Source of the DNA: Pseudomonadota bacterium
GTDB lineage: Bacteria; Pseudomonadota; Alphaproteobacteria; Caulobacterales; Caulobacteraceae
Length of the DNA stretch: 64,000 nucleotides
NCBI GenBank assembly: GCA_021808285.1
Contig: JAKBBV010000002.1
Location: forward strand, 1-64,000
Direction: 5' to 3'
The notes below the pieces were generated by a model. It was not told the origin of the DNA. It searched no databases and saw nothing but the letters and a program-made list of their open reading frames with translations. Position numbers and translations under genes: made by a program. Below, piece after piece: positions 1-64,000 of this stretch (within the stretch, counting starts at the first letter, position 1; every line of letters starts with the position of its first letter).

Positions 1-143
1 ACGTCCGGATCAAAAACGATGACCTCCCGGACGACGCCCCGGGCCCGAGCCGCTCGCGCCACGGACGAGCCCACCATGCCGCAACCGATGATGGCCATGC
101 GATCATAGAGGGGGGCGTCGCTCTCAGGGGGCGGAGAGCTCAC
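1..143 (-). CDS. tyrA: Prephenate/arogenate dehydrogenase, N-terminal fragment
   Basis: Only the first 47 or so codons lie in the window; the gene runs off the left edge. Translation from the GTG at 143-141 gives a short polar leader and then a Rossmann dinucleotide-binding motif (IIGCGMVGSSVARA), followed by a beta strand ending VFDPD. This is the expected N-terminus of the NAD(P)-dependent dehydrogenase that converts prephenate (or arogenate) in tyrosine synthesis. The GTG overlaps the hisC stop codon (GTGA), so the two are translationally coupled, and an aromatic aminotransferase next to TyrA is a common alphaproteobacterial pair. The catalytic domain cannot be seen, so substrate preference is unknown. 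Confidence 0.8.
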   Translation of the reverse strand, partial: MSSPPPESDAPLYDRMAIIGCGMVGSSVARAARARGVVREVIVFDPD

Positions 144-1273
144 AGCGCGGCGCTCGCCGTCGGGGTCTGGGCCAAACCATCGGTCAGGGCTTCAATCAGG
201 GCCCGGTTGTGGGCCTCCAGGCCGATGGTGATCCGGATATGGTTCGGCAGCCCGTAGTTGGCCACGCCGCGAACCAGAAGCCCGCGTGACGCCAGGAAGG
301 CCTCGGCCTCCGGCGCGGTCAGTTTCGCGCCCTGAGGAAACCCGACCAGGAGGAAGTTGGCGCTTGAGGGGACGACCTCGAGGCCGAGATCCGAGAGTTG
401 GCGTGCGAGCCACGGCTTCCAGGTTTCGACAAGATCGAGCGAGCGGACCTGGAACTCCAGGTCGCTCAGCGCCGCGACGGCCGCTGCCTGGGCCGGGATG
501 GAGGTATTGAACGGCAGGCGGATCCGCTCCACCGCGTCGGCGACAGCCAAAGGAGCATAGGCCCAGCCGATGCGCAGAGAGGCGAGACCATATATCTTGG
601 AGAAGGTGTGCGTGACCACGACATTGCTGGCCTCGCGCGCAAGATCGAGGCCGTCGGTGAAGTCGGGATCGGTGCAGAATTCGGCATAGGCGCCGTCCAG
701 AACCAGAATCGTGTGGCCAGGCAGGCCCGCGTGAAGTCGTTGAACCTCCCCGGAGGAAAGGACGGTCCCGGTCGGGTTGGCGGGGTTGGCGACGAAGACC
801 AGGCGCGTCCTGTCATCGACCTCCGCCAGGAGGGCGTCCACATCAATCCGATAGTTCCGCTCCTTCGCGTAACGAACCTCCGCCTCGTTGGCCCTGGCGG
901 CGATGGCGTAGGCGCCGAAGCCGAACTCGCCCTGCACGATGTTATCTCCGGCGCGCAGATAGGCTTGGCTGAGCATCGCGAAAACCTCATCGGTGCCGCA
1001 GCCCAGAATCAGGCGCCCGGGCTCAAGGTCATATCGCTCCGACACCGCTGCGCGCAGTCGGGTCCCACGACCGTCCGGATAGAGGGCCATGCTCTGGGCG
1101 CAATCTCGAAAGGCCTCCAGCGCCCTGGGGCTGGCGCCCAGAAGGTTCTCGTTCGCCGACAGCTTGACCGGCTGGACGACGCCGGGCGCTCCCGCCTTGC
1201 CTGGGACATAGGGGGCGATATCGAGAATGCCCGGACGGGGCTCGGGACGAGGGGAGGGCGTCAGCGCGTTCAT
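140..1273 (-). CDS. hisC: Histidinol-phosphate / aromatic aminotransferase
   Basis: This is a PLP-dependent fold-type I aminotransferase of 377 residues. It matches HisC, which transfers an amino group to imidazole-acetol phosphate and, in HisC2-type members, to prephenate or hydroxyphenylpyruvate. Visible marks are the PGILDIAPYVPGK start, ANENLLGASP, the NPANPTGT motif, a PLP-lysine segment (THTFSKIYGLASLRIGW) and a C-terminal RGVANYGLPNHIRITIG block. The ATG at 1273 is chosen over longer in-frame options because the family begins just before this motif and GAGGG lies 4 nt upstream. The downstream tyrA overlaps it, which argues for a role in tyrosine/phenylalanine synthesis as much as histidine. 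The two roles cannot be separated from sequence alone. Confidence 0.9.
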   Translation of the reverse strand: MNALTPSPRPEPRPGILDIAPYVPGKAGAPGVVQPVKLSANENLLGASPRALEAFRDCAQSMALYPDGRGTRLRAAVSERYDLEPGRLILGCGTDEVFAMLSQAYLRAGDNIVQGEFGFGAYAIAARANEAEVRYAKERNYRIDVDALLAEVDDRTRLVFVANPANPTGTVLSSGEVQRLHAGLPGHTILVLDGAYAEFCTDPDFTDGLDLAREASNVVVTHTFSKIYGLASLRIGWAYAPLAVADAVERIRLPFNTSIPAQAAAVAALSDLEFQVRSLDLVETWKPWLARQLSDLGLEVVPSSANFLLVGFPQGAKLTAPEAEAFLASRGLLVRGVANYGLPNHIRITIGLEAHNRALIEALTDGLAQTPTASAAL

Positions 1274-1469
1274 GTCGCCCTCAAGCGGCGGGGCGGGCCT
1301 CCTGTCAATAGCTCGTTGGATCACACCTGGATCTGGCGGGACGTCTCGACCCGCCCTCGGCGTGATCTTTGGGGGCCGCGCCCCTCAGGCTATCGCGATT
1401 TGGACGCACGGGCCCGCCAAGCGCCATCTGGCGGGGCAAGGGCCTTTGAGCCGCCCCGCCGCGGAACTC

Positions 1470-2417
1470 TCAAAAGAGGCTTGGAGTCGCGCCGAAGGGT
1501 CTTCCCGCCAGGATCGCGCCGCCCGCCGACAGGTGGAGGACAGTCCGGGCCGGGACCGCCAGGCCCTGGGTCTCCGCGGCCAGATCGCCCACAGGTCTTC
1601 CGTCTGAGCCGAACCGGAGAAGGCCATTAACCCTCAGGCTCCGCCGACCGACGCGCGCCAGCCCCTGACGAAGTTGGAGGGACCCTCCGGCTCGCGCCCA
1701 ATTCGCCAGCGCCTCGGGCCAGGTGGCTCCGCGGCCGGCGTCAGCATGGCTGAAGAGCCCATCAAGGGTCAAAGTAATCGGACCCGGACCGCCGATGCGG
1801 TTCAGCCAGGAGGCTGGGTTTGCGGTCGCATCGACGACGCCGATATAGACCGCACCTTCATCGTCGGGGCCGGGGCGGCTGTGAAAATCGAATTCCCCGG
1901 CCCGGGTCAGGGCGAAGGGTCGAGCCCCCTGCGGAGTGGCGAAGGTCATGTCTAGCGCTTCGATGGACAGTCGGGGCGGCCGCGCGGCCGCCTCCCCCAG
2001 ACTGGCCCGCAACACCTTGGCCCGGATGACAAGCGGCCCCGCCGCGCGTCGCGTCACGGTCACGGGTTCGGGGGCGAAACCCACCCAGCGGGTCGGGTCG
2101 TAGAGTTGCGCTTCGGCCATAAGGCGAGGCGTGGAGACGACCCAGCCAGAGGGCTCAGCCAAGCGGGCGTCGTCGAGCTCCACATCGAGTCGGAACGGAA
2201 ATCCGTTAAGGCGCGCGCGGCGGGAGGTGAGGGTCCAGGCGCGCCCGGCGCTGGGGAGGGCCAGAGCGGACAGCTCGCGCAACAGCCGGGTCCGCGTCAT
2301 CGCCCAGTCTGCCGAGACACCGACAAGGGCCAGCGCCGCGGCGATGAAGGGACCATAAAGGCCCCGACGTCGCGGTCTTTGAGCAGGGGGTGTATCGGGC
2401 GTGATCATCCTCGTCAT
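1470..2417 (-). CDS. DUF2125 domain-containing protein
   Basis: This 315-residue protein has a short basic N-terminus and one hydrophobic stretch (about residues 20-37) that looks like a signal anchor. The rest reads as an exported, beta-rich domain resembling DUF2125 proteins of alphaproteobacteria (motifs around RARLNGFPFR and a long C-terminal LRFGSDGRP region). Family members are uncharacterised and are presumed periplasmic or envelope-associated. It lies upstream of hisC on the same strand with a 196-nt gap, so co-transcription is possible but not obvious. An alternative ATG lies nine nucleotides inside, at 2408. Confidence 0.7.
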   Translation of the reverse strand: MTRMITPDTPPAQRPRRRGLYGPFIAAALALVGVSADWAMTRTRLLRELSALALPSAGRAWTLTSRRARLNGFPFRLDVELDDARLAEPSGWVVSTPRLMAEAQLYDPTRWVGFAPEPVTVTRRAAGPLVIRAKVLRASLGEAAARPPRLSIEALDMTFATPQGARPFALTRAGEFDFHSRPGPDDEGAVYIGVVDATANPASWLNRIGGPGPITLTLDGLFSHADAGRGATWPEALANWARAGGSLQLRQGLARVGRRSLRVNGLLRFGSDGRPVGDLAAETQGLAVPARTVLHLSAGGAILAGRPFGATPSLF

Positions 2418-2435
2418 CTATGGGCGGGCGACACT

Positions 2436-2461
2436 GGGCGTTGAGAACAGCGGGCGTTGAG
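2436..2461. repeat. 10-bp direct repeat in a divergent promoter region
   Basis: GGGCGTTGAG occurs at 2436-2445 and again at 2452-2461, 16 bp apart, in the short space between the divergent DUF2125 and gamma-glutamylcyclotransferase genes. The repeat could be a regulator site or chance; nothing else supports a function. Confidence 0.3.
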
Positions 2462-2474
2462 TCAGGGAGGTCAC

Positions 2475-3056
2475 GTGACGTCGGGGCATTGGGTGTTCGG
2501 TTATGGCTCTCTCATGTGGCGGCCGGGATTCGACTACATAGAGCGCGTTCCGGCGCGGCTCCATGGGGTCCATCGCGCCTTCTGCATCTCCTCGGTCCAC
2601 CATCGCGGAACGCCGGCGCGCCCGGGGCTGGTGCTGGGTCTCGCACCGGGCGGCTCGGTGCGCGGCGCGGCCTATGGCGTGGCGCCGGCTCACTGGCGTG
2701 AGGTTCTGGCTTATCTGCGCGAGCGCGAGCAACCCACCGAGACCTATGTCGAGCGCCAGATCGCGATCCGACTGGCCGACGGTCGCAAGGTCACGGCGGT
2801 GTCCTACCTCTCTGATCGCCGTCACCCTCAATGGGTCGGTCGCCTGCCCCTTGAGGAGCAGGCGCGCAGAATCTCAGGCGCGGTCGGCCTCTCCGGCCCG
2901 AATATCGACTATCTGCGCGACCTGACCGAGCATCTGCGCGCCGAGGGCGTCGGCGACCATGAAATGGAGTGTCTGCTCGCGCAGGTGGAAGCGCTCGACG
3001 GGCGCGCTAGCGCCGCGTCAGACGATCCCCAAACCTCAGCCTTCTTCGATATCTGA
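2475..3056 (+). CDS. Glutathione-specific gamma-glutamylcyclotransferase (ChaC family)
   Basis: ChaC-type enzymes cleave glutathione to 5-oxoproline and Cys-Gly in the cytosol. The 193-residue product opens with the diagnostic FGYGSLMW substrate loop. It keeps the basic HRAFCISSVHHRGT segment, the catalytic-glutamate region (LREREQPTETY) and the late ISGAVGLSGPNIDYL block. The GTG at 2475 is preferred because AGGGAGG at 2464-2470 is well placed; an in-frame TTG at 2457 is the alternative. It is divergent from the DUF2125 gene and stands alone as a single-gene unit. Confidence 0.9.
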   Translation: MTSGHWVFGYGSLMWRPGFDYIERVPARLHGVHRAFCISSVHHRGTPARPGLVLGLAPGGSVRGAAYGVAPAHWREVLAYLREREQPTETYVERQIAIRLADGRKVTAVSYLSDRRHPQWVGRLPLEEQARRISGAVGLSGPNIDYLRDLTEHLRAEGVGDHEMECLLAQVEALDGRASAASDDPQTSAFFDI

Positions 3057-3120
3057 GATCATCTCCCGGAACCCTAGACCCAGCGTTCGCCCAGCCGCTC
3101 AGCCCAATCGAGTCCGGAGC

Positions 3121-3828
3121 CTAGAGCCCAAGCAGGGCGTCTGAGGCGGTCTCAATTCGGGTTTCAAGCTCACGCATGAAGCTTGCGCGAGGCAGCCCTG
3201 CAGGGATCGGCTCCAGAAACTCCACGACGATGAGGCCGGGGCGGCGACGGAAGCCGTGGGCCGGCCAGTGGACGCCCGAATTGGTCGCCACGGGAATGCA
3301 GGGAAGGCCGAGGTCGCGATAGAGTGCGGCGACGCCCGGCTGGTACTTGCCGCGCTGGCCCGGAGGCATGCGATGGCCTTCGGGATAGATGACCAGTTGT
3401 CGTCCCTCCGCGATCCGGGTCGACGCCTCGGCGACAAGCTTGCGCAGAGCGGTGGAATGGCCGTCTCGATCAACCGGGATCATTCCGGATTTGCGGGCGT
3501 ACCAGCCAAAGAAAGGGATCGCGAACAGCTCCTTCTTGGTCACGAAACAGGGGTTGGGAAGGATCGCCAGGGAGCCCAGCGGATCGAACATGCACTGGTG
3601 TTTCGAGGCCACCAGGGCAGGCCCTGTGGGCAGGAGCGGGCGTCCGCGCACCTCAACTCTGATGTCACAGATCACCCGCAAGAGAACGGTGAATCCCGCC
3701 GACCAGACCGACATGACCCGCATCGTCCAGCTGCGCGGCGCCAGGAGCACGGGCAGCATGACCAGCGACGCCAGGGCTGACCAGATGTAAAACAAGGCCA
3801 CGAAGATCAGGGATCGGACGAAGATCAT
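3121..3828 (-). CDS. plsC: 1-acyl-sn-glycerol-3-phosphate acyltransferase (PlsC family)
   Basis: This enzyme acylates lysophosphatidic acid to phosphatidic acid at the inner membrane. The 235-residue protein has an N-terminal hydrophobic region (about residues 5-45), the acyltransferase HX4D motif (KHQCMFD), a GMIPVDRDG block and the YPEGHR motif. The start at 3828 has a strong AAGGAGA seven nt upstream and overlaps the stop of ydcF (ATGA), making it the last gene of the ftsE-ftsX-ydcF-plsC chain. The exact acyl acceptor is not proven, since lyso-ornithine-lipid acyltransferases share these motifs. Confidence 0.87.
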   Translation of the reverse strand: MIFVRSLIFVALFYIWSALASLVMLPVLLAPRSWTMRVMSVWSAGFTVLLRVICDIRVEVRGRPLLPTGPALVASKHQCMFDPLGSLAILPNPCFVTKKELFAIPFFGWYARKSGMIPVDRDGHSTALRKLVAEASTRIAEGRQLVIYPEGHRMPPGQRGKYQPGVAALYRDLGLPCIPVATNSGVHWPAHGFRRRPGLIVVEFLEPIPAGLPRASFMRELETRIETASDALLGL

Positions 3829-4448
3829 CGGGCGTCTCCTTGACCGGCGCGCGGGGACTCGAGACGACCGCCCAGGTCCAGCACGCCATCGCGGCCGAGC
3901 GTTATCAGGTACTTCGTGTATTCGGCCGCCATACGCTCGGCCCCTCGGTTCGTCTCCTCCCAATGCCGGGCGTCGAGGTCCGGCGTCGGCACAGGATAGG
4001 CCTCGATATGCACCCCGCCCAAGGCCCCCTTGAGGTCCAGGACGGCCCTGGGCGTATGATAGTCGGCGGTCACCAGAATGATGCGACGGTAGCCCATGGC
4101 GTGCACCCAGTCCGCTGTTTCGCGGGCGTTGCCCAGGGTGTTCGCCGCCTCGAAGCCGAGATCAACGCAACAGTCGAACAAGGGTTTGGCTGCGCCCGTA
4201 AGAACCCAGAGTTCGTGGCGGGTAACCCTGCGATCGACCCCGGAAACCAGGAGCCGTTTGCCCTCACCCGCCTCCAACAGGTCTGTGGCCGCCTTGAGAC
4301 GCACGGCGGAGCCGCCTGTGAGCGCCACAATTCCGTCCGCGGGGACGGGCGTGGCGGCGGGGGTCGACCGAACTATGCGGTCCGCGAAGGCCAGCAGTCC
4401 GGAAAACCAGGCGAGGCTGGCGACAAGGAGGACCGCTAGTCCTTTCAC
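3825..4448 (-). CDS. YdcF/SanA family DUF218 membrane protein
   Basis: This 207-residue product has one N-terminal transmembrane segment (about residues 3-20) and a DUF218 domain. Visible marks are ADGIVALTGG at the start of the domain, the KRLLVSGV strand, a NTLGNARETADWV block and the VTADYHTPRA motif. Family members such as SanA/ElyC act in the envelope, with proposed roles in peptidoglycan precursor or enterobacterial-antigen metabolism, but the biochemistry is unsettled. The GTG at 4448 overlaps the ftsX stop (GTGA), and the gene's own stop overlaps the plsC start. Coupling to FtsEX suggests a cell-wall or division role. Confidence 0.85.
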   Translation of the reverse strand: MKGLAVLLVASLAWFSGLLAFADRIVRSTPAATPVPADGIVALTGGSAVRLKAATDLLEAGEGKRLLVSGVDRRVTRHELWVLTGAAKPLFDCCVDLGFEAANTLGNARETADWVHAMGYRRIILVTADYHTPRAVLDLKGALGGVHIEAYPVPTPDLDARHWEETNRGAERMAAEYTKYLITLGRDGVLDLGGRLESPRAGQGDAR

Positions 4449-5323
4449 GGCGTGGCCCTGGCCAGAACCGGCAACACGGTCCAAGCCGCGACCGTCAGGG
4501 CGAGACACGTCGCCAGAGCGATCCAAATAAGGGCGGCGGCGCTCGCGAGCTGAGGTCCGACGTTGTTCGCGAACAGCAGGCCCGGGAGCACGGGCAGAAG
4601 CTGACCGGCGGCCTCGGCCCCCGCAAACGCCCCCGTCAACAGACCGAGGCCGATTCCGGCCGACTCGCCGGTCGTCAGATGGAACATGAGGCGCAGGTCG
4701 CTCATCCCCCATTTTGACAGCTGAACGACGCGTTCGAGGTTATCGGCCAGCCGTACGCGCACGACCTGAGAGATCGCCAGGCTAAAGGCCGACAGGAGCC
4801 CCCCCAGGGCGAGACCGCCGATCGCCAGTTTCAGGGCGAGACCTCGCCGAAGCGGGGAGGTCAGCCACCCATGGTCGTCGATCGCGACCATCACGCCAGG
4901 GCGGCGAAGCCGCTTGAGCACCTCGCTTCGGAGCGCCCCGGGCCGCAATCTGACCGCGAGGAGACGGCCCTCGACCCGCGTCCTGGGTGTCGCGAGCAGC
5001 CCCTCCGCCAGCTCATTGTCCTGCGGGTCGGCCGGCTCCGCGCTCGCATCGATGACGGAGGGATCGGCCTTCAGCCATTCCAGGGCGCGCCCGGCCACCG
5101 CTTCGGGGCTTTCGAGCGTCTCGTCGGTCGAGGCGACGGCGAGGGTGATATCGCCCTGAAGCCGCACCCTGAGATGCGCCTGGGACTGCAGGCTCGCCAG
5201 GAGGATGGCCAGGATCATGACGCCGGCGAAGGAGGCGGTCAGGGTCAGGACAAAGGCTCCCACCCTGCGGCGCCTGTCGCCCGGGGATTCCGGCCAGGGC
5301 GATGACCGCGTCAGGCCGATCAC
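4445..5323 (-). CDS. ftsX: Cell division protein FtsX (permease-like)
   Basis: FtsX is the membrane half of the FtsEX complex that controls septal peptidoglycan hydrolases. The 292-residue protein has the expected four-helix topology: helix 1 at about 22-44, an extracytoplasmic domain at about 45-160, then helices at about 165-187, 215-240 and 262-285. Conserved features include QVVRVRLADNLERVVQLSKWGMS between helices 2 and 3 and an LFANNVGPQL loop before the last helix. It starts with GTG at 5323, overlapping the ftsE stop (GTGA). FtsX itself looks intact, although its FtsE partner does not. Confidence 0.9.
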   Translation of the reverse strand: MIGLTRSSPWPESPGDRRRRVGAFVLTLTASFAGVMILAILLASLQSQAHLRVRLQGDITLAVASTDETLESPEAVAGRALEWLKADPSVIDASAEPADPQDNELAEGLLATPRTRVEGRLLAVRLRPGALRSEVLKRLRRPGVMVAIDDHGWLTSPLRRGLALKLAIGGLALGGLLSAFSLAISQVVRVRLADNLERVVQLSKWGMSDLRLMFHLTTGESAGIGLGLLTGAFAGAEAAGQLLPVLPGLLFANNVGPQLASAAALIWIALATCLALTVAAWTVLPVLARATP

Positions 5324-6006
5324 GTCGCGATCTCGGGTTGAGGCGGAACACGGATGGCGGATCCGATGAAACCGTCGGGAAGGCTCGCCTCGTCAACGGT
5401 CGCCAGAACCGCCATACCGGCGGCGTTCGCCTCCTGGAGCTTGCCGAGAAAGGTCTTCCGCAAGGCCGGCGCCAGATCGCGGCCGGGCTCCTCCGCCAGG
5501 ACGAGTTGGGGGGCATTCACCAGGGCTCGGGCGAGCGCCACGCGCCAGCGCCCGTCCAGGTCGAGAGCATGGACCAGCGCGTTGCGCCGACTGTCGAGGC
5601 CAAGCCAGCTGAGGATCTCCCTCGACTGACGCTCCGCGTTGCTCCAGACGCCCGCGGCGGCCCAGGCGGGCAGGGCGGTCGCTGCGAGGACCGGAAGGTG
5701 GATAAACGGGTCGGGTTGCAGGCGGACAAGACCGATCCGCCGGCGAAGCCTTCGCCTCATTGAGCGTCCAGACTGACGCGCATCCTGGCCGAATACCTCT
5801 AGACGTCCCTCGGGTGGCGGCGAGAGGTCCAGGATCGAGTCCAGCGTCGGGTCCGAGCGTTGGCCGGTCGGCCCCACCAGCCACGCCCAAGCCCCGTCCT
5901 CCAAGGTGAAGCTCAGGGACGAGAAGGGCGGTTCGCCAGGGCGGGCCGGGCGGTGGTAACGCACCACCCGCGACAAGGCGTCATCAGAGGCGCCAATCCC
6001 GCTCAC
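5320..6006 (-). CDS. ftsE: FtsE-like ABC protein with eroded ATPase motifs
   Basis: Position before ftsX, length (228 residues) and the ARALVNAPQLVLAEEP segment identify this as FtsE, the cytoplasmic ATPase of the FtsEX division complex. The nucleotide-binding motifs are degenerate. The Walker A position reads GPTGQRSD (about 45-52) with no GK[S/T]. The LSGG signature is replaced by LDLD (about 148-151). The Walker B aspartate is Glu172, though the following catalytic Glu173 remains. The H-loop histidine is valine (ATVDE, about 202-206). Only a Q-loop glutamine (RLQPD) and Glu173 survive. The frame is unbroken for 687 nt and coupled to ftsX, so this is not a simple pseudogene. The likely start is GTG at 6006; a TTG at 6009 is possible. 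Confidence 0.8.
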   Translation of the reverse strand: MSGIGASDDALSRVVRYHRPARPGEPPFSSLSFTLEDGAWAWLVGPTGQRSDPTLDSILDLSPPPEGRLEVFGQDARQSGRSMRRRLRRRIGLVRLQPDPFIHLPVLAATALPAWAAAGVWSNAERQSREILSWLGLDSRRNALVHALDLDGRWRVALARALVNAPQLVLAEEPGRDLAPALRKTFLGKLQEANAAGMAVLATVDEASLPDGFIGSAIRVPPQPEIAT

Positions 6007-6086
6007 CAACCGACAGGTTTCCTGGACATCACTGGCAAAATCGGCGACCGGTTGGCGACATCTATGGGCGAGGGTGAGTCGTCATC

Positions 6087-6662
6087 ATGATACTGACCTG
6101 TCCGAAGTGCGCCACCCGCTTCCTCATTGAGGAGGGACAAATCGGCGAGGGCGGCAGAACCGTGCGGTGCAGCGCCTGTGGGGAGCAATGGCGGGCGACC
6201 CCGAATGGGTCGGCGCCGGCCCCTCTTGACCGCGTGGCGGAGGATCCCGAAACCCAGGCCCCCGAAACCCAGGCCCCCGGGACCCTGTCGGCTGTCTTCG
6301 AGAGTGAGGCCGAAGGGCCTGTTCCCGAGGCGATCCCGGCGGACGTTCATGCGACCGACGCCGAGCTCGGCCCCATCGTTGCTCCCATCACCATGCAGTC
6401 GCGTGGCGGCGCGGTGCGCGAGCCCGGTCTCAACCTCGCCCTCATCGTCGTCGCCGTCATCGCGGTGATGGTGGCGGTTTATGCGTTCCGCGCTGAGATC
6501 ATGCGCGTCGCGCCGGCGATGCGCGGGGCCTACTCCGCCATTGGCCTCGCCCCGGCGAGCCCTTCGCCACAGCCAATCGCGCCTGCGACAGAGACCCCAG
6601 CTCAAGGTGCGCCGGCTCAGGGTGCGCCAGTTCAGTCGGACGGCAACCGGCCGAATGGCTGA
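6087..6662 (+). CDS. MJ0042-type zinc-ribbon, single-pass membrane protein
   Basis: The 191-residue protein starts with a zinc ribbon: MILTCPKCATRF at 1-12 and a second cysteine pair CSACGEQW at about 31-38. A low-complexity linker rich in Pro, Glu and Ala follows (two EPETQAP-like units), then one transmembrane helix at about 118-137 and a Pro/Ala/Gln-rich tail. This domain order is typical of alphaproteobacterial zinc-ribbon proteins encoded divergently from ftsE. The 80-nt gap to ftsE must hold both promoters. Its function is unknown; a cytoplasmic metal-binding or nucleic-acid-binding head tethered to the membrane is inferred. The last 8 nt overlap hpt. Confidence 0.8.
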   Translation: MILTCPKCATRFLIEEGQIGEGGRTVRCSACGEQWRATPNGSAPAPLDRVAEDPETQAPETQAPGTLSAVFESEAEGPVPEAIPADVHATDAELGPIVAPITMQSRGGAVREPGLNLALIVVAVIAVMVAVYAFRAEIMRVAPAMRGAYSAIGLAPASPSPQPIAPATETPAQGAPAQGAPVQSDGNRPNG

Positions 6663-7185
6663 GGGCGCCAACCGCATCCGACCGATCCTGTCCGCTGAAG
6701 AGATTCACGATCGGGTTCAGGCGCTGGCCAGCCGTCTCCTGCCCCACCTCGAAGAGGGTGCGATCGGGGTCGTTCTTCTGCTTGGCGGCCTTTGGTTCGC
6801 GGCGGACCTCACCCGCGCCTTGGCGCGAAGGGGCGCGGTTCTGGCCTACGACGGCCTTTGGCTGTCCTCATATGGCGATGGCCAGGAGAGCCAGGGTCGG
6901 TGCGAGGTTCGCGCCGCGCCCGGGCGCAGCGTGGCAGGGCGTCAGGTGCTTCTGATGGACGATGTGGCGGAGTCAGGACTGTCCTTGGCCGAGGGGCGCC
7001 GGCTCCTGTGCGAGGCGGGGTCGGCGCGGGTGACGACCGCTGTCTTCGCGCGAAAGCCCTTTGGCTGCCCCATCGCCGAGCCCGACTTCGTCGCCTGGGA
7101 GGCGCCTGCCCGATTTCTCGTCGGCTATGGGATGGATTATGCCGGAGAGTTCCGAGGCATGCCCTCCATAGGGGCGCTGGACTGA
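6655..7185 (+). CDS. hpt: Hypoxanthine (purine) phosphoribosyltransferase
   Basis: This 176-residue enzyme salvages hypoxanthine/guanine to IMP/GMP using PRPP. The PRPP-binding motif is VLLMDDVAESGLSL, preceded by a VVLLLGGLWFAADL P-loop strand. The C-terminus carries the family's VGYGMDYAGEFRGMPSIG block. The ATG at 6655 overlaps the end of the zinc-ribbon gene by 8 nt, indicating translational coupling; longer in-frame starts would run deep into that gene. It converges on lysA. Confidence 0.88.
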   Translation: MAEGANRIRPILSAEEIHDRVQALASRLLPHLEEGAIGVVLLLGGLWFAADLTRALARRGAVLAYDGLWLSSYGDGQESQGRCEVRAAPGRSVAGRQVLLMDDVAESGLSLAEGRRLLCEAGSARVTTAVFARKPFGCPIAEPDFVAWEAPARFLVGYGMDYAGEFRGMPSIGALD

Positions 7186-7214
7186 ACCCATTGCGGTCGA
7201 TCTACGGCCGAATC

Positions 7215-8504
7215 TCACCCGGACCCGGCCTTTGCCATCCAGGGAGGCAGTCGATCCCGCGCCAGAAGGTCATCATGGCTCGGGCGTGGGCGGATCACGG
7301 CCCATTCACTCCCGCGGACCAGAACCTCGGGCGCGAGCGGCCGGCTGTTGTACTCGCTGGCCATGACGGCGCCATAGGCCCCCGCGGTCATGAAGGCCAC
7401 GCGGTCGCCGGCCTGGAGCGGAGGCAGGGTCCGTGCGCGCGCGAAGGTGTCCGTCGTTTCGCAGACCGGTCCCACGACATCATAGGAAACAGCGCGCCCT
7501 GACCGAGGGGCCAGGGGTCGTATGTCGTGGAACGAGTCATAGAGGGCGGGCCGCATCAGATCGTTCATTCCGGCATCCAGGACCATAAATCGGCGGCCGT
7601 CGGGACGGGCGTTCACATGCAGAGTGGTGGCCAGGAGCACGCCCGCATTGGCCGCGATGACCCTGCCCGGCTCGAAGGCGACTTCAACGTCCAGGCCCGC
7701 GACGGCCGCGGCCGCGAGTTTGACGAGTTCGGCTGGCTCCGGCGGATCTGGACTGTTGAAATACGGCGCGCCCAGACCGCCGCCAAGGTCGAGCCGGTCC
7801 ACGCAAAGCCCACCGGCGCGCAGGTCCCGCGTCAGGTCGGCCAAACGGTGATAGGCCGCGCCCAGCGGTGTGAGATTGGTGATCTGGCTGCCGATATGGC
7901 AGGCGAGGCCGCGCATGCGCAGGTTCGGGTCCGCCGCGGCTTCCGCATAGAGGCGCGCCGCTTCGCGCAGCGAGACTCCGAACTTGCTCTCCCTCGCGCC
8001 CGTGGTGATCTTGGCGTGACCTCCGGCGCCGATGTCGGGATTGACGCGGATGGCGATGTCGGGTCGGCGACCCAGGGCCTGGGCGACCCGGCTGATGAGG
8101 TGAAGTTCCGGCGCCGATTCCACATTGATCTGCCTTACGCCGCGGCTGATCGCAAAGGTGATCTCGGCTTCGCTCTTGCCAACGCCGGAAAAGATCACCC
8201 GGTCGGCGGGAATGCCTGCCGCCAAGGCCCGGCGGATTTCGCCTTCCGAGACGGTATCGGCGCCTGCGCCGCATCGGGCCAGGGTAGCGAGCACGGCGAG
8301 GTTGCTGTTCGCCTTGACCGCGAAGGCGATCAGCGCGCCGTTGAGGGCCGGCTCGCCGCTCACGGCGTCGGCGACGGCCAGATAGTGTCGCTCGAGCGTG
8401 GCCGTGGAATAGACGTAGACGGGTGTGCCCACCCGCCGTGCGATCTCCTCCAGGGCCACGTCCTCACAATAGAGGTCCCCGTTTCGCGCCTCGAAGTGAT
8501 TCAT
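7215..8504 (-). CDS. lysA: Diaminopimelate decarboxylase
   Basis: LysA decarboxylates meso-diaminopimelate to L-lysine. The 429-residue product has the alanine-racemase-like PLP barrel with the PLP lysine in FAVKANSN (about 63-70), the HIGSQI motif, a glycine-rich LGGGLG loop, EPGR and the C-terminal beta-domain motif VCETTDTFAR with GAYGAVMASEYN. Full length, with no missing key residues. The ATG overlaps the stop of the upstream lipoprotein gene (ATGA), placing it at the end of argH-lptM-lysA. Confidence 0.96.
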   Translation of the reverse strand: MNHFEARNGDLYCEDVALEEIARRVGTPVYVYSTATLERHYLAVADAVSGEPALNGALIAFAVKANSNLAVLATLARCGAGADTVSEGEIRRALAAGIPADRVIFSGVGKSEAEITFAISRGVRQINVESAPELHLISRVAQALGRRPDIAIRVNPDIGAGGHAKITTGARESKFGVSLREAARLYAEAAADPNLRMRGLACHIGSQITNLTPLGAAYHRLADLTRDLRAGGLCVDRLDLGGGLGAPYFNSPDPPEPAELVKLAAAAVAGLDVEVAFEPGRVIAANAGVLLATTLHVNARPDGRRFMVLDAGMNDLMRPALYDSFHDIRPLAPRSGRAVSYDVVGPVCETTDTFARARTLPPLQAGDRVAFMTAGAYGAVMASEYNSRPLAPEVLVRGSEWAVIRPRPSHDDLLARDRLPPWMAKAGSG

Positions 8505-8869
8505 GTCGGAGACGATCCTGGCGGTAAGGTCGAGTCCGGCGAGGCGTGGGGCGTCGGCGCCTGATCAGGCGGCGGGACGCTGGGGTCGAGGGGGATGATG
8601 GCGCTTGGATGAGGCGGCGGGGCCGCCCCTGGGGGGAGAACCGGCATCATGGGCGAGGCGGCCGGACGGGCGGGCAGGGCTTCTGGCTCGCCGGTCTCCC
8701 GGTGCTGAGCGGCCGCCTGCGCCGCGGCCGCCTTGCGCGCCTGATATTCGGCCTTGGCCTTCTCGCCATAGAGGGGCGCCGGCTGATCGAGGAGGCCGAC
8801 CCGCCCGCAGCCACAGATCGGCGCCGCAAGGCCGAGGACCACACAGGCCGTGAGGAGCCCGCCCCTCAC
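8501..8869 (-). CDS. Small proline-rich lipoprotein (LptM/YifL-like)
   Basis: This predicted lipoprotein has 122 residues. After a short signal peptide the lipobox region [13 protein letters not shown] resembles the CGxxGPL signature of LptM-type small lipoproteins, which sit between argH and lysA in many proteobacteria and help assemble the LptD LPS translocon. The rest is a charged Ala/Lys/Gln segment and a proline-rich, disordered tail, longer than the E. coli protein. The GTG at 8869 is chosen because it overlaps the argH stop (GTGA); an ATG at 8887 would lengthen the signal peptide. The LptM role is inferred from motif and synteny. Confidence 0.75.
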
Positions 8870-10296
8870 GCCAGTCGCGCCTTCCACGCCTCGACCTGCC
8901 GCCGGACCTGCGCCGGCGACGTCCCTCCGTAGCTTGATCGGCTGGCCGCCGAATGTCGCGGGTCCAGAACCGTCCTCAAATCCTCGGTGATCCGCGGATC
9001 TACCGCCTGCAGTTCGGCCAGGGGCAGGTCCTGGAGCGTGAGGCCGTGCGCCTCAGCCCTGGCCACGGCGCGACCGGTCAGGTGGTGGGCTTCCCGGAAC
9101 GGGAGACCCAGGACCCGCACCAGCCAGTCCGCCATGTCCGTAGCGGTCGAGAAGCCGGAGGCGGCGGCCATCGCCATGACGTCTCGGCGCAGCCGCAGAT
9201 CCGTCACCATGCCGGTCATAGCCGCCAGGGACAGGTCCAGGGCGTCGAAGGCCTCGAAGGTGGTCGCCTTATCCTCCTGCATATCCTTGCCATAGGTGAG
9301 GGGCAGTCCCTTCATCACCAGGACCAGCTGAGCGAAGGACCCCAGGAGCCGCCCTGCCTTGGCGCGGACAAGCTCGGCCGCGTCGGGATTGCGCTTCTGA
9401 GGCATGATCGAGGAGCCCGTGGTGAAGGCGTCGGAAAGGGTGATGAAGCCGAATCCTGGGCTGACCCAGAGGACGATCTCTTCGGCGAGGCGCGAGAGAT
9501 GGGTGGCCGCGATGGCGCCTGCGGCGAGGGCTTCCAAGGCGAAATCGCGCGAGGCGACGCTGTCCATGGAGTTGGCCGTGGGGCGATCAAAGCCCAGGGC
9601 CGCCGCCGTAGCGTGACGGTCGATGGGGAAGGATGTCCCTGCAAGGGCTGCGGCGCCCAAAGGACACTCGTTCATGCGCCTTCGCGCGTCCCGAAGTCGG
9701 CCGGCGTCCCGCCCGAACATCTCGACATAGGCCATGAGGTGGTGGCCGAAGGTCACGGGTTGGGCGCTCTGCAGGTGGGTGTAGCCCGGCATCAGGGCGT
9801 CGGCCGCCTCCTCCGCCCGGATGAGGAGCGCGCGCTGAAGGGCCTCCAGGCCCGCCGCCGCACGATCGCAGGCCTCTCGCACCCAAAGACGGAAGTCGAG
9901 CGCCACCTGATCGTTGCGCGACCGCGCCGTGTGAAGACGCCCGGCCGCCGGGCCGATCAGCTCGGTCAGACGCGCCTCCACGTGCATGTGAATGTCCTCG
10001 AGGGCCTCATCGAAGCTGAAGCGCCCCTCGGTGATTTCAGAGGCGATCTGATCCAGACCCTGCTGGATGCCTGACTCATCCTCTTTCGAAATGATCCCCT
10101 GACGAGCCAGCATGGCGGCGTGAACCTTCGACCCGGCGAGGTCCTGGGGCGCGAGCCGCCGATCCACGTCGATCGACGCATTGATCTGACGCATGATGTC
10201 CGAGGGCTTGGCGTCGAAGCGGCCGCCCCATAGTAGATGACCCACCTCTCCTGGCGGCCGTCCGTCAGGCGGCGAAGTGTTGGAGCGGTCAGACAT
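8866..10296 (-). CDS. argH: Argininosuccinate lyase
   Basis: ArgH cleaves argininosuccinate to arginine and fumarate. The 476-residue product matches the fumarase/aspartase superfamily with LWGGRF at the start, [10 protein letters not shown], a [16 protein letters not shown] block and the signature [12 protein letters not shown]. Length and motifs are normal. It heads the minus-strand argH-lptM-lysA unit. Its ATG (10296-10294) overlaps the tlpA ATG on the other strand, so no intergenic space exists for conventional promoters. Confidence 0.97.
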
Positions 10297-10870
10297 GCGT
10301 CACTTTCCCTCTGCGGTCCGCGCCTCGGTCGCTGCGACCCTGGTCGTGCTTCTATATGGGCTGGTCGGCTGTTCCAAACCCCACGGGGATCTGACCGGCC
10401 TGAACACGGGAGCCATGGCGAATCTTCAGGTCGTCACCTCGCCCTCGCCACAGCCGACGACGGTGTTTCACGACGCCAAGGGCGGCGCGCATACGCTCGC
10501 TGAATTCAAGGGCAGGGTGTTGGTGCTGAACCTTTGGGCCAATTGGTGCGCCCCCTGCAAGGAAGAGATCCCGAGCCTCGCCAGGCTGCAGACGGAGTTC
10601 GCCGGGCGCGATGTGGCGGTGGTTCCGGTGAGCGTCGGCAAAGGCGATGACGAGACCAAGGGCCAGGCGTTTCTGGCGCAAAACCCCCCTCTGGTCTTCT
10701 ACACCGAGCCGACCTACGCCCTGGCCTTCGCCTTCAAACCCACGATCGAGGGCATGCCGACCACCATCATCTATGACCGGAGCGGGGTGGAGCGCGCGCG
10801 TCTCAGCGGCGGCGCGGACTGGTCCGGCCCCGACGCCAGGAAGGTGATCGAGGCTCTGTTGCGCTCCTGA
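10295..10870 (+). CDS. tlpA: TlpA-family thiol:disulfide oxidoreductase, lipoprotein
   Basis: This thioredoxin-like protein has 191 residues, a signal peptide and lipobox (LVGC at about 22-25), so it is probably anchored in the periplasm. The redox motif is WCAPC with the surrounding [15 protein letters not shown] signature, and a GMPTTI cis-proline loop. TlpA proteins reduce periplasmic substrates such as copper chaperones for cytochrome oxidase. The ATG at 10295 has GGAG nine nt upstream; a GTG at 10277 is an alternative. TlpA divergent from argH is a recurring alphaproteobacterial arrangement. Confidence 0.9.
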
Positions 10871-10877
10871 AGTCCGC

Positions 10878-11228
10878 TCAGATGAGCTCCAAGGCGCGCT
10901 CCTGAGGGCGACAGAGCGCCGCGCCGCGCGGACCGACCACGATCGGACGGTTGACGAGACGAGGATCGGCGACCATCGCCGCGATGATCTGGTCGTCGGT
11001 GACGCCTGGGGCGGTCAGGCCCAGCTCTTCAGCCGGGGCGCCGCGCACCCGAAGAATGTCCCGGGCGCTGACGCCCATCTGCCGCAAGAGGCTCTCGAGT
11101 TGCGGGCGTGTCCACCCGGCCTTGAGATATTCCACAACCTTGGGCTTGACGCCGGCGGCTTCGAGCAGGGCTACGACCTTGCGGGACGTCGTGCAGGCCG
11201 GGCTATGGAACACCGTGACCTCGCTCAT
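10878..11228 (-). CDS. arsC: ArsC-family glutaredoxin-dependent arsenate reductase
   Basis: The 116-residue cytoplasmic protein has the ArsC/Spx thioredoxin-like fold. The active-site segment is HSPACTTSRK with one catalytic Cys, and the later RLVNRPIVV strand carries the conserved arginine and the cis-proline. GRX-linked ArsC enzymes reduce arsenate to arsenite. There is no efflux gene or ArsR nearby, so a general role or a YffB-like role cannot be excluded. Its ATG overlaps the stop of the cupin gene (ATGA). Confidence 0.82.
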   Translation of the reverse strand: MSEVTVFHSPACTTSRKVVALLEAAGVKPKVVEYLKAGWTRPQLESLLRQMGVSARDILRVRGAPAEELGLTAPGVTDDQIIAAMVADPRLVNRPIVVGPRGAALCRPQERALELI

Positions 11229-11707
11229 GGCTCTCCTCGCGGCGTCGGATGGTCATGGATGACGTCTACCCAATCCACCTCTGTGGGAGCCTCGGCGGCG
11301 GAGATATCGAGGTTCACGATCACGGCCTCGCCGCCGCTGCGGACGAGGACGCACTCCAGAGGCGCATCGGGCGAGGCATTGATCTCCTGATGCGGCACGA
11401 ACGGAGGGACATAGATAAAATCGCCCGGCCCCGCCTCCGCGACATACTCCAGTCGCTCGCCCCAGCGCATGCGAGCCTGGCCGCTGACGACGAAGATCAC
11501 GCTCTCCACGGGTCCGTGATGGTGGGCGCCGGTGCGGGCGTCGGGGTGAATGGTCACCGTGCCCGCCCACAGTTTCTCCGCGCCGACTCGGGCGCGACTG
11601 ATGGCCTCGGCGCGGCTCATTCCCGGAGTCTGAGCGGTGTTCGTGTCCAGGCGATCGCTTCTGACGATGCGCACGCCGTGTTCGCGCCATGGGTCCGTCG
11701 GGTCCAT
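11225..11707 (-). CDS. Single-domain cupin protein
   Basis: This 160-residue protein has both cupin motifs: a metal-binding GAHHHGPVESVIFVVSG stretch (about 60-76) and GDFIYVPPFVPHQEIN (about 94-109). The histidines and glutamate needed for a divalent metal site are present. Small cupins of this kind are often annotated as RmlC-like or as dioxygenase/isomerase relatives; the substrate is unknown. It overlaps arsC at the 3' end and is the first gene of a two-gene unit. Confidence 0.8.
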   Translation of the reverse strand: MDPTDPWREHGVRIVRSDRLDTNTAQTPGMSRAEAISRARVGAEKLWAGTVTIHPDARTGAHHHGPVESVIFVVSGQARMRWGERLEYVAEAGPGDFIYVPPFVPHQEINASPDAPLECVLVRSGGEAVIVNLDISAAEAPTEVDWVDVIHDHPTPRGEP

Positions 11708-11750
11708 GAAGGGAGCCTAAACCAGACGCTGCTGAAAGCAATCTCCCCCA

Positions 11751-11781
11751 GGCGGCCCGTTCGATGGGCGGCCCGTTCGAT
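11751..11781. repeat. Tandem duplication, 16-bp period
   Basis: GGCGGCCCGTTCGAT occurs at 11751-11765 and again at 11767-11781, separated by one G, in the gap between the gluQ stop and the cupin start. It looks like a local slippage duplication. Confidence 0.6.
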
Positions 11782-11847
11782 CGTGCGCCCTTGGTGCGGA
11801 CAACGGCGCCGCTTCAGCCTCGAGGTCCCGCCGCCCTGCGTCTGGGG

Positions 11848-12717
11848 TCAGGCAAAGCCGAGCTCCCGGCGCAAGGTCGCAGGGTCGACGCCTTCGGCCC
11901 GTAGCTGGGCCAGGGTTTCCTGCGAGTCTCGCTTGGCGAAGCGCTTGCCGTCCGGGCGCAGGAGGAGTCGGTGATGGCGGTAGGCGGGCGTGGGCAGTCC
12001 GAGGAGACGCTGAAGCAGTCGCTGTATCGGCGTCGCCGCGAACAGGTCGCGGCCGCGGACCACCTCAGTGACGCCCTGTGCGGCGTCGTCCACGACCACT
12101 GCGAGGTGATAGCTGACGCCAAGGCCCTTCCGGGCGAGCACGACGTCCCCCAATGAGGAGGGGTCTATGACGATCCGCCCATATTCGTTCGCCGGTCCGC
12201 GGCCGCGCTCGACGAAGCTCAATGGGGCCGATGCGCCAAGGCCGCTGATCGCGACGGCGGCGTCCAGTCGCCAGGCGAACGCCTCTCCGGCCTCAAGCCG
12301 CTGGCGCTCCTCTCTGGCGCCTATTCGCCCAGGACGATGGGCGTCCGGCGCCTCGTGCGGCGCCTCCGCCAGGGTCTGAAGGATCTCGGAACGAGTCCGG
12401 AAACAGCGGTAGAGCAGGCCCATCCCCTCCAGTCGCGCCAGAGCGCCCAAATAGTCGGCCATATGATCGGACTGGCGTCGGACCGGCTGCTCCCAGTCCA
12501 GCCCAAGCCACCGCAGATCGTCCTCGATGGCGGCGGCGAACATCGGGCGACAGCGAAGGCGGTCGATGTCCTCGATGCGCAGCAGGAACCGGCCGGAGGT
12601 CTCGCGCGCCCGGGTCCATCCCGCCAGGGCCGAGTACGCATGGCCGCGGTGCAGCCGTCCGGTCGGCGAGGGTGCGAAGCGGGTGACGAAAGAGGTCGGC
12701 GAGGTTGACCGACTCAA
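11848..12717 (-). CDS. gluQ: Glutamyl-queuosine tRNA(Asp) synthetase
   Basis: GluQ-RS is a truncated glutamyl-tRNA synthetase paralogue that attaches glutamate to queuosine in tRNA(Asp). The 289-residue product keeps the class I core: RFAPSPTGRLHRGHA (HIGH-type motif) near the N-terminus and a KRFAKRD KMSKS-like loop near the C-terminus. It lacks the anticodon-binding domain of true GluRS, as expected. The start is TTG at 12717, overlapping the tetR stop (TTGA). No later in-frame start preserves the N-terminal motif. Confidence 0.9.
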   Translation of the reverse strand: MSRSTSPTSFVTRFAPSPTGRLHRGHAYSALAGWTRARETSGRFLLRIEDIDRLRCRPMFAAAIEDDLRWLGLDWEQPVRRQSDHMADYLGALARLEGMGLLYRCFRTRSEILQTLAEAPHEAPDAHRPGRIGAREERQRLEAGEAFAWRLDAAVAISGLGASAPLSFVERGRGPANEYGRIVIDPSSLGDVVLARKGLGVSYHLAVVVDDAAQGVTEVVRGRDLFAATPIQRLLQRLLGLPTPAYRHHRLLLRPDGKRFAKRDSQETLAQLRAEGVDPATLRRELGFA

Positions 12718-13388
12718 CTGGCCGCGCGCTGGCCGGACATGATGCCGACATGCCGAAAGACGGCGCGAATGAAGGCCTGTTCTCCGCCCATGGCCGCCTT
12801 GAGGCCGTCAAACTCCTTGAATCCCGCCATCTCGGCGACCCCGTGCGCCGTGCACCAGGCCGCGATCTGGGTCAGCATCATCGCCCGCTCATCTGAGGGA
12901 TTGACCCCCGCCTCGATGATCGCCGACTCCACCTGGGTCCAGCCGCTATCCTGGGTCTTGGCGCCATCAGGCATCGCCTCGCGATCACAGGCCATCCGGT
13001 ACATGATGCGGTAGAGGGCGGGGTGCTGGCGCGCGAAACTGACATAGGCCACCCCTATCTCCCCCAGGGCGACGTGCGCGTCCGACGCCCGCTTACGGGC
13101 TTCCTTCACGGCCTCGCCCAACTCCTCCCAGCCTTCGTGCGCCACCGCCTCGAGGAGTTCGGACTTGTCTTTGAAATGATGATAGGGCGCGGCGGGGCTG
13201 ACCCCCGCTTCCCGGGCGACGGCCCGCAGAGACAGCGCGTCGGGGCCCTCCCGCTCCAGAATGCGTCGTCCGGCGGACACGAGCGCTCTGGACAGATCGC
13301 CATGATGGTAGCGGCGCGGGGCCCCTGGCGCCGCGAAGGCGGGATCTTCCCCGTTCGAGGCCGACGGGGGCTGCAGGGTTTCGGTCAT
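12714..13388 (-). CDS. TetR/AcrR-family transcriptional regulator (WHG domain)
   Basis: The 224-residue protein has a disordered N-terminus and then a TetR helix-turn-helix: HHGDLSRALVSAGRRIL, LSLRAVAREAGVSPAAPYHHFKDKSEL (about 27-80). The C-terminal domain resembles the WHG ligand-binding type (FARQHPALYRIMY). It probably represses its own gene and the divergent 36-residue membrane peptide through repeats in the shared 136-bp region, and may control distant genes. It is translationally coupled to gluQ, an odd partner with no obvious functional tie. The inducer is unknown. Confidence 0.88.
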   Translation of the reverse strand: MTETLQPPSASNGEDPAFAAPGAPRRYHHGDLSRALVSAGRRILEREGPDALSLRAVAREAGVSPAAPYHHFKDKSELLEAVAHEGWEELGEAVKEARKRASDAHVALGEIGVAYVSFARQHPALYRIMYRMACDREAMPDGAKTQDSGWTQVESAIIEAGVNPSDERAMMLTQIAAWCTAHGVAEMAGFKEFDGLKAAMGGEQAFIRAVFRHVGIMSGQRAAS

Positions 13389-13414
13389 CGGCGCACCCTA
13401 TTTTTTTATCCAAA

Positions 13415-13472
13415 CGCTGTAAAGATGATCTTGACACCGTTCAGATATGTTGTATCTAAGCACCGTCCAGAT
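13415..13472. promoter_or_regulatory. Promoter with overlapping repeats (candidate TetR operator)
   Basis: A sigma70-like rightward promoter reads TTGACA at 13431-13436, a 16-nt spacer and TATCTA at 13453-13458. Overlapping it is an inverted repeat AGATA-5 nt-TATCT (13443-13457). A near-perfect 12-bp direct repeat CACCGT(T/C)CAGAT lies at 13435-13446 and 13461-13472, and a weaker copy (CGCTGTAAAGAT) at 13415-13426. This is where autoregulation by the divergent TetR gene would act. Confidence 0.55.
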
Positions 13473-13524
13473 GAGACGAGCCTCCGAAGGGAGGCATTCG
13501 ACACTTTAAAGAAGGGCGCACGCC

Positions 13525-13635
13525 ATGACCAATATCAAGTTTTCCGTTCAAGCCTTCCTCGACCGCTTCGCCCCCGCCTTCCTGGTGTCGCTCGGCGCTG
13601 TCGTCGCCGGCGCTGTCGCTCTGGTCGGCGTCTGA
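13525..13635 (+). CDS. 36-residue hydrophobic membrane microprotein
   Basis: This is a short open frame, ATG at 13525 to TGA at 13633-13635. It encodes a basic/amphipathic head (MTNIKFSVQAFLDRF) followed by an uninterrupted hydrophobic stretch from about residue 17 to the end (FLVSLGAVVAGAVALVGV). A purine-rich GAAGGG lies about ten nt upstream, and the TTGACA/TATCTA promoter lies 67-94 nt upstream. The gene faces tetR across shared repeats. The head-plus-helix design, promoter and codon use favour a real single-pass membrane peptide. Its function is unknown; pump or envelope-stress microproteins and type I-like toxic peptides have similar architecture. Confidence 0.6.
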   Translation: MTNIKFSVQAFLDRFAPAFLVSLGAVVAGAVALVGV

Positions 13636-13957
13636 CCTGGGCGCCTTGGCCGTATGGCCGAGATGAGGTCGGAGGCGGCGATGCGCGCGCCTCCCTCGCC
13701 TCGCTCGCGACATTCACGGGCGGCGTCCCCCGGCGGCCTCTTCTGGCGGCGTCTTCTGGCGGTGAAGCCCAAACTCTGACCCTCAGCTCGGGCCGCCCGG
13801 CGTCATGGAGATGTCGCTGAAGCCGCGATATGCTCCTCCCGATAGGTCATCCGGGGTGATTCGCTCCCGGCTGGGCCGCCAAGCCGCGGGAGCATCGCCT
13901 TCAGTCCAAACGTCGCTAAGATCTTCGCCGCGATGGGGCTCTCGACAGGAGGACCCC
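13636..13957. other. Gene-free interval with a short direct repeat
   Basis: No convincing frame is seen in this 322-nt stretch. It contains CTTCTGGCGG twice (13740-13749 and 13753-13762) and a weak CTTGGCC/GGCCGAG stem just after the microprotein stop. The HNH gene promoter should lie near its right end, but no clear -35/-10 pair is visible. Confidence 0.5.
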
Positions 13958-14518
13958 ATGCAGGTTCTTAGTCGCCCGCCCTCGGGGGCGCCGGCTCTTG
14001 TGCTGAATGCGGATTACCGGCCCTTGTCCTATTATCCTCTGTCGCTCTGGCCCTGGCAGGAGTCCGTGAAGGCGGTGTTTCTCGGCCGGGTCGATGTCGT
14101 CTCCACCTATGATCAGGTCATCCACGCCCCCAGCTTCGAGATGCGCCTGCCGAGCGTGGTCTCCCTGCGCAGCTATGTGGCTCAGGACAGGGCGCCGGCC
14201 TTCACCCGCTTCAACCTGTTCCTGCGCGACGCCTTCACCTGCCAGTATTGCGGCCGGGCGGAGGATCTGACCTTCGATCACATGATCCCGCGCTCGCGCG
14301 GCGGCCGCACCTGCTGGGAGAACATCGTCACCGCCTGCGCCAGTTGCAACCTCGCCAAGGGGGGGCGAACGCCGCGCGAAGCCGGGATGCAGCCTCAACG
14401 CCAGCCGCGACGTCCGACCATGTTCGAGCTTCAGGACCATGGCCGCCGGTTCCCGCCCAATCACCTCCACGAAAGCTGGCTCGACTACCTCTACTGGGAC
14501 ATCGAGCTGGAGACCTGA
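13958..14518 (+). CDS. Stand-alone HNH endonuclease
   Basis: The 186-residue protein begins with ALVLNADYRPLSYYPLSLW, typical of a widespread family of small HNH proteins. It has a zinc-binding CQYCG...CASCN pair around the nuclease core (FDHMIPRSRGG, WENIVTACASCN; about 97-140). The core histidine and asparagine are present, so catalysis is likely. The ATG at 13958 is supported by AGGAGGA at 13947-13953. The family is common in free-living alphaproteobacteria outside restriction or phage contexts, and its substrate is unknown. No methylase or phage gene is nearby. Confidence 0.85.
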   Translation: MQVLSRPPSGAPALVLNADYRPLSYYPLSLWPWQESVKAVFLGRVDVVSTYDQVIHAPSFEMRLPSVVSLRSYVAQDRAPAFTRFNLFLRDAFTCQYCGRAEDLTFDHMIPRSRGGRTCWENIVTACASCNLAKGGRTPREAGMQPQRQPRRPTMFELQDHGRRFPPNHLHESWLDYLYWDIELET

Positions 14519-14601
14519 TCGCCTGCGAGCTGGGCCTTGCGACAGGTCTGGCCCTGGGTGAACATCGTCGACGACGATGTGACTCACGAGGTGGTGGAAC
14601 C

Positions 14602-15705
14602 ATGTTGGAACGCTTACGATCGGTCGGGATCGCCCTTTTCCTCTGCGTCGTGGCCGGGGGCGCCTGGGCCGCCGCGGACCCGCCGGCGGGTCATGACTGG
14701 CCCGGACCGGTGTCGGCCGACTTCAGCATCCCAGACTTCACCTTCGGTTCCGGCGAGCATCTTGCCGCCCTCCGGATCCACTACATGACCATTGGCGCGC
14801 CGCACCGGAACGCCCGCGGCGAGATCGACAATGCGGTGCTCATTCTTCACGGGACGGGCGGTTCGGGCGCTCAGTTTCTGCGCCCGTTCTTCGCCGACGA
14901 GCTCTACGGCAAGGGCCAGCCTCTCGACGCCTCGCGTTATTTCATCATCCTGCCCGACGATATCGGCCACGGCGGATCCTCCAAGCCCAGCGATGGTCTG
15001 CACGCCCGCTTTCCCCACTATGACTATGCCGACATGGTCGCGGCCGAGCACGCTCTGGTGACCCGCGGTCTCGGCATCCACAAGCTCCGCCTCGTCATGG
15101 GCACGTCCATGGGCTGCATGCACGCCTTCATGTGGGGTGAGACCTATCCCGACGAGGTCCAGGCGCTGATGCCGCTGGCGTGCCTGCCCACGGCCATTGT
15201 CGGACGCAACCGACTCTGGCGGGACATGCTGGTCGACGCCATCACCTCCGATCCGGCCTGGAACGGCGGCGACTATCAGATTGAGCCCGTCCAGGGCCTG
15301 ACCACGGCGGAGGATATCCTGACCCTCGCCGGCAGCGCGCCGCTGGTGATGCAAAGGCAGTTCGACACGCCGGAGAAGGTCGAGGCCTACATCCGTGGTC
15401 CAGTCGCCGCGGCGCGCCGGGCGGTCGACGCCAACGACCTGATCTACCAGGTCGAGTCCTCGCGGGATTACGACCCCTCACCGCGTCTCGAAGCGATCAG
15501 GGCCCCGGTCATGTGGGTCAACTCGGCTGACGACTTCATCAACCCGCCGGAGTTGGGGATCGCCCAGGCTCTGGCGCCGCGCCTCGCCCGGGGGACGTTC
15601 GTGCTCCTGCCGATTTCCCCCCTGACGCACGGCCACGGCACCCACACCTGGGCCGCTGCCTGGAAGGATCGTCTGATTGCGCTTCTGGCGGAGTCGGGCG
15701 GATAG
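14602..15705 (+). CDS. Secreted alpha/beta hydrolase (MetX-like fold)
   Basis: The 367-residue protein has a Sec signal peptide (hydrophobic core ALFLCVVAGG, cleavage near AWA-AAD) and an alpha/beta-hydrolase domain. Visible marks are the oxyanion-hole region LILHGTGGSG, the nucleophile elbow GTSMGCMHA, an acid at NSADDFINP and a late histidine at THGHGTH. The overall pattern resembles homoserine O-acetyltransferase-like hydrolases. Export makes methionine synthesis unlikely, so a periplasmic esterase or peptidase is more plausible. It has its own start 83 nt after the HNH stop; the substrate is unknown. Confidence 0.8.
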   Translation: MLERLRSVGIALFLCVVAGGAWAAADPPAGHDWPGPVSADFSIPDFTFGSGEHLAALRIHYMTIGAPHRNARGEIDNAVLILHGTGGSGAQFLRPFFADELYGKGQPLDASRYFIILPDDIGHGGSSKPSDGLHARFPHYDYADMVAAEHALVTRGLGIHKLRLVMGTSMGCMHAFMWGETYPDEVQALMPLACLPTAIVGRNRLWRDMLVDAITSDPAWNGGDYQIEPVQGLTTAEDILTLAGSAPLVMQRQFDTPEKVEAYIRGPVAAARRAVDANDLIYQVESSRDYDPSPRLEAIRAPVMWVNSADDFINPPELGIAQALAPRLARGTFVLLPISPLTHGHGTHTWAAAWKDRLIALLAESGG

Positions 15706-15851
15706 GGCTCGGCTCTATATCTGGAGCGGTCTTCGCCTGGACCGAATCGCGATCGCGGCGGCCGTCTTGGGGGAGCTGAGTCGGCGTGCAGGCGTTCGCG
15801 CTGAGACTCCATAGCGCTCCCCGCGCTCATCTTGTCCGGTCGCGCTGCGCC

Positions 15852-16301
15852 CTAAAACGGCACATCTGTCTTGGGCGGAGGGGGAGCTTCCTGGGCGCCG
15901 GGCTTTGTCGGAGCGGGAGGCTTCTCGTTCGGCGAGGCCAGAATCTGATCGATGTCTCCCTGTCCGCCCGGCTGCGCCTGAAGGGCCTGGGCTTTGGCGG
16001 TCTGGGCCGCGAGATCCTCGGCCTTGGCCGCATCAGCGTCAGAGCTTGCGCCCGCGTCAGTCGCCGCCTTTTCCGCCTGGGGCGGAGTCAGATCGACAAG
16101 CGGCTGGGCCGTCATCACCCCTGAAAGTCCCGCGGTGGGAGCGCTGGCGTCCCCTATGCCGCCCAGGGCCGGCCGATAGGCGGCACTCCAGCCCATCGCG
16201 ACGCCGATCAGGGCCGAAACCGCCAGGGCGGAGGCCGCGATCGCCATGACCCCGCGCGGCGGCAGGCTCAGGGGGCCGTCCCGGCGCCAACCCTCTCTCA
16301 T
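15852..16301 (-). CDS. Hypothetical single-pass membrane protein, Ala/Pro-rich
   Basis: The 149-residue product has a short basic N-terminus, one transmembrane helix at about 19-41, and an Ala/Gln/Pro-rich extracytoplasmic tail ending in a proline run (KPPAPTKPG, PPPPK). No known domain is recognised. The ATG at 16301 follows GAAGG and starts 10 nt after the MAPEG stop, so the two are probably co-transcribed. The composition is typical of small envelope proteins with disordered tails. Confidence 0.6.
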   Translation of the reverse strand: MREGWRRDGPLSLPPRGVMAIAASALAVSALIGVAMGWSAAYRPALGGIGDASAPTAGLSGVMTAQPLVDLTPPQAEKAATDAGASSDADAAKAEDLAAQTAKAQALQAQPGGQGDIDQILASPNEKPPAPTKPGAQEAPPPPKTDVPF

Positions 16302-16311
16302 GTCCGCGCCT

Positions 16312-16707
16312 TCACAGCACGCCCACATCGGTCAGAAAGATCAGCGCCATGCCCGCCACTCCGGCCATGAAGGCAAGGCTTCGGAGCCAGGGTGTCCCCA
16401 CCAGATAGAGCGCCGCGTGCGCCAATCGAGAATAGAAGAAGATCTGCGCTCCGAGCGCGGTCCAGGCATTGGTCCGATGGGCGAGAACCGCCGCCAGAAC
16501 GAAGGCCGTGAACATCACCAGGCCCTCGATATGGTTTTCCACCGTCCGCTTGGCCCGGGCGGAGAAGCCGGTAGGTTGTCCAAGGTCGTCCCGATTTCCG
16601 GCCATGCGCTGCAGGCCCTCAGCCGAAATCCGCGCCTGGGCCTGAATCATGATCAGCACGAACAGCAAGGCGGCCGAAGCGACGAGCATCTGAAGTTCGA
16701 TGATCAT
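16312..16707 (-). CDS. MAPEG-family membrane protein
   Basis: The 131-residue protein has four predicted transmembrane helices and the MAPEG pattern: an RTVENHIEGLVMFTAF segment with the conserved Glu-Asn-His, and later FFYSRLAHAALY. Eukaryotic members conjugate glutathione or oxidise lipids; bacterial members are mostly uncharacterised. The ATG at 16707 with GGGAG five nt upstream is preferred over an in-frame TTG at 16719. Confidence 0.85.
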   Translation of the reverse strand: MIIELQMLVASAALLFVLIMIQAQARISAEGLQRMAGNRDDLGQPTGFSARAKRTVENHIEGLVMFTAFVLAAVLAHRTNAWTALGAQIFFYSRLAHAALYLVGTPWLRSLAFMAGVAGMALIFLTDVGVL

Positions 16708-16810
16708 GAACGCTCCCAATCACCCGAGGCGCTGATTGGCCCCCTTGCGCCGGATTTCGTGGGCCTTACCCTCCTATCAAGCACAGCCTCTCACGGTTTG
16801 CCAGCATCCC

Positions 16811-17479
16811 ATGACCTCGCCCGCTCAAAGCCCAGACTATCCGCCCGCGGCCTTTCAGGAAACGCGCCGCGAGGCGCTCCTGGAGTTCATCCGGACGGTG
16901 GTATTCGGGCAGCTCATCGTCGGCGGTCCCGATGGCCCCATAGCCTGCGGGCTTCCCTTCGTCGTCGAAGAGGCCGCCGCGGACGCCTTTACGCTTGAAG
17001 CCCATGTCCCTCGGGCGAATCCCCTGGCCCAATATCATGGCTGCCGGGCGCTCGCGCTGTTTCAGGGACCGCACGCCTACATCCGCCCGGGGTGGTATCC
17101 GACCAAAGCCCATACCGGGCGGGTCGTGCCGACCTGGGACTACATGGTCGTCCACGTCCGCGGCGGCCTGGAGATTCTTGAGGCGAAGACCGCGATGCGG
17201 CGCCATCTCGACGCCTTGACCGCGCAGCAGGAACGCCCCTTTCCCGATCCCTGGGCGCCGAGCGACGCTCCGCCCGCCTATGTCGACGGGCTCATGAACG
17301 GCATTGTCGGCGTTCGCCTTCGTGTCACGGCGCTGGAGGGCATCTGGAAACTCAGCCAGAACCATCCCGAGGCAAACCGACGCGGCCTGATCGAAGGGCT
17401 CAGGGCCTTGGACTCGCCTGACGGACACGCGATCGCCGCCGCCGTCGCGGAAGCCTCGATGCCGGCGTCCAAGGCATAG
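16811..17479 (+). CDS. PaiB-family FMN-binding protein
   Basis: The 222-residue protein has the split-barrel flavin-reductase-like fold of PaiB, first described in Bacillus as a negative regulator of sporulation and protease genes. Diagnostic segments are FQETRREALLEFIRT, PFVVE, AHVPRANPLAQ, WYPTKAHTGRVVPTWDYMVVH and the C-terminal KLSQNHPEANRRGLIEGL. In proteobacteria the role is probably flavin binding or redox. The ATG at 16811 is chosen because the family starts within about ten residues of it. Confidence 0.87.
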   Translation: MTSPAQSPDYPPAAFQETRREALLEFIRTVVFGQLIVGGPDGPIACGLPFVVEEAAADAFTLEAHVPRANPLAQYHGCRALALFQGPHAYIRPGWYPTKAHTGRVVPTWDYMVVHVRGGLEILEAKTAMRRHLDALTAQQERPFPDPWAPSDAPPAYVDGLMNGIVGVRLRVTALEGIWKLSQNHPEANRRGLIEGLRALDSPDGHAIAAAVAEASMPASKA

Positions 17480-17513
17480 GGATCGCCTTAGACCTCGCCC
17501 CAGGCCGGACCGT

Positions 17514-18929
17514 TCAGGCCAGCGCCTGGCGCATCACCTCGATCCGGGCGAGTTTGTCGACAAAGGGTGTCCAGTCGTCTCGTTCGGCGATCGCTGACCA
17601 GATGTCCTCGATCGTGTCGTAGAGGAGCTCCTCGGGCTCGGGCGCCTGGAAATAAGGCAGAGCCAGCCGTTCCGGTCGATCCGCTGCGCGGGCGGAAAAA
17701 AGCCGCCGCAGCGCGAGAAACGCCTCGCCCTGATAGAGCCGGCCGCGGGGCCCGGCGAGGGCGCGGACCTCGGAGGCCTCGCCGCCGAACCAGTCGAAGA
17801 AAAACGGCTCCCAGCGGAGGGTCTCTCCACCTTCCGCCAGGGCGCGGAAGACGGCATTGGCCAGCTCCGCGTCGGCTTCTGTGGAGGTCGGACGAAGACC
17901 GAGGCGACGGACCATGGCGGCGGCCAGGGCCGCGCGATAGGCGTCACCGAAGCGGTTGAGCGGATCCACCAGAGTCTCCACCGGCGTGATCGTCGACAGG
18001 GCGCCGGCGAGCGCGCGCAGATTCCAGAACACGGCCTCGGGCTGGCGCCCGAAGCTGTAGAGACCCGTCTGGTCGAAATAGGCCGCGACGAAGTTCGGAT
18101 CGTTGCGGGGCAGGAAGCGATAGGGCCCGTAATCGAAGCTCTCGCCATTGATGTTCATATTGTCGGTGTTGAGCACGCCGTGGACGAAGCCTGCCGCCAT
18201 CCAAGCCGCCGTCAGCGTCGCGGCGTTCTGCACGCTGCGCGTCATCACCGCGACCGCTGGCGCGAGCCCGGACGCCTCGGCCGTGGAGTAGACGCCGATG
18301 ACATGTTCGGCGAGGCGCCGGGTCAGATCCGGTCGCTCGATCGCCGCTAGACGTTGAAAGGATCCATATCGAATGTGGCTGTGGGACAGGCGCACCAGGA
18401 CGGCGGAGCGGGTTGGGCTGGGCTCGTCCGTGCGCTCCAGGTTCTCGCCGGTTTCGATCAGCGACAGGGTGCGGGAGGTCTGGACGCCCTGGGCCTCCAG
18501 CATGGCCGTGGCGAGCGCCTCGCGCACGCCTCCCTTCAGGGTCAGGCGGCCGTCGCCGCCGCGCGACCAGGGCGTCTGTCCCGATCCCTTGGTTCCCAGA
18601 TCCAGGAGCCGGTCGCTGTCGCGCTCCCGCAGCTGAGCGAAGAGAAATCCGCGCCCATCGCCGAGGTCTGGGTTGTAAACCCGGAACTGGTGGCCGTGAT
18701 AGCGCAGCGCCAGGGGGCCGTCCTGATTGCCCGGCAGGGGCGTGAACCGGCCGAAGTGAGCTTCCCACTCGCCGTCGGTCAGGGCGTCGAGCCCCACAGT
18801 CGCCGCCGCCCTGTCGTTGCGCAGCCTCAGCCGCCGCTCCGGGAAGTCCGCCGCCGCCACGGGATCGGCAAAGTCGGATCCCAGGGTCTGAAACAACGGA
18901 TCGGGTCGGTAGTCGGGGGCAAGGGCCAT
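17514..18929 (-). CDS. selO: Protein adenylyltransferase SelO
   Basis: SelO is a pseudokinase-fold enzyme that transfers AMP to Ser/Thr/Tyr of redox proteins. The 471-residue product has all family blocks: RYHGHQFRVYNPDLGDGRG, LDLGTKGSGQTPWSRGGDGRLTLKGGVRE, a FVHGVLNTDNMNINGESFDYGP catalytic region and YFDQTGLYSFGRQP. The C-terminal selenocysteine/cysteine motif of eukaryotic members is absent, as in many bacterial ones. The start at 18929 drops a 69-residue, poorly conserved N-terminal extension. It is divergent from nhaA. Confidence 0.93.
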   Translation of the reverse strand: MALAPDYRPDPLFQTLGSDFADPVAAADFPERRLRLRNDRAAATVGLDALTDGEWEAHFGRFTPLPGNQDGPLALRYHGHQFRVYNPDLGDGRGFLFAQLRERDSDRLLDLGTKGSGQTPWSRGGDGRLTLKGGVREALATAMLEAQGVQTSRTLSLIETGENLERTDEPSPTRSAVLVRLSHSHIRYGSFQRLAAIERPDLTRRLAEHVIGVYSTAEASGLAPAVAVMTRSVQNAATLTAAWMAAGFVHGVLNTDNMNINGESFDYGPYRFLPRNDPNFVAAYFDQTGLYSFGRQPEAVFWNLRALAGALSTITPVETLVDPLNRFGDAYRAALAAAMVRRLGLRPTSTEADAELANAVFRALAEGGETLRWEPFFFDWFGGEASEVRALAGPRGRLYQGEAFLALRRLFSARAADRPERLALPYFQAPEPEELLYDTIEDIWSAIAERDDWTPFVDKLARIEVMRQALA

Positions 18930-19138
18930 GATCTGACATGCCGCCGGATCAGGGCGGATCGCAAGCGCCTGGGACCCGCGCGAGCCGGAGCAAGGGGCGC
19001 GAGGGGCCGCCGACCGCCCCGGGTTCGCACTGGACCTCGTCTCGATCGGACGGGCCCGATCCATGGGTCTCGGCCTCAGCCCTGGGCTAGCGACCGGATT
19101 CGCTTCTCCAGAGGGGGCCTCCATGTTAGCCGACACTC

Positions 19139-20335
19139 ATGGCCCGTTCATCGACTCTCGCCTTTCTGAAGACGGAGCCCGGCGCCGGCTTGGTGATGAC
19201 GCTCGCCGCTCTTGCCGCTCTCGCGCTCGCCAATTCGCCGGCGGCCGGGCTTTATTTCGATTTCATCGATGGGCGCGTTCCCGTCGGGGTCGGGCCCTTC
19301 TTCGTCAGTCTGAGCGTGGAGGCCTGGGTTCGCGACGGACTCATGGCGGTGTTTTTTCTCTCGGCGGGACTGGAGCTGAAATACGAGGTCCTGCGCGGAG
19401 AGATCTCGAGTCCGCGGCGCCTCGCCGCGCCCCTTCTGGCCGGGGCGGCGGGAATGGTGGGTCCGGCCGTCATCTATCTCCTCGTCAATCTGGGGCCAGG
19501 GGGCGACCTGCGAGGCTGGACCGTGCCGACGCCAACCGATGCGGCCTTTGCTCTGGGGAGCCTGGCGCTTGTCGCCCCGCGCCTGCCGCGCGCCCTGCGG
19601 CTGTTCCTGCTGACCCTGGCCGTCGCCGACGACGTGGGCGCCATCGCCCTCATCGGGGTCCTCTATTCCCACGGGATTCATTGGCGGGCCCTGGCGCTGG
19701 CGCTCGCGGTTCTGGCCGTCATGCTGCTTCTGGCTCGCCGACGCCGCCCGCCAAGGCTCGCCTTCATCGCCGGTTTCGTCCTCGTCGTCGCCTTGACGAT
19801 CAATTCCGGCATCTCCACCTCGGTCGCCGCCTTCGCCTGCGCCATGGCCGTTCCGGTGGATCGCCGCAGCCGCGACGGCGAGAGCCTGCTCCGGGCCTAT
19901 CAGGCCGCCCTGCAGCCCTATGTGGCCTACCTCGTCCTGCCCCTGTTCGCCTTCGTCTCAGCCGGGATCGCCCTGTCTGCCCATCCCCCCGGAGGCTGGT
20001 TCAGCCGTCCGGTTTGGGGCGTGGCGCTCGGCCTGACGCTCGGCAAGCCCCTCGGCGTCTTCGGCATGGTCTTCCTCAGCTCCGCACTGAAGATCGGCCG
20101 CAAGCCCATGGGGGCGACGTGGTCCGAGATGCTCGGCGTGGCTCTGTTGTGCGGCGTCGGATTCGACCTCAGCTTTTTCCTGTGCGGCCTGGCGCTTCCC
20201 GCCGACCAGCAGCCCCAGGTGCGGCTTGCGGTCATGGCCGGTTCCGCCCTTTCCCTGGCCGCCGGCTCAGCCGTTCTCGCCCGGCGACAGTGGGTGCGGG
20301 ATCAGCGCGGAGGCGCCGACGTCTTCGCGGACTAA
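19139..20335 (+). CDS. nhaA: Na+/H+ antiporter NhaA
   Basis: NhaA exchanges cytoplasmic Na+ (or Li+) for protons. The 398-residue protein has about 12 hydrophobic helices, the TM4 unwound segment PTPTDAAFALG and the adjacent TM5 aspartates in LAVADDVGAIAL, equivalent to E. coli Asp163/Asp164. A GKPLGVFG segment supplies the conserved TM10 lysine. A stop lies 12 nt upstream, so the ATG at 19139 is the only possible start even though the ribosome site is poor. Its 3' end overlaps the convergent esterase by 4 nt. Confidence 0.94.
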   Translation: MARSSTLAFLKTEPGAGLVMTLAALAALALANSPAAGLYFDFIDGRVPVGVGPFFVSLSVEAWVRDGLMAVFFLSAGLELKYEVLRGEISSPRRLAAPLLAGAAGMVGPAVIYLLVNLGPGGDLRGWTVPTPTDAAFALGSLALVAPRLPRALRLFLLTLAVADDVGAIALIGVLYSHGIHWRALALALAVLAVMLLLARRRRPPRLAFIAGFVLVVALTINSGISTSVAAFACAMAVPVDRRSRDGESLLRAYQAALQPYVAYLVLPLFAFVSAGIALSAHPPGGWFSRPVWGVALGLTLGKPLGVFGMVFLSSALKIGRKPMGATWSEMLGVALLCGVGFDLSFFLCGLALPADQQPQVRLAVMAGSALSLAAGSAVLARRQWVRDQRGGADVFAD

Positions 20336-21270
20336 GCGAGAGCCAGGGCGATGGCGCGCCCGGTTTCCTCAGCGGCGATCAGGACCGCCGGCGACACATC
20401 GCCCATGATGAAGAAATCATGGACGAGGCCGGGATAGGAAACATGTTGCGCCTGACCGCCGGCCCGGGTCAGGAGTTCGGCATAGTCGCGTCCCTCATCC
20501 TCCAGGGGATCGAACCCCGCCGTGACCACGATCGCCGGGGGCAGGCCGGCGTGGCTCGCGGCCTGGGCGGGGAAGGCGCGGCGACCCTCCGGGTGCTTGT
20601 CGGCGGCCAGGGAGGCCTCGAAGAAATCCATCGCCGCACGGCTGAGAACCGGCCCGTCACGACTCTCGCGCGAAGGCGTACGCTGGGCGGGGCCTGTGGC
20701 GGGATAGAGCAGCAGCTGAAGGCGCAGACTGCGGGCCGGATCGCCGCGCAGGTCGAGACTGACGCAGGCGGCCAGATTTCCGCCCGCGGAATCCCCGCCC
20801 ACCCCGATCCGCCCCGGATCGACGCTGATCTCGCCGGCATGGTCGAAGGCCCAGCGCACGGCGGCCAGGGCGTCGTCATGTCCCGCGGGAAAGGGATGTT
20901 CCGGCGCCAGGCGATAGTCGATCGCCAGCACCTGGGCGCCCGAATGCAGCGCCAGGCGCCGGCAATGGGCGTCGTGGGTCTCCAGATTGCCGATGACCCA
21001 GCCGCCGCCGTGGAAATAGACGAGGAGGGCGGAACGGGCCTCGACCCCAGGGGGACTGTAGAGCCGCGCATCAAGCTCGCCCTGGGCACCGGCCACCTGG
21101 AGATCCCGCGTCGCCACCTCGGCCGGCGAGGTCTTGAGGTTCTGGCCCTGGCGGGTCTGGACATAGAAGCCGCGCAGGACCTCCAGCGGCAGCGCGGTCA
21201 GGGGCGGCGCCTCAGCCGGCTGCTGCGCGGCCTCGGCCTTGAGCATGGCCTCGAAATGGGGGTCGAGCAC
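20332..21270 (-). CDS. Hormone-sensitive-lipase-type esterase
   Basis: This alpha/beta hydrolase has 312 residues and belongs to the HSL (bacterial family IV) group. The oxyanion motif is YFHGGGW, the nucleophile elbow GDSAGGN, the acid at AGFDPLEDEG and the histidine at YPGLVHDF. A conserved DYRLAPEHPFP segment sits between them. The GTG at 21270 has AGGGAGA six nt upstream and gives the usual start (LDPHFEAML); longer frames lack support. It is probably a cytosolic short-chain ester hydrolase of unknown physiological substrate. Confidence 0.9.
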   Translation of the reverse strand: MLDPHFEAMLKAEAAQQPAEAPPLTALPLEVLRGFYVQTRQGQNLKTSPAEVATRDLQVAGAQGELDARLYSPPGVEARSALLVYFHGGGWVIGNLETHDAHCRRLALHSGAQVLAIDYRLAPEHPFPAGHDDALAAVRWAFDHAGEISVDPGRIGVGGDSAGGNLAACVSLDLRGDPARSLRLQLLLYPATGPAQRTPSRESRDGPVLSRAAMDFFEASLAADKHPEGRRAFPAQAASHAGLPPAIVVTAGFDPLEDEGRDYAELLTRAGGQAQHVSYPGLVHDFFIMGDVSPAVLIAAEETGRAIALALA

Positions 21271-21478
21271 GGGCGTCTCCCTGAAATGTGGACCTGTTGC
21301 GCCCCCAAGGCTAAGGCGGCTTCCGCCGGGTGGGAACCGATTATCGGCGCGCGGCCCGACAGAGATCGAAACGCGGGTGCACCGCGGGCGGAGTGGGCGC
21401 CTTGCGCGGGGTCGGAATACCCCTTTCCGGTCCCACCGAAATTTGGGATGCTGATCGCCAAATCCCGGCGGAGCGATC

Positions 21479-23296
21479 ATGGCGGTTGAAGCGACGATGC
21501 GGGGGTCGTCGAAAGCCTGGCTGCGGGTCTTTCAGATCCTCGGCTTGATCTTCGGCCTCTATGCGATCGTTTCGGATGTGGAGCTCGCCGCCAGGGAGCT
21601 TGGCCGCGATCCCCTGAGCGGCACGCTTGGCGTTCTCGACCGTCCAAGCCAGACGGTGCAGGTCGCCTCCACGGTCGTCCGTCTCTTGCCCAACGGGCCC
21701 ATGGCGAGGGCCGGCGTTAATGGCGGCGATCTCATCCGGTTCGATCACCCCATGGATGATTTTCGCACGCCTCGTCCCAACGAGCTCGTCGGTTTCAGCC
21801 GTGGGGCGGGCGGCCAGTGGGTCCACCAGAGCGTCCGGGCGGACGCCGCGAAGGCGACAGCGGCGCCAGATGCGCGGGTGATCGCCATGCTGTTCTACAC
21901 TCTGGCCTATCTGGCCGCGAGCCTGATCGGGATGTTCATCCTCTGGCGCGGCGGGGGACAACTCACGGTGCTCCTTCTGGGTCTTGGGCTCGTTATTTAC
22001 GGCCTGGTTTCAGCCATCCCACAGGCGCTGTTTTCCAACCGCGACCTCTTTGCGGCCTTGGAGATCCTCGGCGGGGTAAGCTTCGTGGCGATCCCCTGGT
22101 GCTTTTACGCCTTCGCCCTGGGCTTTTTTCGCGACCAGGGCGGTTCGCCATCGCGACGCGAGGTTTGGGTGTTTTGGCTCTTTGGGCTGATCCTGCCGGC
22201 CCCCGCTTTTGCAACGACGTCTTACTTCTTGACCTTGCGCCCCGTGCCGCTCCTGGGCGACGGCCTGACGGCGATTTCAGGGCTTACCCTGGTCGGATTC
22301 GGGGCGTGCCTGGCCTATCTGACACGCGGCTGGCGCATCTCGTCCCGCGAGACGCGGCGGCGTTATGCGCTGCTGATCGTGGCGACCCTGGCGGTCCTCA
22401 TCTCACAGTTGATGGATGCGCTCACAACCACCCTGCATTTTCCGGACGGCCCGTGGTTCTTCATCTACCGGATCGGCAATGCGATCCTGACCGGCATCGT
22501 TGCCTCGGGCCTCTATGTTTACGCGATCCTGCGGCAGAAGGTCTTCGACCTAGGCTTCGCGGTGAGCCGGACCCTGGTCTACGGCGTGGTCAGCGCGGTG
22601 CTGTTGGCGGGATTTGGTCTGGTGGAATGGGCGGCGGACCACTTCCTGCCCGTGGGAGGGCGGGAGAAGAACGCTCTCATCGACGCCGTCGTGGCGCTGA
22701 CGATATTCCTCACCTTCCACCGCCTGCGCGCCGGCGCCGAACGTCTGATCGAGGCCCTGTTCTTCCGCGACTGGCGGGAAAAGGAGGCGGCCCTTCAGGC
22801 GTTCCTGGGCGAAGCGCCCTATTTCGTCACCCCCGGGGCCTTGACCCGTGCGGCCGTGCGCGTGATCGGCCACTATGCCGACGGCGCCGCGACCGCCATC
22901 TACCTGCGGGATGAAACGGGGAGTTTCGGCCTTGCCGAGGGCCGGCTGGCGGGTTTGGGGGCAAGGATCGACGCGGATGATCAGACGCTTGTCGCCCTGC
23001 GCGCGCGCCGCCGGACCCTGGCGGACGAAGCGATCACCACCCTGCCGGGTGCGGCCCTGGTCCTCCCCATGTTGAACCGCGCGGAGGTGACCGGGGTCAT
23101 TCTGGTCGGAGAGAAGCCGACGGGTCTTGGCTTCCGGCCCGATGAGATCGCGCTCCTCTCCCGCGCGGCCCATGAGATCGGGCTGGACCTCCAGGCCCTC
23201 AAGTTGGAGCAGCTTCAGAGCCTCGCCAGCCGTCTCGCCATCGAGAAGGCAACGCGTCTCGGCCAGGGCGAGGCCTTGAGCGGCGCGGCGGGCTGA
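21479..23296 (+). CDS. Multi-pass membrane sensor with PDZ-like and GAF-like domains
   Basis: The 605-residue protein has an N-terminal helix (about 14-35), then a periplasmic segment at 45-125 resembling a PDZ fold (VRLLPNGPMARAGVNGGDLIRF). About seven to eight membrane helices follow (about 135-400), then a cytoplasmic region with a short helical linker (LRAGAERLIEALFFRDWREKE) and a GAF-like domain (about 445-590) ending in a helix. This layout matches the sensory half of membrane histidine kinases, but no H-box or ATPase domain follows. The C-terminus is only Gln/Leu-rich helix. No partner kinase is adjacent. Signalling function is inferred. Confidence 0.65.
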   Translation: MAVEATMRGSSKAWLRVFQILGLIFGLYAIVSDVELAARELGRDPLSGTLGVLDRPSQTVQVASTVVRLLPNGPMARAGVNGGDLIRFDHPMDDFRTPRPNELVGFSRGAGGQWVHQSVRADAAKATAAPDARVIAMLFYTLAYLAASLIGMFILWRGGGQLTVLLLGLGLVIYGLVSAIPQALFSNRDLFAALEILGGVSFVAIPWCFYAFALGFFRDQGGSPSRREVWVFWLFGLILPAPAFATTSYFLTLRPVPLLGDGLTAISGLTLVGFGACLAYLTRGWRISSRETRRRYALLIVATLAVLISQLMDALTTTLHFPDGPWFFIYRIGNAILTGIVASGLYVYAILRQKVFDLGFAVSRTLVYGVVSAVLLAGFGLVEWAADHFLPVGGREKNALIDAVVALTIFLTFHRLRAGAERLIEALFFRDWREKEAALQAFLGEAPYFVTPGALTRAAVRVIGHYADGAATAIYLRDETGSFGLAEGRLAGLGARIDADDQTLVALRARRRTLADEAITTLPGAALVLPMLNRAEVTGVILVGEKPTGLGFRPDEIALLSRAAHEIGLDLQALKLEQLQSLASRLAIEKATRLGQGEALSGAAG

Positions 23297-23526
23297 CCCT
23301 CTCCCGGTGGGCCTTTTCCTTGACCCGGAGCCCCTTCGGGCGCATAGGCCCGCCCCGGCGTCAGATCATCAGGGTCAGATCGCCTCCACCATCACGACCC
23401 CCTTCCATTAGCTGAAGGGACGAGGATGGCGAGGACCTCCGTCCGCGTGATCGCGCACGGGGGCTGGAGGCGTTTGGGGCATGGCGAGGGCCGCCGGCGC
23501 GGCGAGCGGGAGTGCGAAACGAGACG

Positions 23527-25062
23527 ATGTTCGAAGGACTGACCGAAAGGCTGGGGGGCGTGTTCGACCGCCTCGCGGGCCGCGGCGTGCTTTCCGAGAA
23601 GGACATAGACGAGGCCATGCGCGAGGTGCGTGTGGCGTTGCTCGAGGCCGATGTGGCCTTGCCGGTGGTGCGCGGCTTCATCGACAAGTCGCGCGAACAG
23701 GCCCTGGGCGAAGCCGTGATCCGCGCCGTCAAGCCGGCCGATCAGGTGGTCAAGATCGTCTATGACGGCCTGGTCGAGATGCTGGGTGGTGAGACGGCAG
23801 AGCCCCTGACCCTGGCGCTCAATCCGCCCACCGTGATCATGATGGCGGGCCTGCAGGGGTCGGGCAAGACCACCATGACCGGCAAGCTGGCTCTCCGGCT
23901 GGCCAAGACCGAGCGCAAGCGCGTTCTGGTGGCGTCGCTCGATATCCGGCGCCCGGCCGCCATGGAGCAACTGGCGATCCTGGCGCGGGAGGCGGGCGTG
24001 GAGTCCCTGCCCATTGTCGCCGGTCAGGCGCCGGCGGATATCACGCGCCGGGCGCTTCAGGCCGCGCGTTTGGGCGGCTTCGATGTGCTGATTCTCGATA
24101 CCGCCGGCCGCACCACCTTGGATGAAGCGATGATGGCCGAGGCCGCGGAGGTGGCGCGCCTGGCGCAGCCGGCCGAGACGCTTCTCGTGGCCGATAGCCT
24201 GACCGGGCAGGATGCTGTGCGCACGGCGAAGGCGTTTCACGAGCGCCTGCCGCTCACCGGCCTGGTCCTCACCCGCGCCGATGGCGATTCCCGCGGCGGC
24301 GCCGCGCTCTCCATGCGCGCCGTCACCGGTCTGCCGATCAAGTATCTGGGCGTGGGCGAGCGCATCGACGCGCTCGACGTCTTCGACGCCCGCCGGGTCG
24401 CCGGCCGGATCCTCGGCCAGGGCGATGTCGTGGCGCTGGTGGAACGCGCCGCCGCTGAGCTCGACCAGTCCAAGGCCGAATCCATGGCCAAGCGGCTGGC
24501 CAAGGGCCAGTTCGACCTCAACGATCTCGACGACCAGCTGTCGCAGATGGAGCGCATGGGTGGTGTGGCGGGCCTGATGGGCCTTATGCCTGGCGTTCGC
24601 CAGATCAAGGCGCAGATGGCTGACGCCGGCGTCAACGACAAGATCCTGCGCCGTCAGAGGGCGATCATCCGCTCCATGACCAAGGGCGAGCGCAAGAAGC
24701 CCGATATTCTGCAGGCCTCGCGAAAGCGCCGCATCGCCGCCGGCGCCGGCGTCGAGGTGGCCGAGATCAACCGTCTCCTCAAACAGCACCGTCAGATGCA
24801 GGACGCCTTCAAGATGATGTCCCGCGATGGCGGCAGGGGCTTCGCGCGCATGGCCGGGATGCTTGGCCTCGGCGGACCTCAGGGCCTCGCGGCCCTTGGT
24901 GGCGCGCGTCCGCCTGGGGCGCAGCCGGGTATCGCTGATGCGGGGACGCCTCCGGGCCCGATCGCCAGAGGCGAGGCGCCGAAGTTGCCGGGCCTGGGCG
25001 GCGGCCCTCGGCTTCCGGGGCTGGGCGGACCTCCGTCCGGCGTCAATCCGTTCAAGCGCTGA
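23527..25062 (+). CDS. ffh: Signal recognition particle protein Ffh (SRP54)
   Basis: Ffh binds signal sequences and 4.5S RNA and hands ribosomes to FtsY. The 511-residue product has the N domain ([16 protein letters not shown]), the G domain with P-loop [22 protein letters not shown] and [10 protein letters not shown], and an M domain with the [12 protein letters not shown] finger-loop region and the RNA-binding [17 protein letters not shown] motif. A Gly/Pro-rich tail follows (residues after about 440), longer than in E. coli. The ATG at 23527 is the conserved start. It heads ffh-rpsP-rimM; no 4.5S RNA is visible beside it. Confidence 0.97.
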
Positions 25063-25111
25063 CTTTTCGTTCCTCAAATCGACTCAAACTCAAAAGGACG
25101 TCTGGACTGAC

Positions 25112-25567
25112 ATGCTGAAAATTCGTCTCGCCCGGGGCGGCGCCAAGAAGCGCCCCTATTATTCCATCGTCGTCGCCGACAGCCACGCGCCGCGGGATGG
25201 CCGATTCATCGAGAAGGTCGGCGCCTACAATCCGCTCATCGCCCGCGGCGCCGCCGGTCGCGTGACGCTTAACGCTGAGCGCATCTCCAACTGGCTGGCC
25301 AAGGGCGCCCAGCCCACCGACCGCGTGGCGCGCTTCCTCGCCGCCGAGGGCCTGGCCAAATGGACCCCGGGCTCCAACCCCCATAAGGGCGAGCCCCACA
25401 CCAAGGCCAAGGAACGCGCAGTGGAGAAGGCGGAGCGGGAAGCCGCCCTCGCCAAGGCCGCGGCCGAAGCTCTCGAGGTCCCGGCGGATGAGGCGCCTGC
25501 GACCGAAGCCGTGGCCGAGGACGCGCCGGCGGTCGAGGTGATCGCTGAAGAGCCGGCCGCCGAGTAA
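25112..25567 (+). CDS. rpsP: 30S ribosomal protein S16 with long acidic tail
   Basis: The first 80 residues are a standard S16 ([53 protein letters not shown]). The protein then continues to 151 residues with a Lys/Glu-rich helix and an Ala/Glu/Val-rich acidic tail. E. coli S16 is about 82 residues; tails of this kind are known in alphaproteobacteria, but this one is long. It lies 49 nt after ffh and 11 nt before rimM. Confidence 0.96.
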
Positions 25568-25578
25568 CGGTCCCGTCC

Positions 25579-26103
25579 TTGGACCCGACGCGGCTGATCC
25601 TGGCGGCGAGGCTCGACGGGGCGTTTGGCGTGCGCGGCGAGATCCGCCTCACCTCCTACACGGCCGAGCCGCTCGCCCTGCTTCGCTATCGCGAGCTCAA
25701 TCGCGAGGACGGGTCCCTGGCGCTCACCCTCATCGAAGGGCGTGAATACAAGGGCGGCCTGGTCGCCCGGGCGGCGGAGATTGGCTCCCGTGAGGAGGCG
25801 CAGGCCCAGCGTGGGTTGCGGCTCTTCATCGCCCGGGACCGCCTTCCCGAGACTGAGGATGAGGACGAATTTTATATCGTCGACCTGATCGGCCTGAACG
25901 CCGTGTCGCCGTCGGGCGAGGTCCTGGGTCGCATCCGCAGCGTCGAGAATTTCGGAGCGGGGGACCTCCTTGAGGTATCGCCCGTCGACGGAGGCCCTTC
26001 CTGGTGGAGTCCCTTCACCAAAGAGGCCGCGCCGGAGGTGTCGCTCGCCCGGGGAGAGGTCGTGATCGTCCCCGCTTCGGACGAGCCGCCCCCGCGTCCT
26101 TGA
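25579..26103 (+). CDS. rimM: 16S rRNA processing protein RimM
   Basis: RimM binds S19 and assists 30S head maturation. The 174-residue product has the N-terminal barrel (AARLDGAFGVRGEIRLTSYT), a middle EDEFYIVDLIGLNA strand and the PRC-barrel end (GAGDLLEV, WWSPFTKEAAPEV). The only suitable start is TTG at 25579, 11 nt after rpsP. In many bacteria trmD and rplS follow; here the strand switches immediately and the convergent S9 peptidase stop lies 3 nt away. Confidence 0.94.
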   Translation: MDPTRLILAARLDGAFGVRGEIRLTSYTAEPLALLRYRELNREDGSLALTLIEGREYKGGLVARAAEIGSREEAQAQRGLRLFIARDRLPETEDEDEFYIVDLIGLNAVSPSGEVLGRIRSVENFGAGDLLEVSPVDGGPSWWSPFTKEAAPEVSLARGEVVIVPASDEPPPRP

Positions 26104-26106
26104 CCC

Positions 26107-28218
26107 CTATTTCCCGCCGTCGGTCCTATAGCGGCCGAACCAGGCGAGGATCGCGCTGGCCTCCTCCGCCTCCTGAGACGGCCGCTCCTCAAGCGACTCG
26201 TGCGCCGCGCCCGGCACCCGGATCATGGCGGTGGGAATGCCGCGCAACTGCAGGGCGCCAAAGAGCTGCTCCGCCTCGCTGGGCGGCGTGCGGTGATCCT
26301 CCTCGCCCACCATGACCATGGTCGGGGTGGTGATCTGACCGGCCAGAGAGATCGGCGAACGGCGCCAATAGGCCTGGGGATCCTCCCAGGGCATCTTGCC
26401 GAACCAGTAGCGGGCCATGAAGCTGTACATGTCGACGGTGAGCACCTCGCTCGTCCAGTCGATCACCGGCTTTTCGGCTGCGGCGGCCTTGAAGCGATGG
26501 GTCTTGCCGACGATCCAGGCGGTGAGGAGTCCTCCGCCGGAGCCGCCGCAGACGAAGAGATTGTCCGCATCGACCCCGCCCTTGGCGATGGCCGCATCGA
26601 CCACGCTCATCAGGTCGTCATAATCCTGGCTCGGATAGTTGTCGTTGATGAGGTTGGCGAAGGCGTCGCCATAGCTCGTGGAGCCGCGCGGGTTGGCGTA
26701 GACCACGACATAACCGGCTGCGGCGTAGAGCTGCAGCTCCGAGCCGAAGTTCGGGCCATAGGAAGCGAACGGGCCGCCGTGGATCTCCAGGATCATCGGA
26801 TATTTGCGTGAAGGATCATAACCGGGCGGGCGCATGATCCAGGCGTCGATGGGCCGCTTGTCATAGCTTGAGGGCACGACGAGGTGCTCGGCGTGGGCCA
26901 GGTCCCGGCCGGCGAACAGTTCGGCGTTGAGCGCGGTCAGGCGGCGCGCCTCCTGGCCGGCGCGGGCGAGGCCCACATCGGTCAGATGGGTGTCGTCGCC
27001 CATGGTGAAGGCCACCGCGCCGTCCTTGGCGAGCGAGTAGGTTCCGCCCGAATAGGGCCGGTCTGGCTCGGCCCCGCCCAGACCCGCCGCCACAGTCGTC
27101 ATCTGACCGTCGAGGCTGAACCGCGCCACCTTGGTGACGCCGTGGTCGGCATATTGGGCGAACACGAATTTGCCGTCGCCCGACCAGTGCGGCTGGGCGA
27201 AGGCCCGATCGACGGCGCCGCTGAGGACCCGGGTCTCGCCCGAGGCCAGGTTCATCAGGATGATGCGCTCGTCCTCATAGCCGCGGTTGTGATCGTCGTG
27301 GTGGGTGAAGGCCAGGGTCTTGCCGTCCGGCGAGAGGGCCGGGGCGCTGTCGGGACCCGCCCCGTGCGGCAGCGCGCTCGTCGCGCCGCTGCTCAGATTG
27401 ATCTTGAACAGGGCCGAGTTCTGCGGGTCCAGGCGCCAGTTGGCGGAGCGCTGCGAGACGAAGATGGCGGAGGCGCCATCGGGGGTGATCGCGATCGGAC
27501 CGCGGTCATTATAGTCGCCGAAGGTGAGCTGCCGGGGGGCGCCGCCATCGGCGGAAATGACAAACAGATGGGAATAGCCGGGCTTGAGATAGCCCACATC
27601 GTCCTGACGATAGTGGACATCGGTGATGACCTTGATGGGATCGGCCCATTTGGCGCCTTGCGGCTTGGGCGGGGCCGAACCCAAGCTAGGCGCGGGCGCG
27701 GCCACATGCATGACAAAGACGATCCGGCTCCCGTCCGGGGTCCAGGTCAGGGCGCCCGCACGCTCGGGGAGGTCGGTCAGGACGGAGGTCGCCCCGGTCT
27801 CCATCCAGCGCACATGCAGTTCGCCGCGACCCTCGGGGCCCGGGGCGATAAAGGCCAACTTGCGGCCGTCCGGCGACCAGACCGGGGAGCTTTCGCCCGG
27901 GAGGCCATCGAGGGGTCGCTGCGCCCCGGTCGCGGCGTCCACGATCCAGATCGAGGTCCGGGCGCGATCAGTGAGGATGTCCTCGGACTCGCGCACATAG
28001 GCGATGTGGGTCCCGTCCGGGCTGATCTGCGGATCGGCGGCCTGTTCGAGGCCGAACAGATCGAGCGGCTGGAACAACCGGGAGGGCGCCCGGCTCTGAG
28101 TCGAGGTCTGGGCCTGCGCCGCCGCCCCCACCAGAAGAGCGCTCAGCACGCCCCCCAGCACCATGCCAAGACCCGCCCGTCGTCCCATCGCCCGCGTCAT
28201 CGTCCCCGTCGCCCTCAT
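26107..28218 (-). CDS. S9-family prolyl oligopeptidase / acylaminoacyl peptidase, exported
   Basis: The 703-residue serine peptidase has an N-terminal signal peptide (hydrophobic LGMVLGGVLSALLVG, cleavage near AQA). A beta-propeller with WD40-like TolB repeats follows (ISPDGTHIAYV, WSPDGRKLAFI, LSPDGKTLAFT), then a C-terminal alpha/beta-hydrolase domain. The catalytic serine sits in GGSGGG, the aspartate in EEDHRTP and the histidine in AAHES. It probably degrades short peptides in the periplasm. The ATG at 28218 follows GGAGAG. A 578-nt gene-free stretch separates it from thrS, so it has its own promoter. Confidence 0.92.
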   Translation of the reverse strand: MRATGTMTRAMGRRAGLGMVLGGVLSALLVGAAAQAQTSTQSRAPSRLFQPLDLFGLEQAADPQISPDGTHIAYVRESEDILTDRARTSIWIVDAATGAQRPLDGLPGESSPVWSPDGRKLAFIAPGPEGRGELHVRWMETGATSVLTDLPERAGALTWTPDGSRIVFVMHVAAPAPSLGSAPPKPQGAKWADPIKVITDVHYRQDDVGYLKPGYSHLFVISADGGAPRQLTFGDYNDRGPIAITPDGASAIFVSQRSANWRLDPQNSALFKINLSSGATSALPHGAGPDSAPALSPDGKTLAFTHHDDHNRGYEDERIILMNLASGETRVLSGAVDRAFAQPHWSGDGKFVFAQYADHGVTKVARFSLDGQMTTVAAGLGGAEPDRPYSGGTYSLAKDGAVAFTMGDDTHLTDVGLARAGQEARRLTALNAELFAGRDLAHAEHLVVPSSYDKRPIDAWIMRPPGYDPSRKYPMILEIHGGPFASYGPNFGSELQLYAAAGYVVVYANPRGSTSYGDAFANLINDNYPSQDYDDLMSVVDAAIAKGGVDADNLFVCGGSGGGLLTAWIVGKTHRFKAAAAEKPVIDWTSEVLTVDMYSFMARYWFGKMPWEDPQAYWRRSPISLAGQITTPTMVMVGEEDHRTPPSEAEQLFGALQLRGIPTAMIRVPGAAHESLEERPSQEAEEASAILAWFGRYRTDGGK

Positions 28219-28429
28219 CGCCGCTCTCCAGCAATCCTCGCCCCGGCTTTGACCGCCGCCTGGACTCCGCATTAAGGCCCCCCCGTCCTCGCGAAAACCC
28301 CCCCTGAATTCAGGGGATCGGGGGCGGGGGTCGTCAGGGGGACGTCATGTTCAAGTCCTCAGCGCCGGGCCGCCTCAGCGCGGCGCGGCGGCGAAACGCG
28401 GTCCGGCGCGCCCTCGCCTTGAACAAGTA

Positions 28430-28452
28430 TTGACAAAATGCAATATTTTGTC
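28430..28452. promoter_or_regulatory. Perfect 8-bp-arm palindrome in a promoter-like context
   Basis: GACAAAAT (28432-28439) and ATTTTGTC (28445-28452) form a perfect inverted repeat with a 5-nt spacer. A TTGACA hexamer overlaps the left arm on the plus strand (28430-28435). Read leftward, TGGACA and AATACT with a 17-nt spacer flank the same palindrome and could drive the S9 peptidase gene. It looks like a dimeric regulator site on a promoter. Confidence 0.45.
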
Positions 28453-28574
28453 CACACTCTTGGGGGAGCCCCCATCATCCTACAGGCGCCCCGTGCCGAG
28501 AATTTGCATTACGCATCATTCCGAGTCTGGGGCCGCGTGGGGGCAGAGTCGCCGCCGAGCGCCGTCCCGCCTGG

Positions 28575-28680
28575 GACCAGGATGTGACCAAGGACGCGAC
28601 CCATGCGTTACCATGCGGCGACCATTCCGCTACCATTTGCTACCAACGCGCGACAAAAATGTTACCAGGAATGTTGCCAT
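28575..28680. repeat. Array of (T/G)ACCA-type units at about 11-bp period
   Basis: Units start at 28575 (GACCAG), 28586 (GACCAA), 28598 (GACCCA), 28609 (TACCAT), 28620 (GACCAT), 28631 (TACCAT), 28641 (TACCAA), 28652 (GACAAA, weak), 28663 (TACCAG) and 28675 (TGCCAT). Spacings are 11, 12, 11, 11, 11, 10, 11, 11 and 12. The spacers are not conserved. On the minus strand the unit reads TGGT(A/C). It is too short-period for CRISPR and is not a multiple of three. Confidence 0.6.
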
Positions 28681-28743
28681 TTTGGCCGCCTCCGTCGGCG
28701 TCGGCGAATCTCACGGAGAATAAAAAACACGCATTTACAGTAA

Positions 28744-28770
28744 GATACAGGCAGCCCGCTGTCTGAGGAG
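28744..28770 (-). terminator. Candidate terminator downstream of thrS
   Basis: On the minus strand, CAGACAGC and GCTGCCTG (arms at 28758-28765 and 28748-28755) can pair with one G-U, about 32 nt past the thrS stop. A T-rich stretch (TATCTTACTGT) follows. The loop is tight, so efficiency is uncertain. Confidence 0.4.
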
Positions 28771-28796
28771 ACTTCGCAGAGTTGCCCATTCCCGGC

Positions 28797-30734
28797 TCAC
28801 CCGCCCGCGTTTTCGCGCAGATCGGGAGGGGTCGCCTCGGCGCGCAAGAGGCGGATCGCCTCATCCACGCTGACCAGGGTCTGGCCCTCCGAACCGAGAC
28901 GGCGGACGGCGACCTGGTCCTCTTGCGCCTCCCGCCGCCCCACCACGGCGATCACCGGGACCTTGGCCAGGGAGTGCTCGCGCACCTTGTATCCGACCTT
29001 CTCATTGCGCAGGTCGGTCTGGACCCGAAGGCCCGCATGACGCAGGCGCGCCGCCACCGACCTCGCATGATCGTCAGCGTCGGAGGTGATCGTCGCCACC
29101 GTGACCTGGACCGGCGCCAGCCAGAGCGGGAACGCGCCCGCATGGTGCTCGATCAGCACGCCCACAAACCGCTCCAGGGAGCCGAGTATGGCCCGGTGCA
29201 GCATGACCGGGCGCTGCTTGGAGCCGTCCTCGGCGACATAGTCCGCATCCAGACGATCGGGCAGGACATAGTCGAGCTGCAAGGTGCCGCACTGCCAGGT
29301 GCGGCCGATGGCGTCACGCAGATGGAACTCCAGCTTGGGCCCATAGAACGCGCCCTCGTTGGCGATACGCTCCACCTCCACGCCCGCGGCCCGGGCGGCG
29401 CGCTCGAGCATGTCCTCGGCCGCCGTCCACTGCTCGTCCGTGCCGAAGCGCTGGTCCGGGCGAAGGGCCAGCTTGACGCTATCCAGCTCCACCTCAAGCT
29501 CCGCATAGATCTGCTGCAGCAGACGGACGAAAGCGGTGGATTCAGCCTCGATCTGGTCCTCACGGCAGAAGATATGGGCGTCATCCTGCACCATGCGGCG
29601 CACGCGCAGGAGGCCCAGCAGCGAGCCGGAGCTTTCGTAGCGGTGCAGGCCGCCGAACTCCATCATGCGGATCGGCAGGTCGCGATAGGACTTCTGGCCC
29701 TGGTTGAAGATCTGCACATGACAGGGGCAGTTCATGGGCTTGACCGCCAGCACCTCGCCCTCGGCCGTCTCCGAGGTGAACATGGAGTCGTGGAACTTCG
29801 ACCAGTGCCCCGATCTCTCCCAAAGGGAGCGGTCGAGGATCTGCGGCGTGGCCACTTCGACATATCCTGCGCCTTCCGTCCGACGTCGGACATAGCTCTC
29901 CAGGGTACGGTAGAGCGTCCAGCCATTGGGGTGCCAGAAGGGCATGCCGCGGCCCTCCTCCTGGATGTGGAAGAGATCCATGGCCCGGCCGATCTTGCGG
30001 TGGTCGCGCCGTTCGGCCTCCTCGATCCGCTTCAGATAGGCCTCCAGCTCGGCCTCCGAGCGCCAGGCCGTGCCATAGACGCGCTGGAGCTGGGCGTTGC
30101 TCTGGTCGCCGCGCCAATAGGCGCCCGCGAGCTTGGTCAGTTTGAACGCCTTGCCCACATGGCGCGTCGAGGGCAGGTGCGGGCCGCGACACAGGTCCTT
30201 CCAGCCGCCCTGACGATAGACGCTGATCGGTTCATCGCCGGGGATGTCGCGGATGATCTGGGCCTTATAGGCCTCACCGATCTCCTCAAAATGGCGAATG
30301 GCCTCGTCTCGGTCCCAGACTTCACGCTCGATCGCTTCATCCCGGTCCACGATCTCGCGCATGCGCGCCTCGATGGCGCCGAAATCGTCCAGGGAGAAGG
30401 GCGTTTCCCGCGCGAAATCGTAATAGAAGCCGTCCTCGACATTGGGGCCGATGGTGACCTGCGTGTCGGGAAAGAGCTCCTGCACCGCCTCGGCCAGGAC
30501 ATGGGCGGTGTCGTGGCGGATCACCTCCAGCGCCTCGGGGCTCTCGCGCGTGAGGATCTCAAGGCGTCCGCCATGGGGCAGGGGGCGGGTGAGGTCATAG
30601 AGCCGCCCATCAAGCTTCACCAGCAGGGCCTTCTTTCGCAGCGAGTCGGAAATGGAGGCGGCCACGTCGGCGCCGGTCGCGCCGTCGGGGAACGTCCTGG
30701 AGCGGCCATCGGGAAAGGCGAGTTCAATCGTCAT
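28797..30734 (-). CDS. thrS: Threonyl-tRNA synthetase
   Basis: This 645-residue class II synthetase has an N-terminal TGS domain (about 1-60), the editing domain with the [11 protein letters not shown] and [12 protein letters not shown] motifs, and the catalytic core: the zinc ligand region MNCPCH, motif 2 [12 protein letters not shown] and motif 3 [16 protein letters not shown]-terminal anticodon-binding domain follows ([18 protein letters not shown]). All key residues are present. The ATG at 30734 begins [10 protein letters not shown], the usual TGS start. yidD lies 12 nt upstream, so co-transcription is likely. Confidence 0.97.
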
Positions 30735-30746
30735 GGAGTCTCTTCT

Positions 30747-31028
30747 TCAGCTCTGCGCCCGGCTTCGGGGCGCGGGGGGCGGCGGGTCATAACCCGATCC
30801 GCCCCAGGGATGGCAACGAACGATGCGGCGCAGGGCCAGAAGACCGCCACGCCAGGGACCGTGGGTGATGAGAACCTCGGCCGCATAGTCCGAACAGGTC
30901 GGCGTGAAACGGCACTGGCGTCCGACAAAGGGCGAGAACAGTCCCTTATAGAGGGTGTGCAGTCCCCGGACGAGGCTCTCATAGAGGGCGTCGCCGGCGC
31001 CGGATCTCCTGTCAGGGACGCGCGCCAT
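30747..31028 (-). CDS. yidD: YidD membrane protein insertion efficiency factor
   Basis: The 93-residue protein has the YidD signature: [23 protein letters not shown] with two conserved cysteines, then [29 protein letters not shown]. YidD is thought to assist YidC in inserting membrane proteins. The ATG at 31028 gives a short charged N-terminus; longer frames reach into the NifU-like gene and lack support. It lies between the NifU-like gene (10-nt gap) and thrS (12-nt gap). Confidence 0.92.
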
Positions 31029-31038
31029 GCGCGCCGCC

Positions 31039-31500
31039 TCAGGCCGCGCCGGCGCGGCGAGTTCGGAGCTTTGGGGCCGCGTTCGCCAGACGGCAGGCCT
31101 CGACCGTGGCCTCGAAGGCCAGCAGGGTGGAGGCGTGACGCGCGGGGAAATCCCTGACAGGCTCCAGCATGGCGAGATCCGAAAAACGTCCGTTCGGCGG
31201 GGGTCCGCCTTGGCGCAACATAGCACAAAAGGCGTCACGGGCCATTTCGATCTCCGCAGGCGTGGCGCCGACTACATGTTCGGCCAGGATCGCTGCGGCG
31301 GCCTGGCCGAGGGCACAGGCCCTGACTTCCTGGGCGTAGTCGACCATCACGCCCTCGCTCAGTCGCACCTCAACGCGGATCCAGCTGCCGCACAGCTTGG
31401 CGGTCTTCTCGACGGCGGCGTCGGGCGCGGTCAGACGGCCCAGGCGCGGCAGATTGGCCGCGAGGGCGAGGATCTTCGTCGAATAGAGATCATCGATCAT
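31039..31500 (-). CDS. NifU/IscU-like iron-sulfur scaffold protein
   Basis: The 153-residue protein resembles the IscU/NifU N-terminal scaffold, with an [11 protein letters not shown] start, a cysteine in KLCGSW, a second in [20 protein letters not shown], and an [12 protein letters not shown] segment where IscU has its third ligand region. The third cysteine is not evident (serine/threonine instead; another Cys occurs at EACRL), so cluster binding may differ. It precedes yidD and thrS in one minus-strand run. Confidence 0.78.
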
Positions 31501-31541
31501 GGTGAGGATATGAGGTCCCTACGGGCTCCGCGCCAAGGGGG

Positions 31542-31985
31542 TCAGCCAGCGCGCGCCTCCGCCAGGGTCTTGAGGCTCTCGCCGAGCTGGATAAAGCCTT
31601 GGCGCGCGGCGGCTCCGACCTGGCGCGCGGCGAAGGGCCCCAGCCAGCCGTCGAAGATCTCGCCATTGGAGAAGATGCAGCCGGTCTCGGACAGGATCTC
31701 GATCTCCATATAGCGCACCGTGCGCACCAGGCCGCCCAGCAGGGAGAGGCGCCAGTGGATCTGGTCATTGGGCACCCAGTCGAGGATGACCGGCTGGATG
31801 GCGCGCCGGGGCTGTCCGGGCAGGGCCATCTCCAGCTCCAGTCGCCCGCCGATGCGAAGCGCGCCCCGGGCCTTGGGATAGAGCGGGTTCCAGGCCTCCC
31901 AGCCCTCGATGTCGCTGAGAATCTCCCAGATGGTCGCCGCCGGCGCCCTGATGCCGATCCGGTGTTCGATCTTGACCCCCGGCAT
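31542..31985 (-). CDS. SRPBCC (START/Bet v1-like) domain protein
   Basis: The 147-residue cytosolic protein begins MPGVKIEHRIGIRAPAATIWEILSDIEGWEAWNPLYP, a textbook SRPBCC start, followed by a beta-rich sheet and a long C-terminal helix (GFIQLGESLKTLAEA). Such proteins bind small hydrophobic ligands; this one has no identified ligand. The ATG at 31985 has AGGGAGG upstream, only 10 nt from the cysS stop, so it is probably co-transcribed with cysS. Confidence 0.85.
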   Translation of the reverse strand: MPGVKIEHRIGIRAPAATIWEILSDIEGWEAWNPLYPKARGALRIGGRLELEMALPGQPRRAIQPVILDWVPNDQIHWRLSLLGGLVRTVRYMEIEILSETGCIFSNGEIFDGWLGPFAARQVGAAARQGFIQLGESLKTLAEARAG

Positions 31986-31995
31986 GACGCCTCCC

Positions 31996-33381
31996 TTAAG
32001 CCTTCGCCCGACGTCGCCAGGTGGCGCCGGCGGCCCCGTCCATGACCTCCACATCCAGCGCCGCCAGTTCCTCTCTGAGGAGGTCGGCCTTCGCCCAGTC
32101 CTTCGCGGCCCGGGCCTGGGCCCGCTCGGCGATCAGCGCCTCGACCTTCGCGGCGAAGGCATCGTCGGCGCCCCCCTGCATCCAGGCCGCGGGATCGTCC
32201 TGCAGGAACCCCATGAGGGCCCCGGACGCCAAAAGCTCGCTCTTGGCCTGGACGCGCGCCGGCGTTGTCGCTGCGGTCTCCAGGCGTCGGGCGAGGACGA
32301 ACAGCTCGGCGAAGGCCTTGGGGGTGTTGATGTCATCCTCCAGCGCCGCCATCACCTCGACCGAGGGGCCGACAGTCGTCGCCGCCGAGACATCCGCCGC
32401 GCGGGCCAGGGCGCCGTAAAGCGAGTCCAGGGCGCGCTTTGCGGAATTCGCCGCCTCCTCGCTCCAGGCCAGGGGCTGACGATAGTGCGAGGCGAGCAGG
32501 GCATAGCGAAGGGCCTCGCCCGGCCAACGCTGCACGAGGTCATGCACCAACGCGACATTGCCAAGGCTCTTGGACATCTTGTCCGCGCCCATGTTCAGAA
32601 AGCCGTTATGCACCCAATAGGCGGCATAGCCCGAGCGGCCGGCGCACTCGCCCTGGGCGATCTCGTTCTCGTGGTGCGGAAAGATCAGGTCGTGCCCGCC
32701 GCCGTGGATGTCGATCGGCAGGCCGAGGGTCTTTTCGATCATCGCCGTGCATTCGACGTGCCAGCCGGGCCGGCCAGGACCCCAGGGGCTGTCCCACACA
32801 GGCTCGCCGGGCTTGGACGGTTTCCAGAGCACGAAATCGGCAGGATGTCGCTTGTAGGGCGCCACCTCGACCCTGGCGCCGGCGATCTGCTCGTCGAGCG
32901 TGCGTCCAGACAGCTTGCCATAGTCGGAGAAGGCGCGGGTGTCGAAGAGCACATGCCCCTCGGCGGCGTAGGCGGCGTTGTGGCGGATCAGGCGTGCGAT
33001 CACATCCAGGATCGCCGCCATGGTCTGGGTGGCGCGCGGCTCGAAATCCGGCCCTAGCGCGCCCAGCAGTCCCATGTCGCCGTGATAGGCCGCGAGATAG
33101 CGGTCGGTGATGACCGAGATCGGCACGCCCTCGTCCAGGGCCTTCTGATTGATCCTGTCGTCGACGTCCGTGATGTTGGCGGCGTAAAGCACATGCCTCG
33201 CGCCGTAGGTGTGACGCAGAAGCCGGTACAGGACATCGAACACCACCACCGGCCGAGCGTTCCCGATGTGGGCGTAGTTGTAGACCGTCGGTCCGCAGAC
33301 ATACATCGTCACCCGGTCCGGATCGGCGGGAACGAAGGGGCGCTTGGTGCGCGCCATGGTGTCATAAAGGGCCAGGGTCAT
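31996..33381 (-). CDS. cysS: Cysteinyl-tRNA synthetase
   Basis: This 461-residue class I synthetase has the zinc cysteine at [18 protein letters not shown] (including the HIGH-type motif), a WHVECTAM zinc-ligand segment, the [18 protein letters not shown] block and the KMSKS loop in [10 protein letters not shown]-terminal helical anticodon domain ends with [13 protein letters not shown]. Full length. It is divergent from hisI with a short gap. Confidence 0.97.
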
Positions 33382-33439
33382 GCGGTCCGTCCTATATAGG
33401 GGGGGCGTCGCTTTAGGAACTCAGCCGAGGATGCCGCCC

Positions 33440-33856
33440 ATGACTGTGACTCCGCCCAATTCCTCCGCCCGGTTTCCCGCCGGCCTTGATCGGGACTCCC
33501 TCGAGTCGGGCGAGGTCCTGGCCCCGAGCTTCAATTCCGACGGACTGGTCGCGGCGGTGGCCACCCATGCCCAGTCGGGCGAAGTTCTGATGCTGGCCTG
33601 GATGAATGACGAGGCCCTGGACCTGACGATCCGGACCGGCGAGGCCCATTATTATAGCCGCTCCCGCCAGGAGCTTTGGCGCAAGGGCGAGACGAGCGGC
33701 CAAGTGCAGCGGGTCAGCGAAATGCGTGTGGACTGCGATCAGGACGCCATCTGGCTCAAGGTGACGCCGCAAGGCGACGGCGGCGCCTGCCATGTCGGGC
33801 GGCGCTCGTGCTTCTATCGCGCGGTCGAGGGCGGGAAGCTCGTTTTCCGTGACTGA
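33440..33856 (+). CDS. hisI: Phosphoribosyl-AMP cyclohydrolase
   Basis: HisI opens the purine ring of PR-AMP, the third step of histidine synthesis. The 138-residue protein has the [12 protein letters not shown] segment, [18 protein letters not shown], the metal-binding VDCDQD motif and the terminal [11 protein letters not shown] zinc-cysteine region. It is a stand-alone HisI with no HisE fusion. An in-frame ATG at 33431 is an alternative start. The last 8 nt overlap the rluD-like gene. Confidence 0.95.
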
Positions 33857-34847
33857 CTTCGCAAAGGACGCGGAGGAGCCGTGCGGGGTGATCGAGGCGC
33901 GGATCGAAGTCGGTGGGGGTCGGCTCGACCGCGCCTTGGCGGACGCCCTGCCCGAGTTCTCTCGCGCCCGCCTCCAGGCCCTGATCGCCGATGGCGCGGT
34001 GAGTCTGGAGGGGGCCGTCATTACCAGCGGGGCGGTGAAAGCGCCGCCTGGACGCTATGTCATCCGTGTGCCCGCGGTGCGGCCGCCGACCCCGGAAGCC
34101 GAGGCGATCGCGCTCAAGGTCCTTTTTGAGGACGACCACCTGATCGTCATCGATAAACCGGCCGGGTTGTCGGCCCACCCGGCGCCGGGACATGAGAGCG
34201 GCACCCTGGTGAATGCCCTCATTCATCACTGCGGGACCAGCCTTTCGGGCATCGGCGGAGTCGCGCGACCCGGCATCGTGCACCGTCTGGACAAGGACAC
34301 CTCAGGGGTGATGGTGGCCGCCAAGACCGATGCGGCGCATCGCGGACTCTCCGCGCTGTTCGCCGTTCACGACGTCGAGCGTGTCTATGTGGCGCTGACG
34401 CGAGGGGCGCCGAGAAGCATCACGCTCGGGTCCGAGGGCAGCGTGAGAACGCGGATTGGCCGGTCGCCGCGACACCGCCAGAAGATGGCGGTCCTTAGAT
34501 CTGGCGGTCGCGAGGCGGTGACCCACTTTCGCATTGAGGCGCGCTATGGGCCGGGTCGGATGCCTCTCGCCGCCCGCGTGGCCTGCCGCCTGGAGACCGG
34601 CCGAACGCACCAGATCCGCGTGCATATGGCGCACCTCGGATCCCCCTGTCTTGGCGACCCCCTTTATGGCGCCAGCGCGCCCCCGCCCGGGGTGCGCGAG
34701 GCGGTCCTCGCCTCGGGCTTGCAGCGCCAGGCCCTCCACGCCGCGGTGCTGGGCTTTCGCCATCCCGTCTCGCGCGCCGAACTGAGGTTCGAGACCGCGC
34801 CGCCCGAGGACATGCGGCGCCTTGAAGCGCTTCTTCAAGCGCTGTGA
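33849..34847 (+). CDS. RluA/RluD-family 23S rRNA pseudouridine synthase
   Basis: The 332-residue enzyme has an N-terminal S4 RNA-binding domain ([28 protein letters not shown]) and the RluA catalytic domain with its essential aspartate in [13 protein letters not shown]. The later [13 protein letters not shown] motif and the GDPLYG loop are present. This matches RluD-type enzymes that modify helix 69 of 23S rRNA, though RluC-like specificity cannot be excluded. The GTG at 33849 overlaps the end of hisI. Confidence 0.92.
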
Positions 34848-34868
34848 TCAAAGCTGTCGCGACGGCGC

Positions 34869-34897
34869 CTTAAAGACGGCGTAACGAGCCTCTATAT
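34869..34897 (+). promoter_or_regulatory. Candidate heat-shock (RpoH-type) promoter of rpoH
   Basis: CTTAAA (34869-34874) and CTATAT (34892-34897) are separated by 17 nt, close to the alphaproteobacterial sigma32 pattern CTTG-N-CYTATNT, about 84 nt before the rpoH start. It suggests autoregulation. The -35 element departs from CTTG at its fourth base. Confidence 0.4.
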
Positions 34898-34980
34898 CAA
34901 GAGCTACCGATCCGTGGGCGCGTCATGCGCGTATAAGGTGGGACATTCCACTCCACACCAGGGGAGCCAATTAGAGGATC

Positions 34981-35871
34981 ATGCCAACCACCGCCGCCCT
35001 GACCGTCATGTCTCCTGACAGCGGACTGTCGCGTTATCTCACCGAGATCCGTAAATTTCCCATGCTTGAGAGGGACGAGGAGTTCATGCTGGCCAAGCGC
35101 TGGCGTGAGCATCAGGACCCGGAGGCGGCGCATCGGCTGGTGACCTCGCATCTGCGGCTCGTCGCCAAGATCGCCATGGGTTATCGCGGTTACGGCCTGC
35201 CCATCGGAGAAGTGATCTCCGAGGGCAACGTCGGGTTGATGCAGGCGGTCAAGAAGTTCGAACCCGACAAGGGCTTCCGCCTGGCGACCTACGCCATGTG
35301 GTGGATTCGCGCTTCGATTCAGGAATACATCCTGCGCTCCTGGAGCATGGTGAAGATGGGCACCACGGCCGCTCAGAAAAAGCTCTTCTTCAATCTGCGC
35401 AAGGCCAAGAGCGAGATCAGCGCCCTTGATGAGGGCGATTTGAGACCCGAACAGGTCAGCTATATTGCCACAAAGCTCGGCGTGCTTGATTCCGAGGTGA
35501 TAAGCATGAACCGGCGCTTGGCCGGGCCCGATGCGTCTCTGAATGCCCCCTTGCGCTCCGACTCCGAGAGCGAATGGCAAGATTGGCTCGAAGATAAGGA
35601 CCAGGTCAGCCAGGAGGCGCACCTGGCGGACAGCGAAGAACGCTCGATCCGGATGACGCTGCTCGAAACGGCGATGACAGAATTGAGCGACCGCGAGCGG
35701 CACATCCTCACCGAACGTCGGCTCAAGGATGAACCCACGACCTTGGAGACCCTGGCGGCGGAATATGGCGTCAGCCGGGAGCGCGTGCGCCAGATCGAGG
35801 TCAGAGCGTTCGAAAAGCTGCAGAAGGCCATGAACGCCGCCGCCGTCGCCCGGAATCTCGAACCCGCTTGA
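34981..35871 (+). CDS. rpoH: RNA polymerase heat-shock sigma factor RpoH (sigma32)
   Basis: The 296-residue sigma70-family protein has region 1.2/2 (LSRYLTEIRKFPMLERDEEFMLAKRW, SEGNVGLMQAVKKFEPDKGFRLATYAMWWIRASIQEYILRSWSMVK), a QKKLFFNLRKAK RpoH box, and region 4 with a helix-turn-helix ETLAAEYGVSRERVRQIEVRAFEKLQ. The QKKLFFNLR box separates RpoH from other sigma factors. It directs transcription of chaperone and protease genes. The ATG at 34981 follows an AGAGG site. Confidence 0.96.
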   Translation: MPTTAALTVMSPDSGLSRYLTEIRKFPMLERDEEFMLAKRWREHQDPEAAHRLVTSHLRLVAKIAMGYRGYGLPIGEVISEGNVGLMQAVKKFEPDKGFRLATYAMWWIRASIQEYILRSWSMVKMGTTAAQKKLFFNLRKAKSEISALDEGDLRPEQVSYIATKLGVLDSEVISMNRRLAGPDASLNAPLRSDSESEWQDWLEDKDQVSQEAHLADSEERSIRMTLLETAMTELSDRERHILTERRLKDEPTTLETLAAEYGVSRERVRQIEVRAFEKLQKAMNAAAVARNLEPA

Positions 35872-35981
35872 TCTTCCGACGCGGCCGAATTCACCGGCGC
35901 CTCAACTCTGCCTCGAAGCGATGTGGGCGCGTCGGTCTCAGACCCGGCGCGATCCGATCGAACAGGAGCCCTGGCTAAAGG

Positions 35982-35997
35982 TGAGGCCCGCGCCTCA
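35982..35997 (-). terminator. Hairpin starting at the purA stop codon
   Basis: TGAGGC (35982-35987) and GCCTCA (35992-35997) form a perfect 6-bp stem with a CGGG/CCCG-type 4-nt loop. On the minus strand the stem begins with the purA stop triplet itself and is followed by CCTTT. It is a compact candidate terminator between the convergent rpoH and purA genes. Confidence 0.4.
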
Positions 35998-37284
35998 GCC
36001 CCGGAACGGGTCGCGCATCATGATGACGTCGTCGCGGTCGGGGCTGGTGGTCACCAGCGCGATTTGAGCGCCGATAAGCTCTTCGATGCGGCGGACATAC
36101 TTCACCGCCGCCGCCGGCAGATCCCGCCATGACCTGGCCTTGTGGGTCACCTGGCTCCAACCTTCAATCTCTTCGTAGATCGGCGTCACTGCGGCCTGGT
36201 CGCTGAGCCCGGCCGGCAAGTAGTCGAGAATGCGGTCCCCCAGCCGGTAGCCGACGCATATCTTCAGCGTCTCCAGTCCGTCGAGCACATCGAGCTTCGT
36301 CAGGGCCACGCCGTCCACGCCGCTCACAGCCACGGACTGCCGCACGAGGACCGCATCGAACCAGCCGCATCGCCGCTTGCGCCCGGTCACCGTCCCGAAC
36401 TCCGCGCCACGCTGACCGATCCGCTCGCCGATCTCGTCCTTGAGCTCGCACGGGAAAGGCCCTTCGCCCACCCGGGTCGTGTAGGCCTTGACGATTCCCA
36501 GGACATAGCCGGTCGCCCGGGGGCCCACGCCTGACCCGGCCGCGGCCTGACCCGCGACGGTGTTGGAGGAGGTCACGAAGGGATAGGTGCCGTGGTCCAC
36601 ATCCAGCATCACCGCCTGGGCGCCCTCGAACAGGACCCGCTGTCCGGCCTTGGCCGCCCGGTCCAGCACCCGCCAGGACGGCTGAACGAAGGGCAGGACC
36701 CTGGGCGCAATCTCCTCAAGCTGGGAAAGGACAGCTTCGGCCGTGACCTCCGGCAAGTCCAGACCCCGGCGCAGGGGCTGGTGATGGGCGAGCAGACGCT
36801 CGATCTTGGTCTCCAGCGCGGCGGGATCCCCCAGGTCACAGAAGCGGATGGCGCGGCGGCCCACCTTGTCCTCGTAGGCGGGTCCAATCCCGCGTCCGGT
36901 GGTGCCGATCTTCCCGGCGCCCGCCCGCGCCTCCCGCGCGGCGTCGAGATCGCGGTGGAGGGGCAAAACCAGAGCCGCCGCGTCCGCGAGGGCGAGCACC
37001 TGGGGGGTGATGGCGAGGCCCTGACCCTGCACCCGGGCGATCTCGTCCAAAAGCGACCAGGGGTCGACGACGACGCCATTGCCGATAACGCTCAACTTGC
37101 CCTGCGCCACGCCCGACGGCAGCAGAGAGAAGCGATATTCGGTATTCCCGACCACAATGGTGTGGCCCGCATTGTTGCCGCCCTGAAAGCGCACGACCAC
37201 ATCGGCGCGATCCGCCAGCCAGTCGATGACCTTGCCCTTGCCCTCGTCGCCCCACTGAGCGCCGATCACCGTCACATTGCCCAC
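35995..37284 (-). CDS. purA: Adenylosuccinate synthetase
   Basis: PurA joins IMP and aspartate with GTP hydrolysis, the first committed step to AMP. The 429-residue product starts [17 protein letters not shown] (the P-loop-like IMP/GTP site), and has [43 protein letters not shown] and the late [10 protein letters not shown] block. The start is a GTG at 37284, which matches the conserved N-terminus; upstream in-frame sequence is non-conserved. Confidence 0.97.
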
Positions 37285-37414
37285 GTCGCTCTCGCCCCTC
37301 GCCTTCCGGAACCGGTTCGGAAAGGCGCCGGACCAGGATGTTTGCGTGGCGACCTTTCGGCGGCCCTTTAGCGTGCCCCGTCCCCGCGCGCCATGGCGTT
37401 TGACCGTCGGCGCC

Positions 37415-38644
37415 TCAGCCTGTGGCCGTGGAACGCGGAGGTCCGGCCTCCGCCGCGCCGCTCCGCCAGAGTCCCAGGGCCACGAACAGGGCGACGCAGG
37501 CAAGGAGGCTGATCCCGGCGTCGGCCCTGAGGCTCCCACCCAGCCCCCCAAACCCGAACGCCCGGCCATCTATCATCTGCATGTAGACGATAGGCGCATT
37601 GGCCGCCGCGAGCAGCAGCGCGACCTGTGTCGCGGCGAGGGGGTTGTCCTCACCCAGTGAGCGGTAGGTGATGGACAAACCTGTGGCGAACGCCGCCGAC
37701 TGAAACGCGTTCTCTCCGAGCATGGCGAGGCCGAACACCGCCGGCGTCCTGGGAAGAAGAAGCAGAGACGCGGTGAAGATCGCGCCGACCACGCCGATCA
37801 AAAGATAGAGCCGCACAGGGGCGACGCGGTCCAGGAGCGGCGGCACGACGAGACTGCCGAGAACACCGGCCGCGACGACGCCCAGTCCGCCCACCATACC
37901 CACAAAGCGCTCCGAGGCGTGGAACTGCCCGCCAAGGCCACCGAGCGTATTGGTCAGGGCGAAGGCGGCGGCCGGGGCCAGAAAGACGATCAACAGGCGC
38001 AGAATGGCGGGACGCCGAAGCAGGGCGCACACGTCCAGAATCAGGGCGAGAAAGCGCTCATGGGAGAGCTTGGCGTCCGACGTGGGCGCCGGCAGCCAGA
38101 GAAAAGGGATCAAGGGCGCCAGGGTCAGGCCCAGAAGAACGACGACGCCCAGCTCAAACGGCAACGAACGCAGCAGCGGAATGGCGATGACCATGGCCAC
38201 GCCCCCGCCGCCGATATTGCCCACCGTGTTCCAGGCGCCGAGACGGCTGCGGTCATGATCGGAGACGAGGCCCCCAAGCCAACCTCCAGCCGCGGCGCTG
38301 CTGAGCACGATGGAGGCGAAGCCCGCGAAGAGCAGCGGCGCGAAGAGCGGGATGTTTCGCAGGGACAGGAAGGCGGCGCCGGTGAAGAGCGTCGAGGCAA
38401 GGGCCAGGAGCACGGCCCAGGTTCGGCGCCGGATCCACAGATCGAGCACGGGCGACAGCAGAAAGGCGCACATGCCCGGCGACATCGCGAACGCCGTGAC
38501 CTCCGCGATCCGCGACTCTGGCGCGCCGACGCTGGCCAGGAGTTGGGGCACGGTTACGGCCATGATGCCGCCGATCATGCCGAAAGACGCGCCCGTCAGG
38601 CCCATGATCGGCACGGGAATCGGCGCGCGCGGGGGCGGCGCCAT
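37415..38644 (-). CDS. Major facilitator superfamily transporter (PAT/AmpG-like)
   Basis: The 409-residue protein has about 12 transmembrane helices and an MFS loop 2-3 motif ([15 protein letters not shown]). The N-terminal half ([26 protein letters not shown]) resembles the peptide-acetyl-CoA/AmpG group, which imports muropeptides or related compounds, but the match is not decisive. The ATG at 38644 lies 26 nt after the amidohydrolase stop, so the two are likely co-transcribed and may handle one substrate. Confidence 0.8.
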
Positions 38645-38670
38645 GGGGTCTCGCACGCAGGCCGGCTCCG

Positions 38671-39885
38671 TCAGAGGTCGAGTTCGGCGGTGAGGCCCGC
38701 CTCGGCCATGGCGCAGTGCATGGCGATGCCGCGGGCCATGACCTGTTCGTCCAGGACCATGCGATTGGAGTGCAAGGCGCAGCAGGTCCGGTAGTCGCCG
38801 CCTTCGGGCGCCGCGCCCAGAAACACCATGGCCCCCGGGGCCTTCTGCAGAACATACGAGAAGTCCTCCGCGCCCATCATGGGGTGCGGCATGGTCATCC
38901 AGCCTTCCTCGCCAAACAGGGCCTTGGCCGTCCGAGCCGCCAGATCGGTGACCCGTCCGTCGCAAACCGTGACCGGAAAACCGTATTCGATCTCCACCTC
39001 GGCCTTGGCGCCGTACGCAGCGGCGATGTTCTCGGCCACCCTGCGCACGCCTTCGTGGACGATGGCGCGCGTTCGCTCCGACAAGGTGCGGATCGTACCC
39101 AGAAGGCGTCCGTCCTCAGGGATCACATTGCTGGTGGTTCCGGCGGAGATGTGCGCCACCGTGACCACGGCGGGTTCGAAGACCGGCACGCGACGGGTCA
39201 CCAGGGTCTGGAGCGCGGTGACGATCTCACACAGGATCGGAACAGGGTCCACTGCGTCATGCGGCATGGAGGCGTGACCGCCCGCGCCGACGACGCGCAC
39301 CCGCAGGGTGTCCGACGCCGCCAGCAGGGGACCTGTCCGGCCGGCGAAGACGCCACGCGGCATGTTGGGCGAGATGTGCAGGGCGAAGGCGACGTCCGGC
39401 AAGGGATCGATCAAACCGTCCTCGAGCATGAACCTGGCCCCGTGCCAGCCCTCTTCTCCGGGCTGAAACATGAACACGACCGTGCCAGGCAGATTGTCAC
39501 GCCGCTCACACAAGGCGCGGGCCGCGCCGGCGAGCATGGCCACGTGCGTGTCGTGGCCGCAGGCATGCATGGCGCCCTGGTGCTGGGAGGCGAAGGGAAG
39601 CCCGGTGTCCTCCTCCAGCGGCAGAGCGTCCATGTCCCCCCGGAGCAGGACCGTGCGGCCGTTGGCCGGCCCGCGCAGAATGGCGACGATGCCCGACGTC
39701 GATCCGCCCTCGCGAATCTCGAGCGGCAGGCCCGCCAGGGCGGCGCGCACCTTGGCCGTCGTCTTGGGCAGGTCGAGACCGATCTCGGGTTCGGCGTGGA
39801 TCGCCCGGCGCAGGTCGATGGCCGCCTCCAGACCCGCTTCCCCCGCGGCTCTCCAGGCTTCGGAATCGATGCGGATGGCGGTCAT
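38671..39885 (-). CDS. M20-family amidohydrolase (hippurate hydrolase-like)
   Basis: The 404-residue metallo-hydrolase has the M20D pattern: LRRAIHAEPEIGLDLPKT, LRGDMDALPLEEDTG, the metal ligands in HACGHDTHVAML, the catalytic glutamate in QPGEEGWHGA, and a C-terminal HPMMGAEDFSYVL block. Relatives hydrolyse N-acyl amino acids such as hippurate or N-acetyl-aminoacyl conjugates. The ATG at 39885 has AAGGAGAG seven nt upstream. It is coupled to the MFS gene, which suggests a take-up-and-cleave pair. Confidence 0.92.
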   Translation of the reverse strand: MTAIRIDSEAWRAAGEAGLEAAIDLRRAIHAEPEIGLDLPKTTAKVRAALAGLPLEIREGGSTSGIVAILRGPANGRTVLLRGDMDALPLEEDTGLPFASQHQGAMHACGHDTHVAMLAGAARALCERRDNLPGTVVFMFQPGEEGWHGARFMLEDGLIDPLPDVAFALHISPNMPRGVFAGRTGPLLAASDTLRVRVVGAGGHASMPHDAVDPVPILCEIVTALQTLVTRRVPVFEPAVVTVAHISAGTTSNVIPEDGRLLGTIRTLSERTRAIVHEGVRRVAENIAAAYGAKAEVEIEYGFPVTVCDGRVTDLAARTAKALFGEEGWMTMPHPMMGAEDFSYVLQKAPGAMVFLGAAPEGGDYRTCCALHSNRMVLDEQVMARGIAMHCAMAEAGLTAELDL

Positions 39886-40011
39886 GTCGGCTCTCCTTAA
39901 CGTCTCTCCCGGCCATGAGGGGACCGGGTGGGGCCGCAGATTGAACGGGCCGGGGAGCCAAAGTCCAGACGCGCTTTTCGCCTCGCGCATCTGGCGTATA
40001 TGAAGGCCGAC

Positions 40012-40440
40012 ATGAGCCGTCCCCGCTTCCACCTCGCCTTTCCCGTGCACGACCTGGAGGCGGCGCGCGCCTTCTATGGCGGCGTTCTGGGATGCCCGGA
40101 GGGCCGATCCGCCTCCGACTGGGTGGACTTCGATCTCTGCGGCCATCAGATCGTGGCGCATCTCGTGGCGGAAAGAGAGACGGTCGCCGCGCATGATGTG
40201 GACGGTGAGGAGGTGCCCGTGCGCCATTTCGGCCTGATCCTCGATCCGCTGGCCTGGCGGGGTATGGCCGACCGGCTCCGCCAGGCGAAAGTCCGTTTTT
40301 TGATCGCCCCCCAGACGCGGTTCGCCGGACAGCCGGGCGAACAAGGCACGCTTTTCGTCCTCGACCCCTCTGGCAATGCGCTGGAGTTCAAGGCTTTTGC
40401 AGACGAGGCGATGATCTTCGCCAAGGACGTCGCGGAGTGA
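40012..40440 (+). CDS. VOC (glyoxalase-fold) family protein
   Basis: The 142-residue protein starts RFHLAFPVHDLEAARAFYGGVLGC, a standard vicinal-oxygen-chelate opening with a histidine metal ligand, and ends FVLDPSGNALEFKAFAD with the closing glutamate. It is a single-domain dioxygenase/glyoxalase relative with unknown substrate. The ATG at 40012 follows GAAGG; ATG at 40000 is an alternative. The stop overlaps the next start (GTGA). Confidence 0.88.
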   Translation: MSRPRFHLAFPVHDLEAARAFYGGVLGCPEGRSASDWVDFDLCGHQIVAHLVAERETVAAHDVDGEEVPVRHFGLILDPLAWRGMADRLRQAKVRFLIAPQTRFAGQPGEQGTLFVLDPSGNALEFKAFADEAMIFAKDVAE

Positions 40441-41426
40441 GCGCGGGCGCCGTCGGGATCGAGGAGATTTATCAGGCGGCGCGGCGGCTGGACGGCATCG
40501 CTGTGCGCACGCCCCTTCTGGAGAGCCCCGCGCTCAACTCCCGGTTCGGCGGGCGCGTGCTTCTTAAGGCCGAGACCTTGCAACGGGTGGGCGCGTTCAA
40601 GTTCCGCGGGGCCTACAACCGGTTGAGCCAGCTGTCGGACGCGGAGCGGGCGCGCGGCGTGGTCGCCTTCTCTTCGGGCAATCACGCGCAAGGCGTTGCG
40701 CTGGCGGCGCGGGCTCTGGGCATGCCGGCCCTCATCGTCATGCCGGCGGATGCGCCGCGGGTGAAGCTGGAGGCGACCCGCCGCTACGGCGCCGAGGTCC
40801 GGCTCTATGACCGGGCGACCGAGAGCCGAGAGGCGATCGCCGCGCAGATCGCCCTGGACCGCGGGGCGGTGGTCGTGCCCGCCTTTGACGACCTCGACAT
40901 CATCGCCGGCCAGGGCACGGTCGGCCTGGAGATCGTCGAACAGGCGCAGGAGGTGGGCGCGAGCCTGGGTCAACTGCTTGGCCCTGTCGGCGGCGGGGGG
41001 CTGATGGCTGGGGTGGCGACGGCGGTGAATGCGCTGGCCCCCCGGGCGCGCCTCTGGGGCGTGGAGCCTGAGGCCTATGACGACACGCGCCGTTCCTTCG
41101 AAGCGGGTGGGCGGGTCGGCGCCCCTGCCGCGCCGCGTTCCCTGTGCGATTCTTTGGAGTCGCCCCTGCCGGGAGAGCTTACTTTTCCCATCCTCAAGCT
41201 GCGCCTCGAGGGCATTCTGACCGTGGATGACGGCGCGGTCGCGGAGGCTATGAGATTCGCCTTCAGCGAACTGAAGCTGGTGGTCGAGCCGGGCGGAGTC
41301 GTGGCGCTCGCCGCCTTGCTTGCAGGTCAGGTCGCGCCCGTGGAGGGGGAGGCGACGGTCATCGTCCTGTCGGGCGGTAATGTGGACCCCGAGCTGTTCG
41401 CCCGTCTGCTGGCTCGGCTAGGCTGA
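40437..41426 (+). CDS. Threonine/serine dehydratase-like PLP enzyme
   Basis: The 329-residue fold-type II PLP enzyme has the PLP lysine in GAFKFRGAYNR, the phosphate/substrate loop SSGNHAQG and the tetraglycine loop GPVGGGGLMAG. It lacks the C-terminal ACT domain of biosynthetic IlvA, so it belongs with catabolic threonine dehydratases and serine racemases. The start is GTG, overlapping the VOC gene (GTGA), so the two form an operon. Its 3' end overlaps the convergent NlpC/P60 gene by 9 nt. Confidence 0.88.
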   Translation: MSAGAVGIEEIYQAARRLDGIAVRTPLLESPALNSRFGGRVLLKAETLQRVGAFKFRGAYNRLSQLSDAERARGVVAFSSGNHAQGVALAARALGMPALIVMPADAPRVKLEATRRYGAEVRLYDRATESREAIAAQIALDRGAVVVPAFDDLDIIAGQGTVGLEIVEQAQEVGASLGQLLGPVGGGGLMAGVATAVNALAPRARLWGVEPEAYDDTRRSFEAGGRVGAPAAPRSLCDSLESPLPGELTFPILKLRLEGILTVDDGAVAEAMRFAFSELKLVVEPGGVVALAALLAGQVAPVEGEATVIVLSGGNVDPELFARLLARLG

Positions 41427-42272
41427 ACTCGGAAGGAGATCGGGACGGCGGTAGGCAATCGGGTGGCCGCCGCCTTTGGCGTCGATGCGATCGACAGCCT
41501 CGCAAAGCGGCTCGACGGCGACGGCCATGTGGAAGGCGTTGGCGTGAATGAGACGTTCGGCGTCCAGCATCATGCCCACGTGACCCGCCCAGAAGACGAG
41601 ATCGCCTCGGATGAGATCCGGTGTGGGCGCAGGGCGACCCAACTGCGCCTGTTGATCGGAATCTCGGGGACAGGCCAGACCGGCGGCGAACATGCATTGC
41701 TGCACGAGTCCAGAGCAGTCGAGTCCCTGGCTATCCCGGCCACCCCAAAGATAGGGCGTTCCGATATGAACCTCGGCCGTGGTCGCCGGCGCCGCGAAAT
41801 CTTCACCAACGGGAGTCAGATGGCGGCTGGGCATCCAGCCGCCCGCCGAGAGCCGGGCATAGTCGCCGGCGATCTCCTCCACCGACACAAGCGCGTTGAG
41901 AGACACCGGCCCTGAGGCGGGAGACTTGAGGGAGGGGCTGGCGAAACGGAACGTCGAAAGCGCTGTCACGCGGTGCGTGGGCGCCCGCCATCCGTCCGTG
42001 AGCCCCGCAATATCGACCCAGCCGACATAGCCGTCACGAGCCGCCTGGCCCCAGGCGAAGCCGTTGCACTCGTCGATAATGTCGAAGCGCTCGCCCAGAA
42101 TGAGCTGGCTCACCTGCTCGGCATCGCGGTCAGGCGATCGTCTTATCGCGAGGCGGGCTTCAGCAGCCTGACGGGGCGAGGGCGTGACAAAGCGCGGCGC
42201 CCGCACAAGGCCCTCCAAGGCCTGGCTCGCCAAGTCCTCGCGAACGAGGGTAAGTCGGGAATCCACAGTCAT
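41418..42272 (-). CDS. NlpC/P60-family cysteine peptidase with SH3-like domains
   Basis: The 284-residue protein has two SH3b-like segments (about 20-135, with ERFDIIDECNGFAWGQAARDGYVGWV) followed by an NlpC/P60 domain. The catalytic cysteine is in LDCSGLVQQ, the histidine in GHVGMMLD and the polar third residue near IHANAF. This resembles gamma-D-glutamyl-diamino-acid endopeptidases that trim murein peptides. No signal peptide is visible, suggesting action on recycled cytoplasmic muropeptides. It overlaps pepA (ATGA); the pairing with an aminopeptidase supports peptide recycling. Confidence 0.9.
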   Translation of the reverse strand: MTVDSRLTLVREDLASQALEGLVRAPRFVTPSPRQAAEARLAIRRSPDRDAEQVSQLILGERFDIIDECNGFAWGQAARDGYVGWVDIAGLTDGWRAPTHRVTALSTFRFASPSLKSPASGPVSLNALVSVEEIAGDYARLSAGGWMPSRHLTPVGEDFAAPATTAEVHIGTPYLWGGRDSQGLDCSGLVQQCMFAAGLACPRDSDQQAQLGRPAPTPDLIRGDLVFWAGHVGMMLDAERLIHANAFHMAVAVEPLCEAVDRIDAKGGGHPIAYRRPDLLPSSA

Positions 42273-43657
42273 GGTCCGGGAAACCGCTTCCGGAGCACCC
42301 GCTCCAGCGCCCGGATTGCCTGCGCCTCGGCTCCAATGGGCCGCCCCGGACGATTGCGCGGGTTCCAGGCATAGATGTCGAAATGCACCCAAGGCGTCCC
42401 AGGGGCGAAGCGTTTGAGGAACAGGGCGGCGGTCACCGAGCCGGCCTGAGCCCAGGCGTCGGGATCGTTCTTGAGGTCGGCGATATCGCTCTCCACCGAA
42501 TTCACGTAACCCGCCCACAGAGGCATCCGCCAGAGCGGATCCTCGCTTGTCCGGGAGGCATCCGCGATATCGGCGGCAAGGCCGTCGTCGTCGGTATAGA
42601 AGGGCGCGACCTCGGGACCGAGGGCGACGCGTGCGGCGCCGGTGAGGGTGGCGAAATCCAGCGTCAGGTCCGGGGACAGCTCAGCGGCGCGAGTGAGAGC
42701 ATCGGCGAGGATGAGGCGGCCCTCGGCGTCGGTGTTGCCGATCTCAATGGTAAGGCCTTTGCGTGAGGAGATCACGTCGCCCGGGCGCATGGCCCCGCCA
42801 GACACCGCGTTCTCCACCGCCGGGATAAGCAGATGGAGACGCACCGGGAGCCGCGCCTCCATGACCATCCGGGCCAGAGCCAGGGCATGGGCCGCCCCGC
42901 CCATGTCCTTCTTCATCAGCCTCATGCCCGAAGACGGCTTGAGGTCCAGTCCACCCGTGTCGAAGGTGACGCCCTTGCCAACCAAGGCTAAGATGGGAGA
43001 GCCCGGATCGCCCCAGCTAAGCTCGATCATGCGCGGGGCGCGGTCCGCCGCCGCCGCCCGTCCGACGGCGTAAACCGCCGGATAACGGGCCCCTCGCAGA
43101 GCTTCGCCGACGACCACCTCGATCTCCGCCCCGTGCGTCGCCGCCAGCTCGCGCGCCACGGATTCGATCTCGGCCGGGCCCATGTCATTGGCTGGGACGT
43201 TCACCATATCGCGGGCCAGGGCGCAGGCTCCGGCGACCCGCGCTGCGCGGCGCGGGTCAGCGCCGAGCGGGATCAAGAGGCGGGCCGGGCCGTCGCGATG
43301 GCTTCCCTTATAGCGGTCAAAGCGATAGGCGCCCTGGGCCCAGGCGATCGCGAGGTCCGTAGGCTCGACCGGCGGGACGGTCTCAAGCGCATAGTCTCCG
43401 GGCGGCAGCTTCGCTGCCGCAGTTCGCCACGGTTCGACCGAGCCCGGAGCGTCGCCCAGTCCCACGAGGGCGTGGACGAGGCGGCCTTCAGAATCGGACG
43501 TGAGTGCAATATCCCCTTGTTTGCCCTTGAATCTCGCGGCCCTTGCGGCGGCGCGGACCGGCCCTGCAAGCTCATCGATCCGCGACTCCCCTTCGGCCAC
43601 CGCGACGCCGAGAACGGGAACAGCGATATTGCTCGCCTTTATGAGCGCGTCGGTCAT
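42269..43657 (-). CDS. Leucyl aminopeptidase (M17)
   Basis: The 462-residue enzyme has the M17 dimetal core: VGKGVTFDTGGLDLKPSSGM, MKKDMGGAA and the signature NTDAEGRLILADAL. Its N-terminal domain is divergent from PepA, as is usual for this alphaproteobacterial group. It removes N-terminal residues from peptides in the cytosol. The ATG at 43657 gives the MTDALIKASNIAVPVLGV start. It precedes and overlaps the NlpC/P60 gene. Confidence 0.92.
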   Translation of the reverse strand: MTDALIKASNIAVPVLGVAVAEGESRIDELAGPVRAAARAARFKGKQGDIALTSDSEGRLVHALVGLGDAPGSVEPWRTAAAKLPPGDYALETVPPVEPTDLAIAWAQGAYRFDRYKGSHRDGPARLLIPLGADPRRAARVAGACALARDMVNVPANDMGPAEIESVARELAATHGAEIEVVVGEALRGARYPAVYAVGRAAAADRAPRMIELSWGDPGSPILALVGKGVTFDTGGLDLKPSSGMRLMKKDMGGAAHALALARMVMEARLPVRLHLLIPAVENAVSGGAMRPGDVISSRKGLTIEIGNTDAEGRLILADALTRAAELSPDLTLDFATLTGAARVALGPEVAPFYTDDDGLAADIADASRTSEDPLWRMPLWAGYVNSVESDIADLKNDPDAWAQAGSVTAALFLKRFAPGTPWVHFDIYAWNPRNRPGRPIGAEAQAIRALERVLRKRFPGP

Positions 43658-43973
43658 GCTGCTACATCGTCTCCACCGCGCCGTTCGGCCTTGAGGGTCC
43701 CCTTCATAGCCCCCTCTCGCGCCGCTTTCGAGCCAGGCTTTGTTGCGGCGGATGCGCGGGGCCGAGGCTCCGCACACTGACCTGTGGACAGCTCTGTGGA
43801 AGGCTTGGAATTTACACTTTCTTAGCGAAAAAAACCTGACCGAACGGCTCCGGACCGATTGACGCTCCGCCCGGCGCATGTCCCCATATGTTGGGTCGCA
43901 CCGGTGGCCGGTCCACAAGATTTAGCGGATCAGGGCGGCGCCTTTGAACACCGCGGGAGTATGGGGAAGGGGC
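43658..43973. other. Divergent promoter region between leucyl aminopeptidase and nrdA
   Basis: This 316-nt interval has no gene. It holds two DnaA-box-like sites at 43783-43803 and an AT-rich run (TTTACACTTTCTTAGCG, then AAAAAAA) just to their right, a likely nrdA promoter area. A CCCCATATGTTGGG element near 43883-43896 is loosely NrdR-box-like but not a good match. Confidence 0.45.
43783..43803 (-). promoter_or_regulatory. Two tandem DnaA-box-like sites upstream of nrdA
   Basis: TGTGGACAG (43783-43791) and TGTGGAAGG (43795-43803) lie 12 bp apart in the same orientation. Against the reverse DnaA box TGTGGATAA they have two and three mismatches. E. coli nrdAB also carries paired DnaA boxes upstream, which makes the match worth noting. 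Confidence 0.35.
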
Positions 43974-45842
43974 ATGAGCACGAGCCAAGCATTGCGGACA
44001 TCGAGCCCGGCGGCGCGCCGTGTCGAGCCGCGCAAGTCCGAGCGTCCGGTCCTCCAGCTGGTCCGAAAGGTCGAGATCGATCGCAGCCGCGATGCCCTTC
44101 TCACTGAATTCGGCAAGACCACGCTTGAGGACCGGTACCTTCTTCCGGGCGAATCCTATCAGGATATGTTCGCACGCGTGGCCACAGCCTTTGCGGATGA
44201 CGCGGAACACGCTCAGCGCATCTATGACTACATCTCTCGCCTGTGGTTCATGCCTGCCACGCCGGTCCTATCCAATGGCGGCGCTAATCGTGGGTTGCCG
44301 ATCTCCTGTTTCCTGAACTCCGTGGGCGACTCGCTGGAAAGCATCGTCGGCACTTGGAACCAGAATGTCTGGCTGGCGGCGAACGGGGGGGGAATCGGCA
44401 CCTATTGGGGCGGGGTCCGCTCCATCGGTGAAAAGGTCAAGGGATCAGGGCAGACCAGCGGTATCATCCCGTTCATACGCGTTATGGACAGCCTGACCCT
44501 GGCCATCAGCCAGGGGTCGCTGAGGCGCGGCTCCGCGGCGGTCTATGTCGACGTCCACCACCCAGAGATCGAGGAGTTCCTCGAAATCCGTAAGCCGTCG
44601 GGTGATTTCAATCGCAAATCGCTCAACCTCCATCACGGAATCTGCATCACCGACGCCTTTATGGAGGCTGTGCGCGACGGGACATCGTTCTCCCTACTGT
44701 CGCCCAAGACGGGCGAGACGGTCCGCGACGTTGATGCCCGCGGCCTCTGGCAGAAAATCCTGGAACTGCGTCTCCAGACCGGCGAGCCCTATTTGATCTT
44801 CTCGGATACCGTGAACCGGGCCATGCCGCAGCATCAGAAGGACCTGGGCCTTAGGGTGCGCCAATCCAACCTTTGCTCGGAGATCGTGCTTCATTCCGGG
44901 CTTGACCATCTGGGGGAAGAGCGCACTGCCGTCTGTTGTCTCTCATCGGTGAACGCCGAATTCTTCACGGAGTGGCGCGAGGAGCCGCGCTTCATTGAAG
45001 ACATCATGCGTTTCCTCGACAATGTTCTGCAGGACTTCATCGACAGGGCTCCGCCCGAGATGAGGCCGGCCACTTACGCCGCTGCGCGAGAGCGTTCAGT
45101 GGGCTTGGGCCTCATGGGCTTCCACAGTTTCCTGCAAGGGCAGAACGTGCCCTTCGAGAGCGCGCTGGCCAAGTCCTGGAACATGCGCATCTTCAAGCAT
45201 CTGCGCCGTGGCTGCGATGCCGCCAGCAAGACGCTCGCCGAGGAGCGTGGGGCATGCCCCGATGCGGCCGAGCGTGGGGTGATGGAGCGATTTTCGCACA
45301 AGCTTGCGATCGCGCCGACGGCCTCCATCTCGATCATCTGCGGCGGAACGAGCGCCGGCATCGAGCCGATTCCAGCCAACATATACACCCATAAGACCCT
45401 GTCGGGATCGTTCGCTGTGAAGAACCCGTATCTCGAGACGATTCTGGAGGCGAAGGGCTACAACACTCCCCAGATCTGGGCGTCGATATTGGAGAACGAA
45501 GGTTCGGTTCAACATCTCGACTGCCTCAGCGAGGCCGAGAAGGAGGTCTACAAGACCGCCTTCGAGATCGACCAGCGCTGGGTCGTCGACCTGGCGGCCG
45601 ACCGGACTCCGGACATCTGCCAGTCCCAGTCGGTTAATCTCTTCCTGCCAGGCGATGTGGACAAGTGGGACCTCCACATGCTGCACTTCCAGGCCTGGGA
45701 GCGAGGCATGAAGAGCCTCTACTATCTGCGCTCCAAGTCCGTGCAGAGGGCAGCCTTTGCTGGCGCAGACATGGCGGCGCCAGCGCCGACCGCCCTGGAG
45801 ACGCCACGGACCGATTACGAGGAATGTCTCGCTTGTCAGTGA
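43974..45842 (+). CDS. nrdA: Ribonucleoside-diphosphate reductase, alpha subunit
   Basis: NrdA reduces ribonucleotides to deoxyribonucleotides with a radical supplied by NrdB. The 622-residue product has the active-site cysteine regions (PISCFLNSVGDS, NLCSEIVL), the radical-path tyrosine pair near the C-terminus (KSLYYLRS) and the terminal redox cysteines ECLACQ. It lacks an obvious N-terminal ATP cone: the catalytic region begins within about 50 residues. The ATG at 43974 follows a GGGGAAGGGG purine run. No nrdB follows, so the partner subunit must be elsewhere. Confidence 0.94.
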   Translation: MSTSQALRTSSPAARRVEPRKSERPVLQLVRKVEIDRSRDALLTEFGKTTLEDRYLLPGESYQDMFARVATAFADDAEHAQRIYDYISRLWFMPATPVLSNGGANRGLPISCFLNSVGDSLESIVGTWNQNVWLAANGGGIGTYWGGVRSIGEKVKGSGQTSGIIPFIRVMDSLTLAISQGSLRRGSAAVYVDVHHPEIEEFLEIRKPSGDFNRKSLNLHHGICITDAFMEAVRDGTSFSLLSPKTGETVRDVDARGLWQKILELRLQTGEPYLIFSDTVNRAMPQHQKDLGLRVRQSNLCSEIVLHSGLDHLGEERTAVCCLSSVNAEFFTEWREEPRFIEDIMRFLDNVLQDFIDRAPPEMRPATYAAARERSVGLGLMGFHSFLQGQNVPFESALAKSWNMRIFKHLRRGCDAASKTLAEERGACPDAAERGVMERFSHKLAIAPTASISIICGGTSAGIEPIPANIYTHKTLSGSFAVKNPYLETILEAKGYNTPQIWASILENEGSVQHLDCLSEAEKEVYKTAFEIDQRWVVDLAADRTPDICQSQSVNLFLPGDVDKWDLHMLHFQAWERGMKSLYYLRSKSVQRAAFAGADMAAPAPTALETPRTDYEECLACQ

Positions 45843-45866
45843 CGTCGGCGGTGTTGCCCTTGTCGC

Positions 45867-46271
45867 TCAGCCTGCGGTTGGGGAGCCAATGAGGCGGGTC
45901 TCGATCTCGATCTGACTGGTCAGAGACTTATGCACCGGGCATTTCTCCGCCACCCGCAGCAGATCCGCACGCTGTAGGTCAGAGAGATCGCCGACTAGCG
46001 CAATAGACACCGACAGCCGATAGACGCCGTTGAGTTCCGTATGGCTGACCTCAATCCTTGCATCCTTAAGCGGGATGGCCTTGCGACGGGCATACCAGTG
46101 CAAAGTCAGGCCTGTGCAGGCAGCCAGTGAAGCGTCGAGAATCTCGTGCGGATCGGGGCCGCCCAGATCTCCGCCGCGTTCCAGATCGAGGTCGGCGGCG
46201 AACAGATGGCGTCCGAAGTCGATAACCTGTTTCAGCGCGCCGCTCTGGGCGCGGTAGGACAGAATGACCAT
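45867..46271 (-). CDS. OsmC/Ohr-family peroxiredoxin-like protein
   Basis: The 134-residue protein has both conserved cysteines of the OsmC family: ASLAACTGLTLHWYARRK (about 56-73) and EKCPVHKSL (about 109-117). OsmC proteins reduce organic hydroperoxides in the cytosol. A GGPDPHEILDAS segment precedes the first Cys, placing it in the YhfA/OsmC branch rather than classical Ohr. It converges on nrdA with a 24-nt gap. Confidence 0.9.
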   Translation of the reverse strand: MVILSYRAQSGALKQVIDFGRHLFAADLDLERGGDLGGPDPHEILDASLAACTGLTLHWYARRKAIPLKDARIEVSHTELNGVYRLSVSIALVGDLSDLQRADLLRVAEKCPVHKSLTSQIEIETRLIGSPTAG

Positions 46272-46332
46272 CGGCGAGACTCCAATCCTTCGATGAATGC
46301 TCCTGGCGCGGCGGGTTAGACGCCCGCAGCTA

Positions 46333-47412
46333 TTAGCCACGCAACGCGTTAAGGCTCTCTCGCCGCGCTGCATGGCGCCCGCGTTCGGTGATAAAGCCGC
46401 TGATGAGGCGCGCCGGCGTGACGTCGAAGGCGGGGTTGGAGGCCGCGCTTCCGGTTGGCGCCGTCTCGATCTCAGCCAAGGCGCCATTGGCGAGACGCCC
46501 CCACATATGGGTGACTTCCCGCGGCGATCGCGACTCGATCGGAATCTCGTCGAGACCGCTCTCCAAGCTGAAATCGAAGGTCGAGAGAGGCGCGGCGACC
46601 CAGAACGGAACACCGGTATCGTGTGCGGCAAGCGCCTTGAGATAGGTGCCGATCTTGTTAGCGACGTCGCCGCGCGCGGTGATCCGATCCGCTCCCACTA
46701 AACAGAGGTCGACGTCCCCGCGTTGCATGAGATGGCCCCCGGCATTATCGGAGATCAGAGTGAACGGGACGCCCTGATGCCTCAATTCGAAAGCTGTTAA
46801 GGCCGCGCCCTGGTTGCGCGGCCGCGTCTCGTCGACCCAGACATGCAGATCGACGCCGCGCTCCTGGGCGACATAGACAGGGGCCAGAGCTGTTCCCCAG
46901 TCCACCGTCGCCAGCCATCCGGCGTTGCAGTGGGTCAAGACGTGGATCCGCTCGCCCTTCTTCGACGTCGCGATTTTGGCGATGATCTCAGCCCCGTTCT
47001 CGCCAATCGCGCGACAGGCGGCGACGTCTTCATCAGCCATGCGCACCGCCATGGCCCAGGCCGCCGCCTCGCGGGCAGGACTCGCCAAGGGAACAAGGTC
47101 GGCCATCGTTCGCTGCACGGCCCAGGCCAGATTCACCGCCGTGGGACGTGAAGCGACCAGGGCGGCGCTGGCGGCGAGGAGGTTCGAGTCGGTGGGATCC
47201 GCGCTCATTGCCAGGGCAAGACCAAAGGCCGCGGTCACGCCGATCAAAGGCGCGCCTCGCACCTGCATAGTCCCGATCGCCATCACGGCGTCGTCGAGGG
47301 TCGTCAGCCGGACGGTTCGGACCTCGTGTGGCAGGCGCGTTTGGTCAAGGATCTCCACCGCGCCGTCCGCCGCGGGCCAGATCGTGCGGGTCGGCTGCCC
47401 CTCGATCAACAC
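46333..47412 (-). CDS. mtnA: S-methyl-5-thioribose-1-phosphate isomerase
   Basis: MtnA isomerises MTR-1-P to MTRu-1-P in methionine salvage. The 359-residue product has VRGAPLIGVTAAFGLA, the catalytic cysteine in THCNAGWLATVDWGTA, DETRPRNQGAALTAFEL and the aspartate in VGADRITARGDVANKIGTY. The start is GTG at 47412, 6 nt after the acyl-CoA ligase stop. No other methionine-salvage gene is nearby. Confidence 0.95.
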   Translation of the reverse strand: MLIEGQPTRTIWPAADGAVEILDQTRLPHEVRTVRLTTLDDAVMAIGTMQVRGAPLIGVTAAFGLALAMSADPTDSNLLAASAALVASRPTAVNLAWAVQRTMADLVPLASPAREAAAWAMAVRMADEDVAACRAIGENGAEIIAKIATSKKGERIHVLTHCNAGWLATVDWGTALAPVYVAQERGVDLHVWVDETRPRNQGAALTAFELRHQGVPFTLISDNAGGHLMQRGDVDLCLVGADRITARGDVANKIGTYLKALAAHDTGVPFWVAAPLSTFDFSLESGLDEIPIESRSPREVTHMWGRLANGALAEIETAPTGSAASNPAFDVTPARLISGFITERGRHAARRESLNALRG

Positions 47413-47418
47413 GGCCGG

Positions 47419-49125
47419 TCAGACAGCCTCGTTCAGGGGCAGGCCGTCGCGCAGGGCGCGCTTGAGAAACTTTCCGCTGGCGTTTCGCGGCAGAGGCTCG
47501 TCGCGTAGCCAGATGTAACGCGGAATCTTGTGCTTAGCGATCAGGTCAGCACAGTGAGTCCTAAGGGCGATTCCGTCGGCCAACTGGCCCTCCCGTAGCA
47601 CCACTGCGGCGCCGACCTCCTCGCCCAGACGCTCGTCGGGCACGCCAAACACGCAGACCTCAGCCACGGCGGCGTGGCGATAGAGGGCCGCCTCCACCTC
47701 CGCGCAATAAACATTCTCGCCGCCGCGAAGGACCATGTCTTTCTTGCGATCAACGATGAAGATAAAGCCGTCCTCGTCCACGCGGGCGATGTCGCCGGTA
47801 TGAAGCCAGCCGTCCGTGATCGTCTCGGCGGTCGCTTCGGGGCGATTGAGATAGCCCTTGATCACCTGCGCGCCGCGCACCCAAAGCTCACCCGCTTCGC
47901 CCGGAGCCGCAGTCTCGCCATCATCGGTGACGCACTTGACCTCGAAGTCTGGCATCGCGGGTCCGGCGCTCGCCGGCTTGTCGACGAAGAAATCCGCCGC
48001 GACGGCCGTAATGATCCCGCAGGTTTCAGTCATGCCATAGCCGGTATTTGGCCGAGCTGTGGCCACGGACTCATCAATCTTCTGCACCAGGTCCGGCGGG
48101 AGCTGAGCGCCGCCGCCGCCGAGTGTTATCAGGCTCGACAGATCGTGTTTGGCGAAGTCTGGGTGGGTGATGAGCTCCCGCGACATGACAGGCACACCGC
48201 TCATCGAAGTCACACGTTCGCGCTCGATCAAGGTCAGGGCGGTCTTCGCGTCCCACCGGTACATCAGGACCAGTTTTCCCCCTGCGGCCGTGACAGCATA
48301 GGCGCCGCAATTGTTGGCCGTCACATGGAACAGCGGCGTTGTGAGGAGACCGACGGGGATGGGGATCGGCGCGTTCGGATCGGGCGCGACGCCTGTCGCG
48401 CGCGCCGTCGCGAGGGCTTGTACCTGCCCGGAAAAGCTCATGCTCATCAGGTTGGAGACGCAGCCGCGATGGGTCAGCTGTGCGCCCTTGGGGAATCCGG
48501 TCGTCCCAGAAGTATAGAAGATACAGGCATCATCGTCGGGGTCGATCTCGACCCCGGGGATGGCTCCCGGGGTCTCAAGCACGTCTTTGAAGTCTAGGAC
48601 ATGGTCGGGCCGCTGGGTGACGCGTGTCGCGACCAGCCGCGGGCCGCCCCCTCTGGCGAATGCCGGGCGCTCGAGGAAACGGACCAGTCGTTCGCCGTCG
48701 CAGAAGATGATCTTCGGGTCCGAGTCCTTGAGCACATAGTCGAGCTCTTCACCGACCCACCACGCGTTGTAGCCGACAACGGCGACGCCAAGGCACAGGC
48801 AGGCCCAGTATATCATGAGCCACTCGGGGTAGTTACGCATGGCGATGGCGATACGGTCACCGCGCCCGACACCTTGCGCGGTCAACCAGGCGGCGATGGA
48901 CGCCACGTCGGCGTGCGCCTGACCGTAGGTGATCCGTTCGTCTTCGTAGATAAGATACTCCCGGTCCGCGAAGGCGGCGGTGGAGAGCCAAAGCGCGCGT
49001 ACGTCGGGGGGCGCATGGCGGTAGGCGAGGATGTCCTGCCCCCTCACCCTGATACGGCTGATCTCGAAAGGGGCGCCAGGTCCCGTCAGCTCCGCCCAGG
49101 CCGCCTTAAGCTCCTTATAGTGCAT
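47419..49125 (-). CDS. AMP-dependent acyl-CoA synthetase/ligase
   Basis: The 568-residue adenylating enzyme has YTSGTTGFPKGAQLTH (P-loop), GYGMTETCG, the WLHTGDIARVDEDGF motif, RKKDMVLRGGENVY and the C-terminal catalytic lysine NASGKFLKRALR. It probably activates a medium/long-chain or aryl acid to its CoA thioester. The ATG at 49125 gives an MHYKELKAAW start. It forms a minus-strand run with an amidohydrolase upstream (25-nt gap) and mtnA downstream. Confidence 0.93.
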   Translation of the reverse strand: MHYKELKAAWAELTGPGAPFEISRIRVRGQDILAYRHAPPDVRALWLSTAAFADREYLIYEDERITYGQAHADVASIAAWLTAQGVGRGDRIAIAMRNYPEWLMIYWACLCLGVAVVGYNAWWVGEELDYVLKDSDPKIIFCDGERLVRFLERPAFARGGGPRLVATRVTQRPDHVLDFKDVLETPGAIPGVEIDPDDDACIFYTSGTTGFPKGAQLTHRGCVSNLMSMSFSGQVQALATARATGVAPDPNAPIPIPVGLLTTPLFHVTANNCGAYAVTAAGGKLVLMYRWDAKTALTLIERERVTSMSGVPVMSRELITHPDFAKHDLSSLITLGGGGAQLPPDLVQKIDESVATARPNTGYGMTETCGIITAVAADFFVDKPASAGPAMPDFEVKCVTDDGETAAPGEAGELWVRGAQVIKGYLNRPEATAETITDGWLHTGDIARVDEDGFIFIVDRKKDMVLRGGENVYCAEVEAALYRHAAVAEVCVFGVPDERLGEEVGAAVVLREGQLADGIALRTHCADLIAKHKIPRYIWLRDEPLPRNASGKFLKRALRDGLPLNEAV

Positions 49126-49150
49126 CCGCCGCGCTCCGCTTCTGCAGGTT

Positions 49151-50200
49151 TCAGATGTCCAGACGGTAGACGCGTCGCGCCGTCCCGCTGAAGAGACAAG
49201 CCTTCTCCTCAGCCGTCGCCCCAGAGGCAAGACGTTTCAGAGCGTTCCAGAGCACGTCATAGCTGCAGGACCCCAGGTCGACCGGGAAATTGCTCTCGAA
49301 CATACAGCGCTCCGGGCCGAACGCCTCGATACAGGTCTCCACATAGGGACGCCACTGGGTCGCCAAAATCTCAGACGAAGCTGCGGGGTTGCTCATGAAG
49401 GAAGGGAAGCCGCAAAAAGGCATGGCCAGACCGCCCAGCTTGACGTTCACTTTAGGCAGGTCCGACAGGGCGTGGATCGCCTCGCGCCATGCCGCGAAGC
49501 GCGCATCGCGCCTTCCCGCATAGGCTCCGATTCCCAGTGGCGTTCCGACGTGGTCGAGGATGATCGTCGTCTCCGGGAAGGCGCGGGCCAGATCAAGAAG
49601 CTCTGGCAATTGCGGCTCCAGAAGCCAGGCGTCGAAGGACAGCTCAAGCGGCGCCAGTTGGGCGAACCCCTCACGAAAATCTGGATCGAGGTATAGTCCC
49701 CCGGGGCGTCGGGCGAGGGGTCCGAGTACTGTCGGGTCCGGATCGTGCGAAGCGCTGTGGCGGATACCCTTGAATCGCTGGGGTGCTGCGGCCAGGTGCG
49801 CCTCAAGAACCTCCCGAACCCGGGCGCCCAGGGTCAGGTCGGCGTGGCCGACGATTCCAGCGCAGGCGCGGACCGCTCCGTAGAGCCCAGACGCGCTCAT
49901 GGCCGCGACACCGTTGACGAATTCGGTTTCTCCGACCGGCTTGAACTCCGGTGGGCCACCGGCCCGGTACATGGCGCCGCACTCGATAAAGACCGTGCCG
50001 ATGACGTGATGCCCGCGTCCAAGATCGGCGAGCAGCTCATCCAAGAGGTAACGGGGTGAGAGGCGGAGCAGCGCGTCGAAGCCGTGAGCGGTGGGCGTCG
50101 GGACGGGAGCTGAACGCCGATCCCAGAGGTGGTGATGCGGATCGATGATCTCGATTTCAGGGCTGAGAACCGGCTCCTGCTCGCTCGCACGTCCAGTCAT
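49151..50200 (-). CDS. Amidohydrolase-2 family metal hydrolase
   Basis: The 349-residue TIM-barrel hydrolase has the metal-binding IIDPHHHLWD, a CGAMY strand, GIRHSASHDPD, the DHVGTPLG histidine and the ESNFPVD aspartate near the C-terminus. This is the COG3618/ACMSD-like pattern of lactonases and decarboxylases. The ATG at 50200 has GGAGGACAG directly upstream. Proximity to an acyl-CoA ligase suggests catabolism of an aromatic or lactone compound, which is inference. Confidence 0.9.
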   Translation of the reverse strand: MTGRASEQEPVLSPEIEIIDPHHHLWDRRSAPVPTPTAHGFDALLRLSPRYLLDELLADLGRGHHVIGTVFIECGAMYRAGGPPEFKPVGETEFVNGVAAMSASGLYGAVRACAGIVGHADLTLGARVREVLEAHLAAAPQRFKGIRHSASHDPDPTVLGPLARRPGGLYLDPDFREGFAQLAPLELSFDAWLLEPQLPELLDLARAFPETTIILDHVGTPLGIGAYAGRRDARFAAWREAIHALSDLPKVNVKLGGLAMPFCGFPSFMSNPAASSEILATQWRPYVETCIEAFGPERCMFESNFPVDLGSCSYDVLWNALKRLASGATAEEKACLFSGTARRVYRLDI

Positions 50201-50351
50201 CTGTCCTCCAAAGTCCCTGACTCGCGCCTCTGACGGACGCCTCATCTCGCTCATGCCCGCGCACCTGCGCCCACGCAAGCCTGCCGCCGGGTCCGCTGCG
50301 CCTCTCTTCTCGCCTTGCGTCGCAACGACGCATCGGCGAAGGGATTGCGGC

Positions 50352-51251
50352 GTGCGCCTCGTCCTGACCCTTGTTTGCCGCGACTTCGACAGCCTGCAGC
50401 GTGCTCTGCCGGAGGGACTCGAGGCGATTGCCGCGGCTGGCGCTCCGGTTTCGGACATGAGGCAGCTTGGCGCAGGCGCCATGGATCTGTTCACGGAGGG
50501 CGCGGAGCCCACGCGGTTGGCCGCCGCCGCGCGGCGCGTTCTTGGGCGGCAGCCGGTCGACGTCTGCGTCCAGCCCGCCGAGGACCGCTTCAAACGCCTG
50601 CTCGTCGCCGACATGGATTCCACGATCATCAACTGCGAATGCCTGGATGAGCTAGCGGACCTTGCCGGCCAGGGTGCGGCTGTCGCCGCGGTGACGGCCC
50701 GCGCCATGTCCGGGGAGCTGGACTTTGAGGCGGCCCTCACCGAGAGGGTGCGACGCTTGGCCGGCGCCTCGTCCGATCTCCTCGACCGGGTCTGGCGCGA
50801 GCGTGTCGCACTCAGCGCCGGCGCACGGACCCTGGTTCAGACCATGGCGGCGGGAGGCGCCACCTGCGTGCTCGTCTCTGGCGGGTTCACCTTCTTCACG
50901 AGTCGGGTCCGTGAGGCGGCCGGCTTTGCAGATCACCGCGCCAATCGTCTTATCCTAGAGGATGGGCGGCTTACGGGGGAGGTCGCCCGCCCAATCCTGG
51001 GCCGCGAAGCCAAGTTAGAGGTCCTGAATGAAGAGTCGCGCCGCCTTGGCTTGCCGCTGGAGGCGACCCTGGCCGTGGGCGATGGGGCAAACGACTTGGC
51101 TATGATCGCTGCGGCCGGCCTGGGCGTCGCCTATCGCGCCAAGCCGATCGTCGCTGAAGCCGCGGACGCCCGGATCGATCACACGGACCTGACCGCCTTG
51201 CTCTATTTTCAGGGGATCGAGCAGTCACAGTTCGTGGTCGACGAACCATGA
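50352..51251 (+). CDS. serB: Phosphoserine phosphatase
   Basis: SerB hydrolyses phosphoserine to serine. The 299-residue protein has an ACT-like N-terminal domain (about 1-80) and a HAD core: the nucleophile motif VADMDSTIINCECLDELAD, SGGFTFFTSRV, and GDGANDLAMIAAAGLGVAYRAKP. The GTG at 50352 gives MRLVLTLVC, the family start; an in-frame ATG near 50250 would add non-conserved sequence. Its stop overlaps the next ATG. Confidence 0.95.
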   Translation: MRLVLTLVCRDFDSLQRALPEGLEAIAAAGAPVSDMRQLGAGAMDLFTEGAEPTRLAAAARRVLGRQPVDVCVQPAEDRFKRLLVADMDSTIINCECLDELADLAGQGAAVAAVTARAMSGELDFEAALTERVRRLAGASSDLLDRVWRERVALSAGARTLVQTMAAGGATCVLVSGGFTFFTSRVREAAGFADHRANRLILEDGRLTGEVARPILGREAKLEVLNEESRRLGLPLEATLAVGDGANDLAMIAAAGLGVAYRAKPIVAEAADARIDHTDLTALLYFQGIEQSQFVVDEP

Positions 51252-51931
51252 CCGGGCGCCTTGACCTGCCGCGAGCGCCGCGGGCCTGCGTCTTCGATAT
51301 GGATGGCGTGCTGACCGATACCGAGAGGCTGATGCTGGCGGCCATGGAGGAAGCCGCCCGGCGGGTCGGACGCGACATGCCATTCGCTGTCTTCCAGAGC
51401 ATGGTTGGCGCGCCGCGAGAACACAATCATCTGGTTCTGATCGAACATTTCGGGCCGGACTTCGACGTCGACGCCTGGGTCGCGGAGGTCGATGCTCGGG
51501 TCCAGCCGCAACTGCGCGGCGCGGCGCCGCTCAAGCCCGGTGTGCGCGACTTCATCGACTTCCTCAAAGCGCGCGGACTGCCGCTCGCCATCGCAACCTC
51601 CGCTGGAGAGGGCGCCGTACATCGTCAGTTGAGCGCGACCGGGCTCTTGCCGGCGTTCAGCGCGGTCGTCGTGCGAGGCGATTATGAACGGGGCAAGCCC
51701 AACCCGGACCCCTTTCTCCTCGCGGCGGAGCGGCTTGGGGTGGCGCCCCAGGACTGTCTGGCGCTGGAAGATTCGTATAACGGCGTGCGCGCCGCGGCGG
51801 CGGCCGGCATGATGACCATCATGATCCCGGACCTTCTGGTCCCGACGCCGGAGATCGCCGCATTGGCCCTCGCCGTGGTCGATGGGCTACCCCGGCTTCA
51901 GGCTTTGCTGGAGCCCTTGGCGCCGCCTTAA
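51248..51931 (+). CDS. HAD-superfamily phosphatase (beta-phosphoglucomutase-like)
   Basis: The 227-residue HAD hydrolase has motif I FDMDGVLTDTE, a helical cap, motif II ATSAGEG, the lysine in GKPNPDPFLLAAERLG and motif III EDSYNGVRAAAAAGM. This is the subfamily IA, variant-3 pattern of sugar phosphatases and phosphoglucomutases. The ATG overlaps the serB stop (ATGA). It may act on a small phosphorylated metabolite; the substrate is not assigned. Confidence 0.92.
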   Translation: MTGRLDLPRAPRACVFDMDGVLTDTERLMLAAMEEAARRVGRDMPFAVFQSMVGAPREHNHLVLIEHFGPDFDVDAWVAEVDARVQPQLRGAAPLKPGVRDFIDFLKARGLPLAIATSAGEGAVHRQLSATGLLPAFSAVVVRGDYERGKPNPDPFLLAAERLGVAPQDCLALEDSYNGVRAAAAAGMMTIMIPDLLVPTPEIAALALAVVDGLPRLQALLEPLAPP

Positions 51932-51932
51932 A

Positions 51933-52358
51933 TCAGGGATTGTGGGTCTCAATCGATTTTTGGGGGGGCGAGCGGGTCCACACTTGGCTTCTGCATAGCG
52001 GCCCCACCAGGCAACCGGTGAGTTTCAGGCGGTCGGGGCCTTCGGTTTCAAGCCGGGCGCGATAGGTCTTGCCGCTGCGGGGGCTGTAGACCCAGCCCTT
52101 CCACCTATTGTCCTGCTGGCGCTCCAGCCAGAGGATCTGTTTGCGCGGCGCGTCCGGCGTCGGGGCGAGGGCGAGGTTGACACTCGGCGGTGGGTCCGCC
52201 GCATCCTTGGGGAAGCCGCAGATCGCCGCCGCGCAGGCGACGATGCGCACCTCGCTCGCGCCGTCGGCCGTCATCCACACGCCGACAGGGTCTCCACCCG
52301 CGAGAGGGGCGAGCCCGAACAATGCAAGGCTGGAGGCGGCGGCAAGGCCAAGCGTCAT
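51933..52358 (-). CDS. Secreted DUF2147 protein
   Basis: The 141-residue protein has an N-terminal signal peptide (LGLAAASSLALFGLAPLAGG) and a DUF2147 domain: DPVGVWMTADGASEVRIVACAAAICG, a KGWVYSPRSGKTYRARL strand and LKLTGCLVGPLCRSQVW. Four cysteines in the mature part could form disulfides. DUF2147 proteins are small periplasmic beta-barrels of unknown role. The ATG at 52358 follows AGGAGA. Confidence 0.88.
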   Translation of the reverse strand: MTLGLAAASSLALFGLAPLAGGDPVGVWMTADGASEVRIVACAAAICGFPKDAADPPPSVNLALAPTPDAPRKQILWLERQQDNRWKGWVYSPRSGKTYRARLETEGPDRLKLTGCLVGPLCRSQVWTRSPPQKSIETHNP

Positions 52359-52574
52359 TTAGGGTCTCCTGAACGCGATTGTCGCCCGAGTCCTCTCCAG
52401 GCTCTGAGCCATCAGGGAGATTTCGCCGCGAACAAGTGACCCGGCCCGCCCCCTCTCGCCGCCATATGGGGCTTTTACGGGGCGGCCAACACCTACAGAT
52501 CGATGAAACTGGCCTAGCCCGGAGGATGGAGCACGATTTGCGTCACGTTCCGCTAGTCGCTTTGCGGTCGGCCA

Positions 52575-52890
52575 GGCGTCGGGATTGGCCGGAACGACGC
52601 CCTCGGGCGCGGTCTTGGGACTGAGTTCATAGTACGGGGACGAGATCGACCGGACGGGCGCGATCGTCCGATGGCTCGTCCAGAAGACGAGGTTGGCCAT
52701 CGGCTGCGCGCACCGATGGTTTGGAGGCTTATCGGCTGTAATCGCGTTGAGCTTGGCCGGATCCAACACATAGCCCTCGAACGGGGCGTTGGTTTCCTGG
52801 GACGGTGTGAAGGCAAGACCGGCTTGGAACCGAATCTCATGGGAGGCGAGAGGCAGCCCTGCAGCGCTTGGGATAGGGCGGCGGTGGACC
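52575..52890 (-). pseudogene. Possible remnant of a minus-strand gene
   Basis: This is the coding-like core of the interval. The reading (HEIRFQAGLAFTPSQETN, LDPAKLNAITADKPPNHRC, YYELSPKTAPEGVVPANPD) could not be matched to a known family. A neighbouring frame reads DPEPHLTSIPGPPPPYPK and stops near the point where this frame becomes coding-like, consistent with a frameshift. The evidence is composition and readability only. Confidence 0.25.
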
Positions 52891-53182
52891 GGGTATCGAC
52901 GTCAGGTGCGGTTCAGGGTCTCCGACGTGGCGATGCGCGAAATCTGCGCCGGGCGCCGTCCGTTAGTCGGACAGAGAGATCGCCAAGGCTGTAGCGCCCA
53001 GAACCCATCCAAAGAATGACGCGATCGCAAACGCCCCAAACCCCAAAGGGACGGGAAGTAGGCCATGCCTGGGTTCAACCTGGCGCTGCTACGGCGTCTC
53101 GACCGTGAGGCCGGCGCGGATCAGCGAAGGACGCCGATGTGGGGAATTCCGAGCCTGTGTGTGTTCTGGGACAATGAGCTCG

Positions 53183-53200
53183 AATGAAAAAGTTTTCATT
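53183..53200. promoter_or_regulatory. 18-bp palindrome upstream of the RND operon
   Basis: AATGAAAA and TTTTCATT form a perfect inverted repeat with an AG spacer, about 103 bp before the RND permease start. It sits in the only AT-rich stretch of the region and would suit a dimeric repressor or the local response regulator. Confidence 0.45.
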
Positions 53201-53302
53201 GGCTTCGCAATCGCAAAATCGCGAGAGAGGCCGTCGACCGGCCGGACGTCTTGTCCTCTTGCCGGGCCCTTCATCGAGACGCCGGTGCAGATCTAGTCCG
53301 CC

Positions 53303-56300
53303 ATGCTCGCCCTGATCCGTATCGCGCTCACGCGTCCCCTGACGTTTATCGTCATGGCCATTCTGATCGGGCTCGTGGGCCCGCTGGCGGCGATGCGCAC
53401 GCCTGTGGACATCCTGCCGAACATCAATATCCCGGTGGTCGCCGTGGTCTGGCAGTACCAGGGACTGACCGCGCCCGACATGGCCGGGCGCATCGTCTAC
53501 TACTTCGAACGCACTATGACCTCGACGGTCAATAATATCGACCACATCGAGAGCAATTCCGTGACCGGAGTCGGGGTGGTCAAGGTGTTCTTTCAGCCGG
53601 GAACCGATATCCGAACGGCGACCGCTCAGGTCACCTCTATCGCCCAGACAGTGCTCAAGCAGATGCCGCCGGGGATCACGCCGCCCGAGATCCTGAATTA
53701 TAGTGCGTCGACTGTGCCAATCATTCAGCTTGCCTTCTCCAGTCCCTCTCTGGGCGAGCAGGATATCTACGACCTGGCGCAGAATTTTGTGCGCCCCGCC
53801 TTGACCACGGTGCCGGGTCTGGCGACCCCCTCTCCCTATGGGGGCAAGATCCCCCAGGTTCAGATCGATCTTGATCCTAATGCGCTGCAGTCCAAAGGCC
53901 TTTCGGCTCAGGATGTAGAGAATGCAATCTCGGCTCAGAACCTGATTATCCCCGCCGGGACGGAAAAGATTGGCCAATTCGAATATGACATTCGCCTGAA
54001 CGACAGCCCTGAGACGGTGGATGAACTTAATGACCTGCCCATAAAGACCATCAACGGTGCAACGATCTATATTCGAGACGTTGCCCACGTCCGTTTCGGT
54101 TATCCGCCGCAGACCAATGTGGTGCGTGTGGATGGCCGGCGTTCGGTGCTGATGACGGTGCTGAAGGCTGGCGACATCTCCACGCTCAACATTGTGCAGG
54201 GCGTGAAAGACAAGTTGCCCCTTCTCAAGCAGACCCTTCCTCCATCCCTCAAGATTCTGCTCTTGGGTGACCAGTCAGTCTTCGTTAAGGCCGCGGTTTC
54301 AGGCGTGATTCGCGAGGGCGTGATCGCCGCGACTCTGACCTGCCTGATGATCCTTCTGTTCCTCGGCTCATGGCGATCGTCGGTCATCATCGCCATCTCG
54401 ATCCCTCTGGCGATCCTATTTTCTGTCACCGCACTCTCAGCGCTGGGTCAGACGCTGAACGTGATGACTCTGGGCGGCCTCTCGCTTGCTGTGGGCATCC
54501 TGGTGGACGACGCCACGGTGACCATAGAGAACATCAATTACCATCTGGAGCAGGGTAAGCCGATCCGGCAGGCGATCATGGACGGCTCGCGCCAGATCGT
54601 GGTCCCGGCCTTTGTAAGCCTGACCTGTATCTGCATCGTCTTTGTGCCGATGTTCTTCTTGCCGGGCGTGTCGGGTTTTCTGTTCGTGCCTTTGGCCGAA
54701 GCCGTGGTCTTCGCCATGATCGGCTCCTTCATCCTGTCGCGGACCCTGGTGCCCACCCTGGCGAGCTATCTGTTGACCGGTCATGGCGGTGAGCATGAGC
54801 GCGAGGTCCTCACCGAGCATCGCTCAGAGCCGGAGGTGCGCGAGCCCCGCAATCCCCTCGTTCGCTTTCAGCGCGGCTTCGAGGCTCGATTTGAGTGGAT
54901 CCGCGAGCGCTATCGCGGGCTCCTCAGCATGGCCCTGGAGAACCGTCGCCCGTTCATCATCGGCTTCATGGCCGTCGTTCTTTCGTCCTTCCTGCTAACC
55001 CCGTTCCTGGGCCAAAATTTCTTTCCGAGCGTAGATGCCGGGCAGATATACATGCACGTCCGACTGCCCACCGGCACTCGGATCGAGCAATCCGCCGCAC
55101 AGTTCGACCATATCGAGCAAGTTGTGCGGGATACGATCCCGCCGGACCAACTGGGCGACATCGTGGATAACATCGGGCTGCCTTTCAGCGGCCTAAACGA
55201 CGCCTACAGCAGTTCCGGAACCGTCGGACCCGAGGATGGCGATATCCTTATCAGCCTGAAGGAGGGGCACAAGCCAACCGCCGGCTTCGTCAAGACCCTT
55301 CGCGAACGTCTGCCGGGCGCCTTTCCCGGGGCTGTGTTCTCATTCCTGCCGGCCGACATCATCAGCCAAATCCTCAATTTCGGGGCCCCGGCGCCGATCG
55401 ACGTCCAGATCACGGGTCCAAACCGCGAAGCGAACCTCGGATATATCAACCGCATCATGGAGCAGATGCGACATGTGAACGGCATCGCGGATGTGCGCCT
55501 CGCCCAGGCCACAAACTATCCGGAGTTGCGGGTCAACGTGAATCGCAGTCAGGCGGATCAACTTGGCGTCGATGAACGCGACGTGACCAATTCGCTATCA
55601 ACAGAGCTCGCCGGGAGCGGACAAGTGGCCCCAGCCTACTGGCTGAACCAAAAGAATGGCGTCTCCTATGAAATCGTCGCTCAGACCCCTCAGTATAGGG
55701 TGGATTCACTGTCTGATTTGGCAAATGTGCCGGTGACTTCCTCTCGCGGCGCCGATCAGATCCTGGGCGCGGTCACGAATGTCGAGAGAGACACCACAGA
55801 CGCCGTGATCACCCACTATTCGATCGCACCGGCCTTCGATATCTACGCGACGCCCCAGGATCGCGACCTCGGCGGGGTGTCACGCGATATCAATAAGATC
55901 CTGAGGGACAATGTTAAAAGCCTCCCTAAGGGGGCTGTGATCCACATCCGTGGGCAGGTTGACACCATGAACCAAGCCTATGCCGGCCTGATCTTCGGCC
56001 TCGTGGGCGCCGTGGTGTTGATCTACCTGATTATCGTCGTCAATTTTCAGTCCTGGCTCGATCCCTTCGTCATTATCACCGCATTGCCGGCGGCCCTCGC
56101 AGGGATCGTCTGGATGCTATTCGCCACTGGGACGACCCTCTCCGTGCCCGCACTTACCGGGGCCATCATGTGCATGGGTGTGGCAACCGCCAACTCGATC
56201 CTTGTGGTCAGTTTCTGTCGCGAGCAGCTTGAAATTACTGGCGACGCCGTCGAGGCGGCGCTGGCGGCCGGCTATACTCGCTTTCGGCCCGTGCTCATGA

Positions 56301-56542
56301 CCGCGCTGGCAATGATCATCGGCATGTTCCCGATGGCCCTCGCCCTTGGCGAAGGCGGAGAGCAGAACGCGCCTCTAGGGCGCGCGGTGATCGGTGGCCT
56401 TGTCTTCGCGACGATCGCGACTCTGATGTTTGTGCCTGTGGTTTTCAGCCTTGTCCACGGCGACCCCAAGGCCAAGACAACGCCTGATCTCGCGCCCGGT
56501 TCCGACCCCTTCATTCCGCCAGAGCCCGTCCATGCCCACTGA
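53303..56542 (+). CDS. RND-superfamily efflux permease (HAE1-type)
   Basis: The 1079-residue protein is a full inner-membrane RND pump with a first helix near the N-terminus, a large periplasmic loop (about 30-330), helices 2-6, a second loop (about 560-870) and helices 8-12. TM4 has the proton-relay aspartates in GILVDDATVTIEN (Asp402/Asp403). In TM10 the position of AcrB Lys940 is alanine (GVATANSILVV, Ala963), a feature of some non-AcrB subgroups. It is the first gene of a permease-adaptor-outer membrane factor operon. The ATG at 53303 gives MLALIRIALTRPLTF. The substrate is not predictable. Confidence 0.94.
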   Translation: MLALIRIALTRPLTFIVMAILIGLVGPLAAMRTPVDILPNINIPVVAVVWQYQGLTAPDMAGRIVYYFERTMTSTVNNIDHIESNSVTGVGVVKVFFQPGTDIRTATAQVTSIAQTVLKQMPPGITPPEILNYSASTVPIIQLAFSSPSLGEQDIYDLAQNFVRPALTTVPGLATPSPYGGKIPQVQIDLDPNALQSKGLSAQDVENAISAQNLIIPAGTEKIGQFEYDIRLNDSPETVDELNDLPIKTINGATIYIRDVAHVRFGYPPQTNVVRVDGRRSVLMTVLKAGDISTLNIVQGVKDKLPLLKQTLPPSLKILLLGDQSVFVKAAVSGVIREGVIAATLTCLMILLFLGSWRSSVIIAISIPLAILFSVTALSALGQTLNVMTLGGLSLAVGILVDDATVTIENINYHLEQGKPIRQAIMDGSRQIVVPAFVSLTCICIVFVPMFFLPGVSGFLFVPLAEAVVFAMIGSFILSRTLVPTLASYLLTGHGGEHEREVLTEHRSEPEVREPRNPLVRFQRGFEARFEWIRERYRGLLSMALENRRPFIIGFMAVVLSSFLLTPFLGQNFFPSVDAGQIYMHVRLPTGTRIEQSAAQFDHIEQVVRDTIPPDQLGDIVDNIGLPFSGLNDAYSSSGTVGPEDGDILISLKEGHKPTAGFVKTLRERLPGAFPGAVFSFLPADIISQILNFGAPAPIDVQITGPNREANLGYINRIMEQMRHVNGIADVRLAQATNYPELRVNVNRSQADQLGVDERDVTNSLSTELAGSGQVAPAYWLNQKNGVSYEIVAQTPQYRVDSLSDLANVPVTSSRGADQILGAVTNVERDTTDAVITHYSIAPAFDIYATPQDRDLGGVSRDINKILRDNVKSLPKGAVIHIRGQVDTMNQAYAGLIFGLVGAVVLIYLIIVVNFQSWLDPFVIITALPAALAGIVWMLFATGTTLSVPALTGAIMCMGVATANSILVVSFCREQLEITGDAVEAALAAGYTRFRPVLMTALAMIIGMFPMALALGEGGEQNAPLGRAVIGGLVFATIATLMFVPVVFSLVHGDPKAKTTPDLAPGSDPFIPPEPVHAH

Positions 56543-57749
56543 CCATGCTCACGCGCCGCTACCGCCCGCGCCCCGACCTAATCCCGGCACTCTTAGGACC
56601 GCCGCCATCGTCGCTGGCGCCTTGGCCGTGGTCATCGTCGTCCTGGGCATCATCAGTCGGCTGAGTCAAAGCCATCAGACCAAGGTATGGACGAGCACCG
56701 AGGCGATCCCTGTGGTCAGCCTGGTATCTCCCGAGCCGGAGACGACAACTCAGGACCTCGTCCTACCCGGTACGCTCGATGCCTTTTACAACGCGCCCAT
56801 CTTCGCCCGCGTGCCGGGCTATCTGAAGATCTGGTATCATGACATCGGCGCAAAGGTGAAAAAGAACGAGCTTCTCGCGATCATCGATACTCCGGATCTC
56901 GACCAGCAACTCGTCCAGGCCAAGGCGGATCTGAAAACGATAGAGGCCAAGCGAGCGCTTGCGGAAATCACCGCCAGGCGCTGGACGGGCCTTCTCAAGC
57001 AGGACGCCGTGTCGGCGCAGGAAACCGATGAGAAGGTCGGTGACCTTGCCGCCAAGACGGCCGAAGTCAATGCGGCTGAGGCTCACCTTGGTGACCTTGA
57101 GGCGCTCAAGGCCTTCTCCCGCATTGTCGCGCCGTTCGATGGCGTCATTACCGCCCGCAAGACCGACATTGGCTATCTGATCAACGCCGGCGCTTCGGCC
57201 AATCCCACGGCTGAGCTCTTCGATGTGAGCGAAGTCGACAAACTGCGGCTCTATGTCAGCGTGCCCCAGGTCTATGGCGCCCGCGTGGTTCCGGGGGTCA
57301 AGGCGACCCTCACAGTGCCGGAATATCCTGGGCGTTCATTCCCGGCGACAATCACCACGACATCCAATGCCGTCAGCCAGCATTCGGGCACCGTCCTGGT
57401 GGAGTTGATCGTTAATAATTTGGATGGGGCCCTCAAGGCAGGGGATTATGCTCAGACGACCTTCGAACTGCCCGGAGACGACACCACCGGAGGACATGCA
57501 GTTCGTCTGCCTTCCAGTACCCTTATCTTCCGTAACAAAGCTGCGGAAGTGGCGGTTCTGGGAGCCCAGGACAGGGTGGTGCTCAAGCCGGTAACCGTGA
57601 GTCACGATCTTGGAAACTCAATCGAGATCTCAGCGGGCCTGTCGCCGACGGATAAGGTGATCAATAATCCGCCGGACTCCATCACCGACGGCGAGTTGGT
57701 TCGCCTCGCGCCGGCTCCGACCGCCGGAGGGGCGCATGGGGCGGGCTGA
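56532..57749 (+). CDS. RND efflux periplasmic adaptor (membrane fusion protein)
   Basis: The 405-residue protein has one N-terminal membrane anchor (about 21-43), a lipoyl half-motif (RVPGYLKIWYHDIGAKVKKNELLAIIDTPDLDQQL), a helical hairpin (about 135-195, LKTIEAKRALAEITARRWTGLL), a second half-motif (IVAPFDGVITARKTDIGYLI) and a beta-barrel domain. It links the permease to the outer-membrane channel. The ATG at 56532 overlaps the end of the permease gene by 11 nt. Confidence 0.94.
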   Translation: MPTDHAHAPLPPAPRPNPGTLRTAAIVAGALAVVIVVLGIISRLSQSHQTKVWTSTEAIPVVSLVSPEPETTTQDLVLPGTLDAFYNAPIFARVPGYLKIWYHDIGAKVKKNELLAIIDTPDLDQQLVQAKADLKTIEAKRALAEITARRWTGLLKQDAVSAQETDEKVGDLAAKTAEVNAAEAHLGDLEALKAFSRIVAPFDGVITARKTDIGYLINAGASANPTAELFDVSEVDKLRLYVSVPQVYGARVVPGVKATLTVPEYPGRSFPATITTTSNAVSQHSGTVLVELIVNNLDGALKAGDYAQTTFELPGDDTTGGHAVRLPSSTLIFRNKAAEVAVLGAQDRVVLKPVTVSHDLGNSIEISAGLSPTDKVINNPPDSITDGELVRLAPAPTAGGAHGAG

Positions 57750-59244
57750 ACCTCGGCCGATGCGTTGGCGACATTTGGCGGGGTTTGCAGCCCTCGCTTT
57801 CACTGCGGCGGGTTGCAATCTGGCGCCCAGCTATCAGCCGCCGAAGCTGACGGTTCCTGGTCATTATAAGGAAGTCGGGGCCTGGACCCCGGCGACGCCG
57901 GCCGACGCCGCGCCCCGTGGCGACTGGTGGACTATTTTCCAGGATCCAACCCTTGACGAACTGGAGCGTCAGGTCGATCTCGCCAACCCTACCCTCGCTG
58001 CAGCGGTCGCCAGCTATGACGCCTCGCGCGCGTACGCGGCGGAGGCGGCCTCGTTCCTTTACCCGTCCGTCGGCGCCGTCGGGACTTCCAGTTTCAACCG
58101 GCAGTCGGTGCGGCGCCCCGAGCGCGGCAGCGAGAGCACGCCGAACGAATTCGGCAACAATCTTCTTGGGTTGGCGGCATTCTACGAGATTGATTTTTGG
58201 GGCCAGATCCGCAACGAGGTCGCCTCCGGAAAAGCTCGGGCTCAGGCCAGTGCGGCGGACTTGGCCACCGCTCGGCTGGGCCTCCAGTCGGAACTCGCAG
58301 ATGACTACATCGCTCTCCGCGGGCTCGACGCTCAGGCCAATCTGCTTGATGAGACCGTGTCGGCCTACCAGAGAGCTTTGGACCTGACCTCCGCGAGACA
58401 CGCCGGCGGAGCCTCGTCCGGTCTGGACGTCGATCGCGCCATGACCCAATTGCAAAGCGCCAAGGCCCAGGTCTCGGATGTCGCCGCGCAGCGCGCGCTC
58501 TACGAGCACGCCATCGCCAGCTTGGTGGGCCGAGCGGCTCCGAACTTCTCGCTGCCTCCGGCGCTTATGCGGACGCCGATCCCTTCGATTCCGGCTGGCT
58601 TGCCCGCGGTGCTTCTCCAACGACGGCCGGACATCGCCGCTGACGAGCGGCGCGCCTACGCCGCCAATCGGGCCATCGGCGTAGCCAAGGCTGCGTTCTT
58701 TCCGAACATCACCCTTATGCCAGGCGGGGGCTTCCAGAACACTGGCGAGCTCTCCTTGTTCCAGGTCCCTAACACCTATTGGACTATCGGGCCGCAGCTC
58801 GCTCTCGGCCTGTTCCAGGGCGGTCTTCGCCATGCCCAATTGGCGGCGGCCGAAGCGCAGTTCCGTCTCGCAAGCGCAACCTACCGCGCAGACGTCCTTA
58901 AGGCGTTCCAACAGGTCGAGGACCAGATGGCCCTCTCGAATCACTACGCGCAGGAGGCCATCAACGAAGCTAAGGCCGTGCAAGCCGCCCAAGAGACGGC
59001 CGACCTGGCGCTGATTCGTTATCGCGAGGGAGCGACGAACTATCTGGAAGTTGTGGTTGCGCAGACGGCGGAACTTCAGGCCGAGCAATCCGCCCTAGCG
59101 CTAGAAACCTCGCGCCAACAGGCCAGCGTCAATCTCGTTGTGGCGCTCGGCGGCGGCTGGGATCGGAGGGATCTGCCGACCATGGATGGGGCGTCTCATC
59201 TGCACGATCCTAAAACCGCGCGGCTCGGCGCTAAGGCGCCTTAG
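57736..59244 (+). CDS. NodT/OprM-family outer-membrane efflux lipoprotein
   Basis: The 502-residue protein has a lipobox (FTAAGC) and the NodT opening NLAPSYQPPKLTVPGHY, the DWWTIFQDPTLDELERQV segment and a second OEP repeat with FFPNITLMPGGGF. It forms the trimeric outer-membrane duct of the RND system. The ATG overlaps the adaptor stop region by 14 nt; an in-frame ATG at 57760 is a second possibility and would shorten the signal peptide. Confidence 0.94.
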   Translation: MGRAEPRPMRWRHLAGFAALAFTAAGCNLAPSYQPPKLTVPGHYKEVGAWTPATPADAAPRGDWWTIFQDPTLDELERQVDLANPTLAAAVASYDASRAYAAEAASFLYPSVGAVGTSSFNRQSVRRPERGSESTPNEFGNNLLGLAAFYEIDFWGQIRNEVASGKARAQASAADLATARLGLQSELADDYIALRGLDAQANLLDETVSAYQRALDLTSARHAGGASSGLDVDRAMTQLQSAKAQVSDVAAQRALYEHAIASLVGRAAPNFSLPPALMRTPIPSIPAGLPAVLLQRRPDIAADERRAYAANRAIGVAKAAFFPNITLMPGGGFQNTGELSLFQVPNTYWTIGPQLALGLFQGGLRHAQLAAAEAQFRLASATYRADVLKAFQQVEDQMALSNHYAQEAINEAKAVQAAQETADLALIRYREGATNYLEVVVAQTAELQAEQSALALETSRQQASVNLVVALGGGWDRRDLPTMDGASHLHDPKTARLGAKAP

Positions 59245-59268
59245 CCCGCTTGCTCTCACGGCATGGCG

Positions 59269-60624
59269 TCAGGGCGAGATAGTGAGCCGGACAATGGCGC
59301 CCGGCGCCGCGTCGTCGAACTCGAGGACGAACCCGTGAAGGTAGGCGACGGCGGCCACCAGGCTGAGCCCCAAGCCGTGCCCAGCAATCTGCGCGTGCCG
59401 CTGGCCGCGATAGAACCGCTTGGTCACGAAAGCTCTTTCGGCCTCCGGAATCCCGGGGCCACTATCAATGACCTCGAGGATGGCTTTACCCTGGCGCTTG
59501 ACCAGCCTTAGCCTGACTTTGCCGCCCTCGCTGGTAAACTTCAGCGCATTGTCCAGAAGATTCGAGATGGCTTCGAAGAGCAATTCCCCGTCCGCCTCGA
59601 TGCGCGTCTCCTCCTTGCACTCGACCTCCAGCGTGAGACCGCGTTCTAGAGCCAGCGGTCGGTAGAGCTCCGCCGCCTGATCGAGAATCTCGCCCAGAGC
59701 GATGGTCTTGCGACTAAGGCTCCGCCCTCCGGCCTCCAGGGCGGCGATGCGCAGGAGGGCATGAAAGCGCGCCAGGACGCCATCAGCTTCAGTTACGCAG
59801 CGGTCTAGCAAATCGCGGCGCGGGTCTTCAGCGGGGAGGCTCTGGGCGGCGTGATCCAGCGACGTTCGGAGCCTCGTCAGAGGCGAGCGAAGCTCATGCG
59901 CAACGCCTTCGCCGACTGTCCGCGCCTGACCCATCAACTGTTCGGCCTCATCCATCATCCGGTTTACGATCCGCGCCAGTTCGTCGAGCTCATCGCGAGC
60001 GTCGCGGACCGGCAGCCGCGTGGTGAAATCGCCCTGAGTGATACGAGCGCTCGCTGCCTGCATGGCCTGGATCCGAGCCAAGGGGCGAAGGCTCAATCCG
60101 ACGGCCGAAGCCAGCCCCAGCACAACGATGACCGCGCCGCTGAGGAGCAAGGCCCCCAGGACGATACGCCTCAACTCCAGGATAGGCCGGATGTCCCGTT
60201 CGACGATCAGCGTTTCGCCCCATGGCGTTCGTAGAGCCATGCCCCGGGCGGGGCCATCGCGCCCTCTGGGCACGTCACGGACGACACCGTCGACCGGGAT
60301 GTCCTGCGGGGTGAGTGAGGCGTCTCCAGCAACCCGCTCGCCGGTCTGGGCGTAGAGGGCGAACCGGGTCAGTGGATCCCTGGCTGACGCGCGTGCGAAG
60401 GCGCTTAAAATCGCCTCCGGCCCGGCCCTCTCGAGAATTGCGGCCTCTTCGTGGACCGCGCCGTCCGCTCGAGCGGTAAGAAAAGTCGCCGTCTGTACAT
60501 AGACAAGGCTGAGGAGAAGGGCGATCCCTACAGCGTAGGTGACGCCAAATAGGGCCGAGAGGCGAAAGGGCGTCGTTCGCCAGAGGCGGTCCGAAAGCCC
60601 AGAAAAGGGCGCTTCAGTCCGCAC
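59269..60624 (-). CDS. Membrane sensor histidine kinase
   Basis: The 451-residue kinase has two transmembrane helices (about 24-46 and 155-177), a periplasmic sensor loop of about 105 residues, a HAMP domain (about 178-235), an H-box with the phospho-acceptor histidine His243 in EGVAHELRSPLTRLRT, the N-box SNLLDNALKF, DSGPGIP, and HGLGLSLV. It is complete. The start is GTG at 60624, overlapping the response-regulator stop by 11 nt. It converges on the NodT gene, suggesting control of the adjacent efflux operon. Confidence 0.93.
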   Translation of the reverse strand: MRTEAPFSGLSDRLWRTTPFRLSALFGVTYAVGIALLLSLVYVQTATFLTARADGAVHEEAAILERAGPEAILSAFARASARDPLTRFALYAQTGERVAGDASLTPQDIPVDGVVRDVPRGRDGPARGMALRTPWGETLIVERDIRPILELRRIVLGALLLSGAVIVVLGLASAVGLSLRPLARIQAMQAASARITQGDFTTRLPVRDARDELDELARIVNRMMDEAEQLMGQARTVGEGVAHELRSPLTRLRTSLDHAAQSLPAEDPRRDLLDRCVTEADGVLARFHALLRIAALEAGGRSLSRKTIALGEILDQAAELYRPLALERGLTLEVECKEETRIEADGELLFEAISNLLDNALKFTSEGGKVRLRLVKRQGKAILEVIDSGPGIPEAERAFVTKRFYRGQRHAQIAGHGLGLSLVAAVAYLHGFVLEFDDAAPGAIVRLTISP

Positions 60625-61291
60625 GCAGGCAATATCCGCTTCCGCGCACTGTATGGATCAGGGGTGAAGCGCCCGGCGCATCGAGCTTCTGTCTTAGGCC
60701 GCGGACATGGACATCGATCAGATTGGTTCCGGGATCAAAGCTGTAACCCCAGACTTCCTGAAAGATCATGGTCCGGGTGAGAATCTGTTCGGGATTGCGC
60801 AGGAACAACTCGAGCAGCCGGACCTCCTTGGGGAACAGCCGCAGTTCTCGCTCGCCGCGCCGTGCGGTGTGCGAGACCAGATCAAGTTCGAGGTCCGCAT
60901 ATTTAAGGGTCAAGCGATCGGCCTCGGAGCGCGACCGCCGGATCATCACCTCCACGCGCGCCGCCATCTCAGAGAGGGCGAACGGCTTGGTCAGGTAGTC
61001 GTCTCCCCCGGCCCTCAGTCCTCGGACCCGTTCATCGACATCATCCAGCGCGCTGATCATCAGGATCGGCGTCTTCACGCCGCGGGACCTGAGGGTGGAG
61101 GCGATGGAAAGGCCATCGAGGTCGGGCAGCATGCGATCGAGGGTTATGGCGTCGAAACCCCCACCAGCAGCGAGGCGCAGCCCCTCTGCCCCTGACGCTG
61201 TCAGGGTGACCGAAAAGCCATGAGATTCAAGTTCACGCGCGACTTCACCCGCCGTGGCCTCATCGTCCTCTATGGTCAAGATGTGCGGCAC
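60614..61291 (-). CDS. OmpR-family response regulator
   Basis: The 225-residue regulator has a receiver domain (HILTIEDDEATAG, phospho-acceptor Asp52 in ITLDRMLPD, LMISALDD, YLTKPF) and a winged-helix DNA-binding domain (LRLFPKEVRLLELFLRNPEQILTR, TNLIDVHVRGLRQKLD). The start is chosen as GTG at 61291 with GAGGGGCG seven nt upstream; an ATG at 61351 is possible. It is paired with the kinase and is the likely regulator of the RND operon. Confidence 0.92.
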   Translation of the reverse strand: MPHILTIEDDEATAGEVARELESHGFSVTLTASGAEGLRLAAGGGFDAITLDRMLPDLDGLSIASTLRSRGVKTPILMISALDDVDERVRGLRAGGDDYLTKPFALSEMAARVEVMIRRSRSEADRLTLKYADLELDLVSHTARRGERELRLFPKEVRLLELFLRNPEQILTRTMIFQEVWGYSFDPGTNLIDVHVRGLRQKLDAPGASPLIHTVRGSGYCLRAD

Positions 61292-61382
61292 GTTTGGCGC
61301 CCCTCGCGGCCGGACGGCGACGCCCGTTGGAGCGATTAAATCGCGAAACATATTGCCCGCCAATCCCGCGAAGCCTCTGGCC

Positions 61383-61832
61383 TCAGCCGTAACGGGCCTC
61401 AAGCACTCTCAGAGAAAGGTCCAGGAAATCCCGTCGCTCCACCTCGAAAATAGTCCGGTTGAGGACCAACTTCCGCTCAGCCCCGTCATGTAACATGGCG
61501 CGCACCGCTCCGGTCCAGTCCACTCCGATAAGCAGATGCGGCGCACTCTCGGGATCCCCGGTCACGCTCAAACGGTAGGTCGCTTCGCTCGTCGGCTGAT
61601 GTCCGAGCAGGATCAGATGCAGGTGCAGGTTTTGTTCTGCGACCGCATCATTCACCTCGGCTACTGCGCTGGAGAGGCGGCTGAACAGCCTTGGAAGCTC
61701 GGCAATCACCGCCTCACGAGCCTTGCGTCGCTCCCTCTCCGCCACCGGCTCACGCTCGCGCGCGGCTTCCCGTCGCGCCTCCGCCTCAACAATCCGCGCC
61801 AATCGCGCGCTCATGGCCGAGTCCAGGCTCAT
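61383..61832 (-). CDS. Hypothetical protein upstream of the two-component system
   Basis: The 149-residue protein has an Arg/Glu/Ala-rich N-terminal coiled-coil-like helix (about 8-50) and a C-terminal beta-rich part (HLLIGVDWTGAVRAMLHDG, LVLNRTIFEVERRDFLDL). No family is recognised. It is 91 nt from the response-regulator start on the same strand, so it may be the first gene of that operon. There is no signal peptide or membrane helix. The ATG at 61832 is chosen; a longer in-frame extension to 62078 lacks support. Confidence 0.55.
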   Translation of the reverse strand: MSLDSAMSARLARIVEAEARREAAREREPVAERERRKAREAVIAELPRLFSRLSSAVAEVNDAVAEQNLHLHLILLGHQPTSEATYRLSVTGDPESAPHLLIGVDWTGAVRAMLHDGAERKLVLNRTIFEVERRDFLDLSLRVLEARYG

Positions 61833-62078
61833 GTCAGTCAAGAAACGCCTCCATCGCGAGAAGCCCGAGTGGTCTGTCAGGCTGTTAGGTAGCGCGCTTT
61901 GCCTCCGCGTGACTTGAAAAATACGTGACCGAAATGTTGCGGGTTGCCGCCAGCCCCAAGCTCGCGGACTGACGCCAAGCCAGAGAGGAACGCGACGCGC
62001 TTGGCGCCATGCCTGCGACATGCTCCGTTCATATGGGCGACTCGGCTGGTCCTGGCGACCGGCGTCCTTGGAGATCAC

Positions 62079-64000
62079 GTGGTGGCATTTCGCATTGTTG
62101 AGGCGGCGTCCGTGGCGATAATGATAGCTGCGATGGCGTCTCAGCCGACACTCGGCCAGACCTCGAAGCCGACGGTCCTCTTGCCTGCCGAGGCATCAGA
62201 CTGGCCTCAGGCCGCCAGTGACCTCAAACCTGATCCCGACGTTCGGTTCGGTGTCCTCGCCAACGGGATGCGCTTTGCGATCATGCGCAATGACACTCCG
62301 GCGGGAGAGACCTCGATGCGATTGCGTATCGGATCCGGTTCGCTTGAGGAGAGCGACGCCGAGCGGGGCCTGGCGCACGTTCTCGAGCACATGGCGTTTC
62401 GCGGTTCAAAGCAGGTGCCCGCCGGAAACATGATCCGAATTCTGGAACGTGATGGCCTCGCCTTCGGTCCGGACACCAATGCGGAGACTGAGTGGACCCA
62501 GACGGTCTATCAACTCGATATCCCGCACACCTCGCCGGACGTCCTGGCCACCGGCCTCATGCTGATGCGTGAGACCGCTGGCAATCTGCTGCTTGATCCC
62601 AAGGCTTTGGACACCGAACGCGGGGTCGTCCTTTCCGAAGAACGTTTGCGGGACACGCCGAACTACCGGGCTCTCAAAGCGCAGATCAAGCTATTCCTGG
62701 ATGGGCAACTCGCATCCCGGCGCTTTCCCATCGGTCAGACCGACATCATCGAACACGCGCCGGCCAGTCTGCTAAGGACGTTCTATGACGCCAATTACCG
62801 GCCGGACCGGGCCACCCTCGTGGTTGTGGGCGATATTGATCCCGAGGCGGTCGAGGCCCGGATCAAGGCCCTGTTCGGCGACTGGCGCGGTGTCGGCGCC
62901 GAGACCGCGGCGCCAAACCTCGGTTCACCGCCGCCGCGCGGGCTGACTGTGGCGCAGGCCATCGTGCCGGGCGCGTCGACCCAGACCATGATCGGATGGG
63001 CGCGTCCCTACGACGCCTCGCCGGACACTAAGACCAAGGAGATCCGCGAGACCGTCGAGAACCTCGGCCTTGCAGTGCTCAATCGTCGTCTATCGGTGCT
63101 GGCTCACAGCGCAAAGCCGCCGTTCCTTGGGGCGGACATAGGATCCCAGAATCTCTTCGACTCCGCGAAGGTGACCATTCTGGAGACGGTTTCATCCCCA
63201 CACGACTGGCGTTCCGCTCTTTCGGCTGCCGACCAGGAAGTGCGCCGGATTCTCGCCTATGGCGTTTCTGAAGGCGAACTTGACCGTGAGATCGCAGACA
63301 TGCGCAGCGCGTTGCAGACTGCTGCCGCCGGCGCCGCCACGCGGCCGTCTCCAGGCCTTGCCGACGAGATCGTCCGAACCGTGGACGACAATGAGGTTTT
63401 CACCTCGCCCGCGGAGGATCTCTCCATCTTCGATGCGGCGGTGAAGACTCTCACTCCGGAGGCTGTGAATATCGCTCTGCGGCGGCTTTTCACGGGTGCG
63501 GGGCCCTTGGTGGATGTGGCCTCTCCGGATCCGATTCCAGGGGGCGAGGCGACAATCGGGCAGGCCTTCGAGGCGGCGCAGACGGCGCCTCTCACCCCCC
63601 CGGTGACGCAGACCAAGGTCACCTGGCCCTATGTCGACTTCGGGACTCCGGGGGCCGTGGTGGAAAGGCGGAACATTGCCGATCTTGGCCTGACGGAGGT
63701 GAGGTTCGCTAACGGCGTTCGTCTGACGGTCAAGCCGACGGCCTTCCGCAAGGACCAGATTCTCGTGGCCGTGGACGTGGGCGAAGGGCGTGAGGGCTTT
63801 TCTCGGACAGCGACAAATCCCGCGTGGATGGCTGCGGCCTTCATGCCAGGCGGACTTGGCAAACTGACCTATGAGGACCTGCAAAGGGCCCTGGCAGGCA
63901 AGGTTTATGACCTCAGCTTCTCGGTCAAGGACCGCGCCTTCGCCTTCACAGGTTCGACCCGGCCGGCCGATCTCGACACCGAGCTGCAGCTTGCCGCCGC
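62079..64000 (+). CDS. M16-family zinc peptidase (pitrilysin-like), N-terminal part
   Basis: The frame is open from a GTG at 62079 (GGAG five nt upstream) to the end of the window, at least 640 codons. It has a signal-peptide-like start (VAIMIAAMAS), then the M16 inverted zinc motif HVLEH in ERGLAHVLEHMAFRGS, with the downstream glutamate block ERGVVLSEERLRD. A second M16 domain begins at about residue 545 (LTEVRFANGVRLTVK). This matches large periplasmic M16 peptidases. The C-terminus is cut off. It is divergent from the small gene upstream of the response regulator. Confidence 0.9.
   Translation, partial: MVAFRIVEAASVAIMIAAMASQPTLGQTSKPTVLLPAEASDWPQAASDLKPDPDVRFGVLANGMRFAIMRNDTPAGETSMRLRIGSGSLEESDAERGLAHVLEHMAFRGSKQVPAGNMIRILERDGLAFGPDTNAETEWTQTVYQLDIPHTSPDVLATGLMLMRETAGNLLLDPKALDTERGVVLSEERLRDTPNYRALKAQIKLFLDGQLASRRFPIGQTDIIEHAPASLLRTFYDANYRPDRATLVVVGDIDPEAVEARIKALFGDWRGVGAETAAPNLGSPPPRGLTVAQAIVPGASTQTMIGWARPYDASPDTKTKEIRETVENLGLAVLNRRLSVLAHSAKPPFLGADIGSQNLFDSAKVTILETVSSPHDWRSALSAADQEVRRILAYGVSEGELDREIADMRSALQTAAAGAATRPSPGLADEIVRTVDDNEVFTSPAEDLSIFDAAVKTLTPEAVNIALRRLFTGAGPLVDVASPDPIPGGEATIGQAFEAAQTAPLTPPVTQTKVTWPYVDFGTPGAVVERRNIADLGLTEVRFANGVRLTVKPTAFRKDQILVAVDVGEGREGFSRTATNPAWMAAAFMPGGLGKLTYEDLQRALAGKVYDLSFSVKDRAFAFTGSTRPADLDTELQLAA

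Follow-up and report, generated by a model that had tools for sequence, protein, structure and literature searches.

Signalling from FtsEX to the cell-wall hydrolases is regarded as hinging on the FtsE ATPase, and the locus described here raises the question of what an ftsE gene without ATPase motifs may still do beside ftsX. ABC ATPases need a composite site, including the signature and the H-loop, for the ATP-sandwich dimer and for hydrolysis. In heterodimeric ABC transporters a degenerate NBD is kept as a structural partner, the NBD with which it pairs being intact. In the known FtsEX, by contrast, FtsE forms a homodimer, and motif loss therefore removes both sites together; the degenerate NBDs of the heterodimers and the FtsE described here both contain decayed motifs, whereas only the former pair with an intact NBD. 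The window, by which the whole analysed stretch of 64,000 nt is meant, covers positions 1-64,000 of contig JAKBBV010000002.1 (GCA_021808285.1, Caulobacteraceae), and its genome is referred to as G000.

Identity and motifs of the ftsE gene in the window

The gene immediately precedes ftsX and overlaps it translationally, in the neighbourhood that is conserved for ftsE in alphaproteobacteria, and an overlap of the GTGA kind was also found in most of the loci of 32 relatives. The neighbours common to the window and its relatives were the divergent zinc-ribbon gene, ftsX, the DUF218/YdcF-like gene and an acyltransferase (Table 1). The product matched Pfam ABC_tran at 1.4e-10, and its best NCBIfam match was FtsE (TIGR02673; E 6.2e-23, 81.6 bits), below the curated cut-off of 264.85 bits. 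The AlphaFold2 model (33 homologues) had a mean pLDDT of 89.6 and a pTM of 0.86, and its top Foldseek matches were the solved FtsE structures 8ymc, 8hd0 and 6z63. In the VIA comparison FtsE, LolD, MacB and MlaF were tied at Z 22-24, so that the fold is that of an NBD and is not specific to FtsE, and the identity as FtsE is taken from synteny. The ORF is an ftsE ortholog by position and fold; the best profile match and the neighbours agree with the earlier note, which had named the gene from its position, length and residual similarity.

Table 1. Features of the ftsE-ftsX locus in the window (residues of FtsE numbered from TTG 6009)
Feature	Positions	Strand	Description or basis
Eroded ftsE	5320..6009	(-)	ORF, 229 aa from TTG 6009; alternative start GTG 6006 (228 aa)
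GTGA stop/start overlap coupling ftsE to ftsX	5320..5323	(-)	ORF coordinates
Former Walker A GPTGQRSDP, without Lys	5848..5874	(-)	Residues 46-54
Former Q-loop RLQ (canonical FQx), Gln to Leu97	5716..5724	(-)	Alignment
Former ABC signature LDLDGRW (canonical LSGGEQQ)	5545..5565	(-)	Residues 149-155
Walker B remnant VLAEEP	5485..5502	(-)	ADEP to AEEP, Asp to Glu173; catalytic Glu kept
Former D-loop GRDLAP, Asp to Ala180	5467..5484	(-)	Alignment
Former H-loop TVDE (canonical ATHD), His position Asp206	5389..5400	(-)	Ungapped alignment
Co-eroded ftsX, 292 aa	4445..5323	(-)	Synteny; AlphaFold2 model; Foldseek
FtsX coupling helix in model, residues 196-204, sequence degenerate	4712..4738	(-)	AlphaFold2 model and alignment
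DUF218/YdcF-like gene, conserved downstream neighbour, used as anchor	3825..4712	(-)	Pfam PF02698
Zinc-ribbon gene, divergent, conserved upstream neighbour	6087..6662	(+)	Pfam PF13717

The frame was found to contain no internal stop, and the product was found to lack the Walker A Lys, the LSGGQ signature and the H-loop His. Alignment with relatives placed Ser52 at the position of the Walker A Lys and Arg51 at that of the preceding Gly. The earlier note had read a Walker A without lysine, LDLD for LSGG and Glu for the Walker B Asp, and all three were seen, its Glu172 being Glu173 when counted from the TTG; the uninterrupted frame of 228 codons and the GTGA coupling that it described were also seen. 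Its replacement of the H-loop His by Val was not borne out, as the His aligns with Asp206 and Val205 aligns with the Thr preceding it.

The genome of the window is a draft of 2.91 Mb in 105 contigs with a completeness of 97.75%. A search of it with TIGR02673 gave 37 matches, none of them above the cut-off. The best match (C61:52645, 192.8 bits) was rejected as a second ftsE, being LolD by family and adjoining a LolC/E-like frame. The second, intact ftsE for which the earlier note had proposed to look was thus not found in this genome by the TIGR02673 search.

Distribution and order of motif loss in the Caulobacteraceae

The genus of the window contained 16 genomes of uncultured Caulobacteraceae, all of them drafts. 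The ftsE locus was found in 15 of these, eroded in 13 and canonical in two (G006 and G009), and no ftsE locus was found in G004. Every one of the 13 eroded members has lost its H-loop His and its LSGGQ signature, and the D-loop of five was additionally affected by deletions. The Walker A Lys was lost, among the loci of the genus, only in the window and G010, and the Walker B Asp was changed in these two and in G001. The P-loop core GxGK was kept in 11 of the 13 eroded members and in all 21 eroded FtsE found outside the genus. This conserved core, the Walker B Glu retained in the window and the presence of canonical NBDs such as LolD in its genome would fit an unconventional use of the nucleotide, by binding of ATP without hydrolysis or by pairing with a canonical ABC subunit such as LolD. 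However, the window and G010 are without the P-loop Lys and the window is without the Q-loop Gln, an eroded signature would spoil a shared site too, and the coupling segment of FtsX was lost in parallel, so that such use is considered very unlikely.

In the family survey TIGR02673 was searched against 390 Caulobacteraceae genomes, and the scores of the best matches were bimodal. A best match at the canonical level (about 1e-69 or better) was found in 331 genomes, as classed by reading of the table, and a best match at the level of LolD only (1e-64 or weaker, one genome being without a match) in 59. Thirteen of these 59 represented the loci of the genus; for the other 46 a second search used a mixed profile, and the loci that it returned were tested for synteny. 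These 46 genomes contained 21 eroded ftsE, one partial ftsE (G154), one canonical ftsE cut at a contig end (G196) and two canonical ftsE with a broken frame (G115 and G087), and the remaining 21 gave no syntenic ftsE locus. The latter were excluded from the count of eroded FtsE, which comprised 34 of the 390 genomes (13 in the genus of the window and 21 in the groups g7, g3a and g3b). Eroded FtsE is not confined to the genome of the window and recurs within the Caulobacteraceae; a limited literature search gave no previous description of an FtsE whose motifs are lost.

The 12 eroded ftsE of the genus g7, among them that of the single-contig genome G322, contained the signature LDHDQRQ or LNHDERQ and the H-loop ASRN. 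The five of g3a contained the signature LSRAERR, and the four of g3b contained LDAAGRQ or LDRARRR and the H-loop GRD. Given the 105 contigs and the 97.75% completeness of the genome of the window, one might suspect an artefact of assembly, binning or sequencing, or a paralog taken for ftsE while the real gene is absent from the draft. Either is considered extremely improbable, as the locus is syntenic in relatives with ftsX and the YdcF-like and zinc-ribbon genes, the erosion recurred in 13 independently assembled members of the genus as well as in other groups whose genomes are near-complete or consist of one contig (G322, G352, G017, G158 and G120), and the changes in FtsX and ldpF agree with the erosion of FtsE.

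The tree was built from RpoB and YdcF, and in it the tips of G006 (YdcF only) and G011 (a short RpoB fragment, branch 1.5) are unreliable. The 13 eroded genomes of the genus were placed together (support 71), with the canonical G009 as sister (85) followed by G034 (99). The groups g7, g3a and g3b had supports of 100, 100 and 96, respectively. The separation of g3a and g3b was weakly supported (26), but their motifs were different. Eroded FtsE had at least three origins in the Caulobacteraceae, and probably four. The alignment of FtsE across relatives that the earlier note had suggested showed a graded erosion along this tree. The signature and the H-loop were lost first and Walker A later, twice, once in the lineage of the window.

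A few further observations were made in the survey. The sister-genus member G034 (locus L044) was found to contain the signature MSSGEQQ with the H-loop kept, which is possibly an early step of erosion. Locus L195 of G115 (single contig) and loci L149/L200 of G087 (Brevundimonas abyssalis TAR-001) contained a canonical N-terminal half of ftsE with the frame in two pieces, owing to a sequencing error or a true frameshift. The 12 eroded genomes of g7 were all of 2.3-2.9 Mb whereas many canonical g7 genomes were of 3-6 Mb, so that erosion may be linked with genome reduction; in the genus of the window the eroded genomes were of 1.9-5.2 Mb.

Changes in FtsX, LdpF and the hydrolase regulators

The FtsX of the window was found to match none of the Pfam and NCBIfam models, including TIGR00439 and PF02687, at E <= 0.1. 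All four FtsX whose genomes have canonical FtsE matched TIGR00439, and none of six FtsX beside eroded FtsE did. In an HMM of canonical FtsX, built from 17 sequences, the window reached 12.6 bits and the other eroded loci at most 223, compared with 206-477 bits for the canonical loci (the lowest in a distant genus) and 345 and 371 bits for the canonical pair within the genus of the window; the loci of G013, G175 and G167 are cut by contig ends and are uninformative in this comparison. The segment FATRAGLAARRDVVEVLHLSGAxDxFIAxLFQxRF was degenerate in all eroded genomes in which it was covered. Among the conserved FtsX columns, the fraction still kept by the eroded proteins was 0.53 for the periplasmic domain but lower for the coupling loop (0.28) and for TM2 (0.23). 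An intact FtsX, as supposed in the earlier note, was rejected on the grounds of the missing family-profile match, the low HMM score and the degenerate coupling segment.

The AlphaFold2 model of this FtsX (pLDDT 86.6) was found to contain four TM helices, with a periplasmic domain after TM1 and a coupling helix between TM2 and TM3. Its top Foldseek matches were the FtsX structures 8i6o, 8ymc and 8tzk (TM-score 0.39-0.46), and the profile of alignment A5, in which canonical relatives are included, matched solved FtsX at 2e-12. According to the model and the alignments, the FtsX of the window is co-eroded, above all in the segment that couples to FtsE, with the predicted fold kept.

In Caulobacter crescentus LdpF is EnvC-like and its coiled coil binds the FtsX loop, as given in the available part of PMC5607218. 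The LdpF profile strongly matched G006 (2e-114), G009 (7e-118) and canonical genomes from other genera, and none of the 14 genomes of the genus without canonical FtsE contained a match at this level, the best having an E of about 1e-18 or weaker and lying on a DipM-type M23 region. Each of the 13 eroded genomes of the genus, that of the window among them, has ctpA immediately after rlmH, without any remnant of LdpF, and in both canonical genomes ldpF was present between them; G004 gave no match to rlmH. The deletion of ldpF is one event within the genus, and the 13 genomes are therefore not independent observations.

In g7 the LdpF of four eroded genomes was of 215-218 aa or similarly short, being a remnant around the FtsX-binding tip and the LytM domain with the long helices gone; the tip was placed on LdpF from the EnvC-FtsX structure, as described in the available text of PMC7668044, and from a reading of the alignment. 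The LdpF of canonical g7 genomes was longer than this and already shorter than other LdpF. A broken ldpF frame was observed in G345, a single-contig genome with canonical FtsE (G345:C1:505304-506070, locus L311). In g3a (G017, G120 and G158) and in G103 of g3b, LdpF was of full length, 350-356 aa where measured; G103 is the one fully checked member of g3b, and the LdpF of G175 is split over contigs. The loss of LdpF as a general precondition of FtsE erosion was rejected, since g3a and G103 keep the protein at full length.

The number of M23 domains was one in the genome of the window, none in G001, 0-4 in the 14 genomes of the genus without canonical FtsE, and four and five in the two canonical genomes. 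The sole M23 protein found in the genome of the window was DipM-like and contained two LysM domains (C64:6697-6969 (-), locus L241:1414-2856 (-)); the DipM of C. crescentus has its LysM domains in two tandems (PMC10336132, available part). In G001, a draft of 98% completeness, no M23/LytM domain was found at E <= 0.001, DipM included, against 1-5 in its relatives. Loss of the whole peptidoglycan pathway was rejected as the reason, because six matches to Mur ligase domains were present in the genome of the window and wall synthesis is thus kept. The deletion of ldpF and the DipM-like nature of the sole M23/LytM protein found lend direct support to the suggestion of the earlier note that division control has moved elsewhere.

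Selection on the remnant and the possible role of a non-catalytic FtsE

The frames of all 34 eroded ftsE were open. The median NG86 dN/dS of eroded ftsE was 0.18 in g7 (66 pairs), 0.19 in g3a (10 pairs) and 0.42 in g3b (6 pairs) and that of three canonical sets was 0.041, 0.185 and 0.286, all these values being biased upward by high GC. The dN of ftsE and ydcF was 0.174 and 0.096 in eroded g7 against 0.020 and 0.074 in canonical Phenylobacterium, so that the constraint on ftsE is relaxed and not gone. Between the window and G001 the differences in ftsE were 0.37, 0.32 and 0.58 at the first, second and third codon positions, respectively, the third positions having diverged too far for a formal dN/dS. 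About 4.7 stops were expected in this pair from the raw differences and none was seen (P about 0.009, a rough neutral estimate). The amino acid identity of the same pair was 47% in FtsE, 40% in FtsX and 83% in the YdcF segment. The open frames, the dN/dS below 1 in three eroded groups and the missing stops accord with the earlier claim that the gene is under selection as protein, and the best reading is that purifying selection on the remnant is weak.

The main rival to a retained role is terminal decay, in which ftsE became functionless after the loss of ldpF, drifts to loss and is kept by its translational coupling to a needed ftsX. Both genes evolve fast in the lineage of the window, G000, G001 and G010 progressively lose further motifs, a frameshift in ftsE could harm ftsX through the GTGA overlap, and deletion of ftsE is tolerated by C. 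crescentus (PMC5607218). Against this stand the 34 open frames, the three eroded groups in which dN/dS lies well under 1, the expected stops that were not seen in one pair and the confident NBD fold in the AlphaFold2 model. The erosion is, moreover, ancestral to 13 divergent genomes among which gene loss was unseen, with the exception of G004, where the locus was not found. Decay alone is considered unlikely, while the fast evolution of FtsE and FtsX between G000 and G001 fits late decay as well as a retained role.

The best explanation is that ftsE has probably turned into a pseudo-ATPase in a dismantled FtsEX-LdpF module, with FtsE kept as a folded, non-catalytic subunit of FtsX; the latter would most likely be its present role. 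An ancestor of 13 of the 15 genomes of the genus lost its H-loop His together with its LSGGQ signature, and with them the composite site for the ATP-sandwich dimer and hydrolysis. Judged from the motifs, this loss alone should stop hydrolysis, and in the window nucleotide contacts have been lost as well. The FtsE-coupling segment of FtsX decayed alongside the FtsE motifs and ldpF was deleted, and these three changes were found to coincide in the eroded genomes of the genus. The lineage of the window then lost Walker A, the Q-loop and Walker B too. With LdpF gone, DipM-type regulation may control septal hydrolysis and the mechanotransmission by FtsEX would no longer be needed, whereas FtsE may keep FtsX assembled and/or keep ATP-independent contacts with the Z-ring (FtsZ, FtsA).

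A tolerated loss of the ATPase fits what is given in the available parts of the published work. In C. crescentus ftsE can be deleted and ftsX cannot, and depletion of dipM is synthetic lethal with the loss of ftsE or ldpF (PMC5607218). LdpF recruits AmiC to FtsEX without activating it, and DipM activates AmiC (PMC10336132). ATP hydrolysis is not required in Escherichia coli for FtsEX to recruit EnvC or to act on FtsA (PMC7343993). The ATPase-dead FtsEX of E. coli (FtsE D162N) nevertheless blocks septal wall synthesis through FtsA (PMC7343993), and the eroded lineages must therefore have escaped that block. An FtsE unable to form the ATP-sandwich state may avoid it.

The locus resembles the known FtsEX-EnvC/LdpF system (TIGR02673, type VII ABC mechanotransmission) in the order and overlap of ftsE and ftsX, the neighbours, the NBD fold and a four-helix FtsX with a periplasmic domain, but differs from it in the lost catalytic motifs, the score below the cut-off, the degenerate coupling segment of FtsX and the deleted EnvC-like partner. 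The E. coli FtsE mutants of the ATP site (D162N and others) are likewise ATPase-deficient and still localise, contact FtsA and recruit EnvC, according to the part of PMC7343993 that was available; D162N, however, is a laboratory mutant, held by analogy to be ATP-locked, and blocks division, whereas the FtsE of the window is natural, without the sandwich motifs and tolerated. The C. crescentus ftsE deletion is similar in that a Caulobacteraceae cell lives without FtsE activity and ftsX is undeletable (PMC5607218, available part), but there the gene is removed and the cells chain, whereas here FtsE persists as a protein devoid of its motifs, and ldpF is the gene that is missing.

A wider reading, put forward tentatively as possible without being probable, is that FtsEX is ATP-independent in several Caulobacteraceae lineages, with FtsE as a scaffold and FtsX as a passive membrane and periplasmic anchor, and that the coupling segment, the FtsE motifs and LdpF (or its long coiled coil) would be lost as a correlated set. 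If this were true, the essential function of FtsX in the Caulobacteraceae would need no ATP, and the natural intermediates would reveal through which successive steps a mechanotransmitting ABC complex can be switched off. Several lineages without ATPase motifs keep ftsE, a natural experiment by which ATP-dependent and ATP-independent functions of FtsEX may be separable, and which bears on the question why ftsX is essential in Caulobacter and ftsE is not. A pathway thought to be ATP-dependent appears to have been taken apart, with FtsE and FtsX kept and the cell-wall factor gone, and the EnvC-type branch of cell separation can be given up.

In a survey of 242 alphaproteobacterial genomes with a completeness of at least 97%, a match to FtsE at the canonical level, read at about 1e-66, was present in 200 and absent in 42. 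These 42 often included several members of one family (f45, f72, f64, f67, f70, f79 and f50), where further eroded or lost ftsEX may be present.
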